Below, one piece after another: positions 1 through 64,000 of a DNA stretch of 64,000 nt. This stretch comes from an uncultured Anaerobiospirillum sp. (lineage in GTDB: Bacteria > Pseudomonadota > Gammaproteobacteria > Enterobacterales > Succinivibrionaceae). The position numbers were made by a program, and so were the translations under genes. The first letter of the stretch is position 1, and each line of letters starts with the position of its first letter. The notes under the pieces were generated by a model. That model worked only from the letters and a program-made list of their open reading frames with translations, had not been told where the DNA came from and ran no database searches. The DNA is taken from positions 21,486 through 85,485 of the forward strand of contig CALXOW010000007.1 of NCBI GenBank assembly GCA_944390115.1. Reading direction: 5' to 3'.

Positions 1-172
1 ATATTTATCAGGGCATCGGCGTTACTTGTTGGCACTAGGCCGGATGAATCATTGCTTGCGGCATAGAAAGTGCAAACTTTTGGGACTTTGAGTCTGTTCC
101 AAGGCTTTCTGGGAACCAACAGCTTAGTCACCTCATTTTTTTTTTAGGTGTGCTTTCTTTTTCTTCTTGGTG

Positions 173-297
173 TGAGCGCAGCCGAGGCTGCGAGATTGTG
201 TGCAACGCAGCCTAGGCTGCGAGATTGTATGCAGCGCAGCCTCGGCTGCGAGATTGTGAGCAGCACAGCCTCGGCTGCGAGATTGTGTGCAGCGCAG
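173..297. repeat. 29-bp tandem repeat array, about 4 copies
   Basis: Four near-identical 29-bp units begin at about 173, 202, 231 and 260. Each contains a short palindrome (CAGCC-A/T-GGCTG type, for example CAGCCTCGGCTG) followed by CGAGATTGTG. The array ends about 55 bp before the glycosyltransferase start and lies downstream of a T-rich stretch (137-146). It could form a row of hairpins in an mRNA leader. An open frame of about 74 codons runs through it, but its product is only translated repeat, so I do not call a gene. Confidence 0.85.
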
Positions 298-353
298 ACT
301 GGTGAAGGTTGCAGCTGCCGTGCTGTTTGTTTGGATCGATGGAGGAATGAGTC

Positions 354-1436
354 ATGGCCTCAAAACCACTGAGCGTGGCCCATATCAGTTTAGCGCGTGG
401 CTATAAAGGTAATGAGCGCCAGACCGAGCTCTTGATTAAGGAGCTGGCCAAGTTAGGTGTGCCCCAAACCTTGGTGTGCCGTGACGACAGTCCCCTGCCG
501 ATACACGTCGAAGGCGTCAACAAACTGCGCATTGTCAAGATTGCCGGCCTGTCTGACCCAAGCTTTATCGGCCACTTCAAGGTCGGCAGCTCCCCGACCA
601 TCTTGCATGCTCACGAAGCTCACGCGATCAAGTGGTGCTTTTTGCACTACCTCTTCTTTGGCATCCCTTACGTCATCACGGCGCGCAAGCCTAACCCGGA
701 GAAAAAGGGCTTCTTTGATAGCGCCTACTACAATAGCGCGGCCGCCGTCGTCGGCATCTCCAAGATTATCAAGAACAACTTCGAGCAGGCCTTTAAGCGC
801 AAGGTTGAATTTATCGGTGATTGCAGCTCGAACTTTCGAGCCAATACTGAGATCGTCCAACGCTACCGCCAGGCCTTAAAAAACCGCTTCGTCGTAGGCC
901 AGGTAGGCGCCCTGGTGAACCGTGAAAATAGCCAGACTACCTTAATTGATGCCGCTAAGCTCTTAAAGCAGCAGCTGCCTGAGTTGGTGCTGGTCTTTGT
1001 GGGCGCAGGTGACGATATGGGCCTGCTGCGCATGCACGCCGAAGGCATGCCTAATGTCAAATTTATCGGCTTTAAGCGCAACTATATCGACTACATCGCT
1101 TCCTTTGACGTCTTTGCCTACCCAGTCAACCAAGAAGGTGTAGGCAGCATCATCTTAGACACGATGGAGCAAGGCGTGCCCGTCATTGCCTCGGCGGTCG
1201 ACGGCATTCCTGACCTCATCAAAAACGGCGTCAATGGCTTTTTAATCAAGCCAGGCGATGCCAAGAGCCTCGCGCACTACATTCTCCAATTAAAGCGCGA
1301 TCGCGGCACCCGCAACTCCTTGGTGCAAAACGCCTATGCCGAAGTTGAAAACCACGGCTCATCAGCCATGGCAGCTTCCTACTACCGCCTCTACACCGCA
1401 ATCATCAACGGCGAGTACAACAAAAAGGAAGCATAA
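354..1436 (+). CDS. GT4-family glycosyltransferase
   Basis: This 360-residue protein has the two-lobed GT-B layout of family GT4, which transfers a sugar from a nucleotide-sugar donor, usually to lipopolysaccharide or capsule precursors at the cytoplasmic face of the membrane. The N-terminal acceptor lobe includes LLIKELAKLG and HAHEAHA. The donor lobe starts near residue 180 (VGALVNRENSQ) and holds the donor-binding motif EGVGSIILD near residue 261. Family members usually have EX7E; here the last acid is Asp. The ATG at 354 follows GGAGGA at 342-347. No other envelope gene is next to it, so the acceptor cannot be inferred. It could belong to an LPS-core cluster beyond the left edge. Confidence 0.85.
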   Translation: MASKPLSVAHISLARGYKGNERQTELLIKELAKLGVPQTLVCRDDSPLPIHVEGVNKLRIVKIAGLSDPSFIGHFKVGSSPTILHAHEAHAIKWCFLHYLFFGIPYVITARKPNPEKKGFFDSAYYNSAAAVVGISKIIKNNFEQAFKRKVEFIGDCSSNFRANTEIVQRYRQALKNRFVVGQVGALVNRENSQTTLIDAAKLLKQQLPELVLVFVGAGDDMGLLRMHAEGMPNVKFIGFKRNYIDYIASFDVFAYPVNQEGVGSIILDTMEQGVPVIASAVDGIPDLIKNGVNGFLIKPGDAKSLAHYILQLKRDRGTRNSLVQNAYAEVENHGSSAMAASYYRLYTAIINGEYNKKEA

Positions 1437-1556
1437 GCGCAAACGCCGCCTGCCCTGAACCGGCCACCGCTTCAGAGCGCAGATCAGCTCAAACAGCCCC
1501 CGCCCTGAGCTGACCCAGCTCAGGGCGCAGCTACAAGGCACTGCCTTGATGGGCGC

Positions 1557-1590
1557 GCTAAGAGCGGCATTGAGCGGCATTGAGCGGCCG
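1557..1590. repeat. 11-bp tandem repeat, 3 copies
   Basis: Three copies of GAGCGGCATT-type units (GAGCGGCATTGAGCGGCATT, then GAGCGG) sit between the glycosyltransferase and hinT in a GC-rich stretch. Just upstream is a perfect inverted repeat around 1500-1522 (CCCTGAGCTG/CAGCTCAGGG). Confidence 0.6.
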
Positions 1591-1654
1591 CAGGGCGCTC
1601 TTGCGGCAGCGCCCGCTCCGTGCTTAAGCACGCACGCCCCTAGGGGGCGGGCTT

Positions 1655-1663
1655 TGCTATAAT
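1655..1663 (+). promoter_or_regulatory. Extended -10 promoter for hinT
   Basis: TTTGCTATAAT places a perfect TATAAT (1658-1663) behind a TGN extension. No good -35 is present 17 bp upstream, which fits an extended -10 promoter. The start codon of hinT lies about 65 bp downstream. Confidence 0.6.
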
Positions 1664-1729
1664 GGCACGCAAGGCCTAGCTCTCTAGGTCATGCTTTGTG
1701 TTTTGTTTCGTTTGGAAGGTACCATTAAG

Positions 1730-2083
1730 ATGGCTGACACTATTTTCACCAAGATTATCAATCACGAAATCCCATCAGAGATCGTATATCACGATGATCT
1801 GGTCACCGCCTTTAAGGACATCGCCCCTAAGGCTGAGCACCACATCTTAATCGTTACCAACAAGCCTATCCCTTCGGTCTCCGACGTCGAGCCAGAGGAC
1901 GAGGTTATGTTAGGCCACCTCTTTATCGTCGCTAAGAAGATCGCTACCGACTTAGGCGTTAAGGATTCGGGCTACCGCTTAATCGTTAACTGCGGTCCAG
2001 ATGGCGGCCAAGAGGTTCCTCACATCCACATGCACTTATTAGCAGGTGGCAAGTTAGGCGGCTTAGGCTTCCCTCAGAAGTAA
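1730..2083 (+). CDS. hinT: HIT-family purine nucleoside phosphoramidase HinT
   Basis: This 117-residue protein is a complete histidine-triad hydrolase that cleaves adenosine phosphoramidates and acyl-adenylates in the cytoplasm. The triad HIHMH is at residues 98-102, with His100 as the expected nucleophile. The N-terminus ([20 protein letters not shown]) and the [14 protein letters not shown] segment match HinT closely. I chose ATG 1730 over an in-frame ATG at 1691 because it gives the usual family length and follows GGAAGG at 1714-1719. In E. coli, hinT is upstream of the lipoprotein genes ycfL and lpoB; the next gene here is also a lipoprotein. Confidence 0.95.
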
Positions 2084-2116
2084 AGGCTAATCAGAAGTAA
2101 AGGCTAAATAGCCTCA

Positions 2117-2265
2117 GCTGAAAAGGCGTGATGCCTCCAGCTAACAAGGCTCAGAGCCTGCCCAGGCTGTGAGCATACAGCGGTTAGGCTGTGAACCTAG
2201 AGCGGTTAGGCTTTTAGCCTACAGCAGTTAGGTTTTGAGCCTACAGCGGTATCGGCTTGGTGCCG
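2117..2265. repeat. Array of ~22-bp hairpin repeats between hinT and the lipoprotein gene
   Basis: About six degenerate units of 22-24 bp lie head to tail, with the clearest starts at 2178, 2200, 2222 and 2244. Each has the form CAGCGGTTAGGCT-loop-AGCCTA, so each can fold into its own small hairpin. The sequence inside the stem drifts from unit to unit while the pairing is kept (AGGCTTTTAGCCT, AGGTTTTGAGCCT, TCGGCTTGGTGCCGA). None is followed by a T-tract, so they are not ordinary terminators. Confidence 0.8.
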
Positions 2266-2307
2266 ATTGCTTTGCGTTTGTTTTGAGTTGCGGTCAAAGA
2301 GTTTCGT

Positions 2308-3294
2308 ATGGCTAAGGTAATCGTTACTGCGCTTGCGTTAAGCGCGCTACTTGCCACAGGTTGCCAAACCTTAGGTTTCACGTCCTCATCAGAGGCTCCG
2401 GCCACACCTAGTGCCAAGCCACCTAAGGTCGCTCCGGCTCAACCGACTCAAAGCAAGCCTCAGTATGAGCACGCCCCTGATACCACGGGCGCTGAGGTGC
2501 TCACCACCAAGCACGCAGGTGCGGGCCTTTCGGCCGATGAGTACCAAGGTAGTCTCATTACTGATGCCTCAGGTCCGATCTCGATGGAGACTGACCCAAA
2601 CGCTGTCCGCTCGGGCGTGGCCTTGAGCAGCAATTTAGAGCCAGCTCCAGGCACGATCAACGCGCAATTGGGCGCAGCCGATCCTTATAGCTCGGTCACC
2701 GAGATTGGTCCTGATTATGGCAATGTCTTAAATGGTGCGGTTAGCGCTGAAGGCGCCAACAATCGCTCGGGCCTGTCCCATCAGGCCGCACCGGTCGGTG
2801 CCGCCGCTCCTAATTATGAGCAGGTCAACGTCACCCCAGTTTTGAGTGTGAGCGAAGCCCGTGGGCTTGATGACGGCTCCTGCTCGATGACCTTGCACTA
2901 TGAGGCCTCAGGCTTAGCCCGCAGCTTGATTGCTGAGCTGGCTGGACGGCTGCGCTCAGAGTCAGGCAAGATCTTCGTGGGCCCAACCATTATCGATCGC
3001 GAGTACGAAGACTGCGTCTCGGATTTATCGAGCGCCATTCAAGACGGCTTAGTGGGCAATGCCTCCTTTGAGGTGGTGCCAGCTACCACTAACCTCAACA
3101 ACATCATTGCGCAAAACATTGGCTCTGCGACCATCCTACCTTCCATGATCCACCAATGCCGCGCGGCTGGTATCCCATACTTAGTGGTCTCGCAGATCCG
3201 CAAAACGGGAGATAAGGCGGCGTTGACCTTGCGCATTATTCGCACCTCCGACGGTATCACCTTAAATCAGGTTTACCGCCGTTTATCGCAATAG
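2308..3294 (+). CDS. Outer-membrane lipoprotein, LpoB-like candidate
   Basis: The 328-residue product starts with a lipoprotein signal (MAKVIVTALALSALLATGC; modified Cys19). A Ser/Pro/Ala-rich linker follows to about residue 180, then a compact C-terminal domain (about 190-328) with segments such as SGKIFVGPTIIDREYEDC and GIPYLVVSQIRKTGDKAALT. LpoB, the outer-membrane activator of penicillin-binding protein PBP1b, has the same plan of lipobox, disordered Pro-rich linker and small alpha/beta domain, and is encoded near hinT in E. coli. The match is by architecture and synteny; I do not see strong sequence identity. The protein is longer than E. coli LpoB (about 213 residues). Another periplasm-facing lipoprotein is possible. 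Confidence 0.5.
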   Translation: MAKVIVTALALSALLATGCQTLGFTSSSEAPATPSAKPPKVAPAQPTQSKPQYEHAPDTTGAEVLTTKHAGAGLSADEYQGSLITDASGPISMETDPNAVRSGVALSSNLEPAPGTINAQLGAADPYSSVTEIGPDYGNVLNGAVSAEGANNRSGLSHQAAPVGAAAPNYEQVNVTPVLSVSEARGLDDGSCSMTLHYEASGLARSLIAELAGRLRSESGKIFVGPTIIDREYEDCVSDLSSAIQDGLVGNASFEVVPATTNLNNIIAQNIGSATILPSMIHQCRAAGIPYLVVSQIRKTGDKAALTLRIIRTSDGITLNQVYRRLSQ

Positions 3295-3323
3295 CGACGC
3301 GCCTAGCGCGATAGCTCACTATC

Positions 3324-3358
3324 AGCGCTATTGTTGCTAGCGCTCTTTTGTTATTTTG
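3324..3358 (+). terminator. Intrinsic terminator after the lipoprotein gene
   Basis: A perfect 7-bp stem (AGCGCTA/TAGCGCT) with a 7-nt loop is followed by CTTTTGTTATTTT. Confidence 0.7.
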
Positions 3359-3455
3359 TCCCTGCCCGTGGCCGTGAGGTTGTCACCGCCCGGTAAGCAG
3401 GCTTGCTCCCTCCCGTTTGTAGCGGCTGGGAGCATTTTAATTTTTAATTTCATTC

Positions 3456-5450
3456 ATGATTGCTCTCCAAGATATAACCATCATGCGCGGCACCAAAGTG
3501 CTGATTGAAGGTGCTAGCGCTACCATCTTGCAAGGCCAAAAGGTCGGCATCATTGGCCGCAATGGCTGCGGCAAGTCCACGCTCTTTGCCGCCATTCAAG
3601 GCGAGCTGGCCCCAGATTTAGGCACGATCGGTATCCCTAAGAACCTCAAAATCGCCACGGTAGCGCAAAAGACGCCCGCCCTGCCAACTCCGGCCATTGA
3701 ATACGTGATGCAAGGCGATAAGACGGTCAGCTCCTTACTAAGTCGCCGTGACGCGGCCTATGCCGCCAATGACGGCGAAAAGATTGCGCTGATCGAAGAT
3801 GAGCTCGGCGTGGCCGGTTTTTGGACCTTAAAGGCGCGCGCGGGCTCCTTACTCTTTGGTCTGGGCTTTGGTCCTGATGAGCTTGAGAAGCCGATTGCCG
3901 AGTTCTCAGGTGGTTGGCGTATGCGTCTTAATTTAGCGCAGGCCCTGATTTACCAATCGGACCTCCTGCTACTAGACGAGCCAACCAACCACTTAGACTT
4001 AGACACGGTCTTGTTCTTACAGAACTTCCTTAAGAACTATGAGGGCACCCTGCTCTGTATTTCGCACGATCGTGACTTCTTAGATAGCTTTGCCGACCAC
4101 ATTCTGCACTTTGAAGAGCATAAGGTCGTACTCTATCCGGGCAATTACTCCGCTTACGAGAAGATCCGGGCTGAGCGCATTCGCGCTCAAAAGGCTGCGC
4201 GCAAGAAGGAAGAGGCGATCTTGGCTCATATGCAGAGCTTTGTCGAGCGCTTCCGCTATAAGGCGACTAAAGCCAAGCAAGCCCAGTCCTTACTCAAGGC
4301 GATCGACCGCATGCAGCTTACAGCTGTAACCCAAGAAGAATCGCCGTTCTCCTTTAGCTTCCCTGAGCCCGAGCGCACCCCGCAAGTGATCGCTTCTTTA
4401 AAGGAGCTCGATGCAGGCTATCAGGTCAGCAGTGCTGACTTAGTGGACAGTGATGGCCCAATGGCCCACCACGCAGGCACCGGCCCTGAGGTCGTGCTTA
4501 AGAAGGTCAACTTAGAGCTCTTAAGCGGCGATCGCATCGCGCTTTTAGGTAAGAACGGTCAAGGTAAGTCGACCTTGATTAAGACCTTGGTGGGCGATCT
4601 TGCTCCACTCTCAGGCGAGGTGGTGATCGGCAAGGGCATCAAGATTGGCTACTTTGCCCAGCATGAGCTTGAGTCCTTAAACGAAGACCAAGACGCGATG
4701 TGGCATCTCTACCGCATCAATCCGGATGCCAAGGAAAAGGACTTGCGCTCCTTCTTAGGCTCCTTTGCCTTTAGCGGCGATAAGGTCTTCGATAAGGTTG
4801 GCACCATGTCCGGTGGCGAGCAGGCGCGCCTGGCTTTAGCCTTAATTGCCTATCAAAAGCCAAACTTGCTGCTGTTAGACGAGCCAACCAACCACTTAGA
4901 CTTAGAGATGCGCGAGGCCTTGAGCGTGGCACTCGCGAGCTACTCAGGCGCCCTAGTTCTGGTATCGCACGATCGCCACTTAGTGGAAGCCATTGCCGAT
5001 AAGCTCTGGCTGGTCGACTCGGGCAAGGTCAGCGAGTTTGCAGGCGACCTCAACGATTACCAAGATTACCTCTTGCGCAAGGCCCGTGAGTTCCGCGAAG
5101 CCCAGCAAGCAGCGGCCGCCGAAGCCCAAGGCAAGGTGCAAGGCAGCCCATCGCAAAGCGTCTCGTCCTACAAGACCAAGGAGCAAAAGCAGCTCGAGGC
5201 GCAAAAGCGCGCCGCCCTGCGCCCACTCAAGCTCAAGATTGAGGCCAACGAAAAGAAGATGGCCAGCATCGAAAAGCGCCTGGCCACCATCGATGAGCGG
5301 ATGGCCGACTCCAGCCTCTATGAGGACAGCAATAAGGGTGAATTAGAAAAGCTCATCCTCGAGCGCGCCGAGCTCAATAATGACAAGGAGACGCTCGAAG
5401 AGGAGTGGCTCATGCTCAACGATGAGCTCGAAGCGGCCCAGGGCCAATAA
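3456..5450 (+). CDS. yheS: ABC-F ribosome-associated ATPase YheS
   Basis: This 664-residue soluble protein has two ABC domains and no membrane segments. ABC-F proteins bind the ribosomal E site and act on stalled or special translation states. Walker A motifs are GRNGCGKST (near residue 35) and GKNGQGKST; both Walker B segments read LLLDEPTNHLDL; the signatures are FSGGW and MSGGEQ. The inter-domain linker carries the RFRYKATKAKQAQS segment typical of this subfamily, and a charged helical tail (about 545-664) matches YheS. The length is close to E. coli YheS (637). The Shine-Dalgarno sequence before ATG 3456 is poor. rlmJ, another ribosome-related gene, begins 23 bp after the stop. Confidence 0.93.
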   Translation: MIALQDITIMRGTKVLIEGASATILQGQKVGIIGRNGCGKSTLFAAIQGELAPDLGTIGIPKNLKIATVAQKTPALPTPAIEYVMQGDKTVSSLLSRRDAAYAANDGEKIALIEDELGVAGFWTLKARAGSLLFGLGFGPDELEKPIAEFSGGWRMRLNLAQALIYQSDLLLLDEPTNHLDLDTVLFLQNFLKNYEGTLLCISHDRDFLDSFADHILHFEEHKVVLYPGNYSAYEKIRAERIRAQKAARKKEEAILAHMQSFVERFRYKATKAKQAQSLLKAIDRMQLTAVTQEESPFSFSFPEPERTPQVIASLKELDAGYQVSSADLVDSDGPMAHHAGTGPEVVLKKVNLELLSGDRIALLGKNGQGKSTLIKTLVGDLAPLSGEVVIGKGIKIGYFAQHELESLNEDQDAMWHLYRINPDAKEKDLRSFLGSFAFSGDKVFDKVGTMSGGEQARLALALIAYQKPNLLLLDEPTNHLDLEMREALSVALASYSGALVLVSHDRHLVEAIADKLWLVDSGKVSEFAGDLNDYQDYLLRKAREFREAQQAAAAEAQGKVQGSPSQSVSSYKTKEQKQLEAQKRAALRPLKLKIEANEKKMASIEKRLATIDERMADSSLYEDSNKGELEKLILERAELNNDKETLEEEWLMLNDELEAAQGQ

Positions 5451-5473
5451 TTTTTTTTTGGAGGAAGAGCCCT

Positions 5474-6328
5474 ATGCTCAGTTATCGCCACGGCTTTCAC
5501 GCCGGTAACCACGCCGACGTCTTAAAGCACATGACGCTGTGCTTGATCTTGCGCGCTCTGAACGCCAAGGATAAGCCCTACACCATTATCGACACTCACT
5601 CCGGCGCGGGCCTGTACGACTTAGGCTCGGGCTTTGCCCGTAAGACCGACGAGGCACAAACCGGCTGGTTTAAGATCGCCGACAACGCCCGCCTGCAAGA
5701 GCTCGTCCCTGAGTACTATCAGGTATGTGCGGCCGCCCAAAAGGTACCAGACGCCTCACCTCAAATGTACCCTGGCTCGCCTTTCTTTGAGTATGAGTTA
5801 AGCCGTCTTCAGGACACCATCTTCGTCAACGACGCGCACCCGGCTGAGTTCGAGAGCTTACTTGCGATCTTCAAGCGCACCCGCAATGTGCGTGTGGAGC
5901 TGCGCACCTGCGATAAGACTATTGCCGCCCTGCTCCCACCGTTAAAAAAGCGCGGTCTCATCTTTATCGACCCGCCGTACGAGGACGAAAAGGAGTATCG
6001 CCAAACGGTTGATGCAGTCAAGAAGGGCTTACAGCGCTTTGAGCAAGGCATCTACGTCATTTGGTATCCGGTGCTAGCCCGCCTCAAGGACCACTCACGC
6101 AACTTAGTCCAAGCGGTACGTCGCTTAAACCGCCCGCTGTTGCAGGTCGAGCTGTGCGTCGAGGCCCAGGCCGAGGACTTTGGCATGTGCGGCTCAGGCA
6201 TGCTGGTAGTCAACTACCCGTACAAGCTCGAAGAGCAGTTAGAGCCAATCGTCGATGAGCTCTATCACCAGCTGTGCGATCCCGAGCAAGGCAGCGCCAA
6301 GCTCGAAATCCTCAACGAGAAAGCCTAA
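5474..6328 (+). CDS. rlmJ: 23S rRNA (adenine-2030-N6)-methyltransferase RlmJ
   Basis: The 284-residue protein matches RlmJ, which methylates N6 of A2030 in 23S rRNA using S-adenosylmethionine. The N-terminus MLSYRHGFHAGNHADVLKH is characteristic, IIDTHSGAGLYDL forms the SAM-binding region, and FIDPPYED (Asp165-Pro-Pro-Tyr) is the catalytic N6-adenine motif. Length agrees with the E. coli protein (280). TTGGAGGAAGAG sits just before ATG 5474. The 23-bp gap to yheS suggests co-transcription. Confidence 0.95.
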   Translation: MLSYRHGFHAGNHADVLKHMTLCLILRALNAKDKPYTIIDTHSGAGLYDLGSGFARKTDEAQTGWFKIADNARLQELVPEYYQVCAAAQKVPDASPQMYPGSPFFEYELSRLQDTIFVNDAHPAEFESLLAIFKRTRNVRVELRTCDKTIAALLPPLKKRGLIFIDPPYEDEKEYRQTVDAVKKGLQRFEQGIYVIWYPVLARLKDHSRNLVQAVRRLNRPLLQVELCVEAQAEDFGMCGSGMLVVNYPYKLEEQLEPIVDELYHQLCDPEQGSAKLEILNEKA

Positions 6329-6556
6329 CGCCCGCTCAGGCCTAACGCGGTTATGCTCGGCCGAGCGCAGGCATAAGCAAGCTCAAGCAGCGCCCGCAAC
6401 GCTGAGAGCGCCGTACAACGCAGAGCTGCGCCGCAAGTGCCGCTAGGATCACAGTTTGGCGCGCTCATCGTGGCGCTGATAGCGGCAACGTGGCACAATG
6501 AGGCGCTGGGTTCGGGCTCGCCGACACTACCGTTTTTTGTGGAAAGGGGAATCACG

Positions 6557-7561
6557 ATGTACTTAGCTTCGCCACAACGCTATAGCTCGATGCAATATCA
6601 CCGTTTGGGCAATTCGGGCCTTAAGTTACCAGCAGTCAGCTTGGGTCTGTGGCACAACTTTGGCCACCAGAACAGCCAAGAGAATATGATTGAGATCCTG
6701 ACTCAATCGTTTGATGCAGGCATCACCCACTTTGACCTGGCCAATAACTACGGTCCTGAGCCTGGGGCTGCTGAGAGCAACTTTGGCTATCTCATGGCCC
6801 GCCTGTTCAAGCCATATCGCGATGAGCTCATCATCTCGACCAAGGCCGGTTACACCATGTGGGACGGCCCTTATGGCGACTTTGGCTCGCGCAAGTATCT
6901 CTTGGCATCCTTAGACCAAAGCTTAAAGCGCATGGGCCTTGAGTACGTTGATATCTTCTACTCCCATCGCATGGATCCTGAGACCGATTTAGAGGAAACC
7001 ATGGGCGCGCTGGCCTCGGCCGTTCAACAAGGCAAGGCTCTCTATGCCGGTATCTCCAACTACGATGGGCCGACCTTAGAGCGTGCTACCGCCATTTTGC
7101 GCGAGCTGCACACCCCATTTGTTATCAACCAGAACCGCTACTCGATCTTCGATCGCACCATTGAGCACAATGGCCTCAAGGCCAAGGCCCAAGAGCTCAA
7201 GAAGGGCATTATCGCCTTCTCGCCTTTAGCTCAAGGTCTGCTCACCGACCGCTACTTAAACGGCATTGCCGCTGATAGCCGCGTCAAGCACGATGGCCGC
7301 TTCTTACATGAGTCCGACGTCGCCAAGTACCACGATGCTGTGGTCAAGCTCCATGAGATTGCTCAGGCTCGTGGCCAAAGCTTAGCCCAAATGGCCTTAG
7401 CTTGGGTCTTACGCGACGGCGCGGTCGCCTCAGTCTTAATCGGTGCCTCCAAAGCCGCCCAAGTGCACGATTGCATCAAGGCCTTAGCCAACACCAAGTT
7501 CACCGAAGAAGAGCTCAAGGCGATCGACACCGCCTGCCAAGGCGTGGTCGCAGGCCTCTAG
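6557..7561 (+). CDS. Aldo/keto reductase, YghZ/Gpr-like
   Basis: The 334-residue enzyme is an aldo/keto reductase of the YghZ (L-glyceraldehyde-3-phosphate reductase) type, an NADPH-dependent cytosolic oxidoreductase. The catalytic tetrad is visible: Asp and Tyr in FDLANNYGP, Lys in STKAGYTMWDGPYGD, His in YSHRMDPETDLEE. The GSRKYLLASLDQSLKRMG and NQNRYSIFDR segments match this subgroup. I chose ATG 6557, preceded by GGAAAGGGGA, over an upstream in-frame ATG at 6437 because it gives the usual length. A bidirectional terminator separates it from rnd. The exact substrate is not shown by sequence. Confidence 0.85.
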   Translation: MYLASPQRYSSMQYHRLGNSGLKLPAVSLGLWHNFGHQNSQENMIEILTQSFDAGITHFDLANNYGPEPGAAESNFGYLMARLFKPYRDELIISTKAGYTMWDGPYGDFGSRKYLLASLDQSLKRMGLEYVDIFYSHRMDPETDLEETMGALASAVQQGKALYAGISNYDGPTLERATAILRELHTPFVINQNRYSIFDRTIEHNGLKAKAQELKKGIIAFSPLAQGLLTDRYLNGIAADSRVKHDGRFLHESDVAKYHDAVVKLHEIAQARGQSLAQMALAWVLRDGAVASVLIGASKAAQVHDCIKALANTKFTEEELKAIDTACQGVVAGL

Positions 7562-7610
7562 CCCAAGCCTAGGACCACGTAGTCCAAGGACCGCGCGGTC
7601 AGCGGCTCAA

Positions 7611-7641
7611 AGAAAAGGCGCGATTAACGCGCCTTTTTCTT
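7611..7641. terminator. Bidirectional terminator between the reductase gene and rnd
   Basis: AAAAGGCGCG-ATTAA-CGCGCCTTTTT gives a GC stem with T-tracts on both strands, as expected between convergent genes. Confidence 0.8.
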
Positions 7642-8882
7642 TATTGGGCCTGCAAATAGGCCGGAACCGTGACTCCAGTTAAATCAGAGCTCTCGTGGAC
7701 GATCGGCTCGAGCGGTACGTCAATCGGGCCTAAGAGCTCTAAGCGCCACGATTGCTGCAAGAGCGGAGTTTCACCCAAGGCCTTAGCGCGGAAGTAATCG
7801 TTAAAGAGCTGCTTTTTGAGCAATATCTCGGAGCGAATCCCACTTGAGGCCATACGGGTGCTCACGACATGGCGCAGCTGGTTGAAGTTCTCTTTCATCT
7901 CGCACTGGTGGCTATAGTAGTCCAAAGGCATAGTCAGGCCCTCGTAGCGCGGCGCCACGCGCGCGGCATTGAGCCAGGCCAAAATCTTATCGCCATAGAC
8001 GCGCACTGTCCCGCTTTTCACGCCTTGGTGCTCCAGCTCACGCTTGGAGCGCGGTAAGTAACGCGCCAGCTTCCACATTGCCTTGGTGGTGATCACGCGA
8101 TTTAAGGCCTCGTTATCAAGCTGGGCTTGAATCATACGATCGCGTGCTAAGTAATAAAGGGTATTGAGCTCTTTATCGTTGAGCATGCCCGCTGCCGGAA
8201 TGGAGAGGTAAGCTTCCTCGGGGATCGGCTCAACGTCGTAGCTGTGGACGATATAGTCCATTTCCGCGCAGAAATAGCGCATATTGGTCGGGGTGATGAG
8301 CGCCTCAAGCTTGTGATAGAGCGGCTCTAAGTACTCGACGTCTAAGGCCGAGTAGATCAACTGGTCATTGCTCAAAGGACGGGCCAGCCAATTAGAGAGG
8401 GTGCAAGCTTTAGCGAGGTTGACCCCCAAGAACTCTTGGAGCGCAAAGTTAAGGCCGCGCCCGTAGCTGTGGCCGCAGAACGCCAGCATCAGCTGCAAGT
8501 CGTAGAAGTGCTCAGGCAAAGTGCGATCGCAATTGATGCGGCGCGCCTCATGGGCTAGTAGCTCAATGTCCTCGGAGCTGGCAAAGGCTAAGACCTTAGC
8601 CTTAGTGTGGCACAGCGCCTCAATAATCGGCTGCACCTCGCCCTCAAGCATCCAGACATCAACCAGATAGTTGACTTGGCGGATCGCCAGCTGCATCAAA
8701 GCAAATTGCGGATAATAGCAGGTGACCCGCATAAACTCGGTGTCAAGACCGATGCACTCTTCCGGGCCTAGTTCCTGCAATAAGGTGCACAGCAGGGTGA
8801 CGCCCTCAGCTTCATCAATGTACTCATACTCTACATCCTTAGGAAATGAGTTAACGTCAAGAGCGTCCATATCACCCCACAT
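7641..8882 (-). CDS. rnd: Ribonuclease D
   Basis: RNase D is a 3'-5' exoribonuclease that trims tRNA and other stable RNA precursors. The DEDD exonuclease motif I is GLDTEFMR (Asp47, Glu49), motif II is in AFASSEDIELL, and motif III is in YSALDVEYLEPLY. An HRDC domain follows (about 235-310). At 413 residues it is slightly longer than E. coli RNase D (375), mainly at the N-terminus. ATG 8870 (MDALDVNS), only 12 bp inside, is directly preceded by GGGGTGAT and could be the true start. In E. coli rnd lies next to fadD; here one extra gene sits between them. Confidence 0.9.
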   Translation of the reverse strand: MWGDMDALDVNSFPKDVEYEYIDEAEGVTLLCTLLQELGPEECIGLDTEFMRVTCYYPQFALMQLAIRQVNYLVDVWMLEGEVQPIIEALCHTKAKVLAFASSEDIELLAHEARRINCDRTLPEHFYDLQLMLAFCGHSYGRGLNFALQEFLGVNLAKACTLSNWLARPLSNDQLIYSALDVEYLEPLYHKLEALITPTNMRYFCAEMDYIVHSYDVEPIPEEAYLSIPAAGMLNDKELNTLYYLARDRMIQAQLDNEALNRVITTKAMWKLARYLPRSKRELEHQGVKSGTVRVYGDKILAWLNAARVAPRYEGLTMPLDYYSHQCEMKENFNQLRHVVSTRMASSGIRSEILLKKQLFNDYFRAKALGETPLLQQSWRLELLGPIDVPLEPIVHESSDLTGVTVPAYLQAQ

Positions 8883-9054
8883 AAAATCTAAGGCTCAGCG
8901 CAGGCATCCTGCCGACCAGGGCGCCAGGCCCATTTTGCGGCACAAAGCCGCACCATAATTAGCTATGGTAACACATCGCGATCGCGGCTAAACTGCCCTC
9001 AGAACTTATTCTTGTGACCCAGCCAGAACGGCTAAAGTTTCACGAGGCGGACAC

Positions 9055-9696
9055 ATGCCAGCACCAAGTTCCCAGCCCATCCTGACCATCTATGCCGGGC
9101 CCAACGGCTCGGGCAAAACCACCTGCTATGAGGCCCTCAAAGCCAGCGATCCGATCCGCACGGTGCCCTACGTCAATGCCGACGTTATCGCCCTAAAAAA
9201 GGAGCAAGCTCAAGGCTACACCACGGTCAACGAGCTCAATGACAAGCTGCGCTATCAGCTGGAGTTGGCCGCAGGTAAAGAGGCCCTAACTCAGCGCACG
9301 GCCCTGCTAAGCGCCCGCGCCTCCTTCACGCTCGAGACCACTGCCTCTTCGCAGCGCACCTTGGATTTAATCGCGCACGCCCACCAGCAGGGCTATGAGG
9401 TAAAGGTGAACTTTCTTTACCTGCCCCGCGTCGAGCTCAACTTAGCGCGCATTGCTAAGCGCGTAAGTCAAGGCGGTCACAGCGTACCCGAGCCTGTGGT
9501 GCGACGGCGCTATCCACGCTCCATCGCTCTGATTCCCGCCCTGCTTCAGGCCGCTGACCACTTTGAGCTCATCGATAATAGCGTAAGTCCAACCATAGTC
9601 CTACGCAAATCAGAGAAGGCAGTCACGGTGCAGCCCTCGCCTGAACTTGGTTGGACCAAGGAGCGGCTGGAGCGCCTACTCCTTGGCATCTTGTGA
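9055..9696 (+). CDS. Zeta-toxin-like P-loop ATPase (COG4185 type)
   Basis: The 213-residue protein has a Walker A motif (GPNGSGKTT, residues 15-23) and the C-terminal pattern RVSQGGHSVPEPVVRRRYPRS seen in the predicted ABC-type ATPase/zeta-toxin superfamily. Zeta toxins phosphorylate UDP-N-acetylglucosamine; members of this chromosomal subgroup are mostly untested. GAGG at 9048-9051 precedes ATG 9055. No antitoxin-like small gene lies upstream; that side is the 172-bp gap to divergent rnd. Its 3' end overlaps the convergent fadD by 21 bp. A toxin, a kinase of another small molecule, or a domesticated remnant are all possible. Confidence 0.75.
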   Translation: MPAPSSQPILTIYAGPNGSGKTTCYEALKASDPIRTVPYVNADVIALKKEQAQGYTTVNELNDKLRYQLELAAGKEALTQRTALLSARASFTLETTASSQRTLDLIAHAHQQGYEVKVNFLYLPRVELNLARIAKRVSQGGHSVPEPVVRRRYPRSIALIPALLQAADHFELIDNSVSPTIVLRKSEKAVTVQPSPELGWTKERLERLLLGIL

Positions 9697-11982
9697 GCTC
9701 TTGCGCCCTAAGTGTAGGCGCGAGTCATCCTTGCTGCGTACCAGCTGCGATTTCTCCAGGTGACGGTGGATGTTTGGCGTTTCGGTGGCCGCCCCTAAGC
9801 CCTCGGCCTTAGAAGAGAGCAATTGCTCTAACGCTAAAGCACCGGCGCTCTTGCGTGGGAGATCTGGTACCGCATCAGCTGCGTCCTCAGCGGCCTGCGC
9901 GGCAACCACAGCATGATCTGGGGAATTGTCCTTGGCCACCTCATCGTCAAAGGCCGTAGCAGCGGTCGACGCCAAGTGCGCGGTGTAAGCCGAACCCTGA
10001 GCATGGGTATCGTGAGCATCGGCGTTCTTGACGATCTGAGCTGGATTTGGCTCCAAACTTGTCCTCTGTTCTTGCAAGGAATTGATCGCCTGGTCGGCAT
10101 GGGCCACAGCTGCCGCTGCTGGATTTTGCAGCTGCTCTAAGGCACGGAGCTTACGGCGCAGCACCTTACCTAAGGACGACTTAGGCAGGCTGTCCACGAA
10201 TTGGATAATGTGCGGTACCTTGTATGGGGTGAGGTAAGCGCGGCAATAATGCTTGACCTCATCGGCCGTCAACGTTGGATCTTTCTTGACCACAAAGAGC
10301 TTAACCGCCTCGCCCGTCTTCTCATTAGGCACACCGATTACGGCGCACTCGAGCACACGATCAAAGCGGCTGACCACATCTTCAACTTCGTTCGGGAATA
10401 CGTTAAAGCCCGAGACTAAGATCATATCCTTCAAGCGGTCGATAAGCTTGATATAGCCGCCTTCCATCCACTTGGCGATATCGCCGGTGCGCACATAGCC
10501 ATCATCGAAAATGATGTTGTTTTGCTCCGGGCACTTGTAGTAGCCATGCATGACCTGCGGGCCCTTAATCTCGAGCTCGCCCTCATGCTCTAAATCACGG
10601 ATTTCATTGCCGTCGGCATCGACAATGCGCGCGACGGTCGAAGGCACAATGAGGCCAATCGAGCCGGTGTAATGGTCGACGTCAAATGGGCAGACCGCGC
10701 ACAATGGGCTGCACTCAGTTAAGCCATAGCCCTCGAGGATATGAAAGCCGGTTTTCTCAAAGAAGCGCTGCTCCACGCCCGACTGTACCGCCGCACCACC
10801 GCCAATCACTAGGTGCAAATTATCCCAGGTGACCTTGCTGAAATCGCTATGGGTGATAAAGAGGTTAAACAAGGTGTTAACGCCGGTTAAGGCGGTCACC
10901 TCAGGGTGGCGCTCTAAGTCACGAGCAAAGCTCTTTAAGTCACGCGGGTCGGTGATCAAGATATTCTTGCCGCCCAAGTGGATAAAGAGCAGGAAGTTCA
11001 CGGTCAGAGCAAAGATGTGATAAAGCGGAATGACGGTGAGGATACACTCTTGACCGCGATTTAACACCGAGCCGTACATGCCAATCGCTTGGGCGATATT
11101 AGCGATGATGTTGCCATGAGAGATCATCGCGCCCTTAGAGCGGCCGGTGGTACCACCGGTGTATTGCAATAAGGCGATATCATCGTAGGCCCGAGGCGGA
11201 CGCACGAAATTGGCCTCAGCAAGCAGCGCCTTACCGCGCTTGAGCGCCTGGGTCCAAGTAAAGGAGCGCTTGAACACCTCAAGGTCGATCTCCGGCACCA
11301 GGCCACGCTTTTTGACCACACTATTGACCACCAGGCGCTTTAAGCCAAAGTAGCCCTTGAGCTCATCGCCGACCTCGGTGATGATGACGTTCTCAATCTT
11401 GGTGGCGGCCACAATTTCAGCTAAGTGGTGGGCGTAATTGGCAATGACCAAAATGGCCTTAGCATCGGAGTTCTCAAGCTGATTTTTGAGCTCGCGCGGC
11501 GTGTACAGCGGATTGATATTGGTGACGGTGAGACCAGCCTTTAACGCGCCAAAGAAGGCGATTGGGAACTGCATCAAGTTCGGGATCATAATCGCGAACT
11601 TATCGCCCGGGCGCAGCCCTAATTCAAGCTGCAAGAACGCGGCAAAGGCCTCACTTTGGGCCCCCAAATCCTTGAAGGTAAGCTCGCTGCCCATATTGAC
11701 AAAGGCAGGCTGGTCGCCAAATTCCGCCACCGAGGCATCGAGCATCTCGACCAGATTTTCAAATTGGTGAGTATCGACAAACTCAGGTACCACCGCCGGG
11801 TACGAGGCCAGCCACGGCTTATAGTACTGACCATCAGGATCCAAGCTTTGCGCCTCGCTGGCCTTAGCCGCGCGGCCGTAGTTAGCGAAGACTAAATCAT
11901 TGGTGGCAGCAGACACGTCACCCGATGACGCCTTGGTTGCTTGATCGTCAAGCACGGTCGTGTTTTGATTATGCTCTGACAT
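9676..11982 (-). CDS. fadD: Long-chain fatty acid-CoA ligase FadD with a disordered C-terminal tail
   Basis: This acyl-CoA synthetase activates long-chain fatty acids with ATP and CoA at the inner membrane. Residues about 55-617 form the full adenylating enzyme: ATP-binding YTGGTTGRSKG (274-284), EGYGLTECSP (417-426), RTGD (498-501), and the C-terminal catalytic lysine in LPKSSLGK (Lys606). E. coli FadD has 561 residues; this one has 768. The extra sequence is about 50 N-terminal residues and about 150 C-terminal residues rich in Ala, Asp, Glu and Gln with no recognisable fold. ATG 11982 begins MSEHNQNTT. The gene lies one gene away from rnd. In an anaerobe it is more likely to serve lipid recycling than beta-oxidation (inference). 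Confidence 0.9.
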   Translation of the reverse strand: MSEHNQNTTVLDDQATKASSGDVSAATNDLVFANYGRAAKASEAQSLDPDGQYYKPWLASYPAVVPEFVDTHQFENLVEMLDASVAEFGDQPAFVNMGSELTFKDLGAQSEAFAAFLQLELGLRPGDKFAIMIPNLMQFPIAFFGALKAGLTVTNINPLYTPRELKNQLENSDAKAILVIANYAHHLAEIVAATKIENVIITEVGDELKGYFGLKRLVVNSVVKKRGLVPEIDLEVFKRSFTWTQALKRGKALLAEANFVRPPRAYDDIALLQYTGGTTGRSKGAMISHGNIIANIAQAIGMYGSVLNRGQECILTVIPLYHIFALTVNFLLFIHLGGKNILITDPRDLKSFARDLERHPEVTALTGVNTLFNLFITHSDFSKVTWDNLHLVIGGGAAVQSGVEQRFFEKTGFHILEGYGLTECSPLCAVCPFDVDHYTGSIGLIVPSTVARIVDADGNEIRDLEHEGELEIKGPQVMHGYYKCPEQNNIIFDDGYVRTGDIAKWMEGGYIKLIDRLKDMILVSGFNVFPNEVEDVVSRFDRVLECAVIGVPNEKTGEAVKLFVVKKDPTLTADEVKHYCRAYLTPYKVPHIIQFVDSLPKSSLGKVLRRKLRALEQLQNPAAAAVAHADQAINSLQEQRTSLEPNPAQIVKNADAHDTHAQGSAYTAHLASTAATAFDDEVAKDNSPDHAVVAAQAAEDAADAVPDLPRKSAGALALEQLLSSKAEGLGAATETPNIHRHLEKSQLVRSKDDSRLHLGRKSSQDAKE

Positions 11983-12287
11983 AACGCTACCCCCACACTA
12001 TTGCACATCCTACCGACTCGGTACGCCGCTTACCAGGCGGCTGCCTTCCACCGACCCGAGTCACTCCTAGGAAGATTTTAGCAAACAAGTAACTGTGGAC
12101 GTGCACACGGACCACAAGTGCCCAATCAAAGTGTGATCCCCTATACAATGCGCCCGATTTTGACCCACCCCGCTTAACCTTTACCAAACACAAAGCCGCA
12201 CTTTGTCCGCATACCGTGCCCGTGCACGCAAAAGCTTCATCCCGCCCGCACCGCGCAACCATCACCTCCTACCGCTGGTGACCACAA

Positions 12288-12334
12288 ACAAAAAACCGCG
12301 CTCGCTCCCTCTATTGAGGATGCCGGGCACGGTT
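12288..12334 (-). terminator. Intrinsic terminator, minus strand
   Basis: On the minus strand AACCGTGC and GCGCGGTT form an 8-bp stem (one G-T pair) followed by TTTTTTG. It lies about 30 bp past the stop of the small gene fragment at 12364. Confidence 0.65.
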
Positions 12335-12363
12335 CTTTTGGTTGAGCCGCAGAGAACTCACGC

Positions 12364-12504
12364 TTAGACCCAGAGCTGCTCAGGGCGACGCTTGTGGCCA
12401 TCCTTGCGTAGCTGCTCTAGCTGCTTCTTAACAGCAGAAGTGATCTCAAGATCTTCGTCACTAATCATCATGACCAAATCTGTTCCATCTTTTGCCAGTA
12501 AGGC
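12364..12504 (-). pseudogene. 3' fragment of an unidentified gene
   Basis: An open minus-strand frame ends at a TAA (12364-12366) and encodes about 46 residues: ALLAKDGTDLVMMIS, then DEDLEITSAVKKQLEQLRKD and a basic GHKRRPEQLWV end. It looks like real coding sequence in composition, but the frame is cut by an in-frame TGA inside the inverted-repeat end at 12502. An internal ATG at 12471 would give a 35-residue peptide without a clear ribosome-binding site. I read it as the tail of a gene broken by the adjacent palindromic element; a genuine micro-protein is the alternative. I do not recognise the family. Confidence 0.45.
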
Positions 12505-12592
12505 TCACCGCAATTTAGTGGGGGTTCGCTACTTTGAGCCCGCATGTGCGGGAGGCCGCTTTGGTCAATACCCCACTAAATTGCGGTGAGCC
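12502..12592. repeat. 91-bp palindromic element with perfect 22-bp inverted ends
   Basis: The ends are perfect 22-bp inverted repeats (12502-12523 and 12571-12592; core CACCGCAATTTAGTGGGG). The interior carries a second palindrome, CCCGCATGTGCGGG (12539-12552). A related, imperfect end (GCTCGCCGCAATTTAGCGGG) appears at 12654-12673. There is no transposase gene. This resembles a MITE or the paired ends of a deleted insertion sequence. Confidence 0.75.
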
Positions 12593-12791
12593 CCCTACTG
12601 TTTGGGTTGATGTGGTCTCTGTGTTGTTTTTGTACCTATCTAAGTTAGCACCAGCTCGCCGCAATTTAGCGGGATAGCAAGCAACGAGATGCGTTGACAT
12701 CATCACACTGCCCCCCCCGCCCCAATAAAGTGCGAGGATCCTAGCAGCCTGCAATTTAGTCGATAGCCAACTTAATTGCGTTATGTGCTAA

Positions 12792-13877
12792 TTAGCTGTT
12801 AGCCTGGGCAAAGTCCTGGAGGAAGGCGACTAAGTCGCGGACGCCTTCGATTGGCATGGCGTTGTAGATGCTAGCGCGCATACCGCCTAAGACCTTGTGG
12901 CCCTTGAGGCCAATTAAGTTGCGGGCCTTGGCCTCAGCTAAGAACTTGGCGTTGAGGTCTTCGTTTTGTAAGTTGAAGACGCAGTTGACGCGCGAGCGAT
13001 CGCCCTTGGCGACCTGGCAACGATAGAATGGGCTCTGGTCTAAGAAGTTGTAGAGCAGCTCACTCTTCTCGATGTTGCGGCGCTCAAGCTCCTCGGTGCC
13101 GCCTAACTCCTTGATCCACTTGAAGGCTAAACCGGCCATATACCAAGCAAAGGTGTTAGGGGTGTTGTACATGCTCTCGTACTTGTCGAGGATGGCCCAA
13201 TCAAAGATCGAAGGGCAGTACTTGCGGGCCTTGCCAATTAAGTCCTTGCGTACGATAGTGACGGTGAGACCTGCTGGAGCCACGTTCTTTTGGGCACCGA
13301 ACATAATCGCACCAAACTTGGTGACATCAACTGGACGGGTTAAGATGTCCGAGCTCATGTCGGCAATTAACGGCACATCACCGGTCTCAGGCAGCTTAAA
13401 GAGCTCGATACCGTTGACAGTCTCATTGAGGCACAGGTAAGCGTAGCTGGCGCCTGGCGTTACCTGCATCTTGCTGTAGTCAACCACGTACTGGCCGTTG
13501 TCATCCTTGACCACGCACTCATGTAAGCGTGCGTCGCCAAAGCGCTCGGCGCACTCCTTGTAGGCGCAGCGCGACCAGTGGCCAGTGACAAAGTAATCAG
13601 CAAAGCCATCTTCTGGCAGCAGGTTTAACGGAATGGCCGCAAACTGACCACGGCCACCGCCCTGCTCGAACAAGACCGCGTAATTGTCCGGGATGTTCAT
13701 CAGCTCACGTAACAGAGCTTCTGCCTCTTGGGCCACAGCCATAAATTCAGGCCAGCGGTGAGACATCTCGACCACACCCATGCCTAAACCATGGAAATCG
13801 CAAAATTCTTGCTGGGCCTGGGCCATAACCTCAGGCGGAATCATGCTCGGACCGGCGCTAAAATTCCAAACGCTCAT
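12792..13877 (-). CDS. serC: Phosphoserine aminotransferase SerC
   Basis: This 361-residue PLP enzyme converts 3-phosphohydroxypyruvate and glutamate to O-phosphoserine and 2-oxoglutarate in serine synthesis, and acts similarly in pyridoxal phosphate synthesis. The N-terminus WNFSAGPSMIP, the LFEQGGGRGQFAA segment and the PLP-lysine region FGAQKNVAPAG are diagnostic. Length equals the family norm. GAGGTAGGTAGCG precedes ATG 13877. A promoter is visible at 13914-13942. It is transcribed in the same direction as gyrA but separated from it by a terminator. In E. coli serC is followed by aroA; here the next DNA is the palindromic element. Confidence 0.97.
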   Translation of the reverse strand: MSVWNFSAGPSMIPPEVMAQAQQEFCDFHGLGMGVVEMSHRWPEFMAVAQEAEALLRELMNIPDNYAVLFEQGGGRGQFAAIPLNLLPEDGFADYFVTGHWSRCAYKECAERFGDARLHECVVKDDNGQYVVDYSKMQVTPGASYAYLCLNETVNGIELFKLPETGDVPLIADMSSDILTRPVDVTKFGAIMFGAQKNVAPAGLTVTIVRKDLIGKARKYCPSIFDWAILDKYESMYNTPNTFAWYMAGLAFKWIKELGGTEELERRNIEKSELLYNFLDQSPFYRCQVAKGDRSRVNCVFNLQNEDLNAKFLAEAKARNLIGLKGHKVLGGMRASIYNAMPIEGVRDLVAFLQDFAQANS

Positions 13878-13913
13878 CGCTACCTACCTCAAAAATAACG
13901 TGATAGAGCTCAC

Positions 13914-13942
13914 ATCATATCCCAGAGCTCACATAAGCGCAA
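13914..13942 (-). promoter_or_regulatory. Sigma-70-type promoter for serC
   Basis: On the minus strand TTGCGC (13937-13942), a 17-bp spacer and TATGAT (13914-13919) precede the serC start by about 37 bp. The -35 overlaps the T-tract side of the gyrA terminator. Confidence 0.6.
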
Positions 13943-13972
13943 AAAGGCTGCACCCGTGGGGCACAGCCTTTA
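13941..13972 (-). terminator. Intrinsic terminator after gyrA
   Basis: Minus-strand AAAGGCTG/CAGCCTTT stem, extended by TGCCC/GGGTG wobble pairs, followed by TTTTTG; it lies 56 bp past the gyrA stop. Confidence 0.75.
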
Positions 13973-14027
13973 AGATAACTCCTATTTTGCCCCAAAATGG
14001 GGCTTAACTAACCGTTAGGGCTCAGCG

Positions 14028-17000
14028 TTAGAGCTCGTCGTCAGCCTCGGCCTTTTGGTGCTCCTCAGGCTCGAAGTCGAGGTCAGAGGCACCAGCTGGA
14101 GCTTCTTCGGCTCCGTCGATGGTGTCACCGGCGATGGCTACGCTCTCAGCGCTGATGGTCTCGGCACTGCTCGTTATGCCCTGCTCTTGGCGGCGCTTTT
14201 CCTCGGCACGGGCCTCGGCGGTCTCATTTAAGGCTACCACCACCTCTGGGGCGATATCCTGGAGACCTACGATGTCCTCGCCTTCAGATAAGCGCTTGAT
14301 GCGGATGACACCAGCGGTGCGGCCACGTACCGTGATGTCGCCAACTCGCGAACGCAAGACGCTGCCGGTGTTGGAGAAGACTAAGTAATCGGAGTCCTCG
14401 TGCACCAAGATCACGCCCACGACTTCCTTGCTCTTGGCCGCACGTGAGGTGCACATAATGCCCTGCGAGCCACGGCGCAGCTTGCCGGTCAAGGAAATGA
14501 TGCGGCCGCGCTTGCCCATACCATCCTTGGTGATCATGATGTAGTTGAGCTTCTCATTCTCCAGCTGCTCGGCTGGGACTACGATCATGCCTGCTAAGGT
14601 GGCGCCTGGCTGCAGCTTCATGCCGCGCATAGTACCGGCGGCACGGCCCTTAGCACGGATACCTTCACCGCTCTTGCGTGCGACTAAGTAGCGTTGCAGG
14701 GCGCTGAGCTCACGCTTAATGCGCTCGGCATCGCTCAGCTCCTCATCATCGTCGTCGTTGTCGCTTTCTGGCTCTTCTGGTTCCTCAGGAACGCTCTCAG
14801 CGATAGTTGGCTTAACATCGGAGGCCTCGTCCTCCTCGCCGCCGTCTTGAGCCTTGTTGTACTCGCTAAAGCGCAGCGCCCGACCGTTGGAGGAGAAGAG
14901 AATAACGTCATCCTCACCTTGCGAAATCGCGACCTGGACTAACTCATCGCCGTCCTCTAAGTTGATCGACTTGATGCCCGAGCCATTGGCGCGTGCGATG
15001 TGGTTCTTGAACTGGCTGAGCTTAGAGCGCTTAATTCCGCCCTTAATCGTGGCAAAGATGATATAGCGCGACTCTAAGTCTAAGTCCTCGGCCAGCGGCA
15101 GAATGCAGCGCACAGCCTCGCCCTCAGAGAGCTCAAAGAGGTTCTGCACTGGGCGCCCGCGCCAAGTACGATTGGTCGAGGTCGGCAGCTCGTAGACCTT
15201 GGTAACAAAGCAGCGGCCCAGATTGGTAAAGCACATGATAGTGTCATGGCTGTTACATACCGTCGAGGTGAGGATGTAATCCTCATCGCGCAGCTTAGCG
15301 GCAGCATTGCCCTTGGTACCGCGATTCATCGCCTCATAGACCGAGAGATCTTGGTACTTGATATAGCCTTGGTGCGACAGGGTGATGAGCACGGCCTGAC
15401 GCGAGATCAAATCGGCCTTGGAGATATAGCCATCGACCTGGACAAAGGACGAGCGGCGTGGATCCTTGAAGGTATCCTTGGCCTCGATCAGCTCCTCGCG
15501 GATTACTTGGTTCATGCGCTCGGTGCTGTTTAAGATCTCAAGGTAATCGTGGATATTGCGCTTTAAGTTCTGGTAGTCCGCCTGAATCTCTTCGGTGGCC
15601 AGGTGGGTCAAGCGATTTAATTGCAAGGCCAAGATGGCGCGCGCCTGGACATCGGACAGGTGGTACTTGCCATCAACTAAACCACAGCCCGGCTCAATGC
15701 CTAAAGGCAAGCAGATGTTCACGCCCTGCTCGTCAAATTCCATCAGCGAGGCGACCAAGGTGCCATCCCAGCTCTCAGCCATCAGCTTCTGACGGGCATC
15801 GTCGCTGTTCTCAGCACTGGTGACGATATCGATAATGTGCTGGATATTGCTCTTAGCGACCAACAGACCCTCGTCTAAGAAGGCCTTGCGGCGATCTTGA
15901 CGTAACAGATAGACGGTACGGCGCGTTACCACCTCACGGCGGAACTTCAAGAACTCCTGCAAGATCTCAATTAACGACAGCTGCTTTGGGTGATTGTTCA
16001 CCAGCGCAATCACGTTAAAGGAGAAGGAGCTTTGCAGCGAGGTGTGCTGATAGAGGTTATTGAGCACCGCCTCTTCGTAAGCGTCACGCTTTAAGTCAAT
16101 CGCGATGCGGACCTGATTGTCCTTATCGGACAGGTCGTTGACCTCGGCAATACCCTCAATCTTCTTTTCGCGCACTAAGTCGGCGATTTCCTTAACAATG
16201 GTGCTCTTATTGACCATGTAAGGGATTTCATCGACGTAAATCGTGGTGCGACCCTGCTTATCGGTCTCGCTATGGGTGCGAGCACGAATTAAGCAGCGGC
16301 CTCGACCGGTGGCATAGGCCTTTTTAATCTCAGGCGAGGAGATAATCAGACCGCCGGTTGGGAAGTCTGGGCCTGGGATATAGGTCATGAGCTCATCTAA
16401 GCTCAGGTTCGGGTTATCAAGGAGCGCCAGAGTGCCGTCGATCACCTCAGCTAAATTATGTGGCGGGATATTGGTGGCCAGACCAACCGCAATACCAGAA
16501 GAGCCGTTGACCAAGAGGTTAGGGAAGCGCGTTGGCAGTACCTCTGGGATCTGCTCATTGCCATCGTAGTTCGGATAGGTGTTGACCGTCTCCTTATCGA
16601 TGTCTTGGAGCATCATCTCGGCGATCTTGGTCATGCGCACTTCGGTGTAACGCATTGCGGCAGCGCCGTCACCGTCTAAGTTACCGAAGTTACCTTGACC
16701 AAAGATTAAAGGCGCACGCATCGAGAACCATTGGGCCATACGCACAATGGTGTCATAAACCGCCGCATCACCGTGCGGGTGGAAACGACCGATGACATCA
16801 CCAACGACACGAGCCGACTTCTTAGTTGGCACATTGTGCCAAATCTTGAGGTCGTACATATCGTAGAGCACACGGCGGTGAACCGGCTTTAAGCCGTCGC
16901 GTACATCAGGCAAGGCACGATCGACGATCACGCTCATGGCATAATCGATAAAGGACTGCTTTAACTCATCCTCTAACTTAACCTGAGGCACCGTGCTGTT

Positions 17001-17210
17001 AATGCTCTGGCCTGCGTACTGGGCGGCAACTTCAGCAGCTGCTTCAGCGTCAGCCTCAGCATCAGCCTTGGCCTCAGCCGGGTCGACCGCAGCGTCAGCC
17101 GCGTCAGCTGGAGCTGGGTCAGCTGAAGCCGCCTGCTCAGGGGCTACTGCCGCAGCTGCCTGCTCTTCAGACTTGAGCGCCTCGTTTTCTTCGTGGATGT
17201 TATCAGCCAT
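14028..17210 (-). CDS. gyrA: DNA gyrase subunit A with N-terminal and internal acidic additions
   Basis: GyrA is the breakage-reunion subunit of gyrase. The 1060-residue product exceeds E. coli GyrA (875). Residues 1-75 are an Ala/Asp/Glu/Pro-rich addition. The catalytic core follows (LPDVRDGLKPVHRRVLYDM; active Tyr188 in AAMRYTEVR). The quinolone-determining region reads HPHGDAAVYD (144-153), with Ala149 at the E. coli Ser83 position. The GyrA-box, normally QRRGGKG, is MNRGTKG (628-634). A 60-residue acidic insertion (about 788-847) splits the C-terminal beta-pinwheel, and the protein ends in a further acidic tail. VDRALPDVRDGLKP and YDTIVRMAQ favour GyrA over ParC. Confidence 0.93.
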   Translation of the reverse strand: MADNIHEENEALKSEEQAAAAVAPEQAASADPAPADAADAAVDPAEAKADAEADAEAAAEVAAQYAGQSINSTVPQVKLEDELKQSFIDYAMSVIVDRALPDVRDGLKPVHRRVLYDMYDLKIWHNVPTKKSARVVGDVIGRFHPHGDAAVYDTIVRMAQWFSMRAPLIFGQGNFGNLDGDGAAAMRYTEVRMTKIAEMMLQDIDKETVNTYPNYDGNEQIPEVLPTRFPNLLVNGSSGIAVGLATNIPPHNLAEVIDGTLALLDNPNLSLDELMTYIPGPDFPTGGLIISSPEIKKAYATGRGRCLIRARTHSETDKQGRTTIYVDEIPYMVNKSTIVKEIADLVREKKIEGIAEVNDLSDKDNQVRIAIDLKRDAYEEAVLNNLYQHTSLQSSFSFNVIALVNNHPKQLSLIEILQEFLKFRREVVTRRTVYLLRQDRRKAFLDEGLLVAKSNIQHIIDIVTSAENSDDARQKLMAESWDGTLVASLMEFDEQGVNICLPLGIEPGCGLVDGKYHLSDVQARAILALQLNRLTHLATEEIQADYQNLKRNIHDYLEILNSTERMNQVIREELIEAKDTFKDPRRSSFVQVDGYISKADLISRQAVLITLSHQGYIKYQDLSVYEAMNRGTKGNAAAKLRDEDYILTSTVCNSHDTIMCFTNLGRCFVTKVYELPTSTNRTWRGRPVQNLFELSEGEAVRCILPLAEDLDLESRYIIFATIKGGIKRSKLSQFKNHIARANGSGIKSINLEDGDELVQVAISQGEDDVILFSSNGRALRFSEYNKAQDGGEEDEASDVKPTIAESVPEEPEEPESDNDDDDEELSDAERIKRELSALQRYLVARKSGEGIRAKGRAAGTMRGMKLQPGATLAGMIVVPAEQLENEKLNYIMITKDGMGKRGRIISLTGKLRRGSQGIMCTSRAAKSKEVVGVILVHEDSDYLVFSNTGSVLRSRVGDITVRGRTAGVIRIKRLSEGEDIVGLQDIAPEVVVALNETAEARAEEKRRQEQGITSSAETISAESVAIAGDTIDGAEEAPAGASDLDFEPEEHQKAEADDEL

Positions 17211-17257
17211 TAATCTTTACCTTGTCAATCAACCTGACGCCTATACCCTCTAACAAG

Positions 17258-17301
17258 CATAGGGCCACTACGCCTTTGTCCCTCCAAAAGCGCGGCCCTA
17301 T
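17258..17301 (-). promoter_or_regulatory. Inverted repeat in the gyrA leader
   Basis: Perfect 9-bp arms CATAGGGCC (17258-17266) and GGCCCTATG (17293-17301) flank a 26-bp loop, starting about 48 bp upstream of the gyrA start codon. It could be an RNA hairpin or a protein-binding site. Confidence 0.5.
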
Positions 17302-17448
17302 GTTTGTCGGTGGAGGTTGGCTCACGACAGCGGCCATTACCTTACCTAAGCACGCGTAAGCTCCAAGCGTGTAGTCAGATTAAGCTTCGTGCGATTAGGT
17401 AAGGCCCATGACGGCCGTAGTAACAGACAACCCTGCGGACACTTAAGA

Positions 17449-17472
17449 ATGAAAAAGGCCTTGCGGCCCTCC
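17449..17472 (-). terminator. Terminator-like hairpin in the long gyrA leader
   Basis: On the minus strand GGCC-GCAA-GGCC-TTTTTC gives a short GC stem with T-run, about 70-90 nt downstream of a good promoter and 240 bp before gyrA. It could end a small RNA or act as an attenuator. Confidence 0.5.
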
Positions 17473-17543
17473 TCTCAAGCTCCGTCAACATAATGGAGCA
17501 AACTGTCTCACGTCCTTGTGTCAAAACGTGCCAACCAACGTAA

Positions 17544-17572
17544 ATTTTAGCACAATCGACCAATTTCCTCAA
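17544..17572 (-). promoter_or_regulatory. Sigma-70 promoter upstream of gyrA
   Basis: Minus-strand TTGAGG (17567-17572), exactly 17 bp, then TAAAAT (17544-17549). The predicted transcript has a leader of about 325 nt before gyrA, with the terminator-like hairpin and an inverted repeat inside. Confidence 0.65.
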
Positions 17573-17696
17573 TTCTTTGCGCGCTCTCACATTTTAAGAA
17601 TAAGTTGCCCCAGGTCACCCAGCACTGGGGTATGCACCCTGCGCAACTGCGCTGGGGTGTGCGCCCGCGCCTTGCGCGCGCTGGTGCGGCGCGCAA

Positions 17697-17737
17697 ACAA
17701 AAAAAAAGCGCCGCTACCTTGGGAGATAGCGACGCTT
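17697..17737 (-). terminator. Intrinsic terminator after phoU (end of pst operon)
   Basis: Minus-strand AAGCGTCGCTA/TAGCGGCGCTT stem (one G-T pair) followed by a run of T, 43 bp past the phoU stop. Confidence 0.85.
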
Positions 17738-17779
17738 AATTGGATTGGGATGAGAGCGAAAGCTCTCGGTTAAATGGGA

Positions 17780-18490
17780 TTAGGCGCGCAGTAAGGCCGC
17801 ATCAGCCTCACCGTTGTTGGAAACCTCAACGCCTGCGTCAGCAGGATGCTTGTCAGGGTGGGAACCGGTGATGCTGAAGATAGCCCAGTTGGCGACGTTG
17901 GTGGCGTGGTCGCCAATGCGCTCGATGTACTTGGCGATCATGACCATATCGACAATGGTCGCGGCGTCGTGGCCGTGCTCGACAATGAGCTTAGCCATCA
18001 GTTCACGGGCCTCAACTAAGTAGTTGTCGACCTGGTCGTCGCGCTTGATCACGCTTTGCGCTAAGGCCATATCGCGGTTGATAAAGGCCTCAACAGCGTC
18101 TTGCACCATAGCGCGCGCAATCTTAGCCATATCTTCGATCAGCTTGAAGTGGACACTCTCGGCGTAATCTAAGTGCATCACAATCTCAGCGATATCGCAG
18201 GATTGGTCACCAATACGCTCCATGTCGGTGATGAGCTTCAAAGCTGAGCTTACTAAGCGTAAGTCCGAGGCAATTGGTTGCTGGTGCAAAATGATCGAGA
18301 GGCAGAGATTCTCGATCTCGCGCTCCTTTTGGTCCACGATGTAGTCAGACAGGTAAATACGCTGGGCCAGCTCACTGTCGTGGTCATGCAGCGCATTGAT
18401 CGCACCGACTAAGGAGTCATCGCAGAATTGACCTAACTGTGCAATCTGATCGCACAGGCTCTTCAGTTGCAGCTTGTAATGTTCACGCAT
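17780..18490 (-). CDS. phoU: Phosphate-signalling protein PhoU
   Basis: PhoU links the PstSCAB transporter to the PhoR-PhoB system and limits phosphate uptake. The 236-residue all-helical protein carries two related three-helix repeats with the metal-binding motifs ITDMERIGDQSCDIAE and AKYIERIGDHATNVAN. I chose ATG 18490 (MREHYKLQLK), preceded by GGAAAG with 7-nt spacing, over an upstream GTG. It is the last gene of pstS-pstC-pstA-pstB-phoU and is followed by a strong terminator. No phoB or phoR is present in the window. Confidence 0.95.
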   Translation of the reverse strand: MREHYKLQLKSLCDQIAQLGQFCDDSLVGAINALHDHDSELAQRIYLSDYIVDQKEREIENLCLSIILHQQPIASDLRLVSSALKLITDMERIGDQSCDIAEIVMHLDYAESVHFKLIEDMAKIARAMVQDAVEAFINRDMALAQSVIKRDDQVDNYLVEARELMAKLIVEHGHDAATIVDMVMIAKYIERIGDHATNVANWAIFSITGSHPDKHPADAGVEVSNNGEADAALLRA

Positions 18491-18559
18491 CTTGTTACTT
18501 TCCAGCGCCCGCCCCACATCAAAGCTTGCAGGGACAGGCCTTGTTTGTGATTAGCGCGA

Positions 18560-19324
18560 TTAACCGAAACGACCGGTGATGTACTCTTCGGTACGCTTGT
18601 CTTGCGGATTGGAGAAGAGGGCGTCGGTTGACGCAAACTCAACTAAGTCACCCAGTAAGAAGAAGGCAGTGTCATCGGAGATACGGACCGCCTGCTGCAT
18701 ATTGTGGGTCACCATAATAATGGTGTAGTCCTTCTTTAAGTCCGCAACTAAGTCTTCAATCTTGGAGGTCGAGATTGGGTCAAGGGCCGAGGTTGGCTCG
18801 TCCATCAAGAGGACCTTAGGCTGTACCGCTAATGCGCGGGCAATGCATAAACGCTGTTGCTGACCACCGGACAGACCTAAAGCCGAAGTCTTTAAGCGAT
18901 CCTTGACCTCGTCGAAGATCGCAGCCTGACATAAGCTGCGCTCGACGATCTCGTCTAACTCCTTGCGGCCACGGATACCGTGGGTACGAGGACCGTAGGC
19001 GATATTATCGTAGATGCTCATTGGGAATGGGTTAGGCTTTTGGAATACCATGCCCACTTCCTTGCGCAGGGCCGAGACATCTAAGTTCTTATCCAAGATC
19101 TCTTGACCTTGATAAGTGATAGAACCATCGGTGGTAACACCTTCGACCAAGTCGTTCATACGATTTAAGGTCTTGATAAAGGTCGACTTACCGCAGCCGG
19201 ATGGGCCAATGAAAGCAGTCACAGCCTTAGGCTTGATCTGCATATTGATGTCCTTTAAGGCGTGGTGCGCACCGTTGGAGTACCACAGATTGAAGTGTTG
19301 AACGTTGAAAATTGGAGTAGTCAT
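18560..19324 (-). CDS. pstB: Phosphate ABC transporter ATP-binding protein PstB
   Basis: PstB is the cytoplasmic ATPase that powers phosphate import. The 254-residue protein has Walker [10 protein letters not shown], signature LSGGQQQR, Walker [13 protein letters not shown] and the switch histidine in [12 protein letters not shown] 19324 gives the [15 protein letters not shown] start expected for the family; the frame stays open 21 codons further upstream, but that extension has only a non-ATG start. The ribosome-binding site is weak, so translation may be coupled to upstream operon genes. phoU follows after about 70 bp. Confidence 0.97.
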
Positions 19325-19488
19325 AGCGGCAAGAAACTGGTACAAAGAAAGATTTTTAGGGCTTGGCCCGCTCAGAGAGCGAGCCAATACTTTCTTTTTG
19401 TTGTGTTGTAACCGGATTAATGAGCCAATGTGATGTGCTAACTAGGGCACTGGGGCGCACTTACTTAGCGCCCAGTTTGTGTGCTTGA

Positions 19489-20550
19489 TTAAGCGCGAGC
19501 CTTACCAGCGCGGGCCTTTAGGCGGGCACCGACGGTGTTGGCTAAGAGGTTGATAATGAGGCTCATGACTAAGAGGATGGCGGCGATTACGAAGGCAACC
19601 TCGAACTCGCCCTGCTCCTTAGCGTAAACGTAGAGGGCTACGGTTAAGGTAGCACCGGAGCTGGCTAAGCCATCGAAGAAACCGTGCATGGTGTGAGCAA
19701 AACCAGCGGTGAACAGTAAGGCAGCCGACTCACCTAACATACGGCCGATTGCTAAGATACAGCCAGTAACGATACCGTCAACGCAGCAAGGTAAAACTAC
19801 GGTGCGGATGACACGGAACTTAGCGGCACCTAAACCGAAGGCACCCTCACGATAGCCTGCTGGTACCGTCTTTAAGCTCTCTTGGGTGGTACGGATAATG
19901 GTTGGCAGGGTCATGATGGTTAAGGTTAAAGCACCAGCAATGAGCGAAGTCTGCAAACCAAAGAACTGGCAGAAGATGAGCATACCGACCAAGCCATAGA
20001 TAATCGAAGGAATACCGGCTAAGGTCTCGATCGCGTACTCGATGGCGCCAACTAAGCGACGCGAGGTGGCGTACTCATTTAAGTAGATGGCAGCGCCAAC
20101 ACCTAATGGCAGCACCATCACGACGGCGGCGATAATGATATAGACCGTGTTTAAGATATCAGGCAACACACCGATCGTCTTGCGGATATAGCTTGGCTTG
20201 GTGGTCAAGATATCCCACGAGAAGTGAGGAATCGACGAGAACAGGATGTAGCCGATAAGGAAGAAGACTAAGCTTACGGTCAGGCCCGTGCACAGGTACA
20301 TTAAGCTGCGCATGACCATGCTGTAGCACTTGCGCTGGAAAGCATTGCGCGATGGCTCAAACACGCCATTCTTGCCGACAGCTACGGAGTAAGGGGCAGA
20401 TGGAGCAGCGGCTGCTGGAGCTGCTTGCTCGGCGCTCTCAGAGTGGCTGGCCTTCTTATGGGCAATCTTGGAAACATCTAAGGCGCCTAAAGACTTAGGG
20501 GCAGCCTTAGGAGTAGCCTCAGAGGAGGAGATACTAAACGACTCGGACAT
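19489..20550 (-). CDS. pstA: Phosphate ABC transporter permease PstA with long N-terminal tail
   Basis: PstA is one of two membrane permease subunits of the phosphate importer. Residues about 85-353 form the six-helix permease, with the coupling-helix EAA-like region PAGYREGAFGLGAAKFRVI. The protein has 353 residues against 296 in E. coli. The excess is a Ser/Ala/Pro-rich cytoplasmic N-terminus (MSESFSISSSEATPKAAPK onward) without a known domain. AGGAACGC precedes ATG 20550. Intergenic hairpins flank it on both sides (19446-19485, 20578-20662). Confidence 0.95.
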   Translation of the reverse strand: MSESFSISSSEATPKAAPKSLGALDVSKIAHKKASHSESAEQAAPAAAAPSAPYSVAVGKNGVFEPSRNAFQRKCYSMVMRSLMYLCTGLTVSLVFFLIGYILFSSIPHFSWDILTTKPSYIRKTIGVLPDILNTVYIIIAAVVMVLPLGVGAAIYLNEYATSRRLVGAIEYAIETLAGIPSIIYGLVGMLIFCQFFGLQTSLIAGALTLTIMTLPTIIRTTQESLKTVPAGYREGAFGLGAAKFRVIRTVVLPCCVDGIVTGCILAIGRMLGESAALLFTAGFAHTMHGFFDGLASSGATLTVALYVYAKEQGEFEVAFVIAAILLVMSLIINLLANTVGARLKARAGKARA

Positions 20551-20662
20551 GGTATGCGTTCCTAGAAAATTCGGTAGTTGGCGCTAAGCTTCGATAAGCG
20601 GCGCTGCTTTAAGCAGCGCGTGGCTTGATTAAGTGCTAGCTTTGATTTAGCACTTGGATTGA

Positions 20663-21538
20663 TTAAGCGCGGCCCTTCTTTAAAACCAGGTTTAAGGTGG
20701 CGTTGATCATCATGATGAAGACGAACAGGACCAAGGCAATCGAGAAGAGGGCGTCACGTTGCAGACCCGAGGCGTAGGACATCTCGGAGGCGACAGCGGT
20801 AGTTAAGAAACGGACCGACTCGAACAGACCTGGCATATTAGGAACGTTACCTGCGACCATCATTACCGCCATGGCCTCACCGATAGCACGGCCGACACCT
20901 AAAACTACGGCCGAGGCGATACCACTCTTGGCAGCAACAACGCTCACACGGAACACGGTTTCAATCTTGTTAGCACCTAAGGCTAAGGAGCCTAACTCGT
21001 ACTCTTCTGGTACAGCACGCAGCGAGGTGATCGAAACCTTGATGATGGAAGGTAAGATCATGATGGTGAGCACGAAGATCGCAGCTAAGAGCGAAGCACC
21101 ATCAGGTAAACCGAAGACACGCTGGACTAACGGTACTAAGACCAGCATACCGATAAAGCCATAGACGACCGATGGAATACCGGCTAATAAATCGATGACC
21201 GGCTCAACGACCGCACTAACCTTGGCTGGAGCTAACTTGGCCAGGTAAACGGCGCAGAAGAAGCCTAATGGCAGGCCTAACACGATTGCACCGGCGGTAC
21301 CGTAGAAGGAGGTCAGAATGAAGGCTAAGATACCGAACTTAGGCTCGGCGGCAGTCGAGGCCCACTCGGCGCCAAATAAGAAATCAACTAAGCCAATTTC
21401 GGCGATAGCAGGCAAGCCTGCGATAATCAGATAGATACTAATTAAAATGACCAGCGCGATATTGATCAGGCCTAAACACAAGAAGAAAAGGCGGGCGCCG
21501 GTTTCTAAATCCCAATTCGAGGATTTGGTGCGAATCAT
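20663..21538 (-). CDS. pstC: Phosphate ABC transporter permease PstC
   Basis: PstC pairs with PstA as the membrane channel of the phosphate importer. The 291-residue protein has six predicted membrane segments, starting with RLFFLCLGLINIALVILISI, and the coupling region VPEEYELGSLALGANKIET. Length is slightly below E. coli PstC (319). ATG 21538 is preceded by GGGAT. It lies between pstS and pstA in the expected order. Confidence 0.96.
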   Translation of the reverse strand: MIRTKSSNWDLETGARLFFLCLGLINIALVILISIYLIIAGLPAIAEIGLVDFLFGAEWASTAAEPKFGILAFILTSFYGTAGAIVLGLPLGFFCAVYLAKLAPAKVSAVVEPVIDLLAGIPSVVYGFIGMLVLVPLVQRVFGLPDGASLLAAIFVLTIMILPSIIKVSITSLRAVPEEYELGSLALGANKIETVFRVSVVAAKSGIASAVVLGVGRAIGEAMAVMMVAGNVPNMPGLFESVRFLTTAVASEMSYASGLQRDALFSIALVLFVFIMMINATLNLVLKKGRA

Positions 21539-21659
21539 ATCCCAATACCAATCAATGAAAACTTGCCATCCCCAGCAAGTCGGGCCTGGGCCCTTTAAGG
21601 AGTATCCTTTCTTAAAGTTGGGCCTATCCCACAGCCCAACCTTAAGCTTTCGTCGTAAG

Positions 21660-21712
21660 AACGAGCAGCATTAAGCCCTTGAGGCGTTATGCCTTCAAGA
21701 CGTTACGTCTTA
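21660..21712. repeat. Paired small hairpins between pstS and pstC
   Basis: Two adjacent imperfect hairpins (TTGAGGCGTTATGCCTTCAA, then AAGACGTTACGTCTT) lie directly downstream of the pstS stop. They lack T-tracts. Such mRNA stems often protect the abundant binding-protein message and lower expression of downstream permease genes (known for other transporter operons; inferred here). Confidence 0.55.
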
Positions 21713-22528
21713 CTTAGCCATTGGCACGACGCCAGCACCCTCAACGAAGTGAGCCTGCTCTGGCGACATAGCGAAGTCCATAAAGGTCTTAGCGGCACCC
21801 TCAAGTGGCTTGTTCTTAGGGGTAACTAATAAGAATGGACGTTGCAGCTTGTAAGAACCGTCACGGATAGTGTCTTCGGTAGCAGAGATGCCATCAACAG
21901 TGACAGCGTGGACCTTCTCGGACAGAGCCGATAAGGAAGCGTAGCCGACAGCGTTGACGTTTTGAGCTACGGTGGTGATAACGTCACCGGTGGAGGTTAA
22001 CTCTTGGCGATACTTGCACTGGTCGGAGGTGTCGGTGACGCTCTCAAAGCCGTCACGGGTGCCCGAACCTGCCTCACGACCGATCAGCACGATTGGGTGA
22101 TCCTCACCACCAACAGCGCTCCAGTTGGTAACCTTACCAGTGTAGATATCCTTAATCTGAGCTAAGGACAGGTTCTTAACTGGGTTTTGTGGGTTAACTA
22201 CGACTACGATACCGTCGATAGCAACCACGTCACCATTTAAGTTCTGCTTCTCAGCATCGGTTAAATTACGCGAGGATAAACCGATATCGCAACGGCCCTC
22301 GGCTACAGCGTTGATACCAGCGCCCGAACCAGTTGGGTTGTAGGTGAAGCTGATGTCATCATGGGCCTCCATGAAAGCCTCACCTAAGACGCCGATAACC
22401 AACTCCATCGAAGACGAGCCTTCAGTGGAAACGCTATCGTCAGCGGCGTAGACGTTGCCCGAGAAGGCAACAGCAGAGCTGAATACAGCAACGGAGGACA
22501 ACACAGCAAATAACTTCGAAAGCTTCAT
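21710..22528 (-). CDS. pstS: Periplasmic phosphate-binding protein PstS
   Basis: PstS delivers phosphate to the PstCAB importer. The 272-residue precursor has a signal peptide (to about residue 28, cleavage near VYA-ADD). The phosphate-binding segments are STEGSSSMEL, SSRNLTD and GREAGSGTRDGFE. It is shorter than E. coli PstS (346) and closer to the compact type found in many anaerobes. It is the first gene of the pst operon. Upstream are direct repeats that could be a Pho box and an FNR/CRP-like dyad. Confidence 0.95.
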   Translation of the reverse strand: MKLSKLFAVLSSVAVFSSAVAFSGNVYAADDSVSTEGSSSMELVIGVLGEAFMEAHDDISFTYNPTGSGAGINAVAEGRCDIGLSSRNLTDAEKQNLNGDVVAIDGIVVVVNPQNPVKNLSLAQIKDIYTGKVTNWSAVGGEDHPIVLIGREAGSGTRDGFESVTDTSDQCKYRQELTSTGDVITTVAQNVNAVGYASLSALSEKVHAVTVDGISATEDTIRDGSYKLQRPFLLVTPKNKPLEGAAKTFMDFAMSPEQAHFVEGAGVVPMAK

Positions 22529-22603
22529 CTTAAATAAGTCTCTAGTAACTTAAGCATTTAAGTGCTCTTGCTTAGCACTTTGTCTAAATCCCTTAGACGC
22601 GTT

Positions 22604-22620
22604 GCATGATAAAGATCACA
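22604..22620 (-). promoter_or_regulatory. FNR/CRP-like dyad upstream of pstS
   Basis: TGAT-N4-ATCA is a perfect dyad (22607-22618) within TGTGATCTTTATCATG on the minus strand, 76-92 bp upstream of the pstS start. The spacing fits FNR (TTGAT-N4-ATCAA); the TGTGA half also suits CRP. Confidence 0.4.
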
Positions 22621-22660
22621 AGTTAAGAACAAAGAGATCTAATGTTAAATGTTTGTTAAG
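22621..22660 (-). promoter_or_regulatory. Candidate Pho box upstream of pstS
   Basis: Two heptamers, CTTAACA and TTTAACA on the minus strand, are separated by 4 bp (22643-22660), the 11-bp direct-repeat geometry of PhoB sites. A third CTTAACT lies in phase at 22621-22627. The heptamer differs from the E. coli consensus CTGTCAT. Confidence 0.4.
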
Positions 22661-22761
22661 AGGCAAAATTTTTGGCACTAGCCCCTAAAAACCCCATAAA
22701 TTAGCCCGTCCAGCCCCGCAAAAAAGCGCATGCACCAAGCTAGCGCACACCTTGACCCAGC

Positions 22762-23021
22762 AATTTCCTTAACTTCCAGTAAGGTTGACACTCAGTTGTA
22801 GCATTGATTGAGAAAAGGTCATATTTATGCGGTTTTATTGCTTGATTTGAGAGCCTAAACTAAGGGTCAACAGTGCCACTTGAATTAAAGGCAAAAGACA
22901 CTCGTCAGACACTCGTCTTTAGCATTAAAACCTCATAAATATCGCATTCTTAGAAAATGAGTGTCAAAGTAGCAAGAAGTTAAGGGACTAAGGGTCAAAA
23001 TCTCTGGAAGTTAAGGAATTT
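22762..23021. repeat. 260-bp nested imperfect inverted repeat
   Basis: Three pairs of inverted segments lie in mirror order: 22762-22779 with 23004-23021 (core CCTTAACTTCCAG/CTGGAAGTTAAGG), 22785-22794 with 22958-22967 (TTGACACTCA/TGAGTGTCAA), and 22821-22841 with 22922-22942 (ATATTTATG...). The centre has a direct repeat, ACACTCGTC, twice in 22909-22918 region. A 12-bp direct repeat, ACTAAGGGTCAA, occurs near 22859 and 22988. No protein is encoded. It may be a MITE-like element or the template of a structured RNA. Confidence 0.7.
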
Positions 23022-23340
23022 CTTTGTAATCCCCACCCCCTACTTCACAAAAGTCCGGCCCAACCTCACCTTGCCTAGGCGCCAGCCACTTAAGTGCGCC
23101 GCTTGACCTCAAGCCACCGCGTGGAGCAGCGCGCACATGGCCCGACCTAGCTTAGGCTGGCCCTATTCTGCGTACCCCCAACCTCAAAGCGAGCCCCTCC
23201 TTCTCCTTTAATGAGCAGGCACGGCGTGCGCGCAGGCGTACCGCGCCCTACAAGGCGGAGCGCGCCACAGTATCTACTGGGGGAGCGCGCATGGCGCATT
23301 CATGTCATGGGGTGAGGCGCTGTGCTTTTGGCGGCATTTT
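23022..23340. other. Intergenic stretch before rdgC promoter
   Basis: This ~320-bp GC-rich stretch between the nested inverted repeat and the rdgC promoter has short palindromes (for example CCTAGCTTAGG near 23152) but no open frame that looks coding on either strand. Confidence 0.5.
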
Positions 23341-23370
23341 TTGTCAAGTGGGCCGCTTTTAGGCTAAAAT
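23341..23370 (+). promoter_or_regulatory. Sigma-70 promoter for rdgC
   Basis: TTGTCA (23341-23346), 18-bp spacer, TAAAAT (23365-23370), about 83 bp before the rdgC start. Confidence 0.7.
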
Positions 23371-23452
23371 CTAACTTTGGGCGCGTACAGCGCTTTTTTT
23401 GCGCCAGCACGCTGGCCCCATTTACTTTTCTGCGATGAGGGTGGTCCTTGTT

Positions 23453-24373
23453 ATGATTAAGAACGTGCGCCTTTATAGTGTGGCCTTAGATGACAAGTTG
23501 CGTGAGCTCTTTGCCCACGAGTCTGAGCTTGAGGCTGCGATCAGCGCTATGCACTTAAAGCCGATGAGCGAAAGCGACATTTCCACCTATGGTTTTGCTC
23601 CCCTGTTTGGCCGGGGCGCTCAGGCTTATACCTTTAGCCACAATGGCAACCATTTCTTCCGCTTCGTCGAAGAAAACAAGCTGCTGCCAACCTCGGTGGT
23701 CAACCAGGTGTTAGCCGATGAGGTCGAGAACCGCGAAGCGGAAATGGGCCGCGCCTTAAAGAAGAATGAGAAGAAGGCCTTAAAGCAGGCGATCATCACC
23801 AAGATGCTGGCTCAGGCCTTTGTCACCCGCCGCGATCTGCTCATTTGGGTCAACTCCACCAAGGGCTTGGTCGGCGTGTCGGTCACCGCCGCTAAGCGCG
23901 CGGAAAATGCGATCACCTACTTGCGTAAGGCCTTAGGCGGCTCCTTCCCAGCTAAGCCATTCCAGCCACGCTGCGTGGTCGAAGATCGCATGACCAACTT
24001 CATCGCCAAGAGCGAGCTGCCTCAAGGCTTTAAGTTAGGCTACGACGCCGTGCTCAAGAGCAATGACGACACCGGGGCCACGGTGCGCGTCACTAAGGAC
24101 GATTTGACCACCGCTGAGGTGATCTCCCACCTCAAGGCCGGTAAGGTCGTCACCGAATTGCAGCTTAATTTCAGCGAGATCGCGACCTTTGTCCTCGCCA
24201 ACGACTTAACGGTCAAGCGTTTGAGCTTAGAAGATCAGTACTTAGAGCAAAACTTACCTAAGTCCTCGGGCGATAAGATTGCCGATCTGCAAAGCATGAT
24301 CTTAATTGAGGGCGAGACCTTAACCGAACTGGTGACCGCCTTAACCCGTGCCTTTGACTGTGAGGTTAAGTAA
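23453..24373 (+). CDS. rdgC: Recombination-associated protein RdgC
   Basis: RdgC forms a ring-shaped dimer that binds double-stranded DNA and limits RecA action. The 306-residue protein matches the family in length (303 in E. coli) and in segments such as KILPSPV-like NKLLPTSVVNQVLADEV, GRALKKNEKKALKQ, LIWVNSTKGLVGVSVTAAKRAEN and VITHLKAGKVVT-like VISHLKAGKVVTELQL. I chose ATG 23453 (MIKNVRLYS) over an extension further upstream because it matches the family N-terminus and follows GAGGGTGG. trhP starts immediately after the stop, so the two are probably co-transcribed. Confidence 0.93.
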   Translation: MIKNVRLYSVALDDKLRELFAHESELEAAISAMHLKPMSESDISTYGFAPLFGRGAQAYTFSHNGNHFFRFVEENKLLPTSVVNQVLADEVENREAEMGRALKKNEKKALKQAIITKMLAQAFVTRRDLLIWVNSTKGLVGVSVTAAKRAENAITYLRKALGGSFPAKPFQPRCVVEDRMTNFIAKSELPQGFKLGYDAVLKSNDDTGATVRVTKDDLTTAEVISHLKAGKVVTELQLNFSEIATFVLANDLTVKRLSLEDQYLEQNLPKSSGDKIADLQSMILIEGETLTELVTALTRAFDCEVK

Positions 24374-24374
24374 T

Positions 24375-25721
24375 TTGAAGAAGCCTGAACTCTTAGCCCC
24401 GGCGGGCAGCCTGGAGCACCTGCGCATGGCGGTCGATTATGGCGCCGATGCTGTCTACGCTGGCATCCCGCGTTGGTCGCTGCGCGTGCGCGGCAATGGC
24501 TTTAGCCGTGAGGACTTTGCCGCTGGTATCGCCTATGCCCATGAGCATGGCCGTAAGTTCTTTGCGGTGCTCAATGTCATCCCGCATATGCGCCGCGTCA
24601 ACGCCTTTGATGAGGCACTCCATGAGGTCGCCGCGCTCAAGCCTGATGCCTTTATTATGGCCGACCCAGGCCTGATCGATCGCGCGCTCACCCTCTACCC
24701 TGAGCTCCCGGTACACTTAAGTGTCCAGGCCAATACCGTCAACGCCGGTACGGTCAAGTTCTGGCAGAAGATCGGCGTCAAGCGCTGCATCTTAGCCCGC
24801 GAGCTGTCCTTAAGCGAAATTGCGATGATTCGCGAGGCCTGCCCAGATATGGAGCTCGAGGTCTTTATCCACGGTGCCCTGTGCATTGCGGTATCAGGCC
24901 GCTGCCTCATCTCCGGCCTCCTGGCGCGCCGCGACGCCAACTTAGGTGCCTGCAACAATTCCTGCCGCTGGAATTACCGCACTAAGGACCTCGCCCTTGT
25001 TGACGCTCAGGGCGCTCATCCTGTGGGTCTTACAGATGAGCACATCGCCTTTGCCCCGCAAGCCCATTCAGCCTTAGACCAACGCGATCTCCCGTCGCTC
25101 TACGCTGAGATCGAGGAGACCTCGCGCCGTCAGGGCGAGTGGATGCCGCTGGAAGAGGATGAGCACGGCTCCTACCTCATGAACTCCAAGGACTTATGTG
25201 CCCTGCCGGTCTTAAAGGAGCTGATGGAACTGGGCGTGGACAGCCTCAAGATCGAGGGCCGTTCGCGCTCGCCGTTCTACGCCGGTGGTATCTCGCGCGC
25301 CTATCGCCTGGCGATCGACGCCATCGCTGCAGGCCAGGACATCCCTGAGGAGAGCTACACCATTGTGGGCTCGATTCCGGCCCGTGGTTACACCACGGCA
25401 CTACTCGAGGCACACAAGCCGAACGCCACCCAAGACTACGAGACCAATGCTCCGTCCCCTGGCAAGTGGCAGGTGGTAGGCCAAATCCTAAGCCAAGCTG
25501 ACAATGGTGACATTTACATCAAGGTCAAGAACAAGTTCGAGGCCAAGAACAAGATCTTGGTCTACACCCCACAAGGCCCGCTCTCGTTAGATGGCAGCAC
25601 CCTGCGCGACAAGAATGGCAATCCGGTAGCCGTAGCCCCAGGTGATGGCTATTACGTGTACCTAGCTTGCCCACATAAGCTTGACTTAGCTACCGCCGTC
25701 CTGTTGCGCGACGACTCGTAG
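24375..25721 (+). CDS. trhP: tRNA 5-hydroxyuridine synthesis protein TrhP (YegQ, U32 family)
   Basis: TrhP takes part in prephenate-dependent formation of 5-hydroxyuridine at tRNA position 34. The 448-residue protein has the U32-family start KKPELLAPAGSLEHLR, YGADAVYAGIPRWSLR, the signature EVFIHGALCIAVSGRC, and the cysteine cluster near LGACNNSCRW; a C-terminal beta domain follows. The start is most likely TTG 24375, one base after the rdgC stop codon, with GAGGTT about 9 bp upstream; this gives the family N-terminus directly. Translation is probably coupled to rdgC. E. coli YegQ has 453 residues. Confidence 0.9.
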   Translation: MKKPELLAPAGSLEHLRMAVDYGADAVYAGIPRWSLRVRGNGFSREDFAAGIAYAHEHGRKFFAVLNVIPHMRRVNAFDEALHEVAALKPDAFIMADPGLIDRALTLYPELPVHLSVQANTVNAGTVKFWQKIGVKRCILARELSLSEIAMIREACPDMELEVFIHGALCIAVSGRCLISGLLARRDANLGACNNSCRWNYRTKDLALVDAQGAHPVGLTDEHIAFAPQAHSALDQRDLPSLYAEIEETSRRQGEWMPLEEDEHGSYLMNSKDLCALPVLKELMELGVDSLKIEGRSRSPFYAGGISRAYRLAIDAIAAGQDIPEESYTIVGSIPARGYTTALLEAHKPNATQDYETNAPSPGKWQVVGQILSQADNGDIYIKVKNKFEAKNKILVYTPQGPLSLDGSTLRDKNGNPVAVAPGDGYYVYLACPHKLDLATAVLLRDDS

Positions 25722-25879
25722 CCGCGCTGACCAACGCGCGCCCAGCCTTACGGCCGCCGCCCTACCCTAACCCGGTACGGCGGCGCGCGACCTACCCTAG
25801 CAGTGCGCGGCCGGACTGCGGCGCCGCACGAAAGCACGCGGCAGGGACTGTGCCGTCGGCCGGGACTGCGGCGCCCAAT

Positions 25880-25919
25880 AATAAGGCCATGACCGAGTTA
25901 CCTCAGTCATGGCCTTATT
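25880..25919. terminator. Bidirectional terminator between trhP and yebC
   Basis: AATAAGGCCATGAC pairs perfectly with GTCATGGCCTTATT, extended by GAG/CTC after one mismatch, between convergent genes. Confidence 0.85.
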
Positions 25920-25953
25920 GCTTTAGTTCAGAGGGCGCGCTGGGCGCTAGCTC

Positions 25954-26712
25954 TTACTCGACATCAACGTCATCTGGGATGCTGGCGTTGTGGTAAACCT
26001 CTTGGACGTCATCTAAGTCCTCAAGGTAGTCGATCATGCGGATAAACTTAACCGCAGTCTCAGCGTCTAACGCAGTCTCGGTCGATGGAGTCATGGTGAC
26101 CTGAGCGTTGGATGGCTGAATGCTCTGAGCGGTGAAGGCATCAACTACTGGAGCGAAGTTGTCAGGAGTGGTGAAGACATCGATCGAGCCGTCGTCGTTA
26201 ACTACGACGTCGTCAGCACCAGCCTCTAAGGCGATGTCCATGGCCTGCTCTTCGGTAACGGCCATCTTGCCGTCGTCATCAGGCAGGAAGTTGATAACGC
26301 CCTGCTTGGTGAAGAGGTAGCCCACCGAACCGGTGGTGCCTAAGTTGCCACCGAACTTAGAGAAGCCGTGACGAACATCCGAGGCAGTACGGTTGCGGTT
26401 ATCGGTCATGCACTCAACCATAACGGCAACACCGCCGACACCGTAGCCCTCATAGGTGATGGACTCGAGCTCAGTGCCCTCGCCGCCACCAACGCCACGC
26501 TCAATGGCGCGCTTGATGGTGTCACGAGTCATGTTCTGGGCTAAAGCCGAGATCACGGCCGAGCGCAGACGTGGGTTGGAGCCCTCGTCGCCGCCGCCCA
26601 TACGAGCTGCGGTGGTGATTTCACGAATCAGCTTGGTGAAGATCTTGCCGCGCTTTGCGTCTTGAGCGGCCTTACGGAAGCGAATGTTGGCCCACTTGGA
26701 GTGACCTGACAT
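25954..26712 (-). CDS. yebC: YebC/TACO1-family regulatory protein
   Basis: YebC proteins were first described as transcriptional regulators and are now also linked to translation of proline-rich or stalled motifs. The 252-residue protein has the invariant start [27 protein letters not shown]-type sequence, then [32 protein letters not shown] and an acidic C-terminal domain. Length is normal. GGAG lies upstream of ATG 26712. It begins 12 bp after the aspS stop, so the two form an operon; this pairing is common in gammaproteobacteria, where ruvC often follows (not present here). Confidence 0.95.
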
Positions 26713-26724
26713 ATTAATCTCCTG

Positions 26725-28494
26725 CTATTTCTCTAAATCGGTAACGGCGATAGCCAATTCATTTAAGGCTTCAGGTGAGGCCACATTCGGAGCTTCGGTC
26801 ATTAAGCACGAAGCAGCAGTGGTCTTAGGGAAGGCAATCACGTCACGGATGTTGTCAGTATGAGTGAGCAACATAGTAAGACGATCTAAGCCAAAGGCAA
26901 GACCGGCATGTGGTGGTGCACCAAAAGATAAAGCATCAAGCAAGAAGCCAAACTTCTGCTGTGCCTCTTCCTTGCTGATGCCCAGCACATTGAAGACGGC
27001 CTGCTGCATAATTGGGTCGTGGATACGTACCGAGCCACCACCTACTTCGTAGCCATTGATGACCATGTCATAAGCATCAGCAAAGACCGACATAGGGTCA
27101 GCCTCTAATTGCTCTGGGGTGACATGGGCTGGCGCGGTAAATGGGTGGTGCATTGCGGTTAAACCGGCCTCTTCGGTCATCTCGAACATTGGGAAGTCGA
27201 TGACCCATAAAGCCTTGAAACCTGGGGCAATTAAGTTGTGGTCGCGGGCGGTTTGGCAGCGTAAAGCACCCATAAAGGTCTGGCACTTAACGGTCTTGCC
27301 GCAGCCAATAAAGACGATATCGCCGCTCTGAGCACCGCAGGCGTTAACGACCGAGAGTAAGAGCTCTGGAGTTACGTGCTTGGCGATCGACGATTGCAGG
27401 CCCTCAGCGCCCTTAGCTAAGTCATTGACCTTGATGTAGATGAGGCCCGAGGCACCTAACTTCTTAACGTAGTCGGTGTAGCCGTCGATATTCTTGCGGC
27501 TTAAGGCAGCGCCGCCTGGCAGAGCAAAACCGACGACCTTGCTGTGCGGATCATTGGCGCTCTCAGCTAAGACCTTAAACTCGGTATCCTTGACTAACTC
27601 GTCTAAGGTGTGGAGCTCAAAGGCGATACGTAAATCCGGCTTATCCGAACCAAAGCGCTCCATCGCCTCAGTCCAGGTTAAGACTGGGAACTTACCTAAA
27701 TCGAAGTTCTCTTCATGACGGAACAGACCAACCATCATCTCCTCCATGATGTCACGGACATCTTGCGAGGACATAAAGGAGGTCTCAACATCGATCTGAG
27801 TGAACTCAGGCTGGCGGTCAGCGCGTAAGTCCTCATCACGGAAGCACTTGGTGATCTGGTAGTAGCGGTCAAAGCCTGCGATCATCAGAAGCTGCTTGAA
27901 GAGCTGTGGCGACTGAGGCAGGGCGTAGAACTTGCCGTGGTGGATACGCGATGGCACTAAGTAGTCACGGGCACCTTCTGGGGTAGCCTTGGTGAGCATT
28001 GGGGTCTCGACATCGATAAAGCCATGCTCATCCATGAAATTACGCACAAAGTGGGTAATGGAGTGACGCTTGGTGAAGTTGTGCAGCATCTCAGGACGGC
28101 GCAGGTCTAAGTAGCGATAGCGCAGACGCTGCTCTTCGGTATTGTCCTGGTTGAAGTCTAATGGCAGAACGGCGGCCTTATTTAAGACCTCTAAAGCGCT
28201 GGCATAAACCTCGATCGCGCCGCTCTTCATATTGGCGTTGACTTGGCTCTCTGGGCGGGCACGGACCGTACCTACCACCTTAATGCAGAACTCACCGCGT
28301 AAGGTGGCAGCTAACTCGTGCACATCCTTGACATCAGGCTCGAAGACCACCTGAACTAAACCCGTGCGATCCCTCAGGTCAATAAAAATCAGACCGCCTA
28401 AATCGCGGCGCTTGTTAACCCAGCCGCACAGGGTCACGGTCTGCCCGACTTCGGTCAGACCTACTTGTTCACAATAGTGAGAACGCATTGACAT
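26725..28494 (-). CDS. aspS: Aspartate-tRNA ligase
   Basis: AspRS charges tRNA-Asp with aspartate. The 589-residue enzyme has an N-terminal OB-fold anticodon-binding domain ([23 protein letters not shown]), class II motif 2 ([21 protein letters not shown]), the bacterial GAD insertion and motif 3 ([13 protein letters not shown]). Length equals E. coli AspS (590). The first Met gives [11 protein letters not shown] 28488 two codons inside matches the common MR start and is equally possible. fmdB lies 125 bp upstream and yebC directly downstream. Confidence 0.97.
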
Positions 28495-28566
28495 ACAAAA
28501 TGCCTATCAAAAACACTAAACCAATTTTACCCGCCGCGCCGCAGCGGTTCCCGACCACACCGCAGT

Positions 28567-28615
28567 CAGTATGACGCCTAAGGCAGCATGACGCCTAAGT
28601 CAGCATGAGGCGCCG
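28567..28615. repeat. 17-bp tandem repeat, 3 copies
   Basis: CAGTATGACGCCTAAGG and CAGCATGACGCCTAAGT, then CAGCATGAGGCGCC, start at 28567, 28584 and 28601 in the fmdB-aspS gap. Confidence 0.75.
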
Positions 28616-28619
28616 CGCC

Positions 28620-28886
28620 TTAATCAGCGTGAGGGCACGAGGCACAAGCCGGGGCACTAGCACCAGCGCCCGCGCCCGCTGGGCACGACTTGCTTTCGTT
28701 AGCAAATGGCTGCTTGGAGTTACCAAAGACACCAACGCCCTTAAGCTCACAGCTTGAGGCCGAGATCAACTTGACCAAGCTCTCTTGACCGCACTCTGGG
28801 CAAGTAGTCAGCGCCGGGGCGCTCATCGACTGAAGCTTAGTTAAGGTGTGCCCGCAATTTTTGCAGCGGTACTCATAAAACGGCAT
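28620..28886 (-). CDS. FmdB-family zinc-ribbon protein
   Basis: This 88-residue protein has an N-terminal zinc ribbon, MPFYEYRCKNCGHT with Cys8, Cys11, Cys29 and Cys32, then a Ser/Gly/Ala/Cys-rich tail. FmdB-type proteins are widespread small putative regulators of unproven function. In many proteobacteria the gene lies directly upstream of aspS, as here. The tail has three more cysteines (SCPAGAGAG...CASCPHAD), which may be a poorly ordered second metal site. A good promoter is found at 28976-29003. Confidence 0.88.
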   Translation of the reverse strand: MPFYEYRCKNCGHTLTKLQSMSAPALTTCPECGQESLVKLISASSCELKGVGVFGNSKQPFANESKSCPAGAGAGASAPACASCPHAD

Positions 28887-28975
28887 AGCAAACCCAAAAA
28901 CTCATTGGCATAAAACTTTTAGCATCCACCAATTAAGGACTCACAGCCCGTGACGGTGGCGCTACCAAGCCCGTA

Positions 28976-29003
28976 ATTATAACGATCTTTTGCCCAAGCC
29001 AAA
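28976..29003 (-). promoter_or_regulatory. Sigma-70 promoter for fmdB-aspS-yebC
   Basis: Minus-strand TTTGGC (28998-29003), 16-bp spacer, perfect TATAAT (28976-28981), about 90 bp before fmdB. The -35 overlaps the T-tract of the upstream terminator. Confidence 0.65.
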
Positions 29004-29031
29004 AGCCCCAGAGCCGTAGGCTCTGGGGCTT
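29003..29031 (-). terminator. Intrinsic terminator after the creD-like gene
   Basis: Perfect 13-bp stem AAGCCCCAGAGCC/GGCTCTGGGGCTT with a 3-nt loop and TTTTGG on the minus strand. Confidence 0.8.
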
Positions 29032-29134
29032 GGTGCACACCGAGTGCAGAGACTGCACTGGTAAGCTTTAAGGTCGGTGCCCCGATAGGCCCGAAGCACC
29101 AGAACCTATCTCACAGCGGCCTGCAACCTCTGCG

Positions 29135-31519
29135 CTAGGATTGAGCTTGCTTGCTCTGAACTTCCTTAGTCGGAGCTGACTTAGCCTGTGCTGACTTAGG
29201 CTCAGGTACGCTCAGGCTCTCAGTGACATTGAGGCGGCGCGTAATGAACATCACGATACCGAGCATAATCACGAGTAAGACTGTGCCGACTAACAGCGCG
29301 TAGGCTTGGACATGAACGATGGCAAAGAGCACGGCGTACATGGCCAAGAGCAGCACCGCAACGCACAGGGCACTGCGCAGCGAATTGAGCACCGCCTTTA
29401 AATAGGCCGCGATCATGCCTGACATGAGCAGGGCGCCGGTCACATAGGAGATAACAAATGTGGTGTGCTCACTTAAGGCCAAAAGCACCATGTAGAACAA
29501 GATCAAGGCTGCGCCAATCACCACGTACTGCACCAAGGACACCATGCGTTTCATCACAATCTCAAAGGCGAGAATCGTGACAAAGGTCATGGCAATGAAA
29601 AGCAGCACGTACTTGGTCAGGCGCTCAATGAGCTGATAAGTCTCGGAGGTGTCCGCCAGGTCAATACGGTACTCAATTGAGGAGCTATTCATATTGAAAA
29701 TCTCGTCCTCAGTGCGCACCTGCGCTTGGCCGGTAGCCAAGTTATTTTGGGCATAGTAGGCCTTAAAGTACGGCTTACTCTGGTCAGCAGGCCCGCCTTC
29801 AGGCACCGACTGCGAACCTGATGCGGCCGCCGACGCCGTGAGCTCATCGCCAAAGCTCAAATCCTCGATTTGGGCGGAATCTAAGAAGCCCGCGCCGGTG
29901 ATATAGCGGTCGGTCGGCAAGAAGGCACCACCAAAGGAAGGCACCACGCCCGTACCCTCAACGGTCAAGCGCGAGTCTTGGGCAATCGGGATATAGGTCA
30001 TGCCCTGGGCACCGCGCACGTAATAGAAGGCCTCGACCGTCATCACGCCCTCGGCAAAGTCTTCAGGTTGATGGGATGAAGTCAGCTCACCTGCGACCGC
30101 CACGGCGGTGGTAGTTTGATCAGCGTCAGCATCTAAGCTATTGACCAAATCCGGCACTTGGGCAAGCTGCTCGCGGTTAGCCAGACTTGGGTCGGTGGCC
30201 TTATCAGCATAGGCGCTTTGGGCAAAGATCGAGCCTGTAGGAGCCTTGCTCGCAGCTGCTTGCTGGTTAACTTCCTGCTTGAGCAGAGCGCAGGAGCGGC
30301 TATCACCGGCCGCAACTAAGCTATCGCCATAGACAATCTTGTGAATGTCCGAGAGCTCGAGCTTAATCATAATGCCCGAGAAATGCGGATACGGCTCCGG
30401 GGTATAGGCCTTGCCATTGACGCAGAGGTACTTAATCTCATCAATGCCCTTATTGTTGCTGACATGGAAGATGAGCTTTAAGTCATCGGTCATTATCTGT
30501 TGCACGGAAGAGCGCTCAGTAATTTGCACTAAACGCTCATCTAAGGCAAAGGAGCTGACCTGATGGACCGCCATCCGATAGAGCGTGGTCTCGTAATTGC
30601 CGCGATAGCGTTTATGCGACTCGAGCTCGATTGAACTCTCGGATTTCAGCGGCGAAATATAGTAATTGGCGAGGTTGACGGTATTGATGCGCTTTTGCGT
30701 CTCATCGTCGCTTTCCTCGTAGCGATACGAGCTCACTTCCTCGACCGGCACGATGATTTCAGGATCGGCCAGCATTTGGTGGCCACCCCATGGGCTGACC
30801 ATCGACTCAATCGCCAATTGCTCGTTATAGCGCCGATCGTCCAAGACCATAGTGAAAAAGAGCGTAGGAACCAGGAGCAAGAGCGAGATCAAGCCCACCA
30901 TTAGGATATGGGTTCCTAAATTCTCACTCCACTTGCCTAAGCGCGATTTCTTAGGATCAGATGCCGCAGCGCCCGCCCATGCCGCCCCATTAGGCCCCAT
31001 AGTGCCACCACCTCCCGCCGCTGTCTGCGGGTAGCCCGAAGGCCCACTGGATGCGGCCCCACCTGCTTGCCCCCATCCTTGCTGATTACCCCATTGCTGC
31101 GCAGCTTGCTGGGCTGGCCCTGACTGAGACCAGCCTTGCTGCGCTGGCCCCTGCTGTGCCCAGCCTTGCTGAGCTGCGCCTTGCTGAGCAAAACCTTGCT
31201 GCTGACCTTGGGGCCGCGAATTTTGCTGCTGTAAGTCTTGCTCTGAGGCTGCGTAACCTTGGCGATACGGTGCGGCGTAAGATTGATTTACAGCGCGGTC
31301 ACTTTGGCCTGGGGCGGTGTAATCGGACGCGCCATAGTCAGACGCGGCATAAGCTTGATTTGAAGCGTTAGCACTTGAACCTTGCGCCTGATAAGCAGCG
31401 CTATAAGCATCAGGCTGCATCGGCACTTGTGATGATGAGGAGTGTTGGTAAGAAGAGGCATAGTCCCCAGGGGGCACTGTTTGCCCCTGCTTGGACCCTC
31501 GATAGTCGGTTCCCGCCAT
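29135..31519 (-). CDS. creD: CreD-family inner membrane protein with prion-like N-terminus
   Basis: CreD (colicin E2 tolerance) is an inner membrane protein of unknown molecular function induced by CreBC in E. coli. Residues about 200-794 match it: one membrane helix (204-224), a large extracytoplasmic domain, then a C-terminal helical bundle starting LTKYVLLFIAMTFVTILAFE with the characteristic QYVVIGAALILFYMVLLALSEH. The protein is 794 residues against 450 in E. coli. The first ~200 residues are a cytoplasmic Gln/Gly/Ala/Tyr/Ser-rich region with repeats such as AQQGPAQQGW. I chose ATG 31519 (MAGTDYRG), preceded by GGAGGGAGC, over upstream starts. No creABC genes are nearby. Confidence 0.85.
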   Translation of the reverse strand: MAGTDYRGSKQGQTVPPGDYASSYQHSSSSQVPMQPDAYSAAYQAQGSSANASNQAYAASDYGASDYTAPGQSDRAVNQSYAAPYRQGYAASEQDLQQQNSRPQGQQQGFAQQGAAQQGWAQQGPAQQGWSQSGPAQQAAQQWGNQQGWGQAGGAASSGPSGYPQTAAGGGGTMGPNGAAWAGAAASDPKKSRLGKWSENLGTHILMVGLISLLLLVPTLFFTMVLDDRRYNEQLAIESMVSPWGGHQMLADPEIIVPVEEVSSYRYEESDDETQKRINTVNLANYYISPLKSESSIELESHKRYRGNYETTLYRMAVHQVSSFALDERLVQITERSSVQQIMTDDLKLIFHVSNNKGIDEIKYLCVNGKAYTPEPYPHFSGIMIKLELSDIHKIVYGDSLVAAGDSRSCALLKQEVNQQAAASKAPTGSIFAQSAYADKATDPSLANREQLAQVPDLVNSLDADADQTTTAVAVAGELTSSHQPEDFAEGVMTVEAFYYVRGAQGMTYIPIAQDSRLTVEGTGVVPSFGGAFLPTDRYITGAGFLDSAQIEDLSFGDELTASAAASGSQSVPEGGPADQSKPYFKAYYAQNNLATGQAQVRTEDEIFNMNSSSIEYRIDLADTSETYQLIERLTKYVLLFIAMTFVTILAFEIVMKRMVSLVQYVVIGAALILFYMVLLALSEHTTFVISYVTGALLMSGMIAAYLKAVLNSLRSALCVAVLLLAMYAVLFAIVHVQAYALLVGTVLLVIMLGIVMFITRRLNVTESLSVPEPKSAQAKSAPTKEVQSKQAQS

Positions 31520-32003
31520 AAGCTCCCTCCTAAGATGAAAAAGTTGAGGAGTGTTCCCATCATAACAGGCTACACCATACCAGCGGGGCATCTTGCAAAA
31601 TCTAAGCACGAAGCGCCGTGCCACAATACGGTGCACCTAGCGGCAATTATGGGCACTTAAGGGGCAACGCACGGGTTATTTGCGGGAATTTTGTGGGGGC
31701 GGTGCCCCGTTGTGGGGTTTGGCCCGCTTTGTCCCACTGAATTTGCACCACAAATGGCGCATTGCCGCATAAGTCCGCTAAAATAAGGCTTTCGTAAACC
31801 TCAAGCAGTACCGCCCCAGCGCAACGCTGCGTGAAAAGTACCCGCACCGGCTTCCTTTAGGCTGCCCCTTAGGCTTGGCCTTGAGGACGTTGGCGGCGTC
31901 GAGCAGTGGGCTTTTTTCTTTTTGTTGTTACTTTGGCCCGAGCTTGTGTACCGACTTTAGGTGATTGTCCTCAAAATCTGTTTTGATTAATTCGGAGTAT
32001 CCC
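31520..32003. other. Divergent intergenic region, creD-like / binding-protein gene
   Basis: About 480 bp separate two divergent genes. I see a TAAAAT hexamer at 31779-31784 on the plus strand without a good -35, and a T-rich stretch at 31911-31931. No convincing coding frame or larger repeat is present. Confidence 0.5.
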
Positions 32004-32876
32004 ATGGGAACATTATTCAAAGCTTCAGCCTTGGCTACCTGCCTTGCGCTGGGACTTAACGTCGCAACTGCTGCAACCACTACTACTGACCAAGGTGCCA
32101 CGGGCGACGTGACTCATGGGGACAAGGTTTTACGCGTTGGCTGTGATGCCGCCTTTGCTCCGTTCACCTACACCGACGACAAGGGTCAGTTAATTGGCTT
32201 TGACGTTGACTTAATCAAGGCTATTGCTGAGGAAATGGGCTACACCATCGATATGAAGGGCTACCCTTTTGATGGCATTATCCCAACCTTAATCACCAAC
32301 AACATCGACCTGATTATCTCGGGCTTCACCATCTCCCCAGAGCGTGCTCAGCGCGTTGATTTCTCCGACCCTTACTATCGCTGCGGCTTGACCTTCCTCA
32401 CGATGAAGATGGACGCAGGCAAGTTCGATAGCTTTGACAAGATCAAGGACGCAGAGATCTGCACCCAGATTGGTACCACCGGTGCCTTATATCTGCAAAA
32501 GGTACTCGACGAGCCTAAGTTAAAGCAATTCAACTCGCCTCCAGAGACCTACTTAGAGATGTTAAACGGTGGCTGCGACGTCGTAGTTAACGACCGCCCA
32601 GTCAACGACTTCTTCTTAGCCCAAAATCCTAAGAACAAGGATATCGTGGTCTCGCACGATATCACCAGCGCTCAAAACGAGTACTACGGTATCGCCGTAC
32701 GCAAGGGCAACACTGAGATGTTGAATCTGATCAACGAAGGCTTAGACCGTGTAATCGAAAACGGCAAGTTTGCTGATATTTCGACCAAGTGGTTTGGCTA
32801 CGATATCTCCGCCGACCTCAAGGCCCACTCGGCTGAGGCCGCCGCTGCTGCTGCCGGTACCGCTCAAAACAAGTAA
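32004..32876 (+). CDS. Periplasmic amino-acid-binding protein (PBP2 family)
   Basis: The 290-residue precursor has a signal peptide (MGTLFKASALATCLALGL, cleavage after ATA near residue 23) and a full type-2 periplasmic binding fold: VGCDAAFAPFTYTDDKGQLIGFDVDL, the family signature, then ISGFTISPERAQRVDFSDPY. It binds a polar amino acid or related compound (GlnH/HisJ/FliY group); the exact ligand is not visible. I chose ATG 32004, preceded by CGGAG, over an upstream frame start. No permease or ATPase gene is next to it, so it is an orphan binding protein that must use a transporter encoded elsewhere. The C-terminus ends in an Ala-rich stretch. Confidence 0.9.
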   Translation: MGTLFKASALATCLALGLNVATAATTTTDQGATGDVTHGDKVLRVGCDAAFAPFTYTDDKGQLIGFDVDLIKAIAEEMGYTIDMKGYPFDGIIPTLITNNIDLIISGFTISPERAQRVDFSDPYYRCGLTFLTMKMDAGKFDSFDKIKDAEICTQIGTTGALYLQKVLDEPKLKQFNSPPETYLEMLNGGCDVVVNDRPVNDFFLAQNPKNKDIVVSHDITSAQNEYYGIAVRKGNTEMLNLINEGLDRVIENGKFADISTKWFGYDISADLKAHSAEAAAAAAGTAQNK

Positions 32877-32902
32877 AGCCTAAAGCCCCTGCAGCTTTCA
32901 CT

Positions 32903-32935
32903 GAACGCCTCAAGGCCCCCGGCCTTGGGGCGTTC
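32903..32935 (+). terminator. Terminator-like hairpin after the binding-protein gene
   Basis: GAACGCC-T-CAAGGCC pairs with GGCCTTG-GGGCGTTC; the T-tract is weak. Confidence 0.5.
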
Positions 32936-33094
32936 TGCGTTTAATAAGGCACGACCCTTGCTCTCAAAGGAACTTTTGCCTCTAAGGCGAGCCTAAGGGC
33001 AAGACCGTGCCCCTAGAGGCAAGACGTCTCTTGAGACAATGCAAGCGCCCCTGCGGCGTGGCCGATTAGTTGTATCAGTGTGTGAGGAAGAGCC

Positions 33095-35698
33095 ATGAGT
33101 GAGCAACGCGGTAACAATCAAAACAGCCGCACCAACCGTTTTAACGGCACTGCTAACGGGACCAATGGCTCCAACACGTACGGCTACAACCAAAATCAAG
33201 GTTATGGCTACCAAGGGCGCAACTATAACCAAAACGTCGGTAACTACAACAATGCCCGTGGCTATAACGGCAATAATGGCGCCTACAACGGGAACAATGG
33301 CGCCTACAATGGAAACAACGGCTCCTTTAACGGCAATTACAACGGCAACAGCGCTAACCCCAACTACGGCCAGTACAATCCTAACGGCCAGATGCCGTAC
33401 TCAGTACAGATTCCGTGGGACAAGTTTGAGCTCAGGCGCAAGAAGCACCGCAACCCAATCTGCGCCTTTTTACTGGGTGTAGGCAGCGTTATCACCTTTG
33501 CGCGCAACCTGGTCTTTAACCTGATTTTCCTTGGCATTATCGCCTTGGTCTTTATGGGCCATTACATCGTTTCCAGCCTGCAAGAGCAGGGACTGTCGAT
33601 GTCCCAGGCGGCCCTGGAGCAAATGGAAGGCTCGAGCCTCCCAGCGCAAGTGCTCTACTTTGATTTAAGTGGCTCCTTGAGCGAAGCGCCTTTTAGCCCG
33701 AACCAGTTTGACAGCATGCAACGTGAACTCGAGTTCATGTTCAATGGCACCTACAGTCATGAACTGGTGGCGATCGAGAATGCGCTCAACTTGGTCTCAG
33801 GCGATCCTGATATCAAGAAGGTCTTGATCAACATCGACAATATGGCGCCTCTGACCTTATCAGTCGCTGAGCGTATCGGCAAGGCGATGGAGCACGCCCG
33901 TGTGGTCAATATCTCAGAGGAGCAGCGTGCTAAGTACGGTTCAGACAGCTCAGATCACTCCTCGGGCTTTAGCAGCGATGGCGACACCATGCGCCGTGAA
34001 GTGATTGTCATGGGCACCAACTTTAGCCAAGCAGCTTACGTCTTAGCCGCCCACGCCGACAAGGTGATCTTAGATCCTTTAGGTGCGGTGGACCTGCGCG
34101 GTATTGCCCTGTCGTCGCTCTACTTTAAGGACACCTTAGAGCAATTCCATCTCACCCCTTATATCTTTAGAGCTGGTCGCTTTAAGAGCGCAGTCGAGCC
34201 CTTTATCTTAAGTGGCATGTCCCCAGAGGTACGCCGCTCCTACCAAGCAATTGCCGCCAAGTCCTGGGAAATCTACACCAACGCGCTCACCAGCCGCAGC
34301 GCGATTAAGAACGTCAGCAATATCCTGCCGGACGCTGCTACCTATGTGAAGTGGGTCGAGGAATTTAACGGTGACCGCGCCGCAATGCAAAAGGCACAAG
34401 GCTTAGTGGATGAGGTGATGCCGCTTGAGCGCTATCTGTGTCAGCTCAGCACCGAGGTCAATGTCGATGCCGACCACAAGAATCGTCCGGCCATTATCAC
34501 CTACCAAGACTACCTCTTACGCTACCACTACCTCAACACCGGTAATGGCAATGTCGGCTCGCTCTCAGCGATCGATATTCCGCGTTCCCTGCAGCACCCA
34601 CAAAGTGAAGAAGAGCAGCCAAGCTCGGCCCCGCAGCGTATCTTGGCGAGCACTGCGCTCACTGGCGCGAGCACCGCGCTCACTGGCAGTAGCGCCAGCA
34701 CTGCGCTCAGCTCCTCGACCAAGATCGCCGCTCCTAATCTGGTCGCGGAGGAAAGTCTCTTAGATCAACTCAATGAGGCGCAAAAGCAGCGCGAGCGTCG
34801 GGCCGCCGCCAATAAGCGCCGCAGCGCTGGGGCAGGTGAGGTCGCGGTCATCTACGGTATTGGTGAAATTCGTGAGAGCGGCGAGCGCATCACCGACTTC
34901 ACCTACGACAATATCGCACCGTTGTTTGATGAGGCCGCTGACGATCCTAATATCCAGGCAGTGGTTCTGTACTTAAATAGCCCTGGCGGCAGCGTCAACG
35001 CCTCAGAAAAGATTCGCCGCGCGATTGCTGAGTTCCAAATGCGTACCTTAAAGCCGGTCGTGGTTTCGATGAATGGCACCGCTGCTTCGGGTGCTTATTG
35101 GCTGGGCTCGCAAGCTGAGCGCATCTTTGCTACCAAGTCGACCTTAACCGGCTCGATCGGTGTCTTTGGTATTGCCATGGGCGCCCACAATCTGCTCAAC
35201 CGCTATGGCGCCTACCAAGACGGCGTGGCCACTAACGAGCTGGCGGTAACCCCAATTGGTGAGGAAATGCCAACCACCCAGCAGGAATTGCTCAATATGT
35301 CAGTTGAGCACACCTACCGTCAGTTCTTAGAGCTGGTGGCACAAAACCGTGGGCTCAAGGTCAACGACTACGATCTCTTTGCTGAAGGTCAGGTGTTCTT
35401 AGCCGACGAGGCCAAGATCGTGGGCTTAGTCGATGAGATTGGCGATTTGGACGATGCCATTTCCTACGCGGGCAAGCTAGCGATGCTCGACCCTGAGACG
35501 ATGCGCGTTAAGCACTTGGTGCCAAGCAGTGCTGGTAACTTAGGCAATTTCGGCTTAGTCTTTGGCCTGGCGCACGCCTACCTGCCTGATAACGTCACCT
35601 ATGCACTGCTCAAGCTCCATGAGACGATGCAACTGGCAAAGGAGCCGCATCAGGTCAGCATGCAGGCCTTAACCCCAGTGCAAAGCCCTGAGCTGTAA
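33095..35698 (+). CDS. sppA: Signal peptide peptidase SppA with Asn/Gly/Tyr-rich N-terminus
   Basis: SppA (protease IV) digests cleaved signal peptides in the inner membrane. The protein is the long, two-domain type: 867 residues against 618 in E. coli. A membrane helix lies near residues 128-150. The general base Lys364 is in FKSAVEPF and the nucleophile Ser665 in GTAASGAYWLG, followed by STLTGSIGVFG. Residues 1-107 are Asn/Gly/Tyr/Gln-rich, including AYNGNNG heptad repeats encoded by a 21-bp DNA repeat (33260-33340). The linker between the two protease domains has repeats of STALTG. The stop overlaps the next start (TAATG), so expression is coupled to the radical SAM gene. Confidence 0.9.
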   Translation: MSEQRGNNQNSRTNRFNGTANGTNGSNTYGYNQNQGYGYQGRNYNQNVGNYNNARGYNGNNGAYNGNNGAYNGNNGSFNGNYNGNSANPNYGQYNPNGQMPYSVQIPWDKFELRRKKHRNPICAFLLGVGSVITFARNLVFNLIFLGIIALVFMGHYIVSSLQEQGLSMSQAALEQMEGSSLPAQVLYFDLSGSLSEAPFSPNQFDSMQRELEFMFNGTYSHELVAIENALNLVSGDPDIKKVLINIDNMAPLTLSVAERIGKAMEHARVVNISEEQRAKYGSDSSDHSSGFSSDGDTMRREVIVMGTNFSQAAYVLAAHADKVILDPLGAVDLRGIALSSLYFKDTLEQFHLTPYIFRAGRFKSAVEPFILSGMSPEVRRSYQAIAAKSWEIYTNALTSRSAIKNVSNILPDAATYVKWVEEFNGDRAAMQKAQGLVDEVMPLERYLCQLSTEVNVDADHKNRPAIITYQDYLLRYHYLNTGNGNVGSLSAIDIPRSLQHPQSEEEQPSSAPQRILASTALTGASTALTGSSASTALSSSTKIAAPNLVAEESLLDQLNEAQKQRERRAAANKRRSAGAGEVAVIYGIGEIRESGERITDFTYDNIAPLFDEAADDPNIQAVVLYLNSPGGSVNASEKIRRAIAEFQMRTLKPVVVSMNGTAASGAYWLGSQAERIFATKSTLTGSIGVFGIAMGAHNLLNRYGAYQDGVATNELAVTPIGEEMPTTQQELLNMSVEHTYRQFLELVAQNRGLKVNDYDLFAEGQVFLADEAKIVGLVDEIGDLDDAISYAGKLAMLDPETMRVKHLVPSSAGNLGNFGLVFGLAHAYLPDNVTYALLKLHETMQLAKEPHQVSMQALTPVQSPEL

Positions 35699-36621
35699 TG
35701 ACCCAAACCTCGGTCAAGTCAGTCAAATCCATTCTGAGCCGTTCGCAATTGCCCGGCTCAGATTGGGCCGCCAATCCCTATTTGGGCTGCTCCCACGCCT
35801 GCCTCTATTGCTATGCGCGCTTCATGCAACGCTTTAGTGAGCACAGTGGGCCTTGGGGCAGCTTTATCGAGGTTAAGGACTGGCCCGAGCTGGACCCAAT
35901 AAAAGAGCGCCCGCGCCTTGCAGGCAAGAGCATCTTAATTGGCTCGGTGACCGATCCCTATTTGCCCGAGGAGGCTGAGTTTAAGCGCACCCGCACCTTG
36001 CTCCAGCAGCTCTTAGCTCTATCCCAGCCCACGGGCTTGCTGTCTAACGCGGGATTACTGCAAAACGAAGGCTTACTGCCTGATGAGGGCTTTAGCCTGA
36101 CCCTGATCACCAAGAGTGATCTGATAACGCGCGATCTTGACTTACTCAAGCAGTTCCCACAGGTGCGCGTGGTCTTTTCGATCAACACCGTGGACGAAGC
36201 GCTCAAGGCGCAGCTTGACGCCGCGCCCAGTATCGCCCGGCGACTTTCTGCCTTAAAAACCTGTCATGACGCAGGCCTTAAAACCGCCTGCTTTATCGCG
36301 CCGATCATGCCAGGACTCACCGACGTCGCCGCCGTCATTCATGCGGTGCGCCCCTACTGCCACGAGATTTGGCTGGACAGCCTTAACCTGCACCCCAGCT
36401 GCAAGGAGCCGGTGCTGCGCTATATCGCCTCGCAGCAGCCCCATCTGAAGCCGCTCTACCACGCCATCTACGAAGCCCATGACCTGAACTTTTGGCGTGA
36501 GCTGGACCGCTACTTGCGCCAAATCGCCGTTGCCTGCAACCTGCCCTATTGCACCGATTTTGCTGAAATTAAGCCCAGTGAGGCTAAACCTGCCTTAGTG
36601 AACTTTAGCGCCCCGTCCTGA
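35698..36621 (+). CDS. SPL-like radical SAM protein
   Basis: The 307-residue protein has the radical SAM cluster motif CSHACLYCY (Cys31, Cys35, Cys38), preceded by NPYLG. It belongs to the group related to spore photoproduct lyase and annotated as DNA-repair photolyase-like (COG1533). The SVTDPYLPEEAEFKRTR and TKSDLITRDLDLL segments support this. Members of this group have no confirmed reaction, and the organism is not a spore former by any evidence here. The start ATG shares one base with the sppA stop codon, indicating translational coupling. No terminator is evident downstream. Confidence 0.8.
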   Translation: MTQTSVKSVKSILSRSQLPGSDWAANPYLGCSHACLYCYARFMQRFSEHSGPWGSFIEVKDWPELDPIKERPRLAGKSILIGSVTDPYLPEEAEFKRTRTLLQQLLALSQPTGLLSNAGLLQNEGLLPDEGFSLTLITKSDLITRDLDLLKQFPQVRVVFSINTVDEALKAQLDAAPSIARRLSALKTCHDAGLKTACFIAPIMPGLTDVAAVIHAVRPYCHEIWLDSLNLHPSCKEPVLRYIASQQPHLKPLYHAIYEAHDLNFWRELDRYLRQIAVACNLPYCTDFAEIKPSEAKPALVNFSAPS

Positions 36622-36727
36622 CTTGAGCACCATAACGCGAACAGCGCTTCCGGCAAGTACAGCGGGGCTTGAACGCTGGTGTTGCGCTCACAGCGCTCCG
36701 CTCGACTAAGCGAGCACATCCTTAGTC

Positions 36728-37006
36728 CTAAAGAAGATTGCTGTCGCTCACCAAGATGATGTTGCTCTTCGTGTACATGGATACCATGCGGTCATGCAAA
36801 ATGAGATAGCTGCGAGCAGCTGCCACCAACTCAGCATCTTTGCAGCCACGCACAATTTGCAACATATTGGCGTGGATTCGATTCAGATGCTCAACCGACT
36901 GACGGCGAATCTTCTTGCGGAATTGCTCGACCTGAGAAATCTCAGCTGGGCTGAGCTTTCCATTGCGCTTAAATGCTGTAGAGTTACTGAAGGGAGCTGT
37001 TGTAAA
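36728..37006 (-). pseudogene. Truncated paralogue of the adjacent helical protein
   Basis: A minus-strand frame of 92 codons ends at TAG (36728-36730). It contains STAFKRNGKLSPAEISQ, then VRGCKDAELVAAARSYLILH. This parallels the neighbouring protein at 37167-37754 (STFKQEGKLSAADLAQ ... SEIKSAVRDYLPRH), so I read it as the C-terminal half of a tandem duplicate. There is no start codon in the expected place, and an upstream TAA blocks the frame. An internal ATG could give a 45-residue peptide. The palindromic element at 37048-37171 lies between the two copies. Confidence 0.65.
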
Positions 37007-37047
37007 TTAACTTATGCACAATTGTAGTGCGGCATCTTCAGTACCAA

Positions 37048-37171
37048 TCTAGTGACGGAGTTTAAAAGTATTTGCCACAAAGTCTATGTGGTTGAGTGTG
37101 CAACAAACCTCTTATACAAGCCATCAAAGGCCGATTTTGTGCGTTAAAAACTTTTAAACTCCCTCACTAGA
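37048..37171. repeat. 124-bp palindromic element with 22-bp inverted ends
   Basis: Ends at 37048-37069 and 37150-37171 are inverted copies with one mismatch (core GGAGTTTAAAAGT / ACTTTTAAACTCC, outer TCTAGTGA/TCACTAGA). The ~80-bp interior is AT-rich with no coding frame. The right end contains the TAG stop of the neighbouring gene. It looks like a MITE; a very long-looped transcription signal is a less likely reading. Confidence 0.75.
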
Positions 37172-37754
37172 AGGAATCGAGCATGCACAGAAAATGGCTG
37201 ACTTCAGCGCTGTGCTGCGGATCATTGATCAGCGCCTTGAGCTCTTGATGGCGCGGCAGATAGTCACGAACTGCCGACTTAATCTCGGAATCGGCGCTGT
37301 CTTGGACCTGAGCCAACTTAGCCTGCATCTCATCTAAAGTCGCGTTGATCGACGTTAAGAGCGGCTCGATCTCGCTGGCCCCTTGGGCTAAGTCAGCGGC
37401 GCTTAATTTGCCCTCTTGCTTGAAAGTGCTGGATTGAGCTTCGAGCTGACGCCACTCATGACGCAGTTGATGGAACTGCTGCACTAATGGCGACAGTTTG
37501 GACACGCAGTCAAACAGCACCTTACGCTCAGGATCAATGCTATGTAAATAGCCTTTGATACGCTCGGTCAGCTCGCGGCTCTGCTCAGTATTGAGCTCGG
37601 AGCGGTCAGAGAGCGCACACTCCTGTAATAACGAGGCCTCAATTTCTTGGCAACGCTCGGAGTATTCAATGGTCAGGGCAATGACTGGAGCCATAGCCGA
37701 GAAAATCGCTTCCAGTTTGAAGTTTAAATCCCAATTGGTCGGCGCTGTGGTCAT
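37167..37754 (-). CDS. Helical protein of unknown function
   Basis: I do not recognise this 195-residue protein. It is highly charged and predicted almost all-helical with coiled-coil character (QQFHQLRHEWRQLEAQSSTF, INATLDEMQAKLAQVQDS). It has no signal peptide or membrane helix, so it is probably cytoplasmic. GGAGGTCCCT lies just before ATG 37754 (MTTAPTNWDLNF). Its stop codon is within the end of a palindromic element, and a decayed C-terminal paralogue lies beyond that element. Size and helical makeup resemble small secretion or flagellar chaperones, but no motif supports that. Confidence 0.8.
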   Translation of the reverse strand: MTTAPTNWDLNFKLEAIFSAMAPVIALTIEYSERCQEIEASLLQECALSDRSELNTEQSRELTERIKGYLHSIDPERKVLFDCVSKLSPLVQQFHQLRHEWRQLEAQSSTFKQEGKLSAADLAQGASEIEPLLTSINATLDEMQAKLAQVQDSADSEIKSAVRDYLPRHQELKALINDPQHSAEVSHFLCMLDSF

Positions 37755-37985
37755 AGGGACCTCCAAAAGTAGGTGCCGCACCGACGCGCGCAGTGCAGCT
37801 GGGGGAGAAATCTGAACCTATTACTGGCACGCCGCCTGGCACGAAACAGCGCCAAGCTTGCGCTGGTGCTGGTCACAAGACAGCACTTGCATCTCAGTAA
37901 TATCTAGTCATCGGCGGAATTTGTCGCGCATAAATGCCATTTTTAAGACACTAAGGCGCCAAAACAGCTTTCTTGATGACGATAT

Positions 37986-38025
37986 CAAAAAAAGTGCCCG
38001 GCCGCACGGTCGAGCACCTTTTTTT
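37986..38025. terminator. Terminator after lon
   Basis: AAAGTGCCCG/CGAGCACCTT (one mismatch as G-T on the minus strand) with T-tracts on both sides; located immediately past the lon stop. Confidence 0.8.
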
Positions 38026-38028
38026 CAA

Positions 38029-41000
38029 TTAAGCATCATAAGTGGTCATGTCCGGCATCACATCAGGATGTGGTGCTTCGTGGGCGTCGCCTTGTGGGCG
38101 CTCATCACTAGGTTTGCGCTCACTTGGGCCCTTACGCTTCTTCTCAGCCGGAGCGTCGTCGGCGTCGTCGTTTTTAACGGCATTGACCGAACTGTCGGAG
38201 CTATCGCGAATCTCCATATAGTTCTTGTGCTCCTCGGCCTCCATGCGCAGCTTGCGCTGCTTCTCGCGCTTCTCGTAGCCGCTTAAAGTCCACTCCTCCA
38301 TCGTGGTCGGCATGAACTCCTTCGGCTTGAACTCCAAGGCGATATCGAGCACCTCGTCGATAGTCTTGACCGGCACAATGTTGAGGTTCTTGGTGACCTT
38401 CTTTGGAATGTCCCACAGATCCTTCACATTCTCCTGCGGAATGCAGACCGTCTTGACGCCACCGCGTAAGGCCGCCAGGAGTTTCTCCTTTAAGCCGCCG
38501 ATCGGCAGCACGTCACCACGTAAGGTGATCTCACCGGTCATGGCAACATCAGCGCGCACCGGATTGCCGGTTAAGGCACTGGTGATCGCGGTGACCGTGG
38601 CGGTACCAGCTGATGGACCATCCTTCTTGATCGCACCTTCTGGGAAGTGGACGTTGAGATCCACATTCTGGTAGAAGTCAGGCGCCAGGTGGAACGAGCG
38701 CGCATGCGAGCGTACCCAAGCAATCGCGGCAAAGACCGACTCCTTCATTACCGAGCCTAATTGGCCGGTTAACAGGTGGCTGCCCTTACCCTCATTGGCC
38801 ACTACTTCCACTTGGAGCATATCGCCGCCCACTGAGGAAACGCTCAGACCATTGACCACGCCAATGCGATTCTCCTTGAGCTTGGAGGTGAAGTCAAAGC
38901 GCTTTGGACCGATTAACTTCTCGATTTCCTTGACGCCCAGCACCACCTTCTTCGGATTCTTCGGTGGGTTGATCATCAGATCCTTGACCACCTTGCGGCA
39001 CAGCTCAGCGATAATGCGCTCTAAGCTACGCACACCGGCTTCCATGGTGTAGTGCAAGATGAGCTGATTTAAACCGGCATCGGAGATATCAAACTCATCA
39101 GCCGTTAAGCCATTCTTGGTCAACTGCTTCGGCAGCAAGTGCTCACGGGCGATGTGGAACTTCTCATCGGCCGTATAGCTGCTCAGATCGATGATCTCCA
39201 TACGATCGCGCAGGGCCGGTGGGATGTTATAGCTGTTGGCGGTGGCAATAAAGAGCACATGCGACAGATCGTACTCAAGGTCGACATAGTTGTCGTTGAA
39301 GCTCTTGTTTTGCTCTGGGTCTAAGACCTCGAGCAAGGCCGCCGAAATATCGCCGTGCTGGGTACTGCCTGAGACCTTGTCGATCTCATCTAACAAGAAC
39401 AGCGGGTTGTTGGCCTCGCACTTGATCATGTTCTGGATGATACGACCTGGCATCGCACCGATATAGGTACGACGGTGACCGCGAATTTCGGATTCATCGT
39501 ACATACCGCCTAAGGCCACGCGCACATACTTACGGCCGGTGGCTTGGGCAATCGAGGCGGCCAGCGAGGTCTTACCGATACCTGGAGGGCCCATTAAGCA
39601 CAGGATTTGACCGTTGGCGTCTTGGGTCTTTTCCTTGCGGGTTTGTACCGCTAAGAACTCCAAGATGCGGTCCTTAACCTTCTCTAAACCGTAGTGCTGC
39701 GACTCCAAGATCTCCTTGGCCTTTTGCAGATCACGGTTCAATGGGGTGCTGAAATGCCATGGGATCGAGAATAAGGTGTCGATATAATTGCGCACCATCG
39801 AGTTTTCGCCGCTGTTCACCGACATCACGGCGAGGCGCGAAATTTCCTTTTGCAGGCGATTGATGACTTCAATTGGCGCGTCAAAACCTTGCAGCTTATT
39901 GCGATACTCTTCAATGTCGTTGGAATCATCCACGTGCATATTGAGTTCGCGCTTGATCGCCTTGAGCTGCTCGTTTAAGTAGAAGTCACGCTGCGAGCGC
40001 TCCATGGCGCTGCGGGCATCTTCGGCAATCTTCTTATCAACCTCAGCCTTGTAGGAGAAGTTATTTAAGTAAGCGATGATCGCCTTAGCACGGGCAACTG
40101 GGTCAAGCGACTCGAGCACATACTTCTTATCAAAGTATGGTAAGAGCAGAATCTGGGCTAAGCCATCGGTCATGAGGCTCAACGAGGACTGCTCGCGAAT
40201 CGAGCTTAACATCTCGCTTGGGATCGTCTTGTCGACGATGGTACGCCCACCGTGACTTTGCACCTCTAAGGCGGTGTCTAAGGCCGAACGCAAGGCCTCA
40301 ACATAGCGCCGCTCAATTAAGGAGTCGACTTCCTGCTCGTTTAAGCACTCGACTTCGACATGGCGCACCGTGCTCGATGGCTCGTCGATAATGCGGCGAA
40401 TACAGATACGCTGATAGCCGCGAATGGTAGCGCGGTACTGTTCCTTTTCGTTGTAGGAGCCATTTAAGACGCGGGCTAACACACCGATGCGGCTTAAGTC
40501 CTCACGATTAGGGCGGCCCCCTGGGACCTCAACTAACTGCGAGAAAACGGCAACGCCCTTAGTCGAAGCCAAGGCCTCTTCTAAAGCGTGAGCCGTGCTT
40601 TCACGAGCGGCAATGAGCTGCACGTTGGCCGCTGGGGTGATGATAATCGAGCGTAAGGTGACCAGTGGGAAGGTGCCTACGACCTTATCCTTGGTATCGT
40701 TGGTGGCATCTGCGACCACCACGTCGTCGCCTTCGGACTTGCGCTCTGACTTATCGCCCTCAGTATCCTTAGCCGGGCTTGGGACGCCTACGGCGTCATC
40801 AGAGCCGCTCTTTTGCTGTTTGGATTCAGCTGCGACCATAGCGCTGACTTCCTCAGGGGTAAGCTCGCGTGGTACCTCGAGATTGGCTACGCCGGAGCCG
40901 CTGTCGGTCTGTGCGGCGACCGCAGGCTCAGTACCTGCTGGCTTCTTGGCCTCAGGCTTGGTGACTTCCGTCTTACCCTTCTTGCCCGCAGGCTTCTTCG

Positions 41001-41031
41001 CCTTAGTATTGTCGTCGTTAATTTGTGACAT
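38029..41031 (-). CDS. lon: ATP-dependent protease Lon with long disordered ends
   Basis: Lon is a hexameric AAA+ protease that degrades misfolded and regulatory proteins. This 1000-residue form exceeds E. coli Lon (784). Residues 1-118 are Lys/Ala/Pro/Glu/Ser-rich, the LON domain starts near 120 (GTFPLVTLRSIIITP), Walker A is GPPGIGKTS (near 485), Walker B FLLDEIDKV, and the Ser-Lys dyad is in DGPSAGTA (near 808) and GGLKEKLLAA (near 848). About 80 charged residues follow the protease domain. ATG 41031 (MSQINDDN) is chosen; the Shine-Dalgarno is weak. It is last in tig-clpP-clpX-lon. Confidence 0.93.
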   Translation of the reverse strand: MSQINDDNTKAKKPAGKKGKTEVTKPEAKKPAGTEPAVAAQTDSGSGVANLEVPRELTPEEVSAMVAAESKQQKSGSDDAVGVPSPAKDTEGDKSERKSEGDDVVVADATNDTKDKVVGTFPLVTLRSIIITPAANVQLIAARESTAHALEEALASTKGVAVFSQLVEVPGGRPNREDLSRIGVLARVLNGSYNEKEQYRATIRGYQRICIRRIIDEPSSTVRHVEVECLNEQEVDSLIERRYVEALRSALDTALEVQSHGGRTIVDKTIPSEMLSSIREQSSLSLMTDGLAQILLLPYFDKKYVLESLDPVARAKAIIAYLNNFSYKAEVDKKIAEDARSAMERSQRDFYLNEQLKAIKRELNMHVDDSNDIEEYRNKLQGFDAPIEVINRLQKEISRLAVMSVNSGENSMVRNYIDTLFSIPWHFSTPLNRDLQKAKEILESQHYGLEKVKDRILEFLAVQTRKEKTQDANGQILCLMGPPGIGKTSLAASIAQATGRKYVRVALGGMYDESEIRGHRRTYIGAMPGRIIQNMIKCEANNPLFLLDEIDKVSGSTQHGDISAALLEVLDPEQNKSFNDNYVDLEYDLSHVLFIATANSYNIPPALRDRMEIIDLSSYTADEKFHIAREHLLPKQLTKNGLTADEFDISDAGLNQLILHYTMEAGVRSLERIIAELCRKVVKDLMINPPKNPKKVVLGVKEIEKLIGPKRFDFTSKLKENRIGVVNGLSVSSVGGDMLQVEVVANEGKGSHLLTGQLGSVMKESVFAAIAWVRSHARSFHLAPDFYQNVDLNVHFPEGAIKKDGPSAGTATVTAITSALTGNPVRADVAMTGEITLRGDVLPIGGLKEKLLAALRGGVKTVCIPQENVKDLWDIPKKVTKNLNIVPVKTIDEVLDIALEFKPKEFMPTTMEEWTLSGYEKREKQRKLRMEAEEHKNYMEIRDSSDSSVNAVKNDDADDAPAEKKRKGPSERKPSDERPQGDAHEAPHPDVMPDMTTYDA

Positions 41032-41304
41032 TAATGCTTGCACTCTCAGTTGGATTAAGGCTAGGAAAAAGCCTAGCACTCAGAGTGGGGGCGCGTCCGC
41101 CGACACCTGTCCCTACTTTGTGTTTGTTACTGGTGCCCAGGCCCGCGCTCCAAAATCTTGCTGGTGCGGCCGTGCGCCAACCGCTGATAAGCTTGCTAAC
41201 CGCTTTTACGCGCGCGCGCCCACCGCTGATAGACAGTGAGCTAGCTGCTGACGGGCAGTGAGCGCACCTTTTTTTTTTTCGCTCGCGCCCACTGCTTGTT
41301 AGCG
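41032..41304. other. clpX-lon intergenic region
   Basis: About 270 bp. It contains repeated GCTGATA/GACAGTGAGC-type short repeats (41180-41262) and an 11-T run at 41270-41280 next to GCAGTGAGCGC, terminator-like on the plus strand only. I cannot define the lon promoter. Confidence 0.4.
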
Positions 41305-42573
41305 TTAGCTGACTAAGGCCGAATCAGTCTTAATTACGACTGGCTCTTCGTCCTTGCGCACCGTGTCCTCGTTGACTAAGACCTTCTTGACGTCGTGGAC
41401 CGAAGGTATGTCATACATGGTGTTTAACAGAATATTTTCTACGACCGAGCGTAAGCCACGGGCACCGGTGTGACGCTCGATGGAGGTATCGGCAATCGCA
41501 CCTAAGGCCTCTGGGGTGAACTCAAGATCCACGCCCTCAAGCTTGAAGATAGTCTGGTACTGTTTGACCACCGCGTTCTTAGGCTCGGTTAAGATGCGTA
41601 CCAGCTGCTCGCGGTTTAACTCCTGTAAAGCCGAGATAACCGGCAGACGGCCTACGAACTCAGGGATGATACCGAACTTAACTAAGTCGTCTGGCTCAAC
41701 GCGCTTGAACTTTTCGGTCAAGGTCAGCTCTTCGTCCTTGGTCTTAACCTCGGCACCAAAGCCGATACCGGCGTTGGTCGACAGACGCTTGTCCACAATC
41801 TTCTCTAAGCCATCGAAGGCGCCGCCGCAGATAAAGAGGATCTGCGAGGTATCAACTTCGATCATCGGCTGGTTCGGGTGCTTACGACCGCCACTAGGTG
41901 GCACCGAAGCGACCGTGCCCTCAATTAACTTGAGCAGAGCTTGCTGGACGCCTTCGCCCGAGACATCGCGCGTAATCGATGGGTTCTCGCTCTTGCGGGC
42001 GATCTTATCGATCTCGTCGATGTAGATAATGCCCTTTTGGGCCTTCTCGACATTGCCATCGCACGAGTTGAGCAGACGTACGATCACATTTTCCACGTCC
42101 TCACCGACGTAACCGGCCTCAGTTAAGGTGGTGGCATCAGAGATCGCAAACGGCACCTTTAAGAAGCGCGCTAAGGTCTGCACCAGCAAGGTCTTACCCG
42201 AACCGGTTGGGCCAATCATCAAGATATTGGACTTACCCAGCTCGACATCGTCGGCCTCGGCGTGGGCGGCGTGCTTTAAGCGCTTGTAGTGGTTATAAAC
42301 CGCGACCGACAGCACCTTCTTGGCGTCGTCTTGACCAATGACGTATTGGTCTAAGTGCTCGGCCATTTCGTGTGGCGTTGGGATGTTCTCTAAGTCGATA
42401 TAGCCCGGATCTTCCTTATCTTGGGCGTTCTTTTTCTTGAGCTTGACGATCTCAGCGCAACGCTCAACGCAATCAGAGCAAATGCAGTAACCCGACGACG
42501 ATTGGATCAGGGCACGGTTCGGACTTGCCGGTTCGCCACAAAAGAGGCAAAAATTCTTTTTCTTATCAGGCAT
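41305..42573 (-). CDS. clpX: ClpX ATPase of the ClpXP protease
   Basis: ClpX unfolds tagged substrates and feeds them to ClpP. The 422-residue protein has the N-terminal C4 zinc-binding domain ([10 protein letters not shown] ... [10 protein letters not shown]), Walker A GPTGSGKT, pore loop GYVGEDVE, Walker [11 protein letters not shown] and sensor-2 [10 protein letters not shown]. Length matches E. coli ClpX (424); unlike its partners ClpP and Lon here, it has no added tails. Start ATG 42573 lies 20 bp after the clpP stop with GGAG upstream, so clpP and clpX are co-transcribed. Confidence 0.97.
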
Positions 42574-42593
42574 TGCTACCTCTCCTCCGTCGC

Positions 42594-43850
42594 TTACTTC
42601 TTGGTCTGATTGTTACGCTTGCCCTTAGGGGCAGCAGCGGTGCGGTTATTACGGCCTGGAGCTACTTGCCCTGGCATCATACCTGGCACTTGGCCTGGGA
42701 CTTGACCTGGCACCTGTCCGGCAACTTGGCCCGGAACTTGGCCTGGCACTTGACCAGGCATCGCCCCTGGCATTTGATTTGGCATTTGCCCCGGCATTGG
42801 CCAAGGCATACCAGTCATCGGGTTAATCGGTGGCGTCATCATGCCAGGCACGGCGGCACTGCTCGGCAATCCGGCTTGCATAAAAGCCTGCATGACTGGG
42901 TTCATGCCCTGCGGCATCATCTGGCCATTCATGGGGGCCATGCCATTCATGAGATAAGGATTGGTCACGCCCATCATATTAGGCACATCAGCGGTATTGG
43001 TCGGCTGACCAGCTGGTGCCTGCGGCACTAAGGTGGTCTCAGCAGGCTCGGCCTTAGCTTCAGCCTTAGTCTCGCTCTTGGACTTGTCCTCAGCCTTATC
43101 CTCTGGCTTGTCCTCGCCTTGAGCCTCACTGGCACCGCCGCTTGGGTCAGTTACGTCCGGAGCGGGAAAAAAAGTGCCGCTAGGCCCCCCGTTAGGGTCA
43201 GTCGGATCTGGGCGTTCAATCGGCTTATCACCACGGTGCATGATCACTTGATCGATTAAGCCATAGGCTAAGGCCTCACCTGCACCCATGAAGTTATCGC
43301 GCTCGCAATCGGCCATCACCTTCTCTAAAGGCTGGCCGGTGTTTTGAGCCAAGATCATAGCCAAGGTCTGCTTGGTGCGCTCGGTTTCACGGGCGTGGAT
43401 CATAATATCGGTAGCCTGGCCCTTATAGCCACCTAATGGTTGGTGAATCATGATGCGGGCATGCGGCAGCGCAATACGCTTACCCTTAGCGCCACCTGCT
43501 AATAAGAAGGCACCCATCGAGCAAGCTTGGCCTAAGCACAGGGTGCAGACATCAGGCTTGATGTACTGCATCGTGTCGTAGATCGCCATACCAGCGGTCA
43601 CAACACCGCCTGGGCTATTGATATAGAGGTAGATGTCCTTATTAGGATCGTCGGACTCTAAGAACAGAAGCTGGGCGATGACCAGATCGGCCATGCGATC
43701 TTCGACCTCACCAGTTAAAAAGATCACGCGATCCTTTAACATGCGCGAGTAAATATCAAAGGAACGCTCGCCGCGCCCCGTCTGCTCGATCACCATCGGA
43801 ACGAGGGTGGACATTCTGGTTTGAAGGTCGATGACTGACATGTCTGACAT
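42594..43850 (-). CDS. clpP: ClpP protease subunit with a 211-residue C-terminal extension
   Basis: Residues 1-207 are a complete ClpP serine peptidase. The triad is Ser111 (GQACSMGA), His136 (IMIHQPLGG) and Asp185 (CERDNFMG), matching E. coli precursor numbering. E. coli ClpP ends near residue 207; this protein continues to 418. The extension has a Pro/Gly/Asp linker, an acidic/Lys-rich part (about 240-275), a Met/Asn/Pro-rich part (290-350), a repeat of PGQV/PGQM (352-397) coded by a 12-bp DNA repeat (about 42655-42800), and a basic end ([20 protein letters not shown]). There is no frameshift: the frame runs on through the tail. The ClpX-docking face of the ring carries the C-termini, so the tail may bear on partner binding. 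Confidence 0.93.
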
Positions 43851-44351
43851 GAAAGCACAGCTCCAAAGAAATTAGGACCAAGAACCAAAAGCTGACGCCT
43901 TTAGCTCTCACTTGCCACAAGGCAACGTCGCCTTATGGGTATGCCCCAGTGAGCAAGGCATACTTGCATCTTAATTGAAATCTTAGGCGATGGCACAAAA
44001 AGGGCGCTTAAGGCACAACTTTTTGCACCACCCCTGCCATCAACCAAATGATTAATGGCCTAGGATAACCCCGACAGAGCTCAAAGCAGTCAAGCGGCGC
44101 CCCAAAAAGCGCGTGCTGCCCAGAGCTCTTCTCAAAGAGCCCCAAGTGCGGCAACGGCGGCCAAGAGGCGATTACAGCAAGGACTAGACCGAAACGGCTC
44201 ATCCTGTCCCAACACCTTTGAGCTCTGGCGGTGCTAGAGAAAAAAAGTGCCCAAGTCCGTTGGGAGAGGGCACTTTTTAAGGTGCAGGCGCGCGCCTGCA
44301 CCCGAGCAAAATCAGCGGTTAAGAGCGAAGTTGCTCTCAGAGAACAAGCTC
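43851..44351. other. tig-clpP intergenic region
   Basis: About 500 bp. It holds the tig terminator (44239-44279) and, nearer clpP, small inverted repeats (GCCTTGCTCACTGGGGCATA region). A clpP promoter is expected here but I could not settle on hexamers. No coding frame looks real. Confidence 0.5.
44239..44279 (-). terminator. Intrinsic terminator after tig
   Basis: AAAAAGTGCCC/GGGCACTTTTTTT with a 15-nt loop on the minus strand, 73 bp after the tig stop. Confidence 0.85.
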
Positions 44352-45779
44352 TTAGGCCTGCTGCTCAGTTGGGTACCACTTCTTAGTTAAGTCCTGATTA
44401 CGGGTAGCCAGCTCCTTCTCCTGAGCGGCGATCAGCTCTAAGGCAGACTTGTAATCGGTGACCTTCTCAGCAACGGTGACTAAGTTGCACAGGTTCTGAT
44501 ATAACTTGTGGTTGATGCACATATTGCGCACGGTGTTCATCTCAGCCTGATCGTCGCGGATTGCTTCCTTGTACTTCTCAGGCTCGTCGAACATAACCGA
44601 ACGCTGCTCAATGTAAGCGTTGAGCTCATCATCGGAGATCGAGTCGATGTTCAGGGCACCTAACTCCTTTAAGTCCTCCAGTAACATGGAGTTGAGGAAT
44701 AAGGAGAGGGAGCCTGGGATCAGCATTGGCTTGAGGACCTCAAATAACCGAGCATCCTTGGCCGAAGGCTTCTGACCACGCAGAATGTTTTCCTTGATGT
44801 GCTGCTCAACGTGAGCATCGAGCTCGGACTTGCTTGGCTGGAACAGATCATAGCCATAGTGAGCCATAATCTTGTCAAAGACTGCGTTGAGGTTGTAGTG
44901 CTCAGACTGCATGTCAGCCTGGACTAACAGCTGCTTCTTTAACTCTGCCATGAACTGATCAACGGTCTTGTCCTCTTCGTAGCCGAACTTCTTGATGAAC
45001 TCAGCGTCGATCTCAGGCAGCTTGCGCAGTAACAGGTTCTTGACGTTGATCTTGAAGGTAGCCTTAGCACCACGTAATTCTTCGGCAACGTAGTCCTCTG
45101 GGAAGGTGCACTCGATCTCAAATTGATCGCCAACCTTGTGGCCTACGATCTGCTCGCAGAAGCCTGGGATCATGGAAGTGCGACCCATATCGAGCTTGAA
45201 GTCCTGAGCCGAACCGCGCTCAAAGGCAACACCGTCACGGAAGCCCTCAAAGTCGATCGTAACTTCGCAATCCTTCTCGGTTACGGTGGCACCCTCTGGA
45301 GCTGGCTCTAAGGTCGAGTATTGAGTACGTAAGTTATCGAGGGTGGTCTTGACATCCTCGTCGCTGACTTCGATCTTCAATGGCTCGAAGGTGACCTCCT
45401 TGGCCTCAGCGATATTGAGCTGAGGGATAACGGTCACGATGCAAGTAAGCTTGTACTCGGCATCAGGCTGGAGAGCAGGGATCTCAGTAATCTCAGGATG
45501 GATCTGCTTGTTCAGGTTCAAGCCTAAGGATTGAGCTTGCTCAGGCAGAGCCTGAATTGCAACATTCAGGATCTCCTCTAAAGCCTCGCTATTGATGCTG
45601 TAGCTGTAGCGCTGCATCAGCACGCTCTTTGGGACGTGGCCCTTACGGAAACCATCAACACGGGCACCTTGAGCAAACTTATTGAAGCTCTTTTGATACT
45701 CCTTCTTAACCACATCAACAGGTACAACCAGCTCAACAGTAGCCTTGTTACCTACAGTCTTAATAATGTTAGCCTGCAT
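44352..45779 (-). CDS. tig: Trigger factor (ribosome-bound chaperone)
   Basis: Trigger factor binds the ribosomal exit tunnel and shields nascent chains. The 475-residue protein has the N-terminal ribosome-binding domain with the signature region GFRKGHVPKSVL (G-F-R-x-G-x-x-P), an FKBP-type peptidyl-prolyl isomerase domain (DCEVTIDFEGFRDGVAFERG...) and a helical C-terminal domain. It is about 40 residues longer than E. coli Tig (432), mostly in the C-terminal arms. It precedes clpP-clpX-lon, the usual order, but its own terminator suggests separate transcription from clpP. Confidence 0.96.
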   Translation of the reverse strand: MQANIIKTVGNKATVELVVPVDVVKKEYQKSFNKFAQGARVDGFRKGHVPKSVLMQRYSYSINSEALEEILNVAIQALPEQAQSLGLNLNKQIHPEITEIPALQPDAEYKLTCIVTVIPQLNIAEAKEVTFEPLKIEVSDEDVKTTLDNLRTQYSTLEPAPEGATVTEKDCEVTIDFEGFRDGVAFERGSAQDFKLDMGRTSMIPGFCEQIVGHKVGDQFEIECTFPEDYVAEELRGAKATFKINVKNLLLRKLPEIDAEFIKKFGYEEDKTVDQFMAELKKQLLVQADMQSEHYNLNAVFDKIMAHYGYDLFQPSKSELDAHVEQHIKENILRGQKPSAKDARLFEVLKPMLIPGSLSLFLNSMLLEDLKELGALNIDSISDDELNAYIEQRSVMFDEPEKYKEAIRDDQAEMNTVRNMCINHKLYQNLCNLVTVAEKVTDYKSALELIAAQEKELATRNQDLTKKWYPTEQQA

Positions 45780-46182
45780 TCTAAAACCTCAAAATACCGA
45801 GTGCAGTAAGCTATGAACTCTATCCTTGGTTACAAGCACGACCAAGGCACTCTCTATTACTTGCAGCACCAAGTCGCAGTTCTGTGCTCGCATCGAACTG
45901 ATGATCTAACATGGGGGCAGCGCCCGCCACTTTAAAGGCTCAATACCCCAAAAAGAAAGAATTTTTTCTTTTTTGCCCTAGGGGGTAGCAACCTCTAGCA
46001 CAAAACGGCCACTTGGTGCCCCAAGCGCCGTGACCTCGCGCAAGAGCTTGCGCTAAGTCCACAAAACCTAGCGATTATAATCGCTAAGCCGATTAATTGC
46101 CATAATTACGGGCGACAATGCCCGGCGTTTGTCCCCAACACCCGCCTTGGCGGCAAGACCGCCCTGAGAAGAGCGCACCGGG

Positions 46183-46281
46183 GGCAAGAGCACACTGAGG
46201 CCGTGGACGCACATGGGCAAGAGTGCACTTAGGGCAAGAGCCCACCGGGGCAGGAGCGCGCCGGGGCAGGAGCACACTGGT
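46183..46281. repeat. 16-17-bp GC-rich tandem repeat, about 6 copies
   Basis: Units of the form GGCAAGAGCACACTGA / GGCAGGAGCGCGCCGG start at about 46183, 46199, 46216, 46233, 46249 and 46265, between tig and the GH84 gene. Period and sequence drift slightly. Confidence 0.7.
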
Positions 46282-46315
46282 CCCACGCTTTCATTGGGCT
46301 AAGTCTGCGCGCCTG

Positions 46316-46344
46316 TTGACACAGCGCGGCGGCAATTTCACAAT
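46316..46344 (+). promoter_or_regulatory. Candidate promoter for the GH84 gene
   Basis: Perfect TTGACA (46316-46321), 17-bp spacer, CACAAT (46339-46344), about 63 bp before the start codon. It lies just past the tandem repeat array. Confidence 0.5.
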
Positions 46345-46406
46345 TACATCACAAGGTGCGCCCTACAAGGGGGCGTAGTCACAGGATGTTTTGGGAGCGA
46401 AATTTC

Positions 46407-47498
46407 ATGAGTGCAGATCCTTATCTTGGCATTATTGAAGGCTTTTACGGGCAACGCTATCACGAGAATGAGCGCTCGTACCTTTTTGACTTTTGCGCGC
46501 ACCATGGCTACCGCTTCTACATCTACGCTCCAAAGGAGGATGCGCAGCTTCGAGCCACCTGGCAGCAACCTATGAGCGCAGAGTACCGCTCCTACCTCAC
46601 CACGATGGCCGCTGCCGCTCATGAGCGCAAGCTTGATTTTGGCGTGGCCTTATCGCCGATGAACCTCACGGCAAACTTTGCCACCATGCGCGACACGCTC
46701 TTAACGCAAGTTAAAGAGCTGTGCGCGGCCACTAAGTGCGAAATCTTCTGTCTGCTCTTTGACGATATGGTCAAGGACTCCGAGGACGTGGGCAAGGCCC
46801 AAAACGAGGTTATCACGGCGGTCGAGCAAATTTTGCCGGAGCACGTCTCGCACTTTATTATCTGCCCGTCCTACTACTGCGACGATCCGATCTTAGATAA
46901 GCTCTTTGGTCAGTGCCCCGAGCACTACTTTAGTGACTTAACGGCAGGTCTGCCTGAGCGCGTGGAAATCTTCTGGACCGGCGATAAGGTCTTATCTGAG
47001 GACATTACCCCAGAGTACATCGATAAGGTCACAGCGCGCCTGGGGCGCAAGCCATTTATCTGGGACAATTACCCGGTCAACGATGGCAAGAAGATTTGCT
47101 CCTACCTCTTCTTAAACAAGTTTAAGGGCCGCACCGGGCTTGCAGGTCACATCACCGGCCATGCGGTCAACCCAATGGTCCAGCCGCTGCTCTCGACCTT
47201 AGCCGAGGTCACGCTGCCGCTCATCTATGAGGGCAAGAGCCCTGAGGAAATCAATGGCGCTCACTTAAAGCAGGCCAAGAGTCTCTTTGGTGCAGCCACC
47301 TCGCTTATCATCAAGTACGACAACTTCAACCTTTTAACCAAGGTTGGCCGCGCGCAGATGAGCGAGCAAGACAAAGCCCGCTTCCTCGAGTTCTGCGCGA
47401 TGGACGATAAGCCTGCCCTCAAAGAGCTGGCCGACTTCATCCAAGGCAGCGCCCGCTTTGACCAAAGCATCGTCTCAGGCGAGCATAAGATCGATTAA
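46407..47498 (+). CDS. GH84-family beta-N-acetylglucosaminidase (O-GlcNAcase-like)
   Basis: The 363-residue protein matches glycoside hydrolase family 84, enzymes that remove beta-linked N-acetylglucosamine by substrate-assisted catalysis. YLGIIEGFYGQRY, YIYAPKEDAQLRATW, the catalytic Asp pair in CLLFDDM (Asp119-Asp120), FWTGDKVLS and KPFIWDNYPVND all fit. It has only the catalytic domain. I chose ATG 46407 (MSADPYLG); neither this nor the extended start gives a signal peptide, so the enzyme should be cytoplasmic. Family members in bacteria are often secreted and act on host glycans. The substrate here is open: recycled cell-wall sugars, imported glycans or a protein modification. Confidence 0.88.
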   Translation: MSADPYLGIIEGFYGQRYHENERSYLFDFCAHHGYRFYIYAPKEDAQLRATWQQPMSAEYRSYLTTMAAAAHERKLDFGVALSPMNLTANFATMRDTLLTQVKELCAATKCEIFCLLFDDMVKDSEDVGKAQNEVITAVEQILPEHVSHFIICPSYYCDDPILDKLFGQCPEHYFSDLTAGLPERVEIFWTGDKVLSEDITPEYIDKVTARLGRKPFIWDNYPVNDGKKICSYLFLNKFKGRTGLAGHITGHAVNPMVQPLLSTLAEVTLPLIYEGKSPEEINGAHLKQAKSLFGAATSLIIKYDNFNLLTKVGRAQMSEQDKARFLEFCAMDDKPALKELADFIQGSARFDQSIVSGEHKID

Positions 47499-47576
47499 GC
47501 TCACCTCAATCGTGCCCGTCCAGCTTGAGACGGGCAGTGCCGCTTAATTGCGCCGCCCCTTCAATGCGGTCGCCCG

Positions 47577-47611
47577 AAAAAACAGCCCTGACTCAGTCAG
47601 GGCTGTTTTTT
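47577..47611. terminator. Bidirectional terminator
   Basis: AAAAAACAGCCCTGAC/GTCAGGGCTGTTTTTT perfect stem with a 3-nt loop between convergent genes. Confidence 0.95.
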
Positions 47612-47631
47612 ATGCATTCAGGAGGTTGGAA

Positions 47632-49386
47632 TTAGAACAAGGTGCGGTTGATACCGGTGTCGCGCTCCAAGAGCGACTGTGGCTCGAGCAGGCGAATTGG
47701 CGGCACAAAGGAACCGATGGAGTAAGTTGGCGGGACCTGAGGTGGCAGCGGACGCGGCATCATTTGGTTTGGCTCATAAGGGGCGGCACCGGTTGATGGG
47801 GCGTACTGGATAATGATCTTGGCCAAATCTGGGCTTAAGATGTGCTCACCACTGATCGACATATTGGTAAAGTCGCTTGGCGGCGTGAAGTTGAAGAGGC
47901 CATATTGCCGCCTCAGATCTTCTGGCACCTTGGTCAGCGACTGATAGTACGAGAAAGGACGTGGGATTACCTCGCCGGTGACTGGATCAGTGATCGTCTG
48001 CTTGGCCACTGGATCACCTTCGCGATAGGCCAGGTGTCCTAAGAGCACTTGATTGCTCAAGGCCATAGCCTGACGCAAGACCACCTCTGGCGGAATACGC
48101 TTTTGCAGCAGATCTAAGATGCCCTGAGCCGGAGGATAGGTCTCGGCTACCAAGATCAAATCATCAAAGCCCTCAGTAAAGGACTGTGCCACGCCGGTAC
48201 CGGTGATCAAGAGCAAATCGTACAGAATGCGACCACCGATGTCGTTTTGCTCCACCGCTGCAATGCGCAGCCATTGCGCGGCGCGCTTGGCCGCTAGTGG
48301 ATCGGAGTTCTCAGTTAAGGCCAGGACACCTAAGGCGGTGCTGGCTGGGCCATAGCCTTGAGCTGAGGCCTGGGTTAAGTACTCGACACCGGCTTGATTT
48401 AAGGCATTATTGCGCGCCCTATCATCAGGGTTGATGACCGAGCGCAGGGTAATAAGGGCTAAGGCATACATCGCCACCGGGTCTTGGTTATTGGAGGCGG
48501 CTACGGTGTAGAGGTCAATGGCGTTTTGGGGATCGCGCATGACCGAGTAACCATGCCAATAGGCACCGGCTAAGCGCACATAGGCGCGCTCTACGCCTGC
48601 ATCCATGGCGCGTTGCCAATGCTCGACCGCGACCTGGGCGTTAGCAGCGGCTTTATCGCCGCCGATAAAGAGCATATCGCCCATCTCGAGCTCTAAATTC
48701 TTGGCGCCCTTGTTATAAGCCTTCATGATGAGCTCGCTAAAGGAGTCAGCATCTGGAGCTAATGGCAGAGCGCGGCTCACCATATCGGTAAAGAGCTCCA
48801 CGGCCCGCTTTTGCACCTCAGGATTGCGGTAAGCGGTAGGATCGGTCGGATCATCAGGCTTACGATCGAACTCCGATAAGATATCGACGATATCACTCTC
48901 GGACTCACCGGCACGCTGCAAGGCCTCACGACGCGCTTGCTTTAAGGCGCCCTGCTCAAAATAAGAAATGGCAGCGGCGGTACCTTGCGCCGGGCCATAA
49001 CCTAACAGAGCTAAATCGCCTAAGACCTCATAGCCCACCGGGCGCTGCATCGCGGCGGCACGCAAGGCGACGCGGGTGGCATCTTCATAATGACCACCGC
49101 TGGCGTACATCCACGCTAAGAACTCATAGGCATAAGGCTCACCCTTTTGGGCCGCCTGCTCCATCAAGTGAGCGGCATCGGCAAAGTTAGAGTAAGTCAG
49201 CGCATTAATGCCTTGTTCGGTCAAGCCGCGCCGCTCATTTTCTACCTTTGAGGTGTAAATCCACAGGCATCCGACGAAGATCGCCGCAAAAAAGAGCAGA
49301 CCAATCAGCGCCATAATCGCGCGCTGTTGGAAGCGGCTTTTTTCGCGGCGCTCCCGTGCCTTAATCTTTTTAAGTACGTTGGCCAT
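47632..49386 (-). CDS. Membrane-anchored Sel1/TPR-like repeat protein
   Basis: The 584-residue protein has a basic N-terminus, one membrane helix (about 24-45, ALIGLLFFAAIFVGCLWIY) and then a long helical-repeat region facing the periplasm. Sel1-like units are visible, such as AAISYFEQGAL, AVEHWQRAMDAGVERAYVRLAGAYWHGY and GVEYLTQASAQGYGPASTALGVLAL. The final ~100 residues are Pro-rich. Sel1 proteins usually act as scaffolds. The specific role is unknown. It is followed upstream by the MotY-like gene on the same strand, about 190 bp away. Confidence 0.8.
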   Translation of the reverse strand: MANVLKKIKARERREKSRFQQRAIMALIGLLFFAAIFVGCLWIYTSKVENERRGLTEQGINALTYSNFADAAHLMEQAAQKGEPYAYEFLAWMYASGGHYEDATRVALRAAAMQRPVGYEVLGDLALLGYGPAQGTAAAISYFEQGALKQARREALQRAGESESDIVDILSEFDRKPDDPTDPTAYRNPEVQKRAVELFTDMVSRALPLAPDADSFSELIMKAYNKGAKNLELEMGDMLFIGGDKAAANAQVAVEHWQRAMDAGVERAYVRLAGAYWHGYSVMRDPQNAIDLYTVAASNNQDPVAMYALALITLRSVINPDDRARNNALNQAGVEYLTQASAQGYGPASTALGVLALTENSDPLAAKRAAQWLRIAAVEQNDIGGRILYDLLLITGTGVAQSFTEGFDDLILVAETYPPAQGILDLLQKRIPPEVVLRQAMALSNQVLLGHLAYREGDPVAKQTITDPVTGEVIPRPFSYYQSLTKVPEDLRRQYGLFNFTPPSDFTNMSISGEHILSPDLAKIIIQYAPSTGAAPYEPNQMMPRPLPPQVPPTYSIGSFVPPIRLLEPQSLLERDTGINRTLF

Positions 49387-49427
49387 ATGCCCGCCTCAGC
49401 AAGAAAGAGAAGAAATCCCAAAACACA

Positions 49428-49522
49428 AAACCCAACCAACCCTAGCCCCCAGGAGAGCCCGCAAGGCTTGTCCCAGGAAAGGCGTACCGATGGCACGGCC
49501 CCACTGTTAGGTCTGGTTGGGT
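49428..49522 (-). terminator. Possible long-loop terminator after the MotY-like gene
   Basis: AACCCAACCA on the minus strand (from 49513-49522) pairs with TGGTTGGGTT at 49428-49438, followed by TTGTGTTTTGGG. The loop is about 75 nt, so this is uncertain. Confidence 0.35.
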
Positions 49523-49576
49523 TATCTTAGCGCACCAAGCTGCGCCCGCCCGAAATAATTGCAAGCGTAATCTAAA

Positions 49577-50590
49577 TTAATAGACTGCCCCCGGTACACC
49601 GATATCAGGCATCTCGACCTCTAAGCGGCTATCAACGCGGAATGGATCACGCTGCAGCTCGATAATCGCCTTAGAGGATTGCTGGCGCTCTGAAATGGTA
49701 TAGCCGGTGGTCGCTAATTGCTCATCACCGTAGGTGTGAACTTCGATTAATTCCTTAGCAATGCCATTGTCGGTCAAGATCTTAACCAAGGTATCGGCAC
49801 GGCTCTTAGCCAGGTCGAGGTTATCTAAGTTATCGCTATTGCCCGAACCGAAAGCCGAGATAATGATCTTATTGATCGAAGGATCCAGCTTGACGTAATT
49901 GATCTGCTGGAACAGACGCTCATCGGACGATGGCGTCATACGATTTTCCTTATCGTAGAACATAATGGCGACCAAGCTGACATCACGATAGCCGTAAGGG
50001 AGCAGCTGCGCCGAACAATCTAAGAACTCTTGGTAGGCTGGGCTAAAGCCGATTGGGCTTAAGGTTGGCACCAGCATTTGGTTAACGCCCAAATTAGTCG
50101 AAGCCAGATAAGGCATCATGACACGCTTGCCGTGCGAGAGCTCTAAGAGCACGGCCCAGGATACCGAGTCACCGATGAAAGGATTAAAGCCCTTATAAAC
50201 TTGCAGCGAGCCAATTTCGGCTTCATCGCCTTGTGGGCGCCACTCAGCAGGCACGGTTAAGACGCGCATCGTGGTTTGGGTATTGACCGCGACCTTAGGG
50301 AAGAGCTCGAGGCTCAAACGGCGCTGGGCACCTGAGAGCAAGGTAAAGTCAGCGCGGCCATAGCCTTCGATATTGGACGATAGAACGCAGGAAATCTTGC
50401 TGGTGCTGGTGGACCAGTTCTTAGCATTGACATCGCTAATCGGGGTCTCGTAGCGAATCTGAGCCTGGGCCCCGGCCGCCATTACGCCTAAAGTCAGAGC
50501 CAATACCGTCAGGGCGTGACGCATCGGCCGTGACGCACCACGCGCGCTGCTCGAACCTAAGGCCTGACCTTGGCTCTTTTCCCTCGACAT
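49577..50590 (-). CDS. MotY-like OmpA-family protein
   Basis: The 337-residue precursor has a signal peptide ending near AQAQIRYE, an N-terminal domain beginning IRYETPISDVNAKNWSTSTSKISC that matches MotY of sodium-driven flagellar motors (T-ring component), and a C-terminal OmpA-like peptidoglycan-binding domain (KIIISAFGSGNSDNLDNLDLAKSRADTLVKIL). In MotY the N-domain docks PomAB to the motor. No stator or flagellar gene is nearby in this window. I chose ATG 50590, preceded by GGAGATTCGG. MotY-type N-domains are rare outside flagellated gammaproteobacteria, which supports a motility role. Confidence 0.75.
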   Translation of the reverse strand: MSREKSQGQALGSSSARGASRPMRHALTVLALTLGVMAAGAQAQIRYETPISDVNAKNWSTSTSKISCVLSSNIEGYGRADFTLLSGAQRRLSLELFPKVAVNTQTTMRVLTVPAEWRPQGDEAEIGSLQVYKGFNPFIGDSVSWAVLLELSHGKRVMMPYLASTNLGVNQMLVPTLSPIGFSPAYQEFLDCSAQLLPYGYRDVSLVAIMFYDKENRMTPSSDERLFQQINYVKLDPSINKIIISAFGSGNSDNLDNLDLAKSRADTLVKILTDNGIAKELIEVHTYGDEQLATTGYTISERQQSSKAIIELQRDPFRVDSRLEVEMPDIGVPGAVY

Positions 50591-51419
50591 AATCCGAATC
50601 TCCTCTGTCCTAAGCAAGGAGCAAAGCGCTGCGCTGCTCTCTCCTTATTAGATGCCGCAATGCTTGAGTGCAAGCACTCGCCACAAGCCAACGCCGCAGG
50701 CAAAACCGCAGTAATCGCCGCCGACACCGCCGCAACCGGCTAGCTCTGGCTACCGACCACAGCCTCAGTGTAGCGCGCGGAGCACTTGCACTCAAACACT
50801 ACATCCTGGCCCGCTTCTGGTATGCCCGGCTCTCTCTTATGGTTACAGGTCATCTCAAAAGAAGTAAGGCAGGAGCGCTGCTTACTTCCCAAATTAACGG
50901 CACGCGCGTGAGCGCGGCGTCACCACGGCATACCAAAAGCGTGGGAATTAGGCTCAGCCCAATGGGCCCATGCCTGTCGCGCCTTAATGCAAATTTTTAG
51001 CCACATGCCCCCAGCGCCCGCCCCACTGTCATCGCTAGAAATTTATTTCACGACTTACCTGTTATCTGAAATTAAATTTCGAGAATGGTCACACTTTACA
51101 CCCCGTGCGGCTGCACTGGGCCTAAAATTCGGTAATAATGGTCGTTGGCGCCTTGATCTAGCTCCAAATGAGCACGCAGCTACTTATTTCTTACTTGCCA
51201 AAATGAGAGCGAGCTAACGCTATTGGCCCGCTATCGGTGAGTTTAGCCGCGCTTGCCGCCATAATAGGCACCGAGTAACAAGACGCTGGGCGGTTAATGC
51301 CCCCAGATGCGGGGATGTTAACGCCTAAGATGTTGGGCTTTAACGCCCTCACATGCTTTCCATCAACCGACCTCGCGCCCCTAGGCGCAATGAGGTTTGT
51401 ATCGTCACTGGAGACTGAC
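50591..51419. other. Long intergenic region before crr
   Basis: About 830 bp. Just upstream of crr lie AACGCC-type hairpin repeats (TTAACGCC/TTTAACGCCC, 51285-51350). A plus-strand frame at 50987-51217 (76 codons, containing LKFGNNGRWRLDLAPNEHAA) has a plausible coding look in its second half but no ribosome-binding site and no family I know; it may be a gene remnant. The crr promoter must lie here but is not clear. Confidence 0.4.
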
Positions 51420-51926
51420 ATGGGCTTTTTTGATAAGTTATTTGGTAATAAGCAACCAGCCAACATCACCTTAAAGGCACCTTTAAACGGTGAGCTCATC
51501 CCAATTCAAGAAATCCCTGATCCTACCTTCTCTGAGTGCGTCTTAGGCCCTACCGCCTGCTTTAAGCCAGGTACTGACGGCACGGTCTACGCTCCTTGCG
51601 ATGGTGTAATCACCCAGATCTTCAAGACCGCTCACGCTGTCACTATCACCTCCAAGGACAAGGTCGAAATCTTAATCCACGTCGGTATCAACACCGTGGA
51701 CTTAAAGGGCGAGGGCTTTGAGGCCTTAGTTAAGGACGACGAGGAAGTTAAGGCCGGTCAACCTCTGATCAAGTTCGACCAGGAAGTGATTGCCCGCGCC
51801 GGTTTAAGCAATTTAGTACCAATGGTGATCTGCAACCCTACGGACTTCCAGTCAGTTGAGTTCACCACGCCACGCGCCGTCACCACCAACGACGACATCT
51901 GCACCATCATCCCGCAGAGCAACTAA
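51420..51926 (+). CDS. crr: PTS glucose-type EIIA component
   Basis: EIIA-Glc passes phosphate from HPr to sugar-specific EIIBC and regulates adenylate cyclase and non-PTS permeases. The 168-residue protein has the phospho-acceptor His87 in ILIHVGINTVDLKGEGF and the supporting His72 in TAHAVTI. Length equals E. coli Crr (169). GGAGACTGAC precedes ATG 51420. It is first in crr-ptsI-ptsH, the reverse of the E. coli ptsH-ptsI-crr order. No EIIBC gene is in the window. Confidence 0.96.
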   Translation: MGFFDKLFGNKQPANITLKAPLNGELIPIQEIPDPTFSECVLGPTACFKPGTDGTVYAPCDGVITQIFKTAHAVTITSKDKVEILIHVGINTVDLKGEGFEALVKDDEEVKAGQPLIKFDQEVIARAGLSNLVPMVICNPTDFQSVEFTTPRAVTTNDDICTIIPQSN

Positions 51927-51975
51927 CTGCGCTCAATTAAGAACGGGTGCTCTCAACTAAGAGCAGGTGAACTTA

Positions 51976-52001
51976 AAGCGCTCCATCAATTCAGGGAGCG
52001 C
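51976..52001. repeat. Inverted repeat between crr and ptsI
   Basis: AGCGCTCC-N10-GGAGCGCT is a perfect 8-bp stem with no T-tract; a second stem (GCGTGCTC/GAGCACGC) follows at about 52012-52052. They may set relative crr and ptsI message levels. Confidence 0.55.
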
Positions 52002-52089
52002 TTCCCCATAAGCGTGCTCCTCATAACTGAAGCTAAGGAATGAGCACGCGCAAAATGTAACCAAGCAAAAGCCTGAGTGGAGACAGGGT

Positions 52090-53808
52090 ATGTACGTAGG
52101 ACATGGACGCTGTGCCTGTGCGGGCATCACCATGGGTAAGGTCTTGCACATCAAGACCCCTGAGGTAGCAGATAGCGTACGCACCAGCAAGACGGTAGAA
52201 GAGGAGCTCAGCCTCTTTGAATCGGCCTTGCTCAAGGCACAAGCCGAACTGGATAGCTTAATTGAAAAAGCCAGCACTGAGCTGGGCGCCGAACAAGCGG
52301 AGATCTTTGAGGTCCACCGCATGATGCTCGACGATCCAGACATAAGTGACAATATCCGCGCACGCGTCAAGCAAGGTGGCATCAATGCCGCTGACGCCGC
52401 TATTGCTGTCGGCCGCGAGCAAGCGCAAGAGTTTGAGCAATTAGACGATGACTATATGCGCGAGCGCGCCGCTGATATCAAGGATGTCACCTCCCGTATT
52501 GCCCGCATCGTACGCGGCGGTGAGGCGGTCACCTTAACTGAAAGCGTGGTGATCGTGGCCGATGACTTACAGCCATCACAGACCGTGGCCATGGATCGCT
52601 CCAAGATTTTAGGTTTCGTGCTGCGCAAAGGCACCCAAAACTCGCACGCTTCGATCTTAGCGCGCACCATGAATATCCCGCTTATCATCAATGCCCAGCT
52701 CCCTAAGAGCTTAGAGGGCGAGGGAACAGCAGCCAGCGCTGATGAGGACTGCTTAGATTTAAGCGGCAAGTTCATGGGCGTTAATGCCGTAACCGGCACC
52801 TTCTATGTCGAGCCGGACGAAGCGACGATTACTAAGTTGCAGCAAGAAAAGGACGTGTTTGACCAACAGCGCATTCGCCAATTGGCCTTGCGCGGCCAAC
52901 CAGGCATCTCTAAGAGCGGCCACCGCATCTTGACCTTTGCCAATATCGGCCAGGTCGACGACGTCGAACAAGTCTTAGAGAATGACGGCGAGGGTATTGG
53001 CTTATTCCGCTCGGAGTTCTTGTACTTAGGACGCAGCACCCCACCAACGGAAGAAGAGCAATTTAAGGCCTATGCCAAGGTCGCCTCGACCATGAATGGC
53101 AAGGTGGTCATTATCCGCACCTTGGACATTGGCGCGGACAAAAAGGTCGACTACTTCAATCTGCCAGAGGAAGAAAACCCAGCGATGGGTGTACGCGCGC
53201 TGCGCATCTGCCTGACGCAGCCTGATATCTTCAAGACCCAGCTGCGCGCCATTTACCGCGCCGCCGCCCGTGGCAACATCGCCATGATGTTCCCAATGGT
53301 CACCCGCTTAAGCGAGGTCGAAGAGGCCAAAGCGATCTGCCAAGAGGTTGAGGCTGAGCTCAAGGCCGAGGGCCAAGAATATGCCGTCCCTAAGATCGGC
53401 ATCATGATCGAGACTCCAGCCGCTGCGATCCTCTCGGCGCAATTAGCGCAGCACGTCGACTTCTTCTCGGTGGGCACCAACGATCTCACCCAATACACCA
53501 CCGTCTGCGATCGCCAAAACCAGAACTTAGGCAAGTTCTACGATCCGCACCATGAAGCAGTGTTAGAGCTGTTACGCCTGATTGCGCGCAACGCTCATGC
53601 TGCCGGGATTCCGGCGGGCATCTGCGGTGAGCTCGCGGCCGATCCAGAACTCACTGACCTCTTTGTGGAGATGGGTTACGACGAGCTTTCGGTGTCACCG
53701 GGCGCCATCTTAGCGCTGCGTGAGCGCATTCGCGCTAGCACCGCGCAGTGTCAAAGCGAGCTGACCAATGCCCGCGTCCACTTAGGCGAAATCATTAAAC
53801 GCCGTTAA
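52090..53808 (+). CDS. ptsI: PTS enzyme I
   Basis: Enzyme I transfers phosphate from phosphoenolpyruvate to HPr. The 572-residue protein has the HPr-binding helical domain, the phospho-His domain with KGTQNSHASILAR (His186; the usual GGRTSH is altered but the His is kept), and the PEP-binding barrel with GIGLFRSEFLY, MFPMVTRLSEVE, SVGTNDLTQYT and the catalytic Cys in IPAGICGELAADP. Length agrees with E. coli EI (575). TGGAGACAGGGT precedes ATG 52090. It lies between crr and ptsH. Confidence 0.96.
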   Translation: MYVGHGRCACAGITMGKVLHIKTPEVADSVRTSKTVEEELSLFESALLKAQAELDSLIEKASTELGAEQAEIFEVHRMMLDDPDISDNIRARVKQGGINAADAAIAVGREQAQEFEQLDDDYMRERAADIKDVTSRIARIVRGGEAVTLTESVVIVADDLQPSQTVAMDRSKILGFVLRKGTQNSHASILARTMNIPLIINAQLPKSLEGEGTAASADEDCLDLSGKFMGVNAVTGTFYVEPDEATITKLQQEKDVFDQQRIRQLALRGQPGISKSGHRILTFANIGQVDDVEQVLENDGEGIGLFRSEFLYLGRSTPPTEEEQFKAYAKVASTMNGKVVIIRTLDIGADKKVDYFNLPEEENPAMGVRALRICLTQPDIFKTQLRAIYRAAARGNIAMMFPMVTRLSEVEEAKAICQEVEAELKAEGQEYAVPKIGIMIETPAAAILSAQLAQHVDFFSVGTNDLTQYTTVCDRQNQNLGKFYDPHHEAVLELLRLIARNAHAAGIPAGICGELAADPELTDLFVEMGYDELSVSPGAILALRERIRASTAQCQSELTNARVHLGEIIKRR

Positions 53809-53829
53809 GACTAAAGTCAACAACGACCA

Positions 53830-53962
53830 ATTCAGGCATGCCCAACTTTACCCTGAGCATGCCTAATTCATGCTTGGCACTAGGACATGCCTAGCTCAAT
53901 CTAGGCGCTAAGCTGTGCTGAGCACGTGCTTTGCACCAAGGCATGCTTCACATGCTTATTCC
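53830..53962. repeat. Cluster of GCATGC-centred hairpins between ptsI and ptsH
   Basis: AGGCATGCC, GAGCATGCCTA, CATGCTTGGCA, GACATGCCTAG-CTAGGC and GCATGCTTCACATGC occur in succession over about 130 bp. Several pair locally into short stems. No T-tract follows. Confidence 0.6.
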
Positions 53963-54013
53963 AGGGCCGACCTCATACAGGCTGGTTCCCGGTGAGGAAA
54001 AGGAAATTTAACT

Positions 54014-54271
54014 ATGCAAACTATCATCTATAAGATCACCGATCCACGTGGCATTCATGCTCGTCCTGCTGGGCAGTTAGTCAAGCTCGTTTCAGGCTTC
54101 AAGAGCGCCTGCCAAATGGGCAAGGAAGGCCATATGGTCGATGGCAAGCGCCTGTTAGTGGTAATGAAGCTGGCGATCCAACAAGGCGAGGAAATGACCT
54201 TAACCTTTGACGGTCCAGATGAGGTCGAGGCCGCTCAAGCTGCTCAAGCTTTCTTACAGCAAAATCTCTAG
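54014..54271 (+). CDS. ptsH: PTS phosphocarrier HPr
   Basis: HPr carries phosphate from enzyme I to EIIA. The 85-residue protein has the active-site His15 in GIHARPAG. Gap-free comparison with E. coli HPr puts Arg46 (GKRLLVV) where Ser46 is found, so the regulatory serine site is lost. AGGAAAAGGA precedes ATG 54014. It is last in the crr-ptsI-ptsH group and has a clear terminator. Confidence 0.95.
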   Translation: MQTIIYKITDPRGIHARPAGQLVKLVSGFKSACQMGKEGHMVDGKRLLVVMKLAIQQGEEMTLTFDGPDEVEAAQAAQAFLQQNL

Positions 54272-54304
54272 AGCGCAAGCGCTACAACAACCCTATTGAC
54301 TGAC

Positions 54305-54327
54305 AAGGCCGCATTAGCGGCCTTTTT
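54305..54327 (+). terminator. Intrinsic terminator after ptsH
   Basis: AAGGCCGC-ATTA-GCGGCCTT followed by TTT. Confidence 0.9.
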
Positions 54328-54359
54328 CGTATCCCAAGAGCCCAACACTCAAGATGGTA

Positions 54360-54365
54360 TATAAT
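54360..54365 (+). promoter_or_regulatory. -10 element upstream of rnt
   Basis: A perfect TATAAT lies 69 bp before the rnt start codon. I see no matching -35. Confidence 0.45.
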
Positions 54366-54433
54366 CGTTTTCTTATATCACGACCCTCAGGCTCCACCAG
54401 CTTTTGGGCCTATCTTTGAACTCAGGATTCACC

Positions 54434-55087
54434 ATGTTTACGGTTAAATCACTCAATCCACCCTTTTTGAATCCGCCCTACCAGATTCGCGAGCGCTTTC
54501 GCACCTTCCTGCCGGTAGTGGTAGATGTTGAAACGGGCGGATTTAATCCGGCCACCGACGCCCTGCTCGAAGTGTGCATGATCACAGTCCAGATCGACAA
54601 TGAAGGCCGTTTAGTCCCCAAGGACGAGTACAGCGTCAACATTCGACCATTTGAGGGCTCGAATATCGAGCGCGTCAATATCGACTTTTTGGGCATCGAC
54701 CCTTACGACGAAAAGCGCAATTTAGTCGAAGAAGGCGAGGCAATGCGCCCGCTGTTTAAGGCCATCTCCAAGGAGGTCAAGGCGCAAGCCTGCACCAAGG
54801 CAATCTTAGTGGGCCACAACGGCGCCTTTGATTTGAGCTTTATCAACGCGGTCTCAACCCGCTTAAACTACAAGCGCAATCCATTTCACCCGTTCTCGGT
54901 GATCGACACCGCCTCCTTAGGCGCCTTGGTCTATGGTCAAACCGTACTGTCGCGCGCTTGCCTGGCGGCTGGGATCTCTTTTAACGAGGATCACGCCCAC
55001 AGCGCCGTGTACGACACGAACAAGGAGTGCCAGCTCTTCTGCCGGATGTACAATCGCTTCACCAAGTACGCCGGTCTACCGGCCTAA
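54434..55087 (+). CDS. rnt: Ribonuclease T
   Basis: RNase T is a DEDD 3'-5' exoribonuclease that removes the last bases from tRNA and rRNA precursors and turns over tRNA-CCA. The 217-residue protein has motif I VDVETGGF (Asp31, Glu33), the VGHNGAFDLSFI motif II (Asp) and motif III in DHAHSAVYDT (His, Asp). Length equals E. coli RNase T (215). I chose ATG 54434 (MFTVKSLN), which gives the family length. It is transcribed separately from the pts genes. Confidence 0.95.
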   Translation: MFTVKSLNPPFLNPPYQIRERFRTFLPVVVDVETGGFNPATDALLEVCMITVQIDNEGRLVPKDEYSVNIRPFEGSNIERVNIDFLGIDPYDEKRNLVEEGEAMRPLFKAISKEVKAQACTKAILVGHNGAFDLSFINAVSTRLNYKRNPFHPFSVIDTASLGALVYGQTVLSRACLAAGISFNEDHAHSAVYDTNKECQLFCRMYNRFTKYAGLPA

Positions 55088-55104
55088 GCGCTCCTGCCCA
55101 CCAA

Positions 55105-55141
55105 GAAAAAAAAAAGAAAAGAAAAACGGGCTTAAGCCCGC
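55105..55141 (-). terminator. Intrinsic terminator after trxB
   Basis: Minus-strand CGGGCTTAAGCCCG followed by TTTTTCTTTTC and more T. A second stem (CGCCTGC/GCAGGCG, 55153-55171) lies between it and the trxB stop. Confidence 0.85.
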
Positions 55142-55188
55142 CTTCCTCTCACGCCTGCTCGACGCAGGCGTTAAATCCCCGCCTTAAT

Positions 55189-56139
55189 CTAGGCAATGCC
55201 CATCAAATACTGCTCAGCATCGAGCGCAGCCTTACAACCGGCCCCAGCAGCGACAATCGCTTGGTGATACTCTCGGCTAGCGCAATCACCGGCGGCAAAG
55301 ACGCCCTTAACCGAAGTGGCACTAGCTGGAGTAGTGCTTGGGTCAGTTACGATATAGCCTTGCTCGTCAAGCTCGATTTGGCCCTTAAAGATATCGGTCG
55401 CTGGGCTATGGCCAATGGCGACAAAGAGGCCTTGCAGCGCCAGCTGATGACGCTCGCCCTTAGTTTCCAGCTCCACACCACTTAAGAGCTCATCGCCTAA
55501 GTAGGATACGACCTTGGTATTGAGCATCAGCTCAATCTTGCCTTCCTTGACCTTTTCATTGACGCGCTCGACCAAGATCTGCTCAGCTCTAAAGCCCTCA
55601 CGGCGGTGAATTAGGTAGACCTTGGAGCACAGATTAGATAAGAATAGGGCTTCGATAAAGGCCACCGAGCCGCCGCCCACTACTGCTACCGTCTTGTTTC
55701 TAAAGAACATGCCATCGCAGGTGGCGCAGGCCGAGACACCCTTGCCCTTGAACTTGTCCTCAAGATCGATGCCTAAGTAGCGGGCACGAGCGCCGGTAGC
55801 GATGATGACCGCACGGGTGGCGAGCACTTCACCTGAAGACAGGGTCAAATGCTTTACCTCAGCGCTAAAGTCGACACTGGTTACCACGTCATAGACCAGC
55901 TTGACCTTCAAAGCTTTGACATGCTCGAGCATTTGATTCATGAGATCAAAGCCGCTCGGATCCCCCATAGCCCCTGGCCAATTGCCCACCTCAGGGGTCG
56001 TGGTGAGCTGTCCGCCTTGGTCATAACCGGTCACCATAATCGGCTTTAAATCAGCGCGGGCGGCGTAAATGGCTGCCGTGCAGGCCGCAGGTCCCGAGCC
56101 AATAATCACCACCTGGGATACATCAGAACTTACCGTCAT
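55189..56139 (-). CDS. trxB: Thioredoxin reductase
   Basis: TrxB reduces thioredoxin with NADPH. The 316-residue flavoprotein has the FAD-binding motif IIGSGPAACTAAIYAARA, the redox pair Cys138-Ala-Thr-Cys141 (ACATCDGMFF), the NADPH-binding VVGGGSVAFIEALFLS and the C-terminal FAD motif GVFAAGDCAS. GGVGD-type GGSVAFIEA keeps the expected Gly pattern. AAGGAGTGATCG precedes ATG 56139. Length matches E. coli TrxB (321). Confidence 0.97.
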   Translation of the reverse strand: MTVSSDVSQVVIIGSGPAACTAAIYAARADLKPIMVTGYDQGGQLTTTPEVGNWPGAMGDPSGFDLMNQMLEHVKALKVKLVYDVVTSVDFSAEVKHLTLSSGEVLATRAVIIATGARARYLGIDLEDKFKGKGVSACATCDGMFFRNKTVAVVGGGSVAFIEALFLSNLCSKVYLIHRREGFRAEQILVERVNEKVKEGKIELMLNTKVVSYLGDELLSGVELETKGERHQLALQGLFVAIGHSPATDIFKGQIELDEQGYIVTDPSTTPASATSVKGVFAAGDCASREYHQAIVAAGAGCKAALDAEQYLMGIA

Positions 56140-56354
56140 CGATCACTCCTTCCCAAAACAAAACACAGCCAAGCTATGTGCTCCACTGTCAGATTAAGCC
56201 ATTGCGCCGGGCAACGCAACTTGCTGCGCATTAATCTCACTTCGTGCTACCGGCCACGGCGTCCATCCGGCCTGCGCTTCAAGTCACGGTAGTTCCATAG
56301 GCCCATAGCGACTAGGCCAGAGCACTCTGACCCAACTTAGGCTGGGCGCAAAAG

Positions 56355-56395
56355 CAAACAACCCGCTAACCTTTGCAGGCCAACGGGTTGTTGGA
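56355..56395 (-). terminator. Terminator after the His-rich periplasmic gene
   Basis: Minus-strand CAACAACCCG/CGGGTTGTTTG with a ~17-nt loop and T-rich tail. Confidence 0.75.
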
Positions 56396-56420
56396 GGTGA
56401 GCTGAGCTCAAGCTTGAGGT

Positions 56421-57434
56421 TTAGACCTCAACTGGAGCGTCAACCTCAACAGCTGGAGCGGCAGTGTCCTCAGCGGCAGGAGCTTCCTCGGCTGGAGCCT
56501 CAGCGGCAACGTCCTCTACGACTGGAGCCTCTGCTGGGGCAGCTTCTGGAGCAGGTGCAGCTTCCTCAGCTGGAGCTGCTTGTTCAGCTGGAGCAGCTTC
56601 TGGGGCAGGCTCAGCTACTGGTGCTGGAGCTGCAGCTGCATCATCCGCAGCAGCTGGAGCGGCCTGCTCTGGCGCAGGAGCTGGTGCTGGGCTGGGAGCA
56701 GGCTCCTCAGCAGGTACCGCCTCCTGTGGGGCTGGGGCTACGGGAGCAGCCTCAACTGGTGCTGGAGCGGCATATGGAGCTGGCTGTAAGTCAGTCTGAA
56801 TGAACTGCACAATGGCTTGGTGCAGGTCATAGCGGGCTTGACGCATAGCGTCACGAGCCTGGGTGAACTCCTTGGCCTTTTGGTTGGCAATGACCGTGTC
56901 ACCGGATTGGACGGCGGCGCGCATCTCTTGGCGCTTAGCAAAGACGTCATCTTGGAGTTGAGCTAAGGTCTCAAACTCGGCCTTGAATTGCTCATAGATG
57001 AAGCTTGGATACTGACCATAACCGCGTTGACCTTGGAAGCGATAATCGCGATCGTAGCGATCAGCTGGGTCAAAGCCGCGTGGGCAGTAGCCATTGTTGT
57101 AGTGGTGACGTGGAGCCCAATCACGATCCCAACCGCCATGACGTGGGCCATGACGCCAGCCGCGCTCTGCGGCATCTTGGTAACCGTCACGATAGCCCTC
57201 GCGATAGCCTTGGCGTGCGCACCACTCGTTGTGATGCCAGCCGCGCTGGTCTTGCCAGGCACCTCGCTGCCAATCGCCCTGCCAGTTGCCTTGGTGGTAG
57301 CGCGGGCAATCTTGTTGATAGCCGTAAGGGCAATCTGGGCCTTGACCCCACCAGTGATGCATACCCGCCTGAGCAGCGCCGACCAAACCAACACTAGCAA
57401 CCACGGCAAGAGCAAGCTTAGTTAACTTATTCAT
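56421..57434 (-). CDS. Periplasmic His/Trp/Tyr-rich protein with Spy/CpxP-like helices
   Basis: The 337-residue precursor has a signal peptide (cleaved after AAQA, residue 23). The mature N-terminus (24-140) is rich in His, Trp, Tyr, Gly, Arg and Gln with repeats such as YREGYRDGYQD and HHWWGQG; it could bind metal. A helical stretch (about 145-210, FKAEFETLAQLQDDVFAKRQEMRAAVQSG) resembles the LTXXQ-type stress chaperones Spy, CpxP and ZraP in size and charge, without the exact motif. The rest is Pro/Ala/Glu-rich. I do not know the family. A perfect 30-bp dyad and a TATAAT lie upstream, suggesting specific control. Confidence 0.75.
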   Translation of the reverse strand: MNKLTKLALAVVASVGLVGAAQAGMHHWWGQGPDCPYGYQQDCPRYHQGNWQGDWQRGAWQDQRGWHHNEWCARQGYREGYRDGYQDAAERGWRHGPRHGGWDRDWAPRHHYNNGYCPRGFDPADRYDRDYRFQGQRGYGQYPSFIYEQFKAEFETLAQLQDDVFAKRQEMRAAVQSGDTVIANQKAKEFTQARDAMRQARYDLHQAIVQFIQTDLQPAPYAAPAPVEAAPVAPAPQEAVPAEEPAPSPAPAPAPEQAAPAAADDAAAAPAPVAEPAPEAAPAEQAAPAEEAAPAPEAAPAEAPVVEDVAAEAPAEEAPAAEDTAAPAVEVDAPVEV

Positions 57435-57591
57435 CCCTTTCTCAGCGCCTTTCCCCTGACGGTACTTTCAGCATGGAGCTAACACAAGATCGCGCGATCT
57501 CGCGGTTAAGCCCTTGAGGGCAGCGCTGCCTCCTTAATTTATCAATGATCGCTCAGTGCGATCGCAAACTCATAGAACAAGCCACATAGCT

Positions 57592-57597
57592 ATTATA
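57592..57597 (-). promoter_or_regulatory. -10 element for the His-rich periplasmic gene
   Basis: Perfect minus-strand TATAAT about 160 bp before the start codon. The -35 position (AGTTCC at 17-bp spacing) is poor, which fits an activator-dependent promoter. Confidence 0.5.
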
Positions 57598-57626
57598 GGC
57601 AGAGAAAATTATGCGGAACTTAGCTT

Positions 57627-57656
57627 GTGGGCCCAATACCGTAATTATGGGCCCAC
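57627..57656. promoter_or_regulatory. Perfect 30-bp operator-like dyad
   Basis: GTGGGCCCA (57627-57635) and TGGGCCCAC (57648-57656) flank 12 bp. The centre lies about 55 bp upstream of the predicted start of transcription, a usual place for an activator. Confidence 0.55.
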
Positions 57657-58793
57657 CATGATAGTTATTTAGGGGCCTACGTCACAGATTAACCAAAGTC
57701 ACCAAGATACCGCTCTGCTCTCTCCTAGCGTTAAATCTGAGAACCTAGTCCTGATTTTCTGTCAAATCTCCGCCCGGTCCGCCGGAAGCGCAGATATGGC
57801 CTTTATACGCAATCCCAACCCCCGTTGGGGTACTTTTTTGGATACCAAAATGCCAGAAGTGTCATCTAGGGCACACTATTACATAGCTATCAATGCTACT
57901 ATGCCCAAGTTTGCTCTAAGTGGGGCCAACTGACCTAGGTAAAAGCTGATTTAAGCCCACAACTTTGCGTGGGAGGTATTTAAGTAACAACTAGAGTGCA
58001 CGGACACACAATAATTTTTTTCATTAAAAAAGCAGCAGGCACGACCTCATTCCTTCCATGAGGTCCCAAGATACAGACTCAAACATAAGGGGCCTTACAC
58101 GGCACTCTCAGGATACGATGACACAATTAACTCCCTCCCACATCCGCAGATTGCGGCAAATTGAGCGAACCACCGCATTCATTGGGATTTTGCAAACGCT
58201 TACGAAGCCATATTTATGCCGCAAACATTGGACAAATTGCGCTATCTAGACTATGATGGAAGGGTGATTGTTTTGGTGCCATACTTGGCTTAAATTTCAG
58301 ATTTTTTAAGGCTCACTAGCTCGCATCATTATCAGATTAGGTTAGAACAAGGATCTAACCCACAATGGATTAGGACCAACGCAACTTCTGGAGAAACTTT
58401 CCTCAGCGAGAGAAAATAGGCACGGATGTTGTACTTAGTTGGTATCCAACAGCTTGGTCACACCAAGGCTTACTGGCAGCAAGGTGACCAATTTGCCATT
58501 GAGTGATGAGATAAATGGAGTTTGCAATCACAGGCGTGGAATCCTGCTGCGTACCTAGAAAATCTAGCGGCAAAACGCTAAGAACATATTTTTTTATCAT
58601 GAAATTTGTTTAAGTTTAAGCCAACCTACACCACCCCAGGGGCTTTCATTGCAGTGACCAGCGGTTGCTGGTGAGAGCAGAAGATCAATAAGGAATCAAC
58701 TACGAATCGGAAACAAATATAAGGATGGAGAGCATGAGTGTGCCCAAGGTTTCTGCCTTGATAACGCACTCCTAATGGGAGCTGCTCATTGTG
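57657..58793. other. Long intergenic region with terminator-like and hairpin elements
   Basis: About 1.1 kb without a convincing gene. On the plus strand CCCAAC-CCCC-GTTGGG-GTAC-TTTTTT (57814-57839) looks like a terminator with no gene upstream. GACCTCA/TGAGGTC (58040-58062) and TTGGTCAC/GTGACCAA (58452-58490) form stems. A minus-strand frame at 58403-58600 (65 codons, MIKKYVLSVLPLDFLG...) looks partly coding but lacks a ribosome-binding site; it may be a remnant. Confidence 0.45.
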
Positions 58794-61700
58794 ATGCTTG
58801 GTGACTTTTTGCTGCTGCTTGGCGCGAACATTTTTGCTTTAGGCTTCATAGTTTTCTATGTGGTCAGCGCCCTTTTTGCCTGGTCAAAAGCCACCCGTTT
58901 ATCCGCCTCCGTCGCCTTAGGTGCCTTAACTGCCTGTCACCAAGTGCTGCTTGACTACGGCATGAGCATCGACAATGAGATTCCAACCTTTGTTCTGACT
59001 CTCACCACCTTCTTGCAGCATCTGCTCTTGCTGCTGACACCACTGGCGATCCTGATTGTCATCGTGATCGTGGGCTCTGCGGTGGGCGTCTGGCTGTTAA
59101 AACATATCACCCCACAGCGCAAAGACTCTACGGGCATGCCGTTCTTAATCTTTTTCCCACGCACTACCCGCCGCTATGAGAACAATCAGTACCAGCGCGA
59201 GCTCAAGGTTAAGCTCGGTCAATTAAAGCGCCAACATGCCCATGACATCATCGCGGCCTCCACCGCGCAATCCTTTGCTGATGCCAATCCAACCTCGCGC
59301 CGTGCAGCGGTCGATGCCGCTTCGATGGCCGCGACCCGTGATGCCGGTGCTAAGGAGCTCGATAACGTCCAAGCCGCCCTCGAGTACGCGCAAGCTCGTG
59401 CTAACGAATTTAACAAGGGCTGGGGCAAGACTGCGTATGACTGGAGCCAAGCGACAATCAATGCGCCGACCGATAAAATGGCGCGTACGCGCCCTAATCA
59501 CAAGCCCCTGAAATTCCTCACCGATGAAGAGCTCACGAGCGGCGGTAACTTTTCCGTTAAGTCCACCCAGGCTGAGCGCAGCCCGACTGAGCGCGCCGAG
59601 GACGTAGCCCGCTACGCCCATGCGGCGGCGCATGTCGCGCGCACCCAAGGCCGCTCCACCGTTCCTAACTTCAATGATCCTTTTGGCGCCTCAGGCGCTA
59701 AGCTCACCGCCGCGCCGTCTCAAGATGGCATTCAATACTATGAGCTGAGCCTGGGCAATGAGCAATCGGAGCTCGAAGATCTCCCCGAGAACAACTTCGG
59801 CGGCTATGCGGTGAACCGTGACCGCAGCTTAGAGACCGAGTACGTCAGCTACAACGACGGCACTGGTAAGCAGCGCATGCACGTACGCAATGCCAATGCT
59901 GAGCATGAGCTGGCTAAGTCCTTACACCTGTGGCGTAATGCCCGTGCCACCAAGGCCGCTGCGGAAGCCAATGCCGCCTTAGAAGAAGCCGCCGGTCAAG
60001 AGGCTATGGGACGCCGTGCGGTCGCCGATGCGGCCGCTGATGCCGCCGCTGATGCCGTTGAAATCACGGCCCAAAACGCCGCCCGTGCCCGCAGTGTCGA
60101 GCAACAGTCCGAGCAGGTGTTACAAGATGCGGCCAATGACTTAGTCTCGGCTATTCGCCGCGAGCGCAATGACGCCATTGAAGAAGCTAAGACCGGCGTT
60201 AAAAACGATAAGGCCACGGAAAATGGCCTATCGGTCACAGCGGCAGCGCAGACGGTGATCAACTTTGCTAAGGCCGCTGTCCATGCGGCGGAAGCTGCGG
60301 CCTACCAAAAAGCGCTCAATGTCCAAGCCAGCTCAGCTTTAACTGCGGCGCCGGTCGTGGTCACGCGTCCGCACGATGAAGTGCTCGAGTTAGACGAGCG
60401 CGTTATCTCCAATAAACAGCTCAACTACGGCTTGGGTGTCCACACCGGCGCTGGTGCTAGCTCCAAAACCACCTTTACCGTCAATACGCCTAATCAAAGC
60501 TACGAGCGCTTCAATATCAATTGGGGCGGCATGAGCAGTAATGAGGATGCCAGCCCCGATCAAGCAAATCAAGGCGCAGCGCCGGCCCATTTAGGCGGTT
60601 TTGCCCTGACCCGTGATGATGTCGACCAATATCGCGACAGCACCTACACTAAGCTCTTCAATAAGAATAAGAACCCGCAGGATCGTGAAGACTCGTGGCT
60701 GAGTAACGCGGTCAACTTTACTAAGGAGTTCTTTGGTGGCAGTAAGGCCGCCCAGCAAGCTCACGATGTGGCCTATGCGCGCAAGCAACGCAAACTCTCA
60801 GTAACCTCGCCGGTGCGCTCCTCGCGCGCCTCTGAGAGAGCCAATGCTGAAGTTGCGGCGCAACGTGCCGCCTCCGATGCCGCCTACGAAGCCGAGCAGG
60901 CGGCAGAACAGGCTGTGCGTGACGCTTCTGATGCTGCTGCCTTAGAGGCCAAGGTCGCCACCGTGCGCGCCGAGCGTAAAGTCATCGACGCCACCGCGCG
61001 CGAGGCGGTGCGCGCCGCCGTACGCGATGCTGCGATGGCGCAAGACCAAGCCGAGCACGATGAAGTGCGTGATGCTGCCCGTGACGCGATTAATGCAGCG
61101 GTGCGTGATGCGGCCGATCTCTATGATCCATCGGAGTTAGATGATAATCGGGTCGAAGCCACGGCGATCAGCATTGATGCCCACGCCGGTTTTGGTGGCC
61201 CAAGCTTCGGGGGCGAGCCTGATCCTGAGAAGGAGCGTAAGAGCGAGGGGCGTGCCCACACCCCACACCGCAGCGCCAAGAGTGCCGCTTCTTATAATGA
61301 GTTTACCCATGAGGCGCCAAGCGATCCGCGCAGCGATGGGCCAAGCGAGTATATGGACGCTAACGGACACTCGGTCCCAATTAGCGAGCTCATTCACGGG
61401 GCTGATGATGGTAATGTCGCCTTAGGCTCATTTGAAGAGCGCCAGCTTCATGCCGAAAGTGCGCTCAACATTAATGATACTGAGGCCGAGATCAAGCCGC
61501 TTAACGATGCCAAGTCGTTCTATGTCCATCAGATGCAGCGTATTCACACCCGCCTGATGATCCATATGCGCTCCATCGTCAAGCATATGGGACGCTATCT
61601 GGGCATCATCCTGGCGACCTTCTTAGCGCTGGTTGCGGCTAACTGCACCTTAAAGGTCTTAACCACGCCTCAGATCACTGAGGTGGTCGTGCCGCTGGAT

Positions 61701-62564
61701 GTCCCGATCGAATTTGATGGCTTGAAGATCATGCATTTGAGCGATCTGCACATCTCACCGATGACGCCGCGCTCGTGGATCACTGACTTAGTGCTCAAGG
61801 TCACGATGGCCAAGCCGGACCTCATTATCATCACCGGCGATATCGCTGACGGCAAGTTTGAGCTGATGAAGGAGAAGCTGCATCCGCTCATGATGCTCAA
61901 TGCCCCAATGGGTATCTACGTGGTACCAGGCAGCCATGAGTACGCCTATAGCTTCAACGACTACATGAGCTTCTACCGCAACAATGGCTTTACGGTATTG
62001 CTCAATCAGCAATGGCACCTCAACTATATGGGCCACCTCTTTACGATCTTGGGCTTTGCCGACGAGCGTGCCATGAACTTTGGTCTGCTCTTACCATCGC
62101 CGTACGATGTTCACCCATTCCCAGATAGCAGCTTCAACTTGCTTTTGACCCACCAGCCGCGCAATGTGGAGCGCTACCGTCAGATTGGCTCAAACGGCAT
62201 CGATCTCATCTTGGCTGGTAATACCCACGGCGGCCAAGTCGATCTGATTGGTGATATGGTCAAGCAGAGCAATGGCGGCTTCTTACAAGGCCTCTATCAA
62301 TTAGGCCCAAATCAGCAGCTCTATGTCAATGGTGGTACCGGCATTGAACCAGCTCTGCCAATTCGCATTGGCACCGAGGCTGAGATCACTATGCTGACAG
62401 TGCATTCGATCCAGCACTCCTTTGCCGGAGCCCTTTCGCCGCACGCCACGCTTAATAAACAGCAGCCAACCTCCATTGAAGAGGATCGAGTCGGCCCGTC
62501 TTCAGGCTTTACCCCCGACTACAGCATCATCTTTAGCTTGCTCAATCGGTCGGCGCCAAATTAA
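58794..62564 (+). CDS. Giant membrane protein with C-terminal metallophosphoesterase domain
   Basis: This 1256-residue protein begins with about three membrane helices (residues 3-28, 33-52, 78-102). Residues about 130-920 are a very Ala/Asp/Glu/Arg-rich low-complexity region with stretches like AVADAAADAAADAVEITAQN and AVRDAAMAQDQAEHDEVRDA. Another membrane helix (near 935-955) leads to a YkuE/YaeI-type metallophosphoesterase domain (about 965-1215). Metal motifs are SDLHIS (Asp984, His986) and TGDIAD (Asp1016), but the usual GNHE reads GSHE (Ser1047) and the usual GHTHGGQ reads GNTHGGQ (Asn1143). Relatives hydrolyse lipid-A precursor UDP-sugars or phosphoesters. I chose ATG 58794. Function is unknown. 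Confidence 0.8.
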   Translation: MLGDFLLLLGANIFALGFIVFYVVSALFAWSKATRLSASVALGALTACHQVLLDYGMSIDNEIPTFVLTLTTFLQHLLLLLTPLAILIVIVIVGSAVGVWLLKHITPQRKDSTGMPFLIFFPRTTRRYENNQYQRELKVKLGQLKRQHAHDIIAASTAQSFADANPTSRRAAVDAASMAATRDAGAKELDNVQAALEYAQARANEFNKGWGKTAYDWSQATINAPTDKMARTRPNHKPLKFLTDEELTSGGNFSVKSTQAERSPTERAEDVARYAHAAAHVARTQGRSTVPNFNDPFGASGAKLTAAPSQDGIQYYELSLGNEQSELEDLPENNFGGYAVNRDRSLETEYVSYNDGTGKQRMHVRNANAEHELAKSLHLWRNARATKAAAEANAALEEAAGQEAMGRRAVADAAADAAADAVEITAQNAARARSVEQQSEQVLQDAANDLVSAIRRERNDAIEEAKTGVKNDKATENGLSVTAAAQTVINFAKAAVHAAEAAAYQKALNVQASSALTAAPVVVTRPHDEVLELDERVISNKQLNYGLGVHTGAGASSKTTFTVNTPNQSYERFNINWGGMSSNEDASPDQANQGAAPAHLGGFALTRDDVDQYRDSTYTKLFNKNKNPQDREDSWLSNAVNFTKEFFGGSKAAQQAHDVAYARKQRKLSVTSPVRSSRASERANAEVAAQRAASDAAYEAEQAAEQAVRDASDAAALEAKVATVRAERKVIDATAREAVRAAVRDAAMAQDQAEHDEVRDAARDAINAAVRDAADLYDPSELDDNRVEATAISIDAHAGFGGPSFGGEPDPEKERKSEGRAHTPHRSAKSAASYNEFTHEAPSDPRSDGPSEYMDANGHSVPISELIHGADDGNVALGSFEERQLHAESALNINDTEAEIKPLNDAKSFYVHQMQRIHTRLMIHMRSIVKHMGRYLGIILATFLALVAANCTLKVLTTPQITEVVVPLDVPIEFDGLKIMHLSDLHISPMTPRSWITDLVLKVTMAKPDLIIITGDIADGKFELMKEKLHPLMMLNAPMGIYVVPGSHEYAYSFNDYMSFYRNNGFTVLLNQQWHLNYMGHLFTILGFADERAMNFGLLLPSPYDVHPFPDSSFNLLLTHQPRNVERYRQIGSNGIDLILAGNTHGGQVDLIGDMVKQSNGGFLQGLYQLGPNQQLYVNGGTGIEPALPIRIGTEAEITMLTVHSIQHSFAGALSPHATLNKQQPTSIEEDRVGPSSGFTPDYSIIFSLLNRSAPN

Positions 62565-62642
62565 CGCCTTGAGCGCATCAGCACCACTCAAGGCCCGGAG
62601 GACGTATCCCAACCTCCCCCCGCACAAAAGTGCTGCAACATT

Positions 62643-62678
62643 AAGGGCTAACGCATAACCTTCACGCTAGCCCTTTTT
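62643..62678 (+). terminator. Intrinsic terminator after the metallophosphoesterase gene
   Basis: AAGGGCTAACG/CGCTAGCCCTT stem (one mismatch) followed by TTT. Confidence 0.8.
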
Positions 62679-62768
62679 GCTGCCCACGCATTCCAGCACA
62701 AGCCAACATTCAGCCCGTGCAACGCTCAGCGCGCATTCAGCAAGCGCTCAGCACGCTGGCGACGCACG

Positions 62769-63500
62769 CTACAGCGCCAGCACCGCGCGAATCCGCTCTG
62801 GTGTCATGAGAGCACGCACATATGAGGCATAAGGCAAGGCGCTCGCCTCGACATAAGCTAGAGCCTGCTCACTATCAAATTGCGCGGCACAGCGCTCGGC
62901 GCACGGGCGATAGGAGATATGCCAAGGCTCGCAACCCACGTCATTTACCCCCAGCGTGCCTGCTTGCGCCTGGTGCAGCATGGCATCAGCATCGGCACCA
63001 TAAGGCTGGTAAAAGCCGTACTGGGCTAGGTTCTCACGCAAGAACGCGCCAAACTCATGGAAATAGGAGCCCGTGAGGTACTCATGATAGGTCAGCTCAA
63101 GGCTGTGTCCCGCAGGCAAGGCATTGGGCGCAAAAACATCTAAGTCGGTGCCCCAGTGGTGGCGCGAAAAGCCCGGCAGAGCCGAAAAGCGCAGGATGGC
63201 ATTGAGCCGGGCGCGCGGATCAGCTGGCAACTCACTGATCGGTTGCTCTAAGGCATCGAGCACCGGGCGCTTGCCCTCAAACTTCGCACTCACAATCGCA
63301 GCCTGCGCGCTAAAGCCCCGATAGGCTGAGCAGGCCTTAAGCTCAAAGCCGGCGCGGTGCGCGGCCGCTTGCAGCGTTCCAAAAGCCGCATTGACCTCAG
63401 GATCAATAAGCAAGACCCGGCCAAAGGGCCCCTGCTCAAGCGGCACTAACCCACTATCATCAAGCCCCAGTAAGCGCGCCATCATCCCCGTCAATTCCAT
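62769..63500 (-). CDS. M15-family D,D-carboxypeptidase (VanY/LdcB-like)
   Basis: The 243-residue protein is an M15B zinc peptidase that trims peptidoglycan stem peptides. Zinc-site motifs are SRHHWGTDLD (His114 or His115, Asp121) and EPWHISY near the C-terminus; SAYRGFSAQ is the usual substrate-binding motif. Neither the chosen start ATG 63500 (MELTGMMARL, after GGGGGATGAG) nor a slightly longer TTG start gives a signal peptide. A cytoplasmic location would suggest peptidoglycan recycling instead of wall remodelling; a missed upstream start is possible. It borders the AT-rich right end of the window. Confidence 0.82.
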   Translation of the reverse strand: MELTGMMARLLGLDDSGLVPLEQGPFGRVLLIDPEVNAAFGTLQAAAHRAGFELKACSAYRGFSAQAAIVSAKFEGKRPVLDALEQPISELPADPRARLNAILRFSALPGFSRHHWGTDLDVFAPNALPAGHSLELTYHEYLTGSYFHEFGAFLRENLAQYGFYQPYGADADAMLHQAQAGTLGVNDVGCEPWHISYRPCAERCAAQFDSEQALAYVEASALPYASYVRALMTPERIRAVLAL

Positions 63501-63907
63501 CTCATCCCCCAAAACAGCAGGGAGCTGTTACAAATTAAAACTAGCACCAATTTGGTGCAATTTCAGCTTACCTAAATTTATCGGAATATCAGCGAATCAA
63601 CTATCTCCGCTCAATCATTTTTCAATTTGTAAACAATCGATCAATGCGGCGAATAAAATTTTCTGCATATCAACCATAATTTTACAAAACAATAGCAATT
63701 GCATAATGGCAATAATTATTGTATTTTTTTATGTATTTAAATGTATTGCATTTAACGTACCATAAAACGATATTTTACTTATTAAATGGCTATTATAAAA
63801 TAATTCTGCCAACCATATCAAATTCTGAAGCAAAATTTCCGACCTTGCCTGATATAAGGGGTATGCTAAGAATAATAAGGCATGTCTGTTCTTAGCATAG
63901 AACTTGC
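63501..63907. other. AT-rich intergenic segment
   Basis: About 400 bp, strongly AT-rich compared with the rest. It has no clear gene; TGCTAAGAA-N15-TTCTTAGCA (63863-63898) forms a perfect 9-bp stem. The drop in GC suggests different ancestry or a mobile-element edge. Confidence 0.55.
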
Positions 63908-64000
63908 TTATCTTAGAATCTCGGTAGATCCTTCCAAGCAAAAATAACGAGCTGTGCGGTCAGCGACCATACCAGTACGCATCTTGATATTTGGTTTGCT
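63908..64000 (-). CDS. 3' end of a gene cut by the window edge
   Basis: The minus strand is open from the edge to a TAA at 63908-63910: 30 residues, reading NIKMRTGMVADRTARYFCLE and then GSTEILR. The stop is followed by the TTCTTAGCA stem-loop. I do not recognise the family from this fragment; GC is lower than in the other genes. It could be chance, but the amino-acid makeup looks coding. Confidence 0.35.
   Translation of the reverse strand, partial: SKPNIKMRTGMVADRTARYFCLEGSTEILR

Follow-up and report, generated by a model that had tools for sequence, protein, structure and literature searches.

A long C-terminal tail with a conserved short motif on the ClpP protease of one Succinivibrionaceae genus

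In textbook Clp systems, an ATPase and its adaptors choose the substrates, and ClpP serves as a rather passive chamber. It is surprising to find a long tail on so conserved an enzyme, although somewhat less so given how many other proteins of this genome carry tails, and the clpP gene described here raises the question of whether such a tail is genuine, how widely it occurs and what it might do. The gene lies in a 64,000-nucleotide stretch of DNA from an uncultured Anaerobiospirillum sp. (referred to as the window), where it forms a single uninterrupted open frame of 418 residues. The ClpP core ends at residue 207 and is followed by 211 further in-frame residues of low complexity, i.e., a tail that roughly equals the enzyme in length (Table 1).

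The core is that of an ordinary bacterial ClpP (TIGR00493, peptidase family S14), with which it has the whole catalytic core, the triad and the adjacency to clpX in common. It scored 333 bits with the NCBIfam clpP equivalog TIGR00493 (cut-off 308.6, spanning residues 15-205) and 279.3 bits with Pfam CLP_protease (PF00574, cut-off 20.2, spanning residues 26-205), and the equivalents of Ser111, His136 and Asp185 are likewise Ser/His/Asp in 11/11 members of the genus. A sequence-only reading of the window had recognized a full ClpP domain with this triad, an in-frame tail doubling the length of the protein and a ClpX of normal length (422 aa), all of which were borne out. Its placement of the tail at 42594..43217 was right as to the presence of a tail but began 4 residues late, the tail spanning 42594..43229. 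Within the genus, the ClpP N-terminus is 3 residues shorter in 7/11 members, and two cores (G006 and G009) are protein-identical to that of the window. Besides CLP_protease, Pfam gave only a sub-threshold NfeD match inside the core, so a fusion with a second domain was rejected, and the tail returned no other match from its own genome at E values up to 10. A whole-genome profile search showed the tailed clpP to encode the sole full ClpP of the window genome. The other PF00574 match was weak and partial (22.5 bits, 54/182 positions) and came from an SppA-like Peptidase_S49 protein of 867 aa (window 33095-35698, (+)).

The gene order around clpP is tig-clpP-clpX-lon, in which the upstream neighbor, judged from its position and sequence, is presumably tig and the last gene, judged from its sequence, presumably lon. 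Since the clpX ATG follows 20 bases past the stop codon of the tail, with GGAGGAGAGG between the two, the long form of ClpP fits the operon as it stands.

Table 1. Features of the clpP locus, in window positions.
Feature	Position	Strand	Basis
clpP, 418 aa: core residues 1-207 and C-terminal tail 208-418	42594..43850	(-)	ORF, family profiles
ClpP core, normal, propeptide-like N-terminus, triad S111/H136/D185	43230..43850	(-)	profile and residue comparison
C-terminal tail, 211 aa and stop codon	42594..43229	(-)	core-end comparison with relatives
Tail part 1, Pro/Asp/Gly linker	43119..43229	(-)	ER dipeptide near start, tail comparison
Tail part 2, acidic/Lys stretch	43038..43118	(-)	poorly conserved across genus
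Conserved motif VMQAFMQ, residues 319-325	42876..42896	(-)	motif class in 11/11 tails
PGQV/PGQM repeat, residues 352-396	42663..42797	(-)	TRF 42664-42796; lineage-specific
Basic C-terminal end, residues 400-418	42597..42653	(-)	charge count
clpX, 422 aa, intact IGF loop	41305..42573	(-)	ORF and sequence comparison
Presumed tig (trigger factor), upstream neighbor of clpP	44352..45779	(-)	ORF
Presumed lon, lengthened at both ends	38029..41079	(-)	ORF and comparison across loci

A survey of ClpP C-termini across the family, which the sequence-only reading had proposed as a check, revealed tails in 11/11 genus genomes and at most 19 residues elsewhere among the loci examined. Counted from one common core end, the genus tails measure 162, 183, 187, 189, 200, 202, 211, 214, 234, 240 and 402 residues, in clpP open frames of 373-627 aa. 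Outside the genus, the clpP frames among the matches listed measured 201-244 aa, except for 321 (G048) and 326 aa (G050), whose extra length lies on the N-terminal side. The largest C-terminal excess past the core was 13 residues across 109 loci outside the genus (i.e., 19 of the same family, the best 80 of 594 named matches, eight long-frame loci, L132 and L133, the last duplicating a gene among the eight), and a reading of 20 loci outside the genus gave maxima of 19 and 16 residues, both from extra ClpP copies of one genome (G034), as against 211 residues in the window; other family genomes outside the genus were judged from frame length alone. In a phylum sample of 349 genomes, seven frames of at least 264 aa (264-341) were found among the matches listed, with at most 13 extra C-terminal residues, and rarity outside the phylum was judged from the best 80 of 594 named matches, picked by similarity. 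The tail is thus real and, among the genomes examined, genus-specific. In the largely open-access literature, no ClpP tail of this kind was found among the matches listed.

Some family genomes depart from a single clpP. G034 has three copies, and both G031 and G032 have two; the identity of the extra copies to the window core is 60-63%. A ClpP match at E values up to 1e-20 was obtained in 53/57 family genomes and none at that threshold in G036, G039, G054 and G055 (59, 69, 77 and 93% complete, respectively). The latter two, both of genus g13, hold a full-length ClpA-like match next to this missing ClpP match, for which loss, divergence or an assembly gap are possible explanations.

Codon comparison of the tails yielded a dN/dS of 0.08 for G000 (the window genome) and G006 (20.2 nonsynonymous and 54.8 synonymous changes), of 0.18 for G008 and G001, and of 0.10-0.28 in four more distant pairs whose synonymous sites are near saturation. 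The ClpP cores of these six pairs are 93-100% identical, and the tails, with 1-14 indels per pair, evolve much faster than the core. Since dN/dS lies well below 1, the tail is translated and, being under purifying selection, partly constrained.

The acidic/Lys, Met/Asn/Pro, PGQ and basic parts that the sequence-only reading had distinguished in the tail are all present, and several traits recur across the genus. An ER dipeptide lies inside the first 12 tail residues in 11/11 species, the net charge of the first 60 residues is negative in 10/11 (with +3 in G003), the last 45 carry a net charge of +5 to +8 in 10/11 (with +1 in G003), and one or two Trp residues stand within a Pro-rich setting in 9/11. 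The Met content ranges from 4.7 to 12.3% across the 11 tails and is 9.5% in that of the window, in which Pro is the commonest residue. This composition suggests that the tail is probably disordered. An AlphaFold2 model based on 14 sequences had a mean pLDDT of 37.8 and gave the core itself no confident fold; the sole tail helix in this low-confidence model (residues 318-325) coincides with the motif described below, which is a hint only. We interpret an ORF antisense to the tail (42525-43031) as a probable shadow of the repeat.

The element that all tails share is a short Met/Phe motif, i.e., [VM]MQ[AS]x[MLF] (scored as [VM]MQ[AS][AFM][MLF]), present in 11/11 tails. In 5000 rounds of shuffling, this pattern, which was composed after inspection of the tails, occurred in a mean of 0.0076 and a maximum of 1 tail, a control that overstates independence because the 11 species are related and G001 and G008 are nearly identical. 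In an alignment-free ranking, each 12-mer of the window tail was scored by its best match in the seven tails outside the close group (near-duplicates G001 and G008 included) and compared with shuffled sequences. Each of the eight highest-ranking 12-mers overlapped the motif, with a mean z of up to 4.87 vs. 2.42 for the first unrelated 12-mer, and the best 12-mer reached z values of 1.8 to 8.5 in single tails. At the DNA level the motif varies synonymously while the peptide is preserved. Moreover, it was found in 1/1933 ORFs of at least 80 aa in the 863 kb surveyed, namely ClpP itself, and a nucleotide pattern covering part of the motif had one match in the whole genome, inside clpP. The linker between core and motif varies across the genus from 86 to 306 residues. 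The motif is weaker in G002 (MMQAAML), and the tail of G003 has the motif as VMQAFLQ, without the basic end or the acidic linker and with 4.7% Met, about as much as the highest value among the other tails of the window genome.

The sequence-only reading had put its stress on the PGQ repeat, which did not hold up as a conserved element, since the repeat is absent from 6/11 species and present as a single copy in one (G010), with seven copies in G000, six in G005, five in G006 and three in G009.

Which ATPases could work with this ClpP was judged from profile matches. For ClpA, no match in any family genome exceeded the curated cut-off, a cut-off of limited use here since matches were scored in pieces; full-length ClpA-like matches (E ~1e-220) were limited to genera g12 and g13 of the family. 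ClpS was found in 5/56 family genomes, all of g12, and was not found in 12 of the 13 genera other than that of the window. In the genus genomes neither a ClpS match nor a full-length ClpA-like match was found, and the ClpA-model matches they do have are partial, lie in frames of ~880-980 aa and are presumably ClpB. Because ClpS and a full-length ClpA-like match are both missing, ClpX is probably the only partner ATPase of ClpP in the genus. The adaptor SspB occurs in 10/11 genus genomes, and the IGF loop is intact in 9/10 genus ClpX sequences compared, with MGF in G010 (on the eleventh contig, the sequence stops ~165 bases after clpP). The idea that the tail replaces ClpA/ClpS was set aside for want of a specific link, since these proteins were not found in most other genera either.

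The reading that we prefer, at about even odds, is that the tail is a multivalent docking arm whose motif brings a partner to the protease entrance or regulates it there; we infer the disorder, position, docking role and partner. In this genus, an ordinary ClpP has acquired a C-terminal arm that is translated, selected and probably disordered. Since ClpP consists of two stacked seven-membered rings, seven such arms should surround each ring face where ClpX docks. Each arm comprises a variable hydrophilic linker (86-306 residues), one hydrophobic motif, a Met-rich filler segment and, in most species, a basic end, with the motif probably folding into a short helix upon binding. The candidate partners are, in order, ClpX, an adaptor and client proteins; ClpX could be reached via its N-domain, or through competition for the hydrophobic pocket of ClpP in the manner of shorter extensions. 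ClpX docking, clustering of protease particles and tethering of substrates, which the sequence-only reading had brought forward as roles for the tail, are possible.

If the docking arm is true, part of substrate control shifts to the peptidase ClpP. A bolder and improbable extension is that ClpP is a multivalent hub, with seven Met-rich arms per face, each with a helix-forming motif, that would gather ClpX, adaptors or clients into an assembly centered on the protease; the choice of substrates would then lie with the peptidase as well as with the unfoldase. Given the lack of ClpS and full-length ClpA-like matches in the genus, effects of the tail on ClpXP would be separable, which makes for a natural experiment, and the small size of the motif would allow its binding to be tested directly with peptides. 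The rival readings in which the tail is a lid, holds clients or clusters particles overlap with that of a docking arm, so their odds are not meant to sum to one.

The alternative that survives best, although we lean against it, is that the tail is a by-product of a genome-wide lengthening of proteins with low-complexity sequence, which the exposed face of the ring tolerates and which has little function of its own. A survey of orthologues compared 863 kb of the window genome (G000, 3.64 Mb; loci L144-L163 and L224-L243 plus the window) with 1.2 Mb of a sister-genus genome (G012, ~3.0 Mb; loci L164-L223). Among 204 reciprocal best pairs, which include some antisense ORFs, the G000 protein was longer by at least 50 C-terminal residues in 16 and by at least 100 in seven, and shorter by at least 50 in one. 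The same counts (16 gaining at least 50 residues, one losing as many) held for the 171 pairs whose outgroup ORF measured 150 aa or more, in which ClpP ranked fifth. Nine of the other lengthened proteins were compared with Pfam and named as DctP, DUF416, BPD_transp_1 permease, Tsp-type S41 protease, AMP-binding, DUF805, AccD, TerC and ProQ; the largest of the 16, the DctP protein, has a pair identity of only 22% and may not be an orthologue, and another (g0_C1_100), a membrane protein, seems to reflect a broken alignment and no clean tail. Lon, longer at both ends, has frames of 985-1251 aa in the 10 loci of the genus that hold lon, whereas in the 15 loci from other genera they measure 824-949 aa, apart from a single frame of 570 aa, and AccD frames measure 350-457 aa in the genus vs. 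244-373 in the rest of the family, with overlapping ranges. Since 16 of 171 orthologues were lengthened and one shortened, the raw ClpP tail may have come from a genome-wide process, and with so many unrelated tails in the genome, the mere possession of a tail may mean little for function. Low-complexity stretches, kin in kind to the ClpP tail, are reported to be common and conserved in many prokaryotes (PMC6821194).

Nevertheless, Met content and motif set the ClpP tail apart from the others. The 15 other C-terminal extensions contain 38 Met among 2984 residues pooled (1.3%) and 4.5% at most, with Ala as the commonest residue in 10/15, so that the ClpP tail is the only strongly Met-rich one of the 16. 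Against a mere by-product also speak a length beyond the family range in 11/11 species, the single conserved motif and the low dN/dS. Moreover, just 4/42 pairs at 70% identity or more gained at least 50 residues, ClpP among them. Elsewhere in the window, an ORF at 56421-57434 (-) combines a signal-peptide-like start with an Ala/Pro/Glu-rich C-terminal part and tandem repeats (56457-56630), and so adds one more tail of low complexity.

The motif might also act as an autoinhibitory lid that occupies the hydrophobic pockets of ClpP and competes with the IGF loops of ClpX, a reading by analogy that we hold to be unlikely. The motif is hydrophobic, and residue 126, presumably F112 of mature E. coli ClpP, is I/M in 11/11 genus sequences vs. 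F/Y in 27/28 other family sequences and 63/80 named ClpPs. Yet in number the pocket change does not exceed chance: five of the 191 core columns are genus-specific and one of these, residue 126, falls in the assumed 12-residue pocket set (hypergeometric p = 0.28), so co-evolution of the pocket was dismissed, with one striking column and no significant enrichment. Mimicry of the IGF loop by the tail was rejected as well, as 7/11 genus tails hold no IGF-like tripeptide and the other four just MGM or MGL.

Precedents, for a docking arm as well as for a lid, come from three known C-terminal ClpP extensions acting on the docking face, from which the present tail differs in its length and its far-off conserved motif. 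In Mycobacterium smegmatis ClpP1, an extension of ~12 residues on the ClpX-docking face, a likeness to the tail described here, is reported to sit in the protein's own pocket, and after its deletion E. coli ClpX drove degradation via the ClpP1 face and the cognate ATPases did not (PMC6889138), which counts against a simple lid in that removal was insufficient for cognate docking. That extension is ordered in the pocket and part of a two-ClpP system, whereas the window combines a far-off motif with a sole full ClpP. The C-terminus of Listeria ClpP2 is reported to be able to fill the pocket, with an increase in ClpX affinity upon shorter deletions (PMC9035409), and the 28-residue extension of human ClpP is thought to act likewise at the ClpX site (PMC12994072), although it points away from the ring in a structure (PMC6889138). 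In both, the longer C-terminus is reported to lower ClpX affinity, yet it is much shorter than the genus tails. With a variable linker that places the motif 86-306 residues off, vs. the 12-28 residues of these precedents, an outward tether is favored over a simple lid.

Less likely again is a client-holding brush, in which flexible Met-rich tails on a sevenfold ring would hold non-native proteins at the entrance. The layout resembles in kind that of GroEL, whose Gly-Met C-terminal tails are reported to bind clients (PMC12571646, PMC11978752), and a hydrophilic and then a Met-rich segment on a double sevenfold ring fits the ClpP tail in composition and order, as does its Met content. However, GroEL is an unrelated protein, with tails reported to be 24 residues long (PMC12571646) and to point into the cavity (PMC4379175), and a single conserved motif suggests specific docking more than stickiness. 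We give slightly less credence still to Met/Pro/Gly/Gln/Asn-rich tails joining protease particles into condensates or clusters, perhaps under redox control. Tail composition agrees with it, and a Met-rich region of yeast Pbp1 is reported to form oxidation-sensitive droplets (PMC8394241), but the tails have few aromatics and are little conserved outside the motif. Finally, a frameshift, a misassembly or a read-through past the normal clpP end, the last as a sequencing error raised by the sequence-only reading itself, is refuted at the sequence level by the tails in 11/11 related genomes, the purifying selection on them and the clpX signal straight after the tail stop, leaving an artefact next to no probability.

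Away from clpP, a 29-base unit is repeated 4.4 times in tandem (window 170-297) before the first long ORF.
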